From a virus: DNA of 25,845 nucleotides. The notes beneath the pieces were generated by a model, which ran no database searches, was not told where the DNA came from, and was given only the letters and a program-made list of their open reading frames with translations. Shown here piece by piece: positions 1-25,845 of the stretch (position 1 is its first letter; each line of letters starts with the position of its first letter). Made by a program: the position numbers and the translations under genes. The stretch covers positions 1 through 25,845 of IMG/VR virus record IMGVR_UViG_3300043446_002271; one strand, given 5' to 3'.

Positions 1-282
1 CAAACTGGAACGCGAATTGGATTCAAGAAGCGGATCGTTGAGGTGAATGCGCTGGTCTATGAAACGCAGCACATGAAGATCAACGACATTGAGATACCGT
101 TCCGCACCTTCGACACGATCAACATTCTTGACAGCGCAGTGCCTGAGTACACAGGGACCAAGACGCTGAACGGAATCCGTGGTTACTCGCAAGAAAGCAA
201 GATCACGATTGAACAAGACCTCCCGCTCAAGATGACGCTGCTTGGGCTTGAGTACAAAATAGCAACGCACCAAGGGACATAA
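1..282 (+). CDS. Phage nozzle / tail tubular protein B, C-terminal part (partial, 5' end outside window)
   Basis: The frame is open from base 1 to the TAA at 280-282, giving about 93 residues of a C-terminus; the start lies outside the window. It ends in a pattern typical of T7 gp12-like nozzle and P22-type stabilisation proteins: an extended region, then a GYSQESKITIEQDLPLKMTL segment and a short beta strand. In the family this protein forms the distal tail tube through which DNA is ejected. The stop overlaps the next start (TAATG), so the two genes are translationally coupled. The next genes are ejection-type proteins, as in T7, where gp12 precedes the internal core genes. I did not see the body of the protein, so the family call rests on the C-terminal motif and the gene order. 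Confidence 0.65.
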   Translation, partial: QTGTRIGFKKRIVEVNALVYETQHMKINDIEIPFRTFDTINILDSAVPEYTGTKTLNGIRGYSQESKITIEQDLPLKMTLLGLEYKIATHQGT

Positions 283-812
283 TGGAAACAGTTGCCATAG
301 TTGCATCCATTGCCAGTGCCGTAGGTTCTGTACGCGAAGGGTATCAGCGTCAGGCCGCGTATCAACAACAAGCTGCAATGACTCGTATTCAGACCGAGGC
401 GCAGCGCTTGGAGACTGAGCGCAGGGCAATCCAGTACGAACAGCAAGGCACTGCCATTCTGCGCCGGATCAACATGGCGAATGCCGCCGCATCCGCGAGA
501 GCCGCCGCTGGCGGTGTGATGCCGTTTGAGGGTTCTGCTGCGCTGGTTGCCACCATGAGCGAGAAGGCCGGTGGCCGTGAGTATGGTTACGCCACTGAAG
601 GCGCTGGCGCTACCAGGCGCATGGGGCTTGTGGCCGCAAAGCTTGGCGAGTTGAAAGCAGATCAGTACGCGCAAGCGGCAGATACGGCTGTTGAGTCTGG
701 CTGGATGAGCGCTGCTGGGAAGCTTGGCATGGCTGCTTTTAGCTATGCCAAGCTTGGTGGACAGAAGCCTGCGGATGTAGAAGATAGATTTGTTCAACCT
801 AATTTAATGTAA
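282..812 (+). CDS. Small internal virion / ejection protein (T7 gp14-like)
   Basis: This is a 176-aa Ala- and Gln-rich protein. It starts with a hydrophobic, Ala-rich helix (residues 1-20), continues with a long charged, probably coiled-coil helix (about 22-65), and then a Gly/Ala-rich segment containing AAAGGVMPFEGSA at about 75-87. This layout, the size and the position directly after the nozzle gene fit the small internal core proteins of podoviruses (T7 gp14, P22 gp7 type), which are ejected into the host envelope with the genome. The ATG at 282 overlaps the upstream stop. The next gene starts 8 nt after its stop. The assignment is by architecture and synteny; no catalytic motif is visible. 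Confidence 0.65.
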   Translation: METVAIVASIASAVGSVREGYQRQAAYQQQAAMTRIQTEAQRLETERRAIQYEQQGTAILRRINMANAAASARAAAGGVMPFEGSAALVATMSEKAGGREYGYATEGAGATRRMGLVAAKLGELKADQYAQAADTAVESGWMSAAGKLGMAAFSYAKLGGQKPADVEDRFVQPNLM

Positions 813-820
813 AGCAAATC

Positions 821-2557
821 ATGGCTGAACTTCAACGCTACACGCCGGTTGGTCTTGGATTGGCATCCTTGCCTGGGTTGCCGAATGTAGAGCCTATTGC
901 CCTGCAAGAGCGCATCCGTGAAACGCAAGGTCTTCAGTCCAGTCTTGACCGTATCTCACAATTCGCATTCAAGGAAGCTGGCGAGGAAGCAAAGCGCCAA
1001 GGTCTGCAATACGGCGCTGAGAACCCTGTCACAAAAGATCAGATCGAAGTTGCGCTTGGCACTGGCAAAAAGCCAGCAGAGTTGTTTGCAAAGCGCGGCA
1101 CGATCTTCGGTGAAGCTGCATTGCAAGCGCAATCAGCGCAGCTGCGGCTTGAGCTTGAAAATGATGCCAGAAGCAAAATGGCAAGGACTGCGGCAGAAGT
1201 TGATGCTGGCAGACTGTTGGACATTCAAGAGATCAGGACGCAGATCAACGGACCGATTGACGGCTTTGCAAAGCTGCTTGCTGGGATCGATCCAGAGGAG
1301 TCAGTTCGCTTCCGTGCGTCAATGGCTGCTGCTGGAAACACGGTTCTCAAAAGCGCATATGACAAAGTGTTGAGCGTACAGAATGCAGCGCTTCGCTCAA
1401 GGCTTGCCGATTCTGTTCCTACAACGCTTGATTTTGTCTCTAGGCTGTACGATACAGAGCCAGACATCAATAAGCAAAAAGATCAGATTTCCGTATACAG
1501 AGACACGCTGCTCAAGTCTTTGCTTCCGACAGCTGATGCAGCGTTCATCAACTCGACAATGGCGAAGTTTGAAGAAGGCGTTGCTAAGCTTCGCGTCGAT
1601 GCCGTGTCAAAGTATGTCACCAGCACTGACTTCTCCGCTGATCCGCTGACCGCTGTGTCAAAGCTTGACAAGAATGACGCTGGGAAAATGACATCGCTAT
1701 GGTCCACGCTCAACTTTGAGGATCAGGCAAAAGTGCGGAGCAACCTTCGTACTGTTGCTGGTCAGCGTTGGGATGTCAATGAAAAGGCAAAGAAAGAACT
1801 TGAAGATCAAGACTCGCTGGCCGCTGCAACAGCGATGTCTGACTATTTCAAGACAGGCTCTGCTGAATCTTTGCGGATACTGAATCAAATCTCAATCCGC
1901 AGTCCAAAGGTGATTTCTCCCAAGACTGTTTTTGAGTTGCCGAAAGAGCGCTCTGAGGTTTTGAATGCAGAGGTTACAAATTACAAAGGAGAAGTTGTTC
2001 TTAAAACAGAAATCTTGTTAGGAAAGGTTCAAACGCCAGAGGCTATGATTGCTAGAGCAAGAGAACTTGGCGTTGGTATGAAATCTGTGTCAAGCAGCAT
2101 CATCCCATTCTTTAAAGCATCATCCAATGAAGATATGCGTGATGTTGATCGCACACTGCGTAATGAGGCAAAGATCGTCCCTGGTCAATTAAACATTTCT
2201 CAAAAGTCTGCCGAGGCATATTCGGCAATGACGAGAAAAGTTGAAAGACTTTGGAACGAAGCACTAGACAAAAACAGAGAAGACCCGATCAAGAACCCTT
2301 TGCCTTCTCGGAAATCTATTGCCGCACAAGTCATTAAGGAAAGAACAACTTCCGCAAAAACAACGCAGATCAATGCGTTGCTTGATGGTCTTAACAGAAG
2401 TTATAGCAAAAAAAACATTACATTTTCTGAAGAAACAAATCCTGCTGACATCAGGGCAAGAAAAGATGCACTGAAATTAAAGGACGAGGAAGTTATAGCG
2501 ATTGAAACAACTTTTGAAACCATTGAAAAACTGCGAAAACAGCGGGATGCTGAATAA
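821..2557 (+). CDS. Internal virion / ejection protein (T7 gp15-like position)
   Basis: This 578-aa, mostly helical, charged protein has no signal peptide or obvious membrane segment. The early region holds PVTKDQIEVALGTGKKPAEL (about 68-87), followed by long Ala/Lys/Glu/Asp-rich helices. The ending is strongly basic and acidic (ETFETIEKLRKQRDAE). Its position between a gp14-like protein and two further ejection-type proteins suggests it is the middle component of the genome-ejection apparatus. The upstream Shine-Dalgarno is weak (GTAAAGCAAATC before ATG). The last third is visibly richer in A/T than the start. The TAA overlaps the next ATG (TAATG). The family is inferred from context; I see no enzymatic motif. 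Confidence 0.55.
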   Translation: MAELQRYTPVGLGLASLPGLPNVEPIALQERIRETQGLQSSLDRISQFAFKEAGEEAKRQGLQYGAENPVTKDQIEVALGTGKKPAELFAKRGTIFGEAALQAQSAQLRLELENDARSKMARTAAEVDAGRLLDIQEIRTQINGPIDGFAKLLAGIDPEESVRFRASMAAAGNTVLKSAYDKVLSVQNAALRSRLADSVPTTLDFVSRLYDTEPDINKQKDQISVYRDTLLKSLLPTADAAFINSTMAKFEEGVAKLRVDAVSKYVTSTDFSADPLTAVSKLDKNDAGKMTSLWSTLNFEDQAKVRSNLRTVAGQRWDVNEKAKKELEDQDSLAAATAMSDYFKTGSAESLRILNQISIRSPKVISPKTVFELPKERSEVLNAEVTNYKGEVVLKTEILLGKVQTPEAMIARARELGVGMKSVSSSIIPFFKASSNEDMRDVDRTLRNEAKIVPGQLNISQKSAEAYSAMTRKVERLWNEALDKNREDPIKNPLPSRKSIAAQVIKERTTSAKTTQINALLDGLNRSYSKKNITFSEETNPADIRARKDALKLKDEEVIAIETTFETIEKLRKQRDAE

Positions 2558-3120
2558 TGGACTTCAACGAACTCTACATCAACCGCATGCTGGAGCGCGA
2601 GTATCCGGCTGTTCAGCAAGAGCCTGTGTTGCTGGCCGAGGCTCCGGCGCAAACCATGACCGATGCTGGCGCGGCTGGCTATGGCGTGTCTCCCATGTTC
2701 GGAAAACAGGCTGATCGACCCAAAACTGGGGAAGCCGCGGCTGAAGCAGCCATGACCGTTGGCAGCGCACTTGCTGGCGCATTGCCTGCTGGCCTGGGCG
2801 GCATTGCCAAGCTGATTGCCACGCAAGACCCAAATAAAGCCGTAGCAGCAATTGAAGACCTGATGCAGGCGTTCACCTATATCCCCAGGACTCCAGAGGG
2901 CCAGAGGCAGGCTGAAGCGCTTGCACAGTCATTGCAGCTGCTCGGCATCCCGGCAGAATGGGTTGGTGACAAGGTTCTGGAAATGACCGGCTCTCCGCTG
3001 GCGGCTACCGCGGCCAATGTGGCGCTTGACCCCTTGAATTTAGCGCTGTCACCGGCAGCGGGTAAAGTGGCGAAATCTGCTGCGCGATCAGCAAAGCGCG
3101 CCCTCACTTCTGGACAATAA
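2557..3120 (+). CDS. Putative small ejection / virion protein, Ala-rich
   Basis: This is a 187-aa protein. A short N-terminal MDFNELYINRMLEREYP motif precedes a disordered stretch, a long Ala/Gly-rich amphipathic region (about 60-95: EAAMTVGSALAGALPAGLGG) and further Ala-rich helices (LAATAANVALDPLNLALS, about 147-165), with a basic C-terminus (AKSAARSAKRAL). The amphipathic helices suit membrane interaction after ejection. The gene is coupled to its upstream neighbour by a TAATG overlap, and the next ATG is only 2 nt after its stop. I do not recognise a named family. A virion role is inferred from its place between two large ejection-type genes; a short linker or scaffold-like protein is an alternative. 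Confidence 0.55.
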   Translation: MDFNELYINRMLEREYPAVQQEPVLLAEAPAQTMTDAGAAGYGVSPMFGKQADRPKTGEAAAEAAMTVGSALAGALPAGLGGIAKLIATQDPNKAVAAIEDLMQAFTYIPRTPEGQRQAEALAQSLQLLGIPAEWVGDKVLEMTGSPLAATAANVALDPLNLALSPAAGKVAKSAARSAKRALTSGQ

Positions 3121-3122
3121 CG

Positions 3123-6100
3123 ATGGCAATTCAACCGATTGAACAGCGCCTTGACAGCATGACTGTCAGCGCGGATGTGGACAAGATTCCAACCACTATG
3201 CCGAATACGCCGGACATGGAGAATCTTGCTGCACCGCAAGATGACACGCAAGAAGAGCCGATCCAGGTTGCTGGTGTTGGCTCTATCGGTAAAGTTCTTG
3301 CCCCGCTGACAAAAAAGGGCGCTCGGGCTGCGAAAGAGCCTGTCATTATCCGCCCTGATCCGATTGCCCCGCCTGCGGCAGCGCCAGCCGCAGCAGCTGC
3401 TCCTACGGCCACGCAGGCCAAGACTGTGACTGTTCAGCCGACCCGGCCTGTAGACATCACCGATGTCAACGCGGTTGTGCAAGAGCGTGAGCGGATGCTG
3501 GACATTGACACCAGGATCGCTGAAGGAGAGCCGCAGGCAAGACCGCCAGAGGTTCCGATCTCCAGCATGTGGACTGACAATGACGGACTCGCCGCGACCA
3601 TTAACGCAGCCGGAACCAGGGCAGCGCAGCAAGAGCCGACAATGTCGCTGCGTAGCATCTACATGCAGGCGATCAACGCTGGCGTACCTGAGTCATTCCT
3701 CAAGAGGACGCTGGCCGGTGAAAGCCTAGATGTCACCGTTGGCAGCAGCCAGCTTGCAAAGCAGATTGCTGGAGCCGTATTCGCGCATGATGAAAGCGCG
3801 AAGGTGCTTGATGATCTGATGGAGAAGATGGCAACTGGCACTCTGAGCGATGTAGGAAAGTTGGACTTGCGGATGCGCCTTGCCCAGCATGACATCTTGG
3901 TCAAGCAGCTGAAAGGCATGCAGACAGATGTTGCTCGGTCACTGAATGTGTTCAAGCGCGTTCAAGACGCTGGACCTGGGCTTGATGCAACTGCTACCAG
4001 GAAAGCGCTTGATGAACTTGGCGCGCAGCAATCCGATGCCGTTCTGTACCAGTTGGCCGTTGACTACCTTGAGTCTCCGACACGCGCTGGCAAAAACAGG
4101 CTGCTTGAGGCTGGCCTTGGCGCAAAAATGCGCGATGTCTGGTTTCATGTTTACCAGAGCAATTTGCTCAACGATCCTGTGACGCATGTCTACAACATTG
4201 TTGGCACTGCGGTGTTTGGCGCGATGGCTCCGATAGAGAGGACGCTTGCGTCTGGTCTTGGTCTTGGAAGGCAGCTTCTGCCTGGTGCAGAAGCAGAGCG
4301 CTATCACCTGTCTGATGTCTTGGCTGGATTGACTGGGGTCAAGAACGGATTCCTTGACGGATGGGAACTTGCTGTCGATGCCATGCGGCGCGGCGGTGAT
4401 TCTAAGTTCACAGACTCAGGCAAGGCCGTTGCCAATCCACTGTCAGCAGAAAACCTGTCAGATACGCCTTTGCGGTTGTTTGGCAAGGAAGTGTGGCGCA
4501 CCCCTGATCTGACCGACTCATTCATTGGCAAGGTGATTGACGGCCTCGGGCTTGTGCATGACATCTCATTCCGTGGGCTGAAGGCTGGCGATGAACTGGT
4601 TGGTGCAATCGTCGCAAGGTATCAACTGCATCAAGAGGCATGGCGCTTTGCAAACACTGAGTACGATAGGCTTGTCAAAGCTGGCTTGACACCTGACGCA
4701 GCAAGAACCGAGATCGATGCAAAGCTTGCTCAGTTCCTGACCGAGCGTCCAGCGCAGATTCAAGAGTCAATCGAAGGCATGCGGAACATGGTTACTCTGC
4801 AAGAAAAGATTGACAAGCAAGGCGCGCTGGGCGAGACATACTGGTGGTCAAATCAGATTCTGAACCTGGCCCCGGCCAAGGTGTTCGTGCCGTTCTCAAA
4901 GACGGTGACCAACCTGTTCATTGAAGGTTCAAGCTACATCCCTGTTTTGAACATGCTGAGTCCACGCTTCTATAACATGTGGGAGCAGGGCGGCAAACAG
5001 CGCGATGCGGCCATTGCGCGCTTGGCTATGGGCGGCAGCGCCGTCACCGCAGCGGCGTGGCTTTCCTTGGACAACAGACTCACAGGGTCAGGGCCGTCAC
5101 AGACAGAGGATAGAAAAGCGCTGGAAGCATTGGGTTGGCAACCGTCTTCGTTTATCTTTGACCGCGGGGAACTCTCCGAGGAAAACATCGCCGCACTTCA
5201 GAATATCACTAAGGTTGGCGTTGGCCCGGACAAGGTCTATGTGTCGTTTGCAAGGTTCGATCCAATATCGATGGTGCTTACGATGGGCGCTGACATGGCT
5301 GATGCGGCCAAGTTTGACCGCCACCCAGAGCGCGAAGAGTTCACCAACATGGCAATGGCTGGCATGGTTGGCGTTGGCGAGTACATTGGCAACCTGCCAT
5401 TCATGCAGGGCGTTGGCGAGTTGCTGGCAATCGCTCGGTCACGCAGCACTGACACTGGTGACAAGATGGTGGAGATCATGGGTGGCATATCGCGCCAGTT
5501 CGCCAACTTCGTCTACACCGGCACACCTGGCGTTGGCTTGTCAAACAGCACTTTGATGGGCCACATTGAGCGCATGACCGACCCCACAAAGTCGAACATC
5601 ATGTCTCCTGTGATGGATCAGCCGCCATTCATTCGTGCGTTCTACGAAGCGCGGCAGAAGGTGATGTCTCGCATCCCTGGCTTGTCCAAGGATGTGCCTC
5701 CGCTGCTGGACAGCCTTGGCCGCGAGGTGAAGGTCAAGAATCGTGGGCTTGATTATTGGGTCAACTGGGCTCCAATCATTCAAGCGACAGAGGGCAAGTT
5801 CTCAGAGACTGACGCGCTGCTAGCCGAGTTGAACTTTGGCATAGCGGAACCGAGCAAGGTCTGGGATGGCGTTCGACTTTCTGCTGATCAGTACAATCGA
5901 TTCAAGAAACTGTACGGCCAGGAAATTCTTGATGACGGCATGAACCTTGAGCAAAGGATTCCCATCGAGGTCCGTCGAGCAGAAGCAGACTCTGATGCCG
6001 CTGGAGAGCCGTTTCTCATTGGAGACAAGCAAAAGATAATCTCTCAAGTTGTTGAGCGGTATCGAAGCCTTGCCAAGGCCAGGATGATCGGTGACAAAGA

Positions 6101-6206
6101 AGGTCTTCCTGTAGATGTCGGCATGCCTGATATTCGCCTTGAGTTTGAAGACCTTGCGACAGCTATCAAAAAGAAACAAGAAATAATCAGAGTTTTTGGC
6201 AAGTAA
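3123..6206 (+). CDS. Large ejection / polyvalent-type virion protein (1027 aa, LPD38-like C-terminal half)
   Basis: This is the largest gene in the window. Residues 1-110 are low complexity, with an Ala/Pro run (PIAPPAAAPAAAAAPTATQA, about 81-100). A helical region follows, then a segment with NDPVTHVYNIVGT (about 348-360) and a hydrophobic stretch. From about residue 584 comes FVPFSKTVTNLFIEGSSYIP, then an Ala-rich hydrophobic segment and a GWQPSSF motif near 675. The order 'NPVTHV-N-VG', then 'PF-(R/K)T--N', then a small-residue membrane-like segment, then 'GWQP-S' is what I know from the polyvalent-protein-associated LPD38 region of large phage proteins. Such proteins are thought to be injected with the DNA. 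It sits where T7 gp16 would be, but I see no lytic transglycosylase domain. Function is inferred from family and position. Confidence 0.6.
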   Translation: MAIQPIEQRLDSMTVSADVDKIPTTMPNTPDMENLAAPQDDTQEEPIQVAGVGSIGKVLAPLTKKGARAAKEPVIIRPDPIAPPAAAPAAAAAPTATQAKTVTVQPTRPVDITDVNAVVQERERMLDIDTRIAEGEPQARPPEVPISSMWTDNDGLAATINAAGTRAAQQEPTMSLRSIYMQAINAGVPESFLKRTLAGESLDVTVGSSQLAKQIAGAVFAHDESAKVLDDLMEKMATGTLSDVGKLDLRMRLAQHDILVKQLKGMQTDVARSLNVFKRVQDAGPGLDATATRKALDELGAQQSDAVLYQLAVDYLESPTRAGKNRLLEAGLGAKMRDVWFHVYQSNLLNDPVTHVYNIVGTAVFGAMAPIERTLASGLGLGRQLLPGAEAERYHLSDVLAGLTGVKNGFLDGWELAVDAMRRGGDSKFTDSGKAVANPLSAENLSDTPLRLFGKEVWRTPDLTDSFIGKVIDGLGLVHDISFRGLKAGDELVGAIVARYQLHQEAWRFANTEYDRLVKAGLTPDAARTEIDAKLAQFLTERPAQIQESIEGMRNMVTLQEKIDKQGALGETYWWSNQILNLAPAKVFVPFSKTVTNLFIEGSSYIPVLNMLSPRFYNMWEQGGKQRDAAIARLAMGGSAVTAAAWLSLDNRLTGSGPSQTEDRKALEALGWQPSSFIFDRGELSEENIAALQNITKVGVGPDKVYVSFARFDPISMVLTMGADMADAAKFDRHPEREEFTNMAMAGMVGVGEYIGNLPFMQGVGELLAIARSRSTDTGDKMVEIMGGISRQFANFVYTGTPGVGLSNSTLMGHIERMTDPTKSNIMSPVMDQPPFIRAFYEARQKVMSRIPGLSKDVPPLLDSLGREVKVKNRGLDYWVNWAPIIQATEGKFSETDALLAELNFGIAEPSKVWDGVRLSADQYNRFKKLYGQEILDDGMNLEQRIPIEVRRAEADSDAAGEPFLIGDKQKIISQVVERYRSLAKARMIGDKEGLPVDVGMPDIRLEFEDLATAIKKKQEIIRVFGK

Positions 6207-6222
6207 TTTTTAGGGAATTGAC

Positions 6223-7779
6223 ATGGCAAACTATCCAATCAGCAATGTAACGCGGCGCGTTGTCTACACTGGCTCTGCCGGTGTTGGTCCGTATGCGTTC
6301 AGCTTTGAGATCATCGAGAACACGGACATTGCCGTGTACAAGAATGATGTGCTGCTGACACTGACCACCAACTACACGGTGACGATCAATGCCAATGGCA
6401 CTGGCTCGGTCACTCTGGTAAGCGCAGCCACCAGCGCTGACAACATCACGATTGTCGGGGCCAGGGCAGTAGAGCGCACCACTGACTTCTCGACTGGTGG
6501 TGATCTGTTTGCCAACACTATCAACGAGGAACTGGACAGTGAGGTGATCCTGATCCAGCAGGTGGCCGAGTCTAATGACCGTGCGATCAAGGCTCCTGTC
6601 ACCGATCCGACCACGATTGACATGACTCTGCCAGCCAAGGCCACTCGCGCCTACAAGTTGCTGGCATTCGACGCTGACGGTAACCCGATTGCTGATGAGC
6701 ATATTGGAACAAACCGCGGCAACTGGGCCACATCGACGGTTTACTATGTGCGCGATCTGGTGAAGGACACCAGCAACAGCAACATCTATCAGTGCATTGT
6801 CGAACATACCTCGACAGGCTCGCAGCCGATCAGCACAAACGCAGATGTTGCCAAGTGGAGTCTGGTGGTCAATGCGGCTGCTGCTGCTGCAAGCGCTGCG
6901 GCGGCTGCGGTCAGCGAAACCAATGCTGCTGCATCTGCAACGCTGGCTAACGACTGGGCTACCAAGACATCTGGCCCTGTTGCTGGTGGCGAGTACTCTG
7001 CCAAGTACCATGCAACGGCAGCATCTTCCAGCGCGTCTACGGCTTCCACAGCGGCCACCAATGCCGTCAATGCACAGACTGCTGCTGAGTCTGCAAGAGA
7101 TGCGACATTGTCTGCGTATGACAGCTTTGATGATCGCTACCTTGGAACGAAGACTAGCGATCCAACGCTAGACAATGACGGCAATGCTCTGGTTGCTGGC
7201 GCTCTGTATTTCAACAGCGTCAGCGGAGCCATGAAGGTCTATACCGGCAGCGCCTGGGTTGCTGCCTATGTCTCTGGTACTGGATTCCTGACCACCACCA
7301 ACAATCTCTCCGACCTTACTGATGCATCAGTAGCCAGGACCAACCTTGGTCTTGGTTCAGCTGCAACAATGACAGGTCCGTCAGGGACAATTGTTGGGAC
7401 GACAGACACACAAGAGTTGACAAATAAAACACTCACTAATAACACGGTAAAAAACTACACCGAAAGCGTTGTTGCGATTGGCACTGTTACATCAACCAAC
7501 ACCATCGCGCTGACGAATGGAACGGTTCAAACCGCAACGCTAACAGCTTCGACGGCTTGCACGTTCACGATGCCCACGGCAACCGCTGGTAAGTCTTTTG
7601 TCTTGTTGCTCAAGCAAGCAGCTTCGACGGGTAACGGTACTGCGACGTTTACCGGCGTTAAGTGGGGTACTGCGGGTGCTCCGACGATTACCGCAACAGC
7701 CGGAAAAATGGACATTCTGACCTTCATCGCTGACGGAACGAATTGGTACGGCAGCATCGCACAGGGATACACCCCATAA
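6223..7779 (+). CDS. Tail fibre protein with T7-type N-terminal anchor
   Basis: This is a 518-aa protein. The N-terminus (about 1-150: MANYPISNVTRRVVYTGSAG, YAFSFEIIENTDIAVYKND, later TTDFSTGGDLFANTINEELD) matches the pattern of the T7 gp17 tail-attachment domain. A chitin-binding-like WATSTVYYVRDLV segment follows at about 167-179, then an Ala/Ser-rich coiled coil (about 216-300), beta-rich repeats with NLSDLTDASVARTNLGLGSA, and a C-terminus ending GTNWYGSIAQGYTP typical of phage fibre tips. In the family the N-terminus binds the tail hub and the distal part binds the host surface. The start follows a 16-nt gap after the large ejection gene. Its stop overlaps the start of the Gly-rich adhesin (TAATG), suggesting the two form one host-recognition unit. 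Confidence 0.85.
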   Translation: MANYPISNVTRRVVYTGSAGVGPYAFSFEIIENTDIAVYKNDVLLTLTTNYTVTINANGTGSVTLVSAATSADNITIVGARAVERTTDFSTGGDLFANTINEELDSEVILIQQVAESNDRAIKAPVTDPTTIDMTLPAKATRAYKLLAFDADGNPIADEHIGTNRGNWATSTVYYVRDLVKDTSNSNIYQCIVEHTSTGSQPISTNADVAKWSLVVNAAAAAASAAAAAVSETNAAASATLANDWATKTSGPVAGGEYSAKYHATAASSSASTASTAATNAVNAQTAAESARDATLSAYDSFDDRYLGTKTSDPTLDNDGNALVAGALYFNSVSGAMKVYTGSAWVAAYVSGTGFLTTTNNLSDLTDASVARTNLGLGSAATMTGPSGTIVGTTDTQELTNKTLTNNTVKNYTESVVAIGTVTSTNTIALTNGTVQTATLTASTACTFTMPTATAGKSFVLLLKQAASTGNGTATFTGVKWGTAGAPTITATAGKMDILTFIADGTNWYGSIAQGYTP

Positions 7780-9488
7780 TGTTTGCAGCTAAAAACTTTT
7801 TCCTAGCTGGCGGTGGCATTGCTACGGTTTCTGCTGATTACTTAGTAATTGCAGGTGGCGGTGGCGGTGGCGGGACAAATAATCAAAATTATGGAGGCGG
7901 CGGTGGCGCTGGTGGTTATAAATATTTAACTTCACAAAGTTTAAATGTTGGCACAGCTTATGCAGTCACAGTCGGTGCTGGTGGAGCAGCAGCAACAGTT
8001 GGCAGCAATTCGGTTTTTTCATCAACCACATCAACAGGCGGCGGTCGAGGCGGTGCTTATGAAGGGCCTGCAGGTGGCGATGGCGGCTCAGGCGGTGGCG
8101 GTGGCGGTGGATTAAATACGTATGCAACTGGAGGTTCGGCTTCACCAAGTGGGCAAGGAAATAATGGTGGTGCAGGAGATGCTGCAGGGCCTCAACCTGC
8201 TGCGGGCGGTGGCGGTGGTTCTAATGCTGTTGGTTCTGCCGGTGTTTCAAATTCTTCCGGCGGTGCAGGTGGCGCAGGAACTGCAAACAGCATAACCGGA
8301 TCAAGCGTCACTTATGCGGGTGGCGGTGGCGGTGGAGGAAGTATTGGAGTTCCCGGCGGCGCTGGTGGTTCTGGCGGCGGTGGCGCAGGTGGAACTCAAA
8401 CTGTAAGTGGAACAGCGGGAACGGCAAATCGCGGAGGTGGTGGTGGTGGTGGCGGCGGCTCAAACGGTGGCGCAACAATTGGCGGCGCTGGTGGTTCGGG
8501 CATTGTTATAGTAAAAATCCCCGATACTGTTGGCGCAAGTTTTTCAAGTGGAGTTACTTCACTTTTGAATACAAGTTCTGGTTATAACATTTATTCAATA
8601 ACTGCCACAAGTTCAACCAGCGAAACATTGACATTAACCACAGGAACATTTAGTGCAGATTTTTTAGTAATTGCGGGTGGTGCAGGTGGTGGTGGTTGGG
8701 GTGGTGGTGGAGCAGGTGGCTTTAGAACATCTGCCGGAACTAGCGGCGGCGGTAGTTCTGCGGAATCATCATTAACATTATCCAAAGGGATTCAATACAC
8801 TCTTACTGTTGGAGGTGGTGGAGCAGGAAGCGGCAGCGTTTCAGCAAAAGGAACAAACGGATCAAATTCTGTTTTTAGTACGATTACTTCAACAGGCGGC
8901 GGTGGTGGCGCAGGAGATGGTTCGGGCGTTGGTGACGGAGCTAGTGGCGGCTCGGGTGGTGGTGCGGGTTGGGATAACAACACTCAAAGATCAGGAGGAT
9001 CGGGCACAGCAAATCAAGGTTATGCGGGCGGTTCATCAAATACAGCAGAAAACAATGGCGGCGGCGGCGGTGGTGCTGGCGCGGTGGGTGACGCAGGTTT
9101 AAGCGGTGTTGGCGGCAACGGAGGAAATGGCGTTGCTTCATCAATTACGGGTTCGTCAGTTACTTATGCCGGTGGTGGTGGCGGTGGCGTTGCTGGCTCG
9201 CCGGGAACGCGATCAACTGGCGGGACAGGAGGCGGTGGTGCTGGTGGTGTAAATTTAACAACTGTTGCAGTAGCTGGAACAGCAAACACAGGTGGTGGCG
9301 GTGGTGGTATGCCAAGCAATCCTTGGGGCGCAGCAGGTGGTAGTGGTTTTATTGTTATAAAAATACCATCAACAATTTCTGCAAATTTTACTTCCGGCGT
9401 AACACAAACCAAAACTACATCCGGCGGTTTCAACATTTATTCTGTAACAGCCACTTCCACTACCAGCGAAAAAGTAGTGTTTGCATAA
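7779..9488 (+). CDS. Glycine-rich tail adhesin with two tandem Gly-rich units
   Basis: This is a 569-aa protein starting at the ATG at 7779, which overlaps the fibre stop (TAATG); a longer in-frame start at 7743 lies inside the fibre gene and is unlikely. It consists of two similar units of about 275 aa. Each opens with SAD(Y/F)LVIAGG (about residues 18 and 291), runs through long poly-Gly loops, then closes with GSG(I/F)(I/V)VIKIP and a beta segment with (Y/F)NIYS(I/V)TATS. Gly-rich domains of this kind occur at phage fibre tips. By analogy with the T-even S16 gp38 adhesin, they may pack as polyglycine-II helices with variable receptor-binding loops. Codons use more A/T than the neighbouring genes. 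A receptor-binding role is inferred. Confidence 0.8.
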   Translation: MFAAKNFFLAGGGIATVSADYLVIAGGGGGGGTNNQNYGGGGGAGGYKYLTSQSLNVGTAYAVTVGAGGAAATVGSNSVFSSTTSTGGGRGGAYEGPAGGDGGSGGGGGGGLNTYATGGSASPSGQGNNGGAGDAAGPQPAAGGGGGSNAVGSAGVSNSSGGAGGAGTANSITGSSVTYAGGGGGGGSIGVPGGAGGSGGGGAGGTQTVSGTAGTANRGGGGGGGGGSNGGATIGGAGGSGIVIVKIPDTVGASFSSGVTSLLNTSSGYNIYSITATSSTSETLTLTTGTFSADFLVIAGGAGGGGWGGGGAGGFRTSAGTSGGGSSAESSLTLSKGIQYTLTVGGGGAGSGSVSAKGTNGSNSVFSTITSTGGGGGAGDGSGVGDGASGGSGGGAGWDNNTQRSGGSGTANQGYAGGSSNTAENNGGGGGGAGAVGDAGLSGVGGNGGNGVASSITGSSVTYAGGGGGGVAGSPGTRSTGGTGGGGAGGVNLTTVAVAGTANTGGGGGGMPSNPWGAAGGSGFIVIKIPSTISANFTSGVTQTKTTSGGFNIYSVTATSTTSEKVVFA

Positions 9489-9499
9489 GGAGATATGAC

Positions 9500-9859
9500 T
9501 TGAGTCATTTCGCAAAACTTGATGAAAACAATATCGTGGTGTTTGTCACTGTCGGCAGGGATGAGGACAATGGCAAGGAAGCGGAACTGACGGCCCGCAC
9601 TGGCGATGTTTACAAGCAGACTTCGTACAACACGCATGGCGGCGTTCACGCGCTCGGCGGCACGCCTTACCGCAAGAACTATGCGGGCATCGGTTATACC
9701 TACGACGCAGAGCGGGATGCTTTCATTCCTCCAAAGCCATACCCGTCTTGGGTGTTGAATGAGGACACTTGCCTATGGAATGCGCCTGTACCGATGCCGA
9801 CTGATGACAAGCTATATTCGTGGGATGAAGTCACCACCTCTTGGAAGGAACAAGCATGA
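9500..9859 (+). CDS. Small conserved tail-associated protein, TTG start
   Basis: This is a 119-aa protein of a family I know from many environmental phages. It begins HFAKLDENNIV, with a central RKNYAGIGYTYDAERDAFIP (about 54-73), PYPSWVLNEDTCLWNAP (about 77-93) and a C-terminal YSWDEVTTSW. It usually lies near tail-fibre genes and its function is unknown. The start is TTG at 9500: an AAGGAG Shine-Dalgarno at 9487-9492 is 7 nt away, while the nearer ATG at 9495 reads only Met-Thr-stop. The stop overlaps the next ATG (ATGA). A role in the fibre or host interaction is inferred from position only. Confidence 0.75.
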   Translation: MSHFAKLDENNIVVFVTVGRDEDNGKEAELTARTGDVYKQTSYNTHGGVHALGGTPYRKNYAGIGYTYDAERDAFIPPKPYPSWVLNEDTCLWNAPVPMPTDDKLYSWDEVTTSWKEQA

Positions 9860-10062
9860 AGCTGATCCGTTTGACCAATGCTACAAAAGGCCGGATCGGT
9901 GAGGGTTTGATCCTTAACACCGAAGCAATGATGTCATTTTTTGAAAACACGCAAGAAGATGGCACAAAAGTTACCGTGGCTTTTGGAATGAACGGCAATT
10001 CTTGGGAGGTGCAAGAATCCATTGATGAAATTATGGGGCTGATAAATGCAACCGGATATTGA
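9856..10062 (+). CDS. Small hypothetical protein (68 aa)
   Basis: The ATG at 9856 overlaps the previous stop (ATGA) and has GGAAGGAA just upstream, so this start is preferred over a TTG 15 nt earlier. The 68-aa product (KLIRLTNATKGRIGEGLILN, then a C-terminal SWEVQESIDEIMGLINA) looks like a compact alpha/beta protein. It has no membrane segment or cysteines. I recognise no function. Similar short proteins lie between fibre and lysis genes in other phages. The next small gene starts inside its 3' end (ATG at 10046), indicating coupling. Confidence 0.6.
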   Translation: MKLIRLTNATKGRIGEGLILNTEAMMSFFENTQEDGTKVTVAFGMNGNSWEVQESIDEIMGLINATGY

Positions 10063-10204
10063 ATCGCGTTTTATGACGCATGAGGCTGTCTGTGCGGAGC
10101 GCTGGAAAGAAACAATTCTCCGCATCAAGCGCATCGAGTCTATTGGAATTGCCTGCGCTGGGGCCATCATCCTTCTGCTTCTTCACTTGGTCACAAAGAC
10201 ATAG
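10046..10204 (+). CDS. XhlA-like small membrane protein (52 aa), lysis-associated
   Basis: The 52-codon frame starts at ATG 10046 inside the end of the preceding gene and stops at TAG 10202-10204. The first about 30 residues are charged and helical (ESRFMTHEAVCAERWKETI, then LRIKRIES). One transmembrane helix follows (IGIACAGAIILLLLHLV, about 33-49) and a KT tail. A short coiled coil followed by a single C-terminal membrane helix is the layout of XhlA/hemolysin-type proteins, which act with holins in some phages. It is the first gene of the lysis region. The assignment is by topology and position; a generic membrane anchor is the alternative. Confidence 0.6.
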   Translation: MQPDIESRFMTHEAVCAERWKETILRIKRIESIGIACAGAIILLLLHLVTKT

Positions 10205-10215
10205 GGGCTTTATGA

Positions 10216-10749
10216 ATGATCGATCCGGTAACCATAGGGGCCGCATTTGCCCTAGCTAAGACAAGCGTTGGCTTCGTAAAAGAAGCCATCAACATGGGCC
10301 GCGAGATCAGAGACTGCGGGAAGGAACTCTCTGATTTCTTCAAGTCTCAGGGCGAGATTGAGAAAGCCGCCAATGAGGTTGAGAAGCTAAAGTCGCAGCC
10401 TAAATCTGACGATCCACAACAAGCGCAAGTACAAGAGTCGGCGCTATCACAAGCGTTCACCATTGTCAGCAGGCGCAGGGAACTAAAGCAGTTTGAGACT
10501 GAGTTGCGCGACATGTTTGCCATCAAAGGCGAACTAGATTTTTACCATGAATTGTGTGCTGAGCGTCAGCGCATCATCAACTCGCAAGATGACGCAGCAA
10601 GGGAGAAGATTCGCAAGGAGCGTCTAGCAAAAGACAGAGCCGCGCGAAAGAAGCAAGAGATGGAAGAGATGCTGATGATCGCAGGCATCGTGGTATTTGT
10701 CTTGATAGGTGCGATTACAGTTGGCGTTGTAATTTACTATTCGAGGTGA
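10216..10749 (+). CDS. Coiled-coil protein with C-terminal membrane helix
   Basis: This 177-aa protein begins MIDPVTIGAAFALAKTSVGF, a hydrophobic Ala-rich helix. A long charged region (about 28-155, many Glu/Lys/Arg/Gln) is probably coiled coil and ends in RKERLAKDRAARKKQEMEE. A single strong transmembrane helix follows (about 152-174: MLMIAGIVVFVLIGAITVGV) with a YYSR tail. Proteins of this shape are common in environmental podo- and myoviruses and are of unknown function. Here it stands between the XhlA-like protein and the 3-TM holin, so a role in envelope disruption or virion assembly is possible. The next ATG follows one base after its TGA. Confidence 0.6.
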   Translation: MIDPVTIGAAFALAKTSVGFVKEAINMGREIRDCGKELSDFFKSQGEIEKAANEVEKLKSQPKSDDPQQAQVQESALSQAFTIVSRRRELKQFETELRDMFAIKGELDFYHELCAERQRIINSQDDAAREKIRKERLAKDRAARKKQEMEEMLMIAGIVVFVLIGAITVGVVIYYSR

Positions 10750-10750
10750 C

Positions 10751-11245
10751 ATGGACTCTCTGATCGATTTACTCAAAGGCGCAGCACCAGCGCTAGCTAC
10801 CGTGGTGGCTGGTCCTATGGGCGGCATGGCAGTCAAGGCGATGGCAGAGAAGCTTGGCGTGTCTGACACCGTGGAGGCCGTCACCCAAGCGATCCAGTCC
10901 GATCCAAACGCGGCGCAGAAGCTGGCCGAGATTGACTTGGAGGCATTCAAGCTTGAGGTGCAGGATCGCGACAGCGCCAGGAAGGCGCATGTCGAACTGG
11001 CAACCAATGCGAATGTTCCGCTGCTGGACAAACTGACCATGCCTATTCTTGCCCTTGGTACTGTCGGCCTGTCGTTCATCCTTATCGGGGTGTTGATCTT
11101 TCGTGACATTCCTGACAGTCAAGAGAACATCATCATCTTCGCCCTGGGCTTCATCACCTCGGCGGCAACGCAGGTCTTGAGTTTCTATTTCGGCTCCAGT
11201 CAGGGGAGCAAGGACAAGGACAAGCCGCCAGTGAGGCTGAAATGA
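10751..11245 (+). CDS. Holin, 3-TM type
   Basis: This is a 164-aa protein. The N-terminus carries an Ala/Gly/Met-rich hydrophobic helix (about 7-33), then a soluble helical linker with DRDSARKAH (about 73-81). Two strong transmembrane helices follow (about 96-114, TMPILALGTVGLSFILIG; about 126-148, IIIFALGFITSAATQVL) and a charged KDKDKPP tail. The RDSAR linker and the final 'FYFGSS-GS--K' ending are typical of the phage 3-TM holin family. In that family the protein permeabilises the inner membrane so the endolysin can reach the cell wall. A GAGGTG ribosome site precedes the ATG. Its stop overlaps the next gene (ATGA), two genes before the endolysin. Confidence 0.85.
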   Translation: MDSLIDLLKGAAPALATVVAGPMGGMAVKAMAEKLGVSDTVEAVTQAIQSDPNAAQKLAEIDLEAFKLEVQDRDSARKAHVELATNANVPLLDKLTMPILALGTVGLSFILIGVLIFRDIPDSQENIIIFALGFITSAATQVLSFYFGSSQGSKDKDKPPVRLK

Positions 11246-11487
11246 AAGACAAGTTGACCTTCTATGTCACGCTCATGGTGAGCTTCACGCTGTGCGTGAT
11301 CTTACTGTCGATGGTGGCGGCAATGATGTTCGGTCTGTTCGTATCGAATGATGTCGTTGACAACAGCGACATCTTCCCGTTGATCGGACCGGCATTCCAG
11401 ACCATTGTCGGCGGCTTCATTGGGCTGCTGGCTGGTATCAAGATGAACGAAACCGAGGAAAGGAAGAAGGATGAAGGAGAACTTTGA
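11242..11487 (+). CDS. Second holin-like protein, two membrane helices
   Basis: This 81-aa protein has a short basic N-terminus (MKDKL), a first transmembrane helix (about 6-34, LTFYVTLMVSFTLCVILLSM and following), a short acidic loop (NDVVDNSDIF) and a second, Gly-rich helix (about 46-65, IGPAFQTIVGGFIGLLAGI). It ends in a charged tail (KMNETEERKKDEGEL). The ATG overlaps the holin stop, and its 3' end overlaps the endolysin start by 17 nt. Size and topology fit a class II holin or an antiholin working with the 3-TM protein. Which of the two membrane proteins triggers lysis cannot be told from sequence. Confidence 0.65.
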   Translation: MKDKLTFYVTLMVSFTLCVILLSMVAAMMFGLFVSNDVVDNSDIFPLIGPAFQTIVGGFIGLLAGIKMNETEERKKDEGEL

Positions 11488-11983
11488 GAAGGCGTTGGCC
11501 GCGGTGCTGCACCATGAGGGCGGCTTTGTAAATCACCCGTCCGATCCTGGCGGCATGACAAACCTGGGCTGCACCAAGAAGGTCTGGGAGGAATTCGTCG
11601 GCCACCCGGTGGATGAGAAGGCGATGCGCGCCCTGACTCCGGCTGATGTCGGTCCGTTGTACAAGCGCAACTACTGGGACAAGGTGCATGGCGATGACCT
11701 GCCTGCTGGCGTTGACTATGTGGTGTTCGACGCTGCCATCAACAGTGGCCCAGGACGGGCTGCAAAGTGGCTGCAAGAGGTTGTCGGCGCTGCGGCTGAT
11801 GGTGCTATTGGCAAGGGGACGCTGGCGGCTGTAGCGGCCCATGATCCGGCTGAGATCGTTGACCTGTATCAGGCCAAGCGCCTCAAGTTTCTGGAGGGTC
11901 TGCCAACCTGGGGAACCTTTGGCAAAGGCTGGGGCCGCAGGGTGGCAGAAGTTGAGAAGGCCGCAGAGTCTATGCTTGCTTGA
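11471..11983 (+). CDS. Endolysin, glycoside hydrolase family 108 muramidase
   Basis: This 170-aa protein matches the GH108 phage lysozyme pattern. There is an N-terminal helix with the catalytic-type HHEGGFVNHPSDPGG motif (Glu16, Asp25), then NLGCTKKVWEEF, and a YKRNYWD motif at 64-70. A C-terminal helical domain contains FDAAINSGPGRAAKWLQ (about 86-102), corresponding to the peptidoglycan-binding half. Length is normal for the family. No signal peptide is visible, so export should depend on the holins encoded immediately upstream. AGGAAGAAGG precedes the ATG. The end overlaps by 14 nt the end of a convergent leftward gene. No spanin pair is recognisable next to it. Confidence 0.92.
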   Translation: MKENFEKALAAVLHHEGGFVNHPSDPGGMTNLGCTKKVWEEFVGHPVDEKAMRALTPADVGPLYKRNYWDKVHGDDLPAGVDYVVFDAAINSGPGRAAKWLQEVVGAAADGAIGKGTLAAVAAHDPAEIVDLYQAKRLKFLEGLPTWGTFGKGWGRRVAEVEKAAESMLA

Positions 11984-12143
11984 CTGTCTGTGACAGGCAG
12001 TAGATATGAAGATCAGTCGCGTATTCGATAAACAGATCAGCGCACCTCTTCAGTTCCTCGGTATCTCCTGAGATCGAATGCTTATATGCGATGCGCTCCA
12101 GTGCCTTGATTTTTTGCAGCGTTTCAGCGTAGTCAATAATCAC
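11970..12143 (-). CDS. Small hypothetical protein (57 aa), last gene of the leftward operon
   Basis: The frame reads leftward from a GTG at 12143, which overlaps the stop of the preceding gene (GTGA) and has AAAGGA upstream. A longer reading in the same frame to 12326 would be antisense-like, Cys/His-rich and unlikely. The product is helical and charged (DYAETLQKIKALERIAYKHS, then LKRCADLFIEYATDLHIYCL). It has two cysteines and no membrane segment. I do not recognise it. Its tail overlaps the convergent endolysin by 14 nt. Confidence 0.55.
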   Translation of the reverse strand: MIIDYAETLQKIKALERIAYKHSISGDTEELKRCADLFIEYATDLHIYCLSQTVKQA

Positions 12144-12343
12144 AGCAGTCCTTTCGTGATGACAATTGCAGCGATGCCAATCAGCATCGCAATGCAGGCC
12201 CATGCAAACCCAGCAACAAGGCCGGTCTGATAAGCGGCTTCTATGTGCCTGTCCATCAGAGATGCAGCATTCTCCGGTGACAGTGTCTTGATGTAGTTTG
12301 CGTCCATGATCTGTCGCTTCCTCCATCCCATTGCTGGCATCAT
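12140..12343 (-). CDS. Small membrane protein (67 aa)
   Basis: The start is ATG at 12343 or the adjacent ATG at 12340; AGAGGGG lies immediately upstream and fits the second better. Either overlaps the stop of the preceding zinc-ribbon gene. A charged N-terminal half (residues 1-37, with DANYIKTLSPENAASLMDRH) precedes one strong transmembrane helix (about 42-64: VAGFAWACIAMLIGIAAIVI) and a short TKGLL tail. Its function is unknown. The tight coupling on both sides shows it is a real gene of the recombination operon. Confidence 0.6.
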   Translation of the reverse strand: MMPAMGWRKRQIMDANYIKTLSPENAASLMDRHIEAAYQTGLVAGFAWACIAMLIGIAAIVITKGLL

Positions 12344-12519
12344 TTCCCCTCTTTGTTTAGGTGGTAACGGAACCTATTATCTTCCCTCACACACGCCTTG
12401 CACCAGCTATTGAGCGTGTTGTACCGCGTCTTGTGATACATGTTTGGTGGCTTGATCTCCTTGCACATTGTGCATCGCGCTGACTGATCGTGCGGCCTCT
12501 TCGTTCTGCTTGTTTGCAA
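12340..12519 (-). CDS. Small zinc-ribbon protein (59 aa), TTG start
   Basis: This leftward frame starts at TTG 12519 with GAGGTG 5-7 nt upstream and stops at 12340, overlapping the next start. The sequence carries RCTMCKEIKPPNMYHK and later SWCKACVREDNRFRYH, a CxxC...CxxC pair 24 residues apart. This is the arrangement of small zinc ribbons and of the N-terminal zinc part of phage HNH-associated proteins. A metal-stabilised nucleic-acid-binding role is inferred. Its first about 113 nt overlap, in another frame, the C-terminal tail of the winged-helix gene, which is unusual. No ATG gives both CxxC motifs, which supports the TTG. Confidence 0.6.
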   Translation of the reverse strand: MQTSRTKRPHDQSARCTMCKEIKPPNMYHKTRYNTLNSWCKACVREDNRFRYHLNKEGK

Positions 12520-12742
12520 TTTTCCACCTCATCTGTTTGACTCGCGTACTGTTGGACCAATCCAGGATCATGCCATTGCGCTTGATGATTCCCTTCTTCA
12601 CCATCAATTGCAGGTAGTGACCAATGACCTCCGTTGACTCATTCATCCTGGCGGCAATGTTGCCAGTTGTTAGTTCCATGTAATCCTTTTTGAGTTCTCG
12701 CATTGCCGCGATTACCTTGAATGATTTAAGTTCCGTATTCAT
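12407..12742 (-). CDS. Winged-helix DNA-binding protein
   Basis: This is a 111-aa protein. Residues 1-70 form a clear winged-helix pattern: ELKSFKVIAAMRELKKDYME, then a helix-turn-helix (TTGNIAARMNESTEVIGHYL, about 25-44) and a wing (KKGIIKRNGMILDW). A tail follows whose last about 37 residues are Gln/Ala/Val/His-rich and overlap the zinc-ribbon gene in another frame. The real protein may rely only on its first about 70 residues. It probably acts as a regulator of phage transcription. The start at 12742 lies 17 nt inside the end of the GNAT-like gene; GGTGA is the only weak ribosome site. Confidence 0.65.
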   Translation of the reverse strand: MNTELKSFKVIAAMRELKKDYMELTTGNIAARMNESTEVIGHYLQLMVKKGIIKRNGMILDWSNSTRVKQMRWKIANKQNEEAARSVSAMHNVQGDQATKHVSQDAVQHAQ

Positions 12743-13139
12743 AGTTCACCGTTGTCTTGTTTTCTTGCAGCAGCTTTGCGCCATTCTTCAAGTGAAACTG
12801 CCGAGCCGTCTCGGTCTTAGGCGACATAGTGACGATGCGCTTGACTATCGCTGGCTGATTGTCTTGGAACGCCCTCACCAGTTTGCTACCGCATCTAAAC
12901 TTGTAAGACCAAATCGAATACAGCACTGCAACATCCACGCGCTTGTCATCTGCAAACAGTTCTGATTCGTTTGTCGGCACAGTTCCCTGAAAGCTAACGC
13001 ACAGCACCGCACCGATCTGTCGATCCTCCAGCCACATCAGCACCTCGCGCTTAAGCCCAATGCGCTGCCAAGCATTGATGGATGGACGGACAGGATCATC
13101 GCGCAAGATGGGATCATGCTGAAGTAGTTGGACTAGCAT
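12726..13139 (-). CDS. GNAT-like phage protein (137 aa)
   Basis: Residues 1-45 (LVQLLQHDPILRDDPVRP, LKREVLMWLED) and the C-terminal TARQFHLKNGAKLLQENKT then NYEYGT match a family of small phage proteins with a GNAT N-acetyltransferase fold, related in layout to T7 gp13-type proteins. The ATG at 13139 has AAGGA 6 nt upstream. The middle (VDVAVLYSIWSYKFRCGSKL, about 68-87) corresponds to the strand carrying the acetyl-CoA region, but a canonical R/Q-x-x-G-x-G/A loop is not obvious. The substrate is unknown and catalytic activity is uncertain. It sits in the recombination operon. A second GNAT-like gene follows TerL. Confidence 0.6.
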   Translation of the reverse strand: MLVQLLQHDPILRDDPVRPSINAWQRIGLKREVLMWLEDRQIGAVLCVSFQGTVPTNESELFADDKRVDVAVLYSIWSYKFRCGSKLVRAFQDNQPAIVKRIVTMSPKTETARQFHLKNGAKLLQENKTTVNYEYGT

Positions 13140-13215
13140 CCGTTTTCCTTAATAAATGGTGGGGTACTCGCTGCACTGAGCCGCCGCGTAGTCGCAACGC
13201 TAACTTCTTCAGCAT
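13114..13215 (-). CDS. Possible 33-aa basic peptide
   Basis: A leftward ATG at 13215 with GGGGGAAAG upstream opens a 33-codon frame (start LKKLALRLRGG, Arg/Lys-rich) that stops 26 nt inside the GNAT-like gene. It would fill the only gap of the operon between 13139 and 13233. The peptide is too short to judge by composition. It may be just the leader of the next gene. Confidence 0.3.
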   Translation of the reverse strand: MLKKLALRLRGGSVQRVPHHLLRKTDASPTTSA

Positions 13216-13232
13216 CCGCTTTCCCCCGTTGA

Positions 13233-13409
13233 TCAGTCGCAGCTGTCCTCGCGCGTCATGGTGCAAACCCAGACATCATCACCATGCCTGTAACTGATAG
13301 TGCCAGTGCTTGTGCCATAACCCGTGGACGGCCAGCGCTTGTGATAGTGAGCAATCAACTCCTCCAACTGCTCCAGTGTTAGCGCCTCAATTGTGTGCCT
13401 AACCAGCAT
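13233..13409 (-). CDS. Small hypothetical protein (58 aa)
   Basis: The ATG at 13409 has a strong AAGGAGG 6 nt upstream and overlaps the end of the RecT-like gene by 11 nt. The stop is TGA at 13233. The product has a helical N-terminus (EALTLEQLEELIAHYHKRWP, about 9-28), a Gly/Thr/Ser-rich turn (STGYGTSTGT) and a short acidic end with two cysteines (WVCTMTREDSCD). No family is recognised. The good ribosome site and tight packing make it a credible gene. Confidence 0.6.
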   Translation of the reverse strand: MLVRHTIEALTLEQLEELIAHYHKRWPSTGYGTSTGTISYRHGDDVWVCTMTREDSCD

Positions 13410-14445
13410 TGTCTGCCTCCTTCATCGCAGCGCCAAGAGCAGCAAGCCGGTGGCTGTAGGCCGCGCTTTGCATCGTCCTCTGAACTACTGGCATCTTTTT
13501 CAAGGTTTCCTCATTGGCTTCGCGCAATTCTCGCAACTTTGTCATGCGGTCCCGGTGAGCCGCTTTGCCGGCACGGGCGGTGCGCTCGGCCAGGTCTTCG
13601 TATGCTTTGATGAAGTCGAGCGGTTCGTCGAATTCGTTCAGCGGTTCAGCCTTGCCTGGGACCATCAACTGGTACATGCGCGGGGCTGCTGACGGCAATT
13701 CCTGCACTGTCTCAATCTGAACCACCTCGATGCCAGCCTCCTCAAACTCAGCCTTGAGTTCCTCGGCTGTCTGCGACACCGGCTCCGGATCGCACACCTG
13801 CTCCAGCATCTCGGCGGTGACTGTCTCGGCCGGAATGTTGTAGATCAGTTCAGCCGGCGCTACCGGCGACGCAATGGCATCCAGCGGGTTTGACTTGACC
13901 GGCGAGACATCGCGCTCTGCCGGGTAATCCTGGGCCTCCTCCGCGGTGATCAGCCCCTTCAGCACATCAGGAAAGGCATCTCGCAGGGCAAAGCCACGGG
14001 CGCGCATCTGGAGCATGCGCTTGGGGTATGCCTGCCACGGGCCTTGCTTGCCCCATAGGCCGGCTCTCTTCGCGTCCTCGACGCTGAACCTGGCAGTGAC
14101 AGGTTGCCGGTTCTTGCGGCGGCAAGTGCAGACGGCCACCGGGTTGGGCGTACCTTCACCCTCGATTGTTTCCTCGACTCCCTCGCAGACCGGACTTGCC
14201 TGGACCAGCGCCAGCGCTGCGTCACCGTAGACACTGGGCTTGCCGTTGATCACGGCGATGTTCTGGAGTGCTTGCATAGGGGCGAGGCCCAGTTCCATGC
14301 CCCACTGAACACAGACCAGTATGTCCTGGCTCTTGCCCTGGTACTGCTTCGGGACCAGGCTGGATGAGGCCAACTCCTCTGCAAACTGACGGCACTCGGT
14401 GAATGTCTGGGGCGCGAACCCCTGGCGGGTAGTGATGTTGCTCAT
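13399..14445 (-). CDS. RecT-like single-strand annealing protein
   Basis: This is a 348-aa protein. The first about 170 residues match a phage RecT-family pattern: PKQYQGKSQDILVCVQWGME, LGLAPMQALQNIAVINGKPS (about 52-71), YGDAALALV, then GLWGKQGPWQAYPKRMLQMR (about 128-147) and RGFALRDAFPDVLKGL. The C-terminal half is acidic and low complexity, with a charged coiled coil (EDLAERTARAGKAAHRDRMT, about 283-302). RecT-type proteins anneal the single strands produced by a partner exonuclease. That partner, a YqaJ-type nuclease, is the gene immediately upstream, and its stop overlaps this start (ATGA). Confidence 0.88.
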   Translation of the reverse strand: MSNITTRQGFAPQTFTECRQFAEELASSSLVPKQYQGKSQDILVCVQWGMELGLAPMQALQNIAVINGKPSVYGDAALALVQASPVCEGVEETIEGEGTPNPVAVCTCRRKNRQPVTARFSVEDAKRAGLWGKQGPWQAYPKRMLQMRARGFALRDAFPDVLKGLITAEEAQDYPAERDVSPVKSNPLDAIASPVAPAELIYNIPAETVTAEMLEQVCDPEPVSQTAEELKAEFEEAGIEVVQIETVQELPSAAPRMYQLMVPGKAEPLNEFDEPLDFIKAYEDLAERTARAGKAAHRDRMTKLRELREANEETLKKMPVVQRTMQSAAYSHRLAALGAAMKEADNAG

Positions 14446-15395
14446 TTGCGTTCCTTGATTGAGAGATTAGATTGACGAATGCTATACGCTTCCTTGGCCG
14501 GTGCGACCTTGGCAGGCTTCGCGGTGTAGTGCCGCATGGGCCATGACACCTTCCAGTTCCCGATGACACCGGTGGTGGCTTTGCCCATCAGCACTTTGAG
14601 GTCGGCTTCGGCTTTGCTACGGTCAGTCTCGGCCTGCAATGCCGCGGCTTGTGCGACCCGGATTTTTTCCACCAGTTGCTCAGCTGTTGGCGGCAGCATG
14701 ACCTCGATGTCCTCGGCCTCTGGGTACATCCTGTCCGCATCCTTGCTGCTCGACGGCGAATAGAAATCGATCTCGCCGGTGGCCTTCCAATTGTCGAGCC
14801 GCCGCTGAAAATCCTTGACCGCTTCCACTATCCGGGTGACCGTTCCGATATGCGGTGCGAACAGGAAGATGCGAAGTTCAGTGCCGCCGTACAGAACACA
14901 GACCGCGCCCCACTGCGCTTGGATGATGTCCATCTGTCCTTGCAGCTGGATCGGACCGCGATACAACGCTGGAACTTCTTCTGGCCTGGTGCTGGTCAGC
15001 TTGGCCTCAAGTACGCCGACACCGTGCAGCGTGATGCTGTCCTGGCCGACCACATAGATGCCATTGTCTGGATCAGTACGAAAGACCTGACCGCGGCCGT
15101 CACCAGTGCCGTCAAGAGAACAGCACAGCGGGATCGCCGGATGATACTTAGCCTCCGGGTAGTCGAGCACAACATCGCTGAGTTCCAGCCTGCGCGCTGC
15201 CTCGGACAGAATCAGTGGCTCCATGTGGTTCCCCCAGGCCATCGCCTCATTGCCAATGTCTGGCCGGTCTATTCCTTGCAGCGCGCGGATGCTGTACTGC
15301 AACTCATCATTCGGCGTGTTGTATTTGCTGTATCCCATGAGAGAGGGCAATCGACTTGCGCTCATCATGGTGTCAGGCGTGACTTTGCTGACCAT
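14442..15395 (-). CDS. YqaJ-type phage exonuclease (PD-(D/E)XK fold)
   Basis: This 317-aa protein shows the YqaJ nuclease series: WGNHMEP with Glu59, CSLDG with Asp95, then VLEAKLT with Glu130 and Lys132, and a following IQLQGQMDI helix (Gln151, Gln154). These positions correspond to the metal-binding Asp, Glu, Lys and the conserved Gln of lambda-exonuclease-like enzymes. A charged coiled coil (about 235-270) and a basic tail follow. Such enzymes resect double-stranded ends to give single strands for RecT-type annealing. The start overlaps the HTH gene stop (TAATG), and the RecT-like gene follows with an ATGA overlap, forming a two-component recombination module. Confidence 0.9.
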   Translation of the reverse strand: MVSKVTPDTMMSASRLPSLMGYSKYNTPNDELQYSIRALQGIDRPDIGNEAMAWGNHMEPLILSEAARRLELSDVVLDYPEAKYHPAIPLCCSLDGTGDGRGQVFRTDPDNGIYVVGQDSITLHGVGVLEAKLTSTRPEEVPALYRGPIQLQGQMDIIQAQWGAVCVLYGGTELRIFLFAPHIGTVTRIVEAVKDFQRRLDNWKATGEIDFYSPSSSKDADRMYPEAEDIEVMLPPTAEQLVEKIRVAQAAALQAETDRSKAEADLKVLMGKATTGVIGNWKVSWPMRHYTAKPAKVAPAKEAYSIRQSNLSIKERK

Positions 15396-15616
15396 TATTT
15401 TTTCCCTTTCGGTTGCAAAACATAGCGTTTTATTTTTTTCTCGCGTCCCGCCCGGTCCTTGACCTTGACCCAGTAGTCCAGGACCAGATGCCCATCGCCG
15501 CGCAGTTCGTAGACCCGGCTTGCCAGCCGCGTAATGCCCAGATCAACGAACGCCTGCATGGCCGTGATGCCCTTGCGTTTTTGCATGTAGTTCAGCACAT
15601 CCATTTTTTGACTCAT
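15395..15616 (-). CDS. Small helix-turn-helix protein (HTH_39-like)
   Basis: The 73-aa reading begins at ATG 15616, which has GAGG 5 nt upstream; a GTG two codons earlier is possible. The pattern QKMDVLNYMQKRKGITAMQA, then FVDLGITRLASRVYELRGDG and a C-terminal KRYVLQPKGKK matches a small winged helix-turn-helix family found next to phage recombination and replication genes. It probably binds DNA, but its role is unknown. It is coupled to the exonuclease by a TAATG overlap. Confidence 0.75.
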   Translation of the reverse strand: MSQKMDVLNYMQKRKGITAMQAFVDLGITRLASRVYELRGDGHLVLDYWVKVKDRAGREKKIKRYVLQPKGKK

Positions 15617-15623
15617 CGCCACC

Positions 15624-15869
15624 TCACCATTTGATTTTTGGAAGACAGGTAACCTCGACTGGAGCCGGGATCACCTGCCCATTGATACGCCGCTTGGCGT
15701 TTAACACCACAGCCCGTTGCCCAGCGCTCTCGCATTCACTGATGCCTGCGATGACCTCTGCTCGACTCATGGCCTGGATTTCCTTGTCCACCTGTAGCGT
15801 TGTGACCGCCTCCTGCACGGTTGTGCAGCCGCCCAGGATGATCCACACGAACGCCAGCATGGTCTTCAT
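15624..15869 (-). CDS. Putative small lipoprotein (81 aa)
   Basis: The N-terminus is a short lipoprotein signal: MKTMLAFVWIILGGC, with a lipobox ILGGC and acceptor Cys15, followed by TTVQEAVTTL. The mature part is about 66 aa, with a helical acidic region, NAKRRINGQVIPAPVEVTCL and a second cysteine. This predicts a protein anchored in the host envelope. In an early-type operon such proteins sometimes exclude superinfecting phages, but an Rz1-like spanin role is also conceivable. It lacks the Pro-rich composition of Rz1 and has no partner gene, so neither is established. ATGA overlaps the upstream gene. Confidence 0.6.
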   Translation of the reverse strand: MKTMLAFVWIILGGCTTVQEAVTTLQVDKEIQAMSRAEVIAGISECESAGQRAVVLNAKRRINGQVIPAPVEVTCLPKIKW

Positions 15870-16135
15870 TGCGCCACCTGGATAAGCTTCTCGCCGTGCT
15901 GCTGCCGGGCGCGATTGAATGTGACGGTGATGTCCGTGTTCGCTGCTTTCGTCGGCACGAAGTGGCCGTCCAGGATGTAACGGTTACTCTCGCGCAGGGT
16001 CTTGATGCACTCGGCACGGACAGAGTCATAGCGCCGGGGATCAGTCGGCCGCCAGGCCATGATGGCCTCATGCGGCAGCATGATCGGCGGGTCATATCCA
16101 TCCATCAGCGAGAAGAAAATGTCCATCAGTTTCAT
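15866..16135 (-). CDS. Hypothetical protein (89 aa)
   Basis: The ATG at 16135 has GGGGGAG upstream and lies one base after the stop of a tiny membrane-peptide gene. The protein is soluble: MKLMDIFFSLMDGYDPPIML, RPTDPRRYDSVRAECIKTLR (about 29-48), SNRYILDGHFVPTKAANTDI and a Gln-rich end. I recognise no family. Real-gene status rests on the ribosome site and on the coupled overlaps on both sides (ATGA downstream). Confidence 0.6.
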   Translation of the reverse strand: MKLMDIFFSLMDGYDPPIMLPHEAIMAWRPTDPRRYDSVRAECIKTLRESNRYILDGHFVPTKAANTDITVTFNRARQQHGEKLIQVAQ

Positions 16136-16136
16136 A

Positions 16137-16202
16137 TCAACTCCCCCAAAGTAAAATGATCACCAACATGAACACCAAGTACCACGCAATGATTTCGCTC
16201 AA
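16137..16202 (-). CDS. Tiny membrane peptide (21 aa), TTG start
   Basis: A TTG at 16202 overlaps the recombinase stop (TTGA) and has a perfect AGGAGG 5 nt upstream, which is the last part of the recombinase gene. The frame encodes a 21-residue peptide that is almost entirely one hydrophobic helix (SEIIAWYLVFMLVIILLW) and stops one base before the next ATG. The strong ribosome site, exact gap filling and membrane composition argue that it is translated. A single-pass peptide of this size could modulate a membrane protein or host process. Its function is unknown. Confidence 0.5.
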   Translation of the reverse strand: MSEIIAWYLVFMLVIILLWGS

Positions 16203-16858
16203 CTCAGCCTCCTGATCAGGTTGTACACGGCACTGGTAGACCAGTTCTTCCCGCCGCTGGGTGATGGGATGTTCCTGGCCATCAGTTCCTGCTGCATGTC
16301 GCGGATTGTGGTGAATCCCAGCTGGCGCAGTTCGGTCACCACCGGGGCCAGTTGCCTGGCGGTGATCATCGCCCTGGCTGCTGCACGGCCGCCAGTGGTA
16401 GCGCCACCGCGCTCTGGGCAGGGACAGCCAAGCTTTACGCCACGCGCTTTCTTAACGGCCAGCGCTTCTTTGGTGCGCTTGCTGATGATGCGGCGCTCGA
16501 ACTCGGCCACGCCGGCGATGATGGTCAGCATCAGCCGGCCAATCGGGCCTTCGGTATCGATCTCCGGCAGGTCCAAGAACTTGACCTTTGCGCCTTCATC
16601 GACAAGGGTCAGGATCAGCTTGGCATCACGCGCAAGCCGGTCCAGTTTGGCAACGATCAGGGTTGCGCCGGTGCGTTTGCACTCGGCCAGGGCAGCCAGC
16701 AACTGAGGGCGGCATGACTTGCCGCCGCTCTCGACCTCGGTGAATTCTGCAATGATGTTGCCGCCGTGCTGCTTGACTGCGGCCTGCTGCGCCTCGAGTC
16801 CCAGGCCACTGTTGCCCTGGCGGTCTGTGCTGACGCGATAGTAAGCGATGTAATCCAT
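16199..16858 (-). CDS. Serine recombinase (resolvase/invertase family)
   Basis: This 219-aa protein has the small serine recombinase catalytic domain. YYRVSTDRQ contains the nucleophile Ser10 and Arg8. VAKLDRLARD carries Arg74 and Arg77. A long E-helix is marked by FERRIISKRTKEAL (about 120-133). A C-terminal helix-turn-helix (about 160-217, TTIRDMQQELMARN and WSTSAVYNLIRR) binds DNA. Members cut and rejoin DNA at specific sites, resolving multimers, inverting segments or, in some phages, integrating. GAGGAG precedes the ATG. It is the first gene of the leftward recombination operon and faces the divergent control region. Large serine integrases are over 400 aa, so resolution or inversion is more likely than classic integration. 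Confidence 0.9.
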   Translation of the reverse strand: MDYIAYYRVSTDRQGNSGLGLEAQQAAVKQHGGNIIAEFTEVESGGKSCRPQLLAALAECKRTGATLIVAKLDRLARDAKLILTLVDEGAKVKFLDLPEIDTEGPIGRLMLTIIAGVAEFERRIISKRTKEALAVKKARGVKLGCPCPERGGATTGGRAAARAMITARQLAPVVTELRQLGFTTIRDMQQELMARNIPSPSGGKNWSTSAVYNLIRRLS

Positions 16859-17033
16859 GTCAACTCCTCGAACTGGGTGGTTGGGTATAGCATTGCGCTA
16901 CACCATGACCGAACTGTAACTCACAGAAACTGGTCTGGCAACAGCAATCTTTCAGAATCTTGATCTTGGTCAAGATTTTTGCGGCCTCAGAGAGTAGGAT
17001 TGGTCTGTCTGATAGCCATACAAAAGGACTCCC
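16859..17033. promoter_or_regulatory. Divergent control region between recombinase and RHH genes
   Basis: This 175-bp gene-free region separates the leftward operon (start 16858) from the rightward RHH operon (start 17034). It holds a strong inverted repeat (see 16956-16977). Rightward, a possible -10 TAGGAT stands at 16995-17000 and AAAAGGA precedes the ATG. Leftward, TATACC near 16882 may be a -10. No convincing -35 hexamer is seen for either direction, so promoter calls are tentative. Confidence 0.45.
16956..16977. promoter_or_regulatory. Operator-like inverted repeat, FNR/CRP-family-like box
   Basis: AATCTTGA and TCAAGATT form perfect 8-bp arms around a 6-bp centre. The core TTGATCTTGGTCAA differs by one base from the FNR/Anr/DNR consensus TTGAT-N4-ATCAA. 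Its centre is about 41 bp before the start expected from the TAGGAT at 16995-17000, the class II activator position. It shares 14 of 16 bases with the palindrome at 19919. The binding protein could be a host regulator or a phage protein such as the RHH or HTH product. Confidence 0.45.
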
Positions 17034-17213
17034 ATGCGACAGAAAGTCTTCACCCTACGGCTGCGGCCGGAGAGTCGCGCGCTGCTGGACAAAGCCGCCG
17101 AGGATCAGCGCCGCTCCCGCGCCAGCATCATCGAGGAGTGCATCCGGCAGGCGCTCACGCCACGCTACAGTGACATGCACTCGCGGCTGAATCAACTGCT
17201 GGGGCCGAAATGA
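17034..17213 (+). CDS. Ribbon-helix-helix DNA-binding protein (59 aa)
   Basis: The frame starts at ATG 17034 with AAAAGGA upstream. The N-terminus gives the Arc/CopG pattern: an alternating strand (QKVFTLRLRPE), helix 1 (RALLDKAAEDQR), a turn (RSRAS) and helix 2 (IIEECIRQAL). A short C-terminal extension with SRLNQLLGPK follows. Such proteins are dimeric repressors with a two-stranded DNA-binding sheet. It is the first gene after the divergent control region, so it may regulate that region. Its stop overlaps the RuvC-like start (ATGA). Confidence 0.75.
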   Translation: MRQKVFTLRLRPESRALLDKAAEDQRRSRASIIEECIRQALTPRYSDMHSRLNQLLGPK

Positions 17214-17674
17214 GAGAGGTCATCCTGGCGTTGGACCTTGGCACGACCAGCGGCTGGGCAGCATCCAGCGATGGCATGATCAGTCATGGCTACATCACAT
17301 TTAAGCCGGGGCGCTATGAGGGTGGCGGCATGCGTTACCTGCGCTTCAAAAATTGGCTGACCGAGATCAAGTCGCAGCTGGGCCAGGTGGATGCCGTTTA
17401 TTTCGAGGAAGTGCGCCGCCATGCCGGGACGGATGCCGCTCATGTCTACGGCGGCTTTCTGGCCGTGCTGACTGCGTGGTGCGAGCATCACCGCATCGCG
17501 TACCAAGGTGTTCCGGTTGGGATGATTAAAAAGCATGCAACCGGCAAGGGAAATGCTGGCAAGGATGAGATGATCGCCGCGGCTAAAGCCAAGGGCCATC
17601 CCGCGGAGAACGACAACGAGGCCGATGCCATTGCGATCTTGCACTGGGCGCTCGACACCCAGCTACAACCATGA
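17210..17674 (+). CDS. RuvC-like Holliday junction resolvase
   Basis: This 154-aa protein has an RNase H fold. The first strand holds ILALDLGTTSGWA with Asp9. A later strand has VYFEEVRRHAG with Glu66/67. A helix carries KKHATGKGNAGKDEM (about 107-121), and the last motif is ENDNEADAIAILHWA with Asp135, Glu137 and Asp139. These acidic residues match the metal-binding set of RuvC-type resolvases of phages. The enzyme would cut branched DNA formed during recombination or before packaging, complementing the exonuclease/RecT pair. ATGA overlaps at both ends couple it to its neighbours. Confidence 0.85.
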   Translation: MREVILALDLGTTSGWAASSDGMISHGYITFKPGRYEGGGMRYLRFKNWLTEIKSQLGQVDAVYFEEVRRHAGTDAAHVYGGFLAVLTAWCEHHRIAYQGVPVGMIKKHATGKGNAGKDEMIAAAKAKGHPAENDNEADAIAILHWALDTQLQP

Positions 17675-17961
17675 CCTGCGCGGATCGCTGTTTCAGACAG
17701 ACCACGGTCACCCTGGTGAACGGTAGGCAGGTCTGCAACGAGTGCCCCGAATGGATGACCGAGTGCGAGGCGCGTAGGGTGCTGCGCGATTATCCTGATG
17801 AACCGGTGTGGAAAGGGAAGACGAAGATCAAACCCAGCAAGGCCGATTATCTCGCTGGGGTCAAGGCTGCGCGCGGCATGTCCGGGTACAACGCGCTGCG
17901 GGGGGCGATGGTTGCGGTGCATCGCGCGATGAAAGCAGAGCAGCAGGGTGGTGCTGGCTGA
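17671..17961 (+). CDS. Small Cys-containing hypothetical protein (96 aa)
   Basis: The ATG at 17671 overlaps the RuvC-like stop (ATGA). The N-terminus has CADRCFRQ, then QVCNECPEWMTECEARRVL: cysteines at 3, 7, 22, 25 and 32 suggest a small metal-binding knuckle. The rest is helical (KPSKADYLAGVKAARG, YNALRGAMVAVHRAM). CEARRVL followed by 'R--Y---V---RG' looks like a conserved phage family whose name I cannot give with certainty. It ends the rightward mini-operon. No terminator with a T-run is seen after it. Confidence 0.6.
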   Translation: MTCADRCFRQTTVTLVNGRQVCNECPEWMTECEARRVLRDYPDEPVWKGKTKIKPSKADYLAGVKAARGMSGYNALRGAMVAVHRAMKAEQQGGAG

Positions 17962-18428
17962 AATCCAAACTGGAAGCCAGGCCAGGATGAAATTGATCGC
18001 GTCCCATCTGTTGCCCCAGGCCGCGTGATCCTGGGCAGCGCGCCCATGTTGCAGCGCGATAAACAGCAGCGCTTTGCTGAATTGCGCGGCCGTAAACCGG
18101 CCACCAGCGCGGCCACCTGGGCACCACCTGGCGGCAGGCCAGCAGCAGGCCAGCGCCACCGGCCACGCCACCACCGCCAGCAGGCCACGCCAGCGCACCA
18201 CCAGCGCACGGCCACCAGCAGCAGGCCGCAGGCCAGCAGAATCAGCAGGCCAGCAGCAAGGCCGAAAATACCGCCACCACGGCGCGAACAGCAGCGCGCC
18301 GGTACACCACTACCAGCGCACGGACGAACAGTGCCAGCGGCCTGATTTTCAGCAAGCGCGTAGCAGTAGGCCACCCGTCCCGAAAGGCGAGCAGCAGCAG
18401 TCCGGCCACCAGTGCGGCAGCAGGTCAA
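17962..18428. other. Low-complexity segment without a convincing gene (possible decayed membrane-protein gene)
   Basis: About 470 bp are dominated by short words such as GGCCAGCA, GGCCACCA and CCAGCGCA. Read leftward, hydrophobic stretches appear in three different frames (e.g. LLLLAFRDGWPTATRLL near 18410-18360, ALVVRWRGLLAVVAWPVALA near 18210-18150, QFSKALLFIALQHGRA near 18080-18030), each soon broken by stops or shifts. That fits either a decayed multi-membrane gene or CTG/GCC-rich repeats that look hydrophobic by chance. Rightward frames are Gln/Pro/Arg/His-rich and not protein-like. A leftward terminator upstream (18427-18453) would block transcription from the neighbouring operon. Confidence 0.4.
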
Positions 18429-18453
18429 AAAAAAGGCCAGCGCTTGGCTGGCC
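18427..18453 (-). terminator. Intrinsic terminator of the leftward 19821-18468 operon
   Basis: On the minus strand GGCCAGC-CAAGC-GCTGGCC forms a perfect 7-bp GC-rich stem with a 5-nt loop, followed by eight T residues. It starts 15 bp after the stop of the last gene (18468). This is a textbook rho-independent terminator in the leftward direction; in the other direction no T-run follows the stem. Confidence 0.85.
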
Positions 18454-18467
18454 GGATACTGTTTAAT

Positions 18468-18701
18468 CTATTTTTGATTTTCCCTGTGCACTTTAGACTG
18501 TGACGCAATAGGACGGCCTCGCCAGTTAGTGTAATCGGTGCTGGTGCAGCTACCGGCTGGTAGATAATCTGGCGCGTCTAGTGGCTGCACGGCATCATAG
18601 AATTGCACCCATTGTGAATCATTGCGGCACTGAATGGCGCAATAGTCCCGTGCCTCACGGTTGCCGGTGCGGTAGTTCTGAAAAAGTGCGGCAGTTTTCA
18701 T
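18468..18701 (-). CDS. Hypothetical protein (77 aa)
   Basis: This leftward gene starts at ATG 18701, two bases after the stop of the 34-aa peptide gene, and is followed by the terminator. The N-terminus KTAALFQNYRTGNREARDYC is followed by AIQCRNDSQW, FYDAVQPLDAPDYLPAGSC and a polar C-terminus. Three cysteines are present and there is no membrane segment. I recognise no function. The upstream region (GGATTATAATT) holds only a weak ribosome site, so translation may depend on coupling. Confidence 0.55.
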   Translation of the reverse strand: MKTAALFQNYRTGNREARDYCAIQCRNDSQWVQFYDAVQPLDAPDYLPAGSCTSTDYTNWRGRPIASQSKVHRENQK

Positions 18702-18703
18702 AA

Positions 18704-18808
18704 TTATAATCCTATTCTGTTGAATGTCTCATAGACGGCCAGCAGCACGGCCACCACGGCCACGGCAGCACAGAAAAATGCCACTGCAAGATCGCCATTG
18801 TTTTTCAT
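18704..18808 (-). CDS. Small membrane peptide (34 aa)
   Basis: The ATG at 18808 overlaps the upstream stop (ATGA) and the frame ends TAA at 18704. After MKNNGD comes one Ala/Val-rich transmembrane helix (LAVAFFCAAVAVVAVLLAV) and a short YETFNRIGL tail. Position and overlap support a real gene. Its function is unknown; a membrane anchor or regulatory peptide is likely. Confidence 0.5.
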   Translation of the reverse strand: MKNNGDLAVAFFCAAVAVVAVLLAVYETFNRIGL

Positions 18809-19491
18809 GCGGCCACCTTCAGGTTGATCACACGGCGCGCTACAGAATCGGCCTTTTTAGCGCTTGTGCCGTGCGCCGGGAATCCGATAATGACAGACCT
18901 ATCAGCACGGGCGCACAATTGACAGGTGGCGCAGCTAACATCATCGCGAACAGTGGCCGGACAGACCACCACAGCGCGGCCTGCTGGTGTTTTGGTGTTC
19001 GTGGTCTGTTCGATCGGCAACACGGCCACCACCGGCAGACCGGACTCGGCCAGCAGATCGGCGTGGTGCAGATCGTTTGCTGACAGGTTGACCGTGAATC
19101 CGTCAATGTTAGCAGCGGCCAAGATATCCGCATTTAATTCCGGATTGTGGTGCGTATAGGTGAATCCGCGCTTTCCGTGATTCGCGGCCACCAGCAGATC
19201 AAGCGCTTCGGCATCAATGCGGCCTCGCTGGTGCGGTAGATCGCCGGCCTGATTGTGCCGCCACAATTGACCTTCCGGCAGTGCTGCGATACTGTCGCAA
19301 AAACTTTGCCAGTCAGTGCCGCGCTGCTGTTCCGTGACGGCATTCCAGTGCAGCGCCAGCGGCCCGGCATCGGCATAGCATCCGGCCTTGCGCAATGGGC
19401 AAGTATCCGGACAGGATTCTCTGCTGCTGGTGCTAACAGGTATCGCTCCGGTCTTCGCGTTGGCGCTTTTCAATGTTAGGTGAACTTGCAT
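18805..19491 (-). CDS. Conserved Cys-rich phage protein of unknown function (228 aa)
   Basis: I place the start at ATG 19491, which has AGAGGA upstream and begins MQVHLTLKSANAKTGAIPVS as in related phage proteins; a start 16 codons earlier lacks this support. Two Cys clusters stand out: C27, C31 and C38 (CPDTCPLRKAGC) and C177, C187, C190 and C193 (CPAT, then CATCQLC). Between them lie LWRHNQAGDLP (about 76-86), GFTYTHHNPE and GFTVNLSANDLHHADLL (about 131-147). The two clusters could bind Zn or an Fe-S cluster. I know this pattern from many phage genomes as a domain of unknown function (possibly DUF7227). No catalytic role is claimed. Confidence 0.7.
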   Translation of the reverse strand: MQVHLTLKSANAKTGAIPVSTSSRESCPDTCPLRKAGCYADAGPLALHWNAVTEQQRGTDWQSFCDSIAALPEGQLWRHNQAGDLPHQRGRIDAEALDLLVAANHGKRGFTYTHHNPELNADILAAANIDGFTVNLSANDLHHADLLAESGLPVVAVLPIEQTTNTKTPAGRAVVVCPATVRDDVSCATCQLCARADRSVIIGFPAHGTSAKKADSVARRVINLKVAA

Positions 19492-19560
19492 TTTCGTTTC
19501 CTCTTTATGGGTGAACGGTTTATGGATACTACAAAACAACAGACCGCATTCTAAAGTTGT

Positions 19561-19821
19561 TCATGCTTTTCCCTTAGCCTTGGCAATAACTTTGCGAATT
19601 TTGGCGCGGAATTGCTCATGGAAGCCTTGCATTGCGATCTCATCATCTGCAACCTCTTGCAGCGCGTCCAGCAGCTCGGGCGCAGCCGCTATCAGGCGGG
19701 CATCGGCCTGAGTGCGCGTGGTGCATACGGTAATCGGGTTGCCGTAGTTATCAATGGCCGTTACATAGCCGAACTGCGATGCAGGGGCTTTCCAAGGGCC
19801 TAGGGTATGCTTAATTGTCAT
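19561..19821 (-). CDS. Small conserved phage protein (86 aa)
   Basis: The start ATG 19821 has AGAGGA 6 nt upstream. The sequence follows a very common phage pattern: HTLGPWKAPASQ, then a short beta region with DNYGNPITVC, then TQADARLIAAAPELLDALQE (about 37-56) and a basic helical end. Many phages carry this family, but its role is not known. It opens the leftward operon and lies next to the divergent control region. About 70 bp separate it from the next gene. Confidence 0.7.
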   Translation of the reverse strand: MTIKHTLGPWKAPASQFGYVTAIDNYGNPITVCTTRTQADARLIAAAPELLDALQEVADDEIAMQGFHEQFRAKIRKVIAKAKGKA

Positions 19822-19959
19822 AATAATCCTCTTTCAGGGTTAGCGCACTACAGGGTGCAGTGCATGGACAGCACAATAGCATGCTTTGTTCCGTGTGCAA
19901 AAGATATTTACTGGAACATTGATCTAGATCAAGAGTGGCCACTAACATAGAATCCTGAC
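19822..19959. promoter_or_regulatory. Divergent control region between 86-aa protein and HTH gene
   Basis: This is a 138-bp gene-free region. Rightward, TAGAAT at 19948-19953 resembles a -10 and would place the start of transcription at or next to the A of ATG 19960; no ribosome site stands before that ATG. Leftward, TTGTGC and TGTAGT with an 18-bp spacer (about 19886-19857) are a possible promoter. The palindrome at 19919 lies where a rightward -35 would be. Confidence 0.45.
19919..19932. promoter_or_regulatory. Perfect 14-bp palindrome matching the FNR-family consensus
   Basis: TTGATCTAGATCAA is a perfect palindrome and fits TTGAT-N4-ATCAA exactly. With the adjacent GA it shares 14 of 16 bases with the box at 16960. 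Its centre is about 34 bp before the expected rightward start, where a bound protein could repress or activate. It may be a host FNR/Anr-type site or an operator of a phage regulator. Confidence 0.5.
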
Positions 19960-20556
19960 ATGACGGCCTTCCAGATACCCGAACAGCAAGCGCTGGCAGA
20001 GCATGAATTCCAAGATCGGCGCAGGTTTTCGATTGTGCCGATCCGCGCGGCCAATGACCGCAGACTTACGGCCGGGACATGGCGCACCCTGCTGGCGCTT
20101 TGCGCTTATTCCAGCAAAGGCGGCATTGTTTGGGTGTCGCAAAAGCGCATCGGCCAAGACATCGGGATATCGCAGCCAGCAGTGCATCGGCAGATCGCCA
20201 GGTTGAAAGCTTGGGGCTATCTTGAACGGATCAGCCACAGCAAAAAAGGGGTCAAGGCCGAGACAATCCGCATCCTGTATGCGCCGGAATTACAGGCCGA
20301 GGATGCGACCGCGATCGCAGGAGAAACACCGATTCACCTACAGAACAAAGGGGAAAGCATGAGCAAGCGCAAGCGCAAGGCCGATAACAGTCATTCCGTA
20401 ATGCAAACTGCTGTTTCACAATCCGGGATTGAACTTGTTGATTCTTCAATCAATCAACAGTCAGCCATTGACGCGCTGGCCGCGCAGTACCGGGCGGAAG
20501 GCCTGCCAGTGCCGAGCGCCGAGCGCCTGCTGGCCGAGATTCAAGGTATCAAGTAG
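19960..20556 (+). CDS. Helix-turn-helix protein, possible replication initiator or early regulator
   Basis: This is a 198-aa protein. Residues 20-110 show an HTH_36/Rep-type winged helix: RRFSIVPIRAANDRRLTAGT, WRTLLALCAYSS, then VSQKRIGQDIGISQPAVHRQ (about 59-78), RLKAWGYLERI and a wing ending TIRILYAP. The C-terminal part is basic and polar (MSKRKRKADNS) with a helical end. Proteins of this type start replication in phages and plasmids or act as repressors. The adjoining 677-bp gene-free segment with palindromes supports a replication-initiator role. The -10-like TAGAAT just upstream suggests a leaderless transcript. Confidence 0.65.
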   Translation: MTAFQIPEQQALAEHEFQDRRRFSIVPIRAANDRRLTAGTWRTLLALCAYSSKGGIVWVSQKRIGQDIGISQPAVHRQIARLKAWGYLERISHSKKGVKAETIRILYAPELQAEDATAIAGETPIHLQNKGESMSKRKRKADNSHSVMQTAVSQSGIELVDSSINQQSAIDALAAQYRAEGLPVPSAERLLAEIQGIK

Positions 20557-20567
20557 CGCTGTTCCGT

Positions 20568-20597
20568 CTGCATCCGTTCGTTAGCATCCGGATGCAG
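20568..20597. repeat. Inverted repeat after the HTH gene
   Basis: CTGCATCCG and CGGATGCAG form perfect 9-bp arms around a 12-nt loop. Inside, GCATCCGGATGC (20584-20595) is itself a perfect 12-bp palindrome, and GCATCCG occurs twice as a direct repeat. It begins 11 bp after the HTH stop. No T-run follows directly, so a protein-binding site or RNA processing structure is more likely than a terminator. Confidence 0.5.
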
Positions 20598-20796
20598 TGC
20601 CGGTAGCCTTGTTTTCACCCTGCCGCAGCGCCGGTGGTGTATCGATTCAGCGGCCAGCGCCGGGGTGGCGATCGGGTGGCGAGGCCGTCGATTCCGCAGC
20701 GCAGCGCGACCCACCCTTGCCCCTCCCCCGGTCCCGCCTGTGCGGTGGGGACTTCGCTTAATTTTTCCCCAGTTTTCCTAGGTGTAGGGTTTTTAG

Positions 20797-20823
20797 AACC
20801 TTATTTTTAAAGATAAGGTTTTT
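20797..20823 (+). terminator. Possible rightward intrinsic terminator (A/T-rich stem)
   Basis: AACCTTAT and ATAAGGTT form perfect 8-bp arms around an 8-nt loop, and the right arm runs into TTTTT. It lies 240 bp after the HTH gene. The stem is A/T-rich and therefore weak. It may instead be part of an A/T-rich unwinding element of an origin. Confidence 0.45.
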
Positions 20824-20925
20824 GAGTGCTTGTTGTTGGCACGGTGCTGGAGTTACCGAGGTATGAGGTGTGAGCGCGTTGCGCTGTGTGTCTACGAGGG
20901 ACTGAGCTTCGTTGAAGCAAAAAGA

Positions 20926-20964
20926 ACCTCACCCGTATATACGGGGTGTTTCCTCGAGTGAGGT
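20926..20964. repeat. Nested palindrome
   Basis: CCCGTATATACGGG (20932-20945) is a perfect 14-bp palindrome. It lies within outer arms ACCTCA (20926-20931) and TGAGGT (20959-20964). Its function is unknown; it could be an operator, origin element or packaging signal. Confidence 0.5.
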
Positions 20965-21164
20965 GGCGCTCTGGTTTATCGCTTGCTACTGGCATCTTTG
21001 CCCAGCTGGGTTTTTCGCTGGCCCGATCCTGTATGGAAGGAACCACTTGCCCCATGCGCTGCGTTTATCTGAGTCTGTCGCGCCTACATTCTCAAGGGCT
21101 GGGTTATGGCCCCCGAATGACCACAGTGTAACCGATCTACAGTTTCGTGCAAGCTTTTTTTGAG

Positions 21165-21193
21165 TTGCATGTGATATACCAACCGGGTAGACT
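21165..21193 (+). promoter_or_regulatory. Possible sigma70 promoter before the SSB-like/terminase operon
   Basis: TTGCAT at 21165-21170 and TAGACT at 21188-21193 have a 17-bp spacer. Transcription would start near 21200 and give a leader of about 34 nt before ATG 21234, with GGAGAG as ribosome site. It is the only such match directly before the rightward packaging operon. Confidence 0.45.
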
Positions 21194-21233
21194 GATTGGG
21201 CAGTACGGAGACAACAACTACAGGAGAGTTTAA

Positions 21234-21509
21234 ATGGCTTATGAGTTGCGGCCAGGGCAGGGCACTGCCTTTATGAACAAGGACAAGCGCGAGGAGTGGC
21301 ATGCGGATTTCCGGGGGGAGATTCTGCTCCCGGACGGGACGCTGTGCTACATGGATGTGCGGCCGGGGAAGACCAAAGCTGGCGATGATTGGTACTCGGT
21401 CAAGATCGGCAAGCCCAAGATGCCCAAGCCGAGCGAGCATAGCCAGGCCAAGGCCAATGGCTACCAGCCGGGGTCAATGGATGATCTGAAGGATGACATC
21501 CCTTGGTAA
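21234..21509 (+). CDS. SSB-like small protein with acidic DDIPW tail
   Basis: This 91-aa protein opens MAYELRPGQGTAFMNKDKRE, followed by strand-like segments (WHADFRGEILLPDGTLCYMD, then DDWYSVKIGKPK) that suggest a small five-stranded, OB-like barrel. It has a polar linker (about 65-80) and ends DDLKDDIPW. That tail resembles the acidic C-terminal tip of bacterial SSB (DDIPF), which recruits repair and replication proteins. A single-strand-binding role is therefore inferred, not shown. It lies between the candidate origin and TerS, whose start overlaps its stop. Confidence 0.5.
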   Translation: MAYELRPGQGTAFMNKDKREEWHADFRGEILLPDGTLCYMDVRPGKTKAGDDWYSVKIGKPKMPKPSEHSQAKANGYQPGSMDDLKDDIPW

Positions 21510-21943
21510 GGCCAAAGCAGGTACTGCCAAGCCTGGAGGGGTGGGGCGGTGTCCGGTCTGTGCATCAGAGACTCAAGCGGTCCGAGACTCTGATCCAGAA
21601 CCGGGAGGCGGTCAGCTACGCTCTACTCAGCATGGCAAATACCAAGCTGACGGACATCATGTCATGGGATGAGCAGGGCAATATCCAGGTCAAGCCATCC
21701 GATCAGATACCCGAACACGCCCTGCATGCCATCAAAAGCATCAAGGTCAACGAGCGCACCGACAAGAATGGGGAGGTGCAGCGAACGCTGGACATCGAAC
21801 TATTCGATAAAGTGGGCGTGTTGCGGCTGCTGGCCAAGGCATCCGGCCTGCTGGACAACAACAATGATGACGAAAAGCCGTCTGTCATTGGCATCCATGT
21901 CCAAGCGCCGGAAGTCATCGATGTAGAAAGCAACAATGGCTAA
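21503..21943 (+). CDS. Terminase small subunit (TerS)
   Basis: The reading begins with TTG 21503, preceded by AAGGA about 10 nt upstream and by an in-frame stop at 21494; a GTG at 21560 is the alternative. The 146-aa product has GWGGVRSVHQRLKRS (about 13-27), then LTDIMSWDEQGN, VKPSDQIPEHALHAIKSIKV (about 63-82), a beta strand and FDKVGVLRLLAKASGLLD. This matches the central and C-terminal parts of phage small terminases, which recognise the packaging site. The usual N-terminal helix-turn-helix seems mostly missing. It overlaps TerL by 8 nt. Confidence 0.8.
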   Translation: MVRPKQVLPSLEGWGGVRSVHQRLKRSETLIQNREAVSYALLSMANTKLTDIMSWDEQGNIQVKPSDQIPEHALHAIKSIKVNERTDKNGEVQRTLDIELFDKVGVLRLLAKASGLLDNNNDDEKPSVIGIHVQAPEVIDVESNNG

Positions 21944-23495
21944 GACGGCAGATAGGTCAGAGAAGTCAATCGGCGGCATGGGTCTGAATCTGGACTTCAG
22001 ACGCTCTCCCAAGGTCTGGGAATTCCTGCAAAGCAACGCTTTTGTCCGCGGGATGATGGGACCGGTGGGTTCTGGCAAGTCATACGCCTGCGCTGCCGAG
22101 ATAATGATGCGCGCCGTGCGCCAGAAACCGTCACCGATCGACGGAATCCGGTACAGCCGCTGGGCAATCGTGCGAAACAGCTACCCCATGCTGCGAACCA
22201 CCACGCTCAAGACATGGATTGACCTCTTTCCGGAAGCCACATTCGGGCCAATTCACTACACGCCGCCCATTACCCATCATATTCGCCTGCCAGCCAGGGG
22301 CGATGCGGCCGGAATTGACTGCGAAGTCATCTTTCTGGCCCTTGACCAGCCAAAAGATGTCCGAAAACTGCTGTCGCTGGAGTTGACCGGGGCCTGGGTG
22401 AACGAGGCGCGCGAGTTGCCCAAGGCAGTGATCGATGGTCTGACCCACCGTGTTGGCCGCTACCCCACCAAGCGGGACGGCGGCGCGACTTGGTCCGGCA
22501 TCTGGATGGACACCAACCCGATGGATGACGATCACTGGTGGTTCAAGCTGGCCGAGACTGAAAAGCTGACCGGACCGTATGCCTGGAAGTTCTTCCGTCA
22601 GCCAGGCGGCGTGATCCCCGTCAGTTCCGACGATCTGCCCGAGATGCCAGAGGCCAATGACCACATCTACTCTGCCAGCAAGTGGTGGAAGGTCAACCCC
22701 AAGGCCGAGAATCTGAACAATCTTCCACCCGGATACTACTTGCAGATGCTGGGCGGCAAGAACCTGGACTGGATCAAGTGCTACGCCGGTGGCGAGTACA
22801 CCTATGTTCAGGAAGGCAGACCTGTCTGGCCCGAATACGAGGATGGCAGCATGTCCGGAGATGTCGAGCCGGAGCAGGGAATTCCGATCCAGATCGGTCT
22901 TGACTTCGGTCTGACACCCGCGGCTACCGTGGGCCAGCGGCTACCCAATGGGCGCTGGATTGTCCTGCATGAGATCGTCACCTTCGACATGGGACTCGAG
23001 CGCTTCGGCCAACAACTACTGGCTGAAATGAACCAGCGCTATCCGGGATTCGAGTTGATGATCTGGGGCGATCCGGCGGGTATGGCGCGCGATGCCATCT
23101 ACGAGGTGACCGCCTTTGACCACCTGCGAACCCTGGGTCTAAAGGCGCAGCCCACTGCCAGCAACGACTTCAAGGTGCGCCGGGAGGCCGCGGCCGCTCC
23201 CATGCAGCGACTGATCGGCGGCAAGCCTGGGCTGATCGTCAGCAAGACCTGCAAGCTGCTGCGAAAGGCGCTGTCAGGTGGCTACCACTTCAAGCGCATC
23301 GCGGTGGGTGCTGGGCAAGAGCGGTTCAAGGATGCGCCGAACAAGAACGAACACTCGCACATTGGCGATTCCTTTGGCTACCTGATGCTGGGCGGCGGCG
23401 AGTACAACCGGATGGTTCGCAAGCCAAGCTACAATACGCCGGCCATTGGCAGCGCTGTTGCGAAAACGGACTTCGATGTCTTTGCTGCCAGTTGA
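21936..23495 (+). CDS. Terminase large subunit (TerL)
   Basis: This 519-aa protein has both terminase activities. ATPase: Walker A GPVGSGKS (42-49) and a Walker B-type LTGAWVNEARE with Glu157. Nuclease: acidic residues in GLDFGLTPA (Asp323), IWGDPAGMA (Asp379) and HIGDSFGYL (Asp478), the usual three-Asp RNase H-like set. It pumps DNA into the procapsid through the portal and cuts concatemers. Length is normal for the family. The start lies 8 nt inside TerS, and the end overlaps the gp13-like gene by 20 nt. Confidence 0.95.
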   Translation: MAKTADRSEKSIGGMGLNLDFRRSPKVWEFLQSNAFVRGMMGPVGSGKSYACAAEIMMRAVRQKPSPIDGIRYSRWAIVRNSYPMLRTTTLKTWIDLFPEATFGPIHYTPPITHHIRLPARGDAAGIDCEVIFLALDQPKDVRKLLSLELTGAWVNEARELPKAVIDGLTHRVGRYPTKRDGGATWSGIWMDTNPMDDDHWWFKLAETEKLTGPYAWKFFRQPGGVIPVSSDDLPEMPEANDHIYSASKWWKVNPKAENLNNLPPGYYLQMLGGKNLDWIKCYAGGEYTYVQEGRPVWPEYEDGSMSGDVEPEQGIPIQIGLDFGLTPAATVGQRLPNGRWIVLHEIVTFDMGLERFGQQLLAEMNQRYPGFELMIWGDPAGMARDAIYEVTAFDHLRTLGLKAQPTASNDFKVRREAAAAPMQRLIGGKPGLIVSKTCKLLRKALSGGYHFKRIAVGAGQERFKDAPNKNEHSHIGDSFGYLMLGGGEYNRMVRKPSYNTPAIGSAVAKTDFDVFAAS

Positions 23496-23964
23496 ACTGA
23501 TCAACCGCGAGGCGGTATATCACCCCGGAGTTGTCTTCCTCCCGTTCCACATGGAACACCTCAACAGGATCAAGGTGACCCAGCCGGAGGTGCTGGCCCT
23601 GTCCAAGGCCGTCAACATGCGAACCATGATTCAGGCGCAGGCCGAGATGGGCGTGGCAATCACGGCATTCCTGTACGGCACACCCGTGGCTATCTTCGGC
23701 TGCGTCCTATGCTGGGAAGGCGTTGGCGAGATGTGGATGGTAATCGACGAGCGCGCCAGGACCGTGCCTGTTGCCCTGACAAAAAGCGCTTTGCGACTGT
23801 GTGATATCTTTGAGATATACCTACGCTTGCATCGATTGCAAATTACTGTTAGAAAGGATGACAGAAGGGCTGTGCGTTGGGCGCAGAGACTCGGTTTCAA
23901 CACCGAGGGACTCATGCTCAAGTACGGGCCTGATCAATCGGATTTCTACTTAATGGCGAGGTGA
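23476..23964 (+). CDS. GNAT-like virion protein (T7 gp13-like)
   Basis: The likely start is ATG 23476 inside the TerL end, giving 162 aa. The protein has an N-terminal PVELINREAVYHPGVVFLPF, a strand with VAIFGCVLCWEGVGEMWMVI (about 75-94), a helix, RLQITVRKDDRRAVRWAQRL (about 121-140) and GFNTEGLMLKYGPDQSDFYL. That last combination is the closing part of a GNAT acetyltransferase fold. Phage proteins of this shape, such as T7 gp13, take part in virion assembly rather than proven acetylation. Its position after TerL and before small virion genes supports that. Confidence 0.7.
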   Translation: MSLLPVELINREAVYHPGVVFLPFHMEHLNRIKVTQPEVLALSKAVNMRTMIQAQAEMGVAITAFLYGTPVAIFGCVLCWEGVGEMWMVIDERARTVPVALTKSALRLCDIFEIYLRLHRLQITVRKDDRRAVRWAQRLGFNTEGLMLKYGPDQSDFYLMAR

Positions 23965-23967
23965 ATC

Positions 23968-24255
23968 ATGGGTGGAGTAGCAAGCACTATTGGTAAAGCA
24001 CTGTTTGGCGCTAGTGAATCTTTTAAACAATCGGCTGGTGAAGAAACTATAAGCCAGCAACTAGAAGAGCAAAAAAAAGAAACTGAACGCATGCGCGCTC
24101 AAAACGAAGAGCAGCGTCGAGAAGAAGCTGAGAAGTTGGCAGCACGGCGCAGCGCTCGACTGCGTGGTGGCTCTCGCATGTTGTTGTCTGAAGCGCGTCT
24201 GACACCTGAGACAGGGTTGCAGCAGACGCTTGGTTCCAGTGAAATGAAATCGTAG
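23968..24255 (+). CDS. Small coiled-coil virion-type protein (95 aa)
   Basis: A Gly/Ser-rich N-terminus (GGVASTIGKALFGASES) is followed by a strongly charged coiled coil (about 30-60, ETISQQLEEQKKETERMRAQ) and an LAARRSARLRGGSRMLLSEA motif, then a short tail with TPETGLQQTLGSSE. The (R)GGSRMLLS...PETGL ending occurs in small phage proteins located between terminase and portal genes, probably virion-associated. GAGGTG lies before the next gene. Its function is unknown. Confidence 0.6.
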   Translation: MGGVASTIGKALFGASESFKQSAGEETISQQLEEQKKETERMRAQNEEQRREEAEKLAARRSARLRGGSRMLLSEARLTPETGLQQTLGSSEMKS

Positions 24256-24263
24256 AGGTGATC

Positions 24264-24422
24264 ATGGAAGCCAAAGACAAGATGCAGGCCAAAGTTCACA
24301 AAGTCATGCGCGAGTGGAAGGCTGGTAAGTTGAAGTCATCCAGCGGTGACAAAGTCAAGAGCCAGAAGCAGGCCGTGGCTATTGCCATGTCAGAGGCTGG
24401 CATGGCGAAGAAAGGCAAGTAA
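24264..24422 (+). CDS. Small basic protein (52 aa), DUF6496-like
   Basis: The frame starts at ATG 24264 with AGAGGTG upstream and ends TAA 24422, overlapping the next ATG (TAATG). The product contains KVHKVMREWKAGKLKSSSGD then VKSQKQAVAIAMSEAG, which matches a small basic family of unknown function common in phages and bacteria (I believe DUF6496). It is rich in Lys and may bind nucleic acid. Confidence 0.7.
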   Translation: MEAKDKMQAKVHKVMREWKAGKLKSSSGDKVKSQKQAVAIAMSEAGMAKKGK

Positions 24423-24871
24423 TGGCTACACGCCCACTGATTGAGAGCAGCATGGAGGACGAAGAGGAATACTCTTGTCCGTTGGCTACCCGCGACATCA
24501 TGGTCAATCTCAAAAACAGGAACTGGGCGTTTGAGAATGTCGGCTACGGCCCAGCGAATCCGCTGGACGAGAAGAACAACCAGGTGTTCTGGCTACGAAA
24601 GGCGGTGATCTGGAATACGAGCGAGGCTGAAGCCAAGGGCATGCGCTGCGGGAATTGTTCTGCATTCATTGTAACCAGCCAGATGATCGAATGCATCAAG
24701 CAGGGCATCGAAGCAAAAAATCCGGCAGAGGAATCAGGCTATGACGAGGATGTCATCGAGTCTGCTGGTCTTGGCTTCTGCGAGTTGTTTCACTTCAAGT
24801 GCGCTGATACGCGCACCTGTGATGCATGGCTAGTTGGCGGTCCTATCTCTGATGAGAAGGAAGAGGACTGA
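24422..24871 (+). CDS. Cys-rich conserved phage protein (149 aa)
   Basis: This soluble protein has seven cysteines (19, 76, 79, 91, 120, 127, 133): an early SCPLATR, RCGNCSAFIVTSQMIECI, and GFCELFHFKCADTRTCDAW followed by LVGGP. In between lie VGYGPANPLDEKNNQVFWLR and KAVIWNT. I know this arrangement from many environmental phages, where the gene sits near portal and capsid genes. The regular Cys spacing suggests a metal or Fe-S centre. The role is unknown and virion association is inferred. It is coupled on both sides by TAATG and TGATG overlaps. Confidence 0.65.
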   Translation: MATRPLIESSMEDEEEYSCPLATRDIMVNLKNRNWAFENVGYGPANPLDEKNNQVFWLRKAVIWNTSEAEAKGMRCGNCSAFIVTSQMIECIKQGIEAKNPAEESGYDEDVIESAGLGFCELFHFKCADTRTCDAWLVGGPISDEKEED

Positions 24872-25458
24872 TGGCAATTCTGTATGTTGAGCGCGAATCG
24901 CAGCCGCAAAAGGCTCAGTTTGTCGCGCTGACACAGAAGGACAAGGATGGCAACCAGATGGTTGCTGGCTCTGACAATGGAATCATTGTCGTTGATACCA
25001 ATCATCATCGACTGCATGAGGGACGCGCATTCATTGCATGGAACATTTACCCAGATTCAGCAAAGCTTGCGTCTGGATCAAGCGCTGACATTGTCTTGGC
25101 TGCTGGGCCTGGAACAATTCCGCATGTGACGATTGCGTTGGAATCATCTGGTGATTGCGACTTCTTCATTTATGAAGGAACAAGCACAACTGGTGGCACT
25201 GCCTTTACGCCGGTGCGACGAAACAGAAACATCGTCACAACCAGCAATGTTGCGATGGTAACTGATCCAACAGTGACATCACTTGGGACACTGATCAACA
25301 GACAGTTCATCACTGGCGGCACAGGAAAGAAATCAGCGGGTGGCTCATCAGGAAGTCTTGAGTATGTGCTGACACCGCTCACCAATTACCTGTTCCGATT
25401 GACCAATGTCAATGGCACATCTCATACGGCGCTGCTTGAATTGGAGTGGTACGAATGA
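24871..25458 (+). CDS. Putative virion structural protein, beta-rich (195 aa)
   Basis: A beta-rich protein with GIIVVDTNHHRLHEGRAFIA (about 37-56), a central VTIALESSGDCDFFIYEGTS, FTPVRRNRNIVTTSNVAM (about 111-128), DPTVTSLGTLI, a Gly/Ser-rich turn and the ending EYVLTPLTNYLFRLTN then LLELEWYE. This layout matches a phage structural family (head- or tail-surface proteins) found beside portal and capsid genes. The TGATG overlap couples it to the Cys-rich gene, and its stop overlaps the next start (ATGA). Whether it decorates the head is unknown. Confidence 0.65.
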   Translation: MAILYVERESQPQKAQFVALTQKDKDGNQMVAGSDNGIIVVDTNHHRLHEGRAFIAWNIYPDSAKLASGSSADIVLAAGPGTIPHVTIALESSGDCDFFIYEGTSTTGGTAFTPVRRNRNIVTTSNVAMVTDPTVTSLGTLINRQFITGGTGKKSAGGSSGSLEYVLTPLTNYLFRLTNVNGTSHTALLELEWYE

Positions 25459-25778
25459 GCAAGTACAAAGACCCAGAGGGTGGACTGACCGAGGCCGGAA
25501 GACGCAAGTTTGAGCGCTCTGGTGAGAGCAAGAACCTTCAGCCTGGGGTCAAGGAGTCAAGCCCGACAGGACAGAAAGCAAGACGCAAGGGGTCTTTCCT
25601 GACGCGGTTCTACACCAACCCAAGTGGGCCGTTGGTGAACGACAAGGGGAAGCCGACAAGGTTGGCGCTGGCTGCAAACGCATGGGGTGAACCAGTACCA
25701 CGCACAAGAGATGCAGCGGCAAGGCTTGCTGCAAAGGGACGAAGCTTGCTACGCAAATACCAGAAAGAAAAGAGTTGA
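25455..25778 (+). CDS. Small basic conserved protein (107 aa), DUF6321-like
   Basis: The start is ATG 25455, overlapping the previous stop (ATGA). The sequence SKYKDPEGGLTEAGRRKFER, RRKGSFLTRFYTNPSGPLVN, DKGKPTRLALAANAWGEPVP and a final RLAAKGRSLLRKYQ closely follows a phage family of unknown function (I believe DUF6321). It is strongly basic and may bind DNA or a virion partner. It directly precedes the presumed portal gene. Confidence 0.75.
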   Translation: MSKYKDPEGGLTEAGRRKFERSGESKNLQPGVKESSPTGQKARRKGSFLTRFYTNPSGPLVNDKGKPTRLALAANAWGEPVPRTRDAAARLAAKGRSLLRKYQKEKS

Positions 25779-25780
25779 TC

Positions 25781-25845
25781 ATGGCTGAATCGAAACTATC
25801 GCCGGAAGACTTGCTCAAGCGGCATGACATCGCCATGCGGAAGAA
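25781..25845 (+). CDS. Start of the presumed portal (head-tail connector) gene, truncated by window end
   Basis: Only 21 complete codons are inside the window: ATG 25781, then AESKLSPEDLLKRHDIAMRK. The start lies 2 nt after the upstream stop. 'LL-RH--A---K' resembles the N-terminal helix of podovirus portal proteins, and the portal is the expected next gene in this order. The identity is inferred from position. Confidence 0.45.
   Translation, partial: MAESKLSPEDLLKRHDIAMRK

Follow-up and report, generated by a model that had tools for sequence, protein, structure and literature searches.

The window, i.e., the whole stretch of DNA that was analysed, comprises the 25,845 bases of an IMG/VR virus record for which no completeness estimate is listed. 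A PHROGs search of the window revealed matches to an internal virion protein, tail proteins, an endolysin, RecT-like and RecE-like proteins, a serine recombinase, an O-like initiator and TerL. Repeats of a GGTGGCGGTGGC-type unit lie at 7850-9247, within a long ORF (7743-9488). The initiator-like ORF runs to 20556, and the ORF that follows it begins at 21234. The 677-bp segment between them (20557-21233), which the initial annotation had described as gene-free, is a real gap, as none of the seven mechanical ORFs in or across it matched PHROGs and no ORF has family support. Searches of the window for tRNAs and Rfam RNAs found nothing. The features of the gap and its flanks are listed below.

19960-20556, plus strand: O-like replication initiator gene (phrog_391, E 1.8e-11, and others), convergent with the RNA
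20568-20597, no strand: inverted repeat with 9-bp arms, 3' of the initiator gene; not conserved
20663-20682, no strand: two GGGTGGCGA repeats, 11 bp apart, iteron-like, weak by themselves, at the location of DnaA boxes in relatives
20710-20729, minus strand: G-rich tract GGGGGAGGGGCAAGGGTGGG (RNA sense), G-quadruplex-like
20760-20770, minus strand: GGGGAAAAATT motif (RNA sense), recognisable in relatives including L030, L033 and L036
20797-20820, no strand: A/T-rich hairpin, recognisable in relatives
20860-20923, minus strand: lineage-specific 3' extension, a U-run (20919-20923) followed by conserved sequence to about 20860
20924-21117, minus strand: structured noncoding RNA, core of about 190 nt, identified by covariation, relatives and a covariance-model match of its 54-nt core (21060-21113)
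20925-20945, minus strand: hairpin P1 (the palindrome at 20932-20945) with the conserved 3' motif CGGGUGAGGUU
20965-20969, minus strand: 3' strand GCGCC of pseudoknot PKa, also paired in the single-sequence MFE fold
20974-20980, minus strand: GAUAAAC copy B, conserved in 21 of 22 alignment rows (L124 differs or is misaligned)
21063-21069, minus strand: GAUAAAC copy A, with AUAAAC invariant in 22 rows and a variable first base
21070-21094, minus strand: hairpin P3, whose loop carries the 5' strand of PKa
21080-21084, minus strand: 5' strand GGCGC of PKa, in the P3 loop
21096-21113, minus strand: 5' hairpin P4, stem GGGC/GCCC and a conserved 9-nt loop, CAUAACCCA
21125-21152, minus strand: probable sigma70-type promoter, -35 TTGCAC (21152-21147), 16 nt, -10 TACACT (21130-21125)
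21936-23495, plus strand: TerL (PHROGs)

The initial annotation had proposed that the gap combines a replication origin, a packaging site and a small RNA, and had listed several sequence features in it. The perfect palindrome CCCGTATATACGGG (20932-20945), the 9-bp-arm inverted repeat (20568-20597), the A/T-rich hairpin (20797-20820) and the pyrimidine runs (20710-20729, the complement of the G-rich tract) are all present. The A/T-rich hairpin is a possible terminator of the initiator transcript or a possible AT-rich unwinding element. The promoter of the initial annotation was not found in a strict scan of both strands (0 found, 0.8 expected), but a weaker minus-strand site was recognised by reading at 21152-21125. 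Conservation, which it had named as a check on the palindromes, holds for the one at 20932-20945, which lies within a conserved block, but not for the inverted repeat at 20568-20597, which is poorly conserved (0.58 and 0.54 in 20-bp bins). Terminator-like hairpins occur in the gap at the rate expected by chance (2 found, 2.0 expected), and the single-sequence folding energy of 20860-21140 is ordinary (z -0.29 for the plus strand and -1.35 for the minus strand). The evidence that goes beyond chance comes from conservation across phages and from covariation, neither of which was visible to the initial annotation.

A blastn search with 19900-22000 against 50,697 phage records returned a single match, MW202825.1, with 74% identity over 108 bases. 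The matching region is noncoding in both sequences and unannotated in MW202825, and beyond the alignment the two share more short motifs. A 17-mer from the element was found in at least 119 IMG/VR stretches, nearly all of which share a longer common element and the upstream motifs; L005 and L075 were chance hits in coding sequence. The loci were gathered by exact or near-exact patterns, and the conserved core is thus partly fixed by the search itself. After removal of L001, L003, L005, L075 and L125 (a copy of the window, another part of a record, and coding chance hits), 121 loci remained for the analysis of context, in which the gene calls are mechanical ORFs. A second scan, for which one stem pair was altered, recovered the compensatory stems that were to be expected (GGAC/GUCC, GGUC/GACC and CGCC/GGCG); 8 of its 21 matches (L127, L135, L136, L138, L140, L143, L145 and L146) were dropped as chance matches in coding sequence. 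A covariance model of the P4-P3-GAUAAAC core (R1), built from 30 sequences including the window, matched the window at 21060-21113 with 71.4 bits and an E-value of 1.8e-21, the E-values of R1 being rough.

Rfam 15 gave no hit at gathering thresholds in the window or in 13 loci, 12 of them RNA-bearing, and its best E-value for 20500-21300 was 2.9, for an unrelated lncRNA family. Neither the GenBank plasmids nor, with four other variants as queries, the GenBank phages gave any blastn match. The 17-mer core and its shorter forms appeared in no paper in a search of the available literature text, within the limits of word matching, and the portions of text returned by general literature searches held no description of the RNA. 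The repeat RNAs of PMC13142463, judged from the description in the accessible part of that source, looked unrelated to the gap RNA.

Among nine close relatives, identity in 20-bp bins was 0.38-0.69 over 20400-20759, 0.80-1.00 over 20860-21119 (0.93-0.98 across 20860-20919) and 0.63-0.91 beyond. In the order of the RNA, the conserved parts are P4, P3, GAUAAAC, P2 (variable inner hairpins), the second GAUAAAC, the PKa partner, P1 and CGGGUGAGGUU. Two alignments, A2 and A5, were made with 21 and 22 members, respectively, picked from the loci with a recognisable end motif; 28 loci without this motif were excluded, and some of the 31 representatives are absent from the alignment. The first structure (21 members) had a covariation score of 0.488, compared with 0.130±0.016 for shuffled controls and at most 0.146 for slid ones. 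The score was 0.532 against 0.122 for the 54-nt core in 30 members, and 0.554 against 0.168±0.018 (shuffled) and at most 0.108 (slid) for the minus-strand alignment of 22 members, in which 83.5% of the cells are paired. Two count measures for the 22 members lay within the shuffles (pairs with changes on both sides, 139/500; further pair types, 169/500). Changes on both sides were seen in all seven pairs of P3 (90.5% of cells paired) and all five pairs of PKa (85.3% paired), and RNAalifold recovered PKa and P4 independently. P4 does not vary in the first set, having served as the search key; its stem covaries in the second set. P2 exists in two registers and is just 59% paired, and in P1 the loop and the 5' arm vary across phages while the 3' arm is nearly invariant. 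Compensatory changes in the alignments thus support P3, the long-range pseudoknot and, weakly, the middle helix.

A further pairing, PKb, between AACC and GGUU of the P4 loop, was considered and dropped. It is fully paired on the plus strand partly through G-U pairs that become A-C on the minus strand, and it fails in some Burkholderiaceae variants. A coding function was also rejected, with an open frame in at most 3 of 21 members, lengths that vary out of frame and no PHROGs match. Taken together, the results strongly support the gap as the site of a noncoding RNA gene that belongs to a real and previously undescribed family, and we hold this conclusion with little doubt. The small RNA of the initial annotation is thereby backed more firmly than it had been proposed, as a structured family across many phages that is most likely encoded on the minus strand.

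We initially modelled the RNA as a plus-strand product with AACCUCACCCG at the 5' end. The promoter statistics, the z-scores of the folds and, in some relatives, the closeness of the initiator AUG reversed this assignment. Promoter-like sites next to P4 on the minus strand scored 7.91, against 7.21±0.16 for shuffled sequences (z +4.4, 43 nonredundant loci), while those next to P1 on the plus strand scored 6.99 against 7.15±0.18 (z -0.9, 37 loci). A -10-like hexamer ends exactly 9 nt before P4 in 10 of the 43 loci, where 1.26 are expected, and 7-9 nt before P4 in 14, where the shuffled mean is 3.58 and the maximum of 2,000 shuffles is 11. Thirteen of the 43 were flagged by pattern as having an upstream terminator-like hairpin instead; the other 30 comprise 14 with the fixed -10 and 16 without it. 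In the window the -10 is a few nucleotides further from P4, as in L004 and L021, and the same site was scored in the close relative L021. The mean fold z is -0.70 for the minus strand, i.e., better than shuffled, and +0.32 for the plus strand. The counts of G-U and A-C pairs in P3 and PKa (3 and 5) did not separate the strands. From promoter placement and fold z-scores, we take the folded RNA to be the minus strand with moderate to high confidence. Leftward transcription from its own promoter, predicted to start at hairpin P4, is well supported, and the promoter position implies a 5' end near 21117 in the window.

About 12 members (among them L006, L017, L019, L041, L047, L061, L074, L092, L104 and L107) carry a second element directly upstream in the RNA sense, which is absent from the window. 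It is a long hairpin ending in a U-run, with a loop able to pair with the preceding sequence (e.g., L092, L104 and L017), and the members flagged with it have no fixed -10 box. This element may terminate the upstream operon or may represent a second domain of the RNA.

The neighbours of the RNA were then compared across the 121 loci, with cluster names assigned from reading the sequences. The initiator cluster lies near the RNA in 64 loci, on the RNA strand in 47 and on the opposite strand, as in the window, in 17; it was not seen in the other 57, many of which are short contigs. Other frequent neighbours are a serine recombinase (43 loci), RecT (32) and two TerL clusters (31 and 16), and in some loci the RNA adjoins RecT/exonuclease operons or TerL. 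The carriers are phages with different terminases and portals. In two Burkholderiaceae loci (L158 and L159), replication-like genes lie on one side of the RNA and TerL-like genes on the other. In a freshwater clade (e.g., L007, L009, L012, L016, L020, L062 and L085), the initiator AUG follows the CGGG of the 3' motif by 13-18 nt on the RNA strand. The window and L004 share 39% identity in the initiator beside a nearly identical RNA, and the RNA is therefore not tied to one initiator; an initiator/array cassette was probably exchanged beside the nearly unchanged RNA, as judged from these sequences.

For a Paraburkholderia genome, R1 matches with E<=1e-5 were present in 6 of the 299 genomes of its family and 2 of the 369 of its class, both counts including the genome itself, and among 398 genomes of its phylum it was the only one with a match. 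Among 300 genomes of the order of a Nitrosomonadales MAG, the MAG was likewise the only one with a match. The host-genome searches used strict filters, so these rates are lower bounds. One copy in a Burkholderiaceae genome (L155, near 9948) lies beside genes for a glutaminase and an eCIS-core protein with no recognised phage gene, and is either a remnant or a domesticated copy. Another lies beside a resolvase gene and an ORF that reads as ParA-like. One RNA copy per record was found in nine of the ten records searched. Two diverged copies, about 2 kb apart on the minus strand, occur in one record (L008:9113-9187 and L008:11150-11203).

On the RNA strand downstream of the RNA, the block 20820-20710 consists of the A/T hairpin, GGGGAAAAATT and GGGGGAGGGGCAAGGGTGGG. 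The same order was found in L004, L021, L046, L077, L101, L114, L117 and L118, and more weakly in L030, L033 and L036, and GAAAAATT with the G-rich block is kept in the window lineage. The G-rich tract was rejected as a feature of the whole family, since at least 16 G in 24 nt occur on the RNA strand in 6 of 56 nonredundant loci, compared with 4 of 56 on the opposite strand. In L077, L101, L114 and L117, a large hairpin (CCTAACGCG...CGCGTTAGG) lies downstream of the tract, followed by a T-run (RNA sense) in L077 and L101 and weakly in L114; it is a possible terminator of the RNA transcript.

In three relatives (L004, L046 and L118), seven DnaA boxes with at most one mismatch and 11-14 bp spacing form an array of about 81 bp directly behind the G-rich block. 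The array lies about 396-496 nt after P4, consists of TTATCCACA and its one-mismatch forms, and adjoins the initiator gene. By its sequence it is a good candidate for the origin in these relatives of the window. The window has only the two GGGTGGCGA repeats at the array position, and its DnaA-box matches (11, with 14.67 expected) include none in the gap. The replication origin of the initial annotation thus stands as far as the neighbourhood goes, with an adjoining O-like initiator and three relatives with arrays, but not by an excess of DnaA boxes in the window. The GC-skew check that it had suggested went against it, as the cumulative skew rises from 1.74 to 1.95 with no extremum at the gap, and a skew-based origin was rejected.

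Our preferred overall reading, which we regard as close to probable, is a new RNA gene with its own minus-strand promoter that most likely serves the replication module. The neighbour pattern, the presence of DnaA arrays in relatives and the G-rich block further downstream favour a role in phage replication, which we propose tentatively. In the window lineage, a transcript initiated at the promoter would cover the folded RNA and the A/T hairpin, enter the G-rich tract and continue towards the array adjoining the initiator. It could hold an RNA-DNA hybrid at the G-rich tract, which could open or prime the origin, and the folded RNA could control or protect the transcript or the hybrid. Such an R-loop or primer mechanism is, on our estimate, unlikely. 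Somewhat less doubtful is the broader proposal that a new class of pseudoknotted RNA licenses or primes phage replication with exchangeable initiator/array cassettes, and has spread by modular exchange among otherwise dissimilar phages, prophages and other mobile DNA, mainly of Betaproteobacteria. Several findings count against a replication role: the 57 loci without the initiator cluster, the lack of DnaA boxes and of a skew extremum in the window, conservation of the RNA while the initiator diverged, the rarity of the G-tract family-wide, the placement beside RecT/exonuclease operons or TerL in some loci, the copy without recognised phage genes and the one beside a resolvase gene and a ParA-like ORF.

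Some of these findings would suit a trans-acting RNA that binds a host or phage protein (e.g., RNA polymerase, a nuclease or a ribosomal factor), for which genome position would be irrelevant. A diffusible RNA is favoured because the position is variable and independent of the initiator sequence: neighbours and orientation vary widely, the RNA is conserved beside an initiator diverged to 39% identity, its carrier phages differ in terminase and portal, and one copy has no recognisable phage genes around it. The conserved unpaired motifs (GAUAAAC twice and the CAUAACCCA loop) suggest a bound partner. However, the recurrent nearness to the initiator, or placement between replication and packaging modules, and the clade in which the RNA abuts the initiator start codon fit it less well, and we consider this explanation possible though doubtful.

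A cis-acting 5' leader, either an element that controls translation or an RNA for processive antitermination like HK022 put, is less likely still. The RNA would start at its promoter, as putL does (PMC9378689), same-strand genes lie downstream in many loci, and in one clade the initiator AUG comes directly after a GUGAGG motif. However, many loci have no nearby same-strand gene, and a single copy was found in 9 of 10 records, compared with two put sites in HK022 according to the same source. Placement on the same strand directly upstream of the initiator was seen in the L007/L009/L020 clade but not in the window, L004, L021, L023 or L033, where the next gene is a convergent initiator. The idea that the RNA always serves as the leader of the initiator or a late operon was rejected, as it is true of some clades only.

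That the functional form is instead the plus strand or a fold of single-stranded DNA (e.g., a DNA origin or a recombination structure) seems very improbable. Almost all covarying pairs are Watson-Crick (220 cells against 3 G-U in P3 and PKa of A2), which DNA would fit as well as RNA, but promoter positioning is found on the minus strand and not on the plus strand, and the fold z favours the minus strand. A packaging RNA or packaging site, as the initial annotation had also envisaged, is most improbable of all: in the window and many relatives the distance between the RNA and TerL is at most about 1 kb, but no evidence for packaging was found, other loci have it far from TerL and the other packaging genes, and it has no resemblance to a testable known pac or cos site.

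A compact RNA under strong constraint, widespread among environmental phages but missing from Rfam, points to an RNA-dependent step new to phage biology. Should it act at the origin, replication initiation in phages with O-like initiators would include an RNA component; should it work in trans, the conserved naked motifs would mark a host target. What is new is the RNA family, and its mechanism may resemble a known one. The pRNA of phi29 is a phage-encoded structured RNA that forms a ring on the packaging motor, and the gap RNA resembles it in lying near packaging genes in some genomes, but has no Rfam match at all and a position not tied to the terminase. The OOP RNA of lambda is a short antisense RNA whose small gene lies beside the O initiator gene; the gap RNA gene also adjoins an O-like initiator, but differs in its conserved pseudoknotted fold. 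GOLLD and ROOL are carried by phages. They are described as ornate RNAs in the available part of PMC12286853, whereas the gap RNA is far shorter and has no Rfam match. The put RNA of HK022 lies in the leaders of long early operons. It is about 70 nt long with two stem-loops, and has two copies per genome (PMC9378689). Like put, the gap RNA is a phage RNA that would start at a promoter and fold while being made, but it differs from put, with a pseudoknotted core of about 190 nt, usually one copy, often no same-strand operon and, in the window, a convergent next gene. ColE1 RNA II forms a persistent hybrid with DNA, which RNase H cuts to yield a primer. In ColE1, a G-rich stretch upstream of the origin is essential for R-loop formation, and a G-quadruplex at CSBII has been described, according to PMC6317783. 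Although the G-rich tract is absent from most of the gap-RNA family (present in 6 of 56 nonredundant loci) and an O-like initiator is present, the window and its lineage may resemble ColE1 RNA II and the mitochondrial LSP-CSBII primer RNA in having a probable promoter of their own, a predicted structured transcript and, downstream on the transcript strand, a G-rich stretch near a putative replication start.
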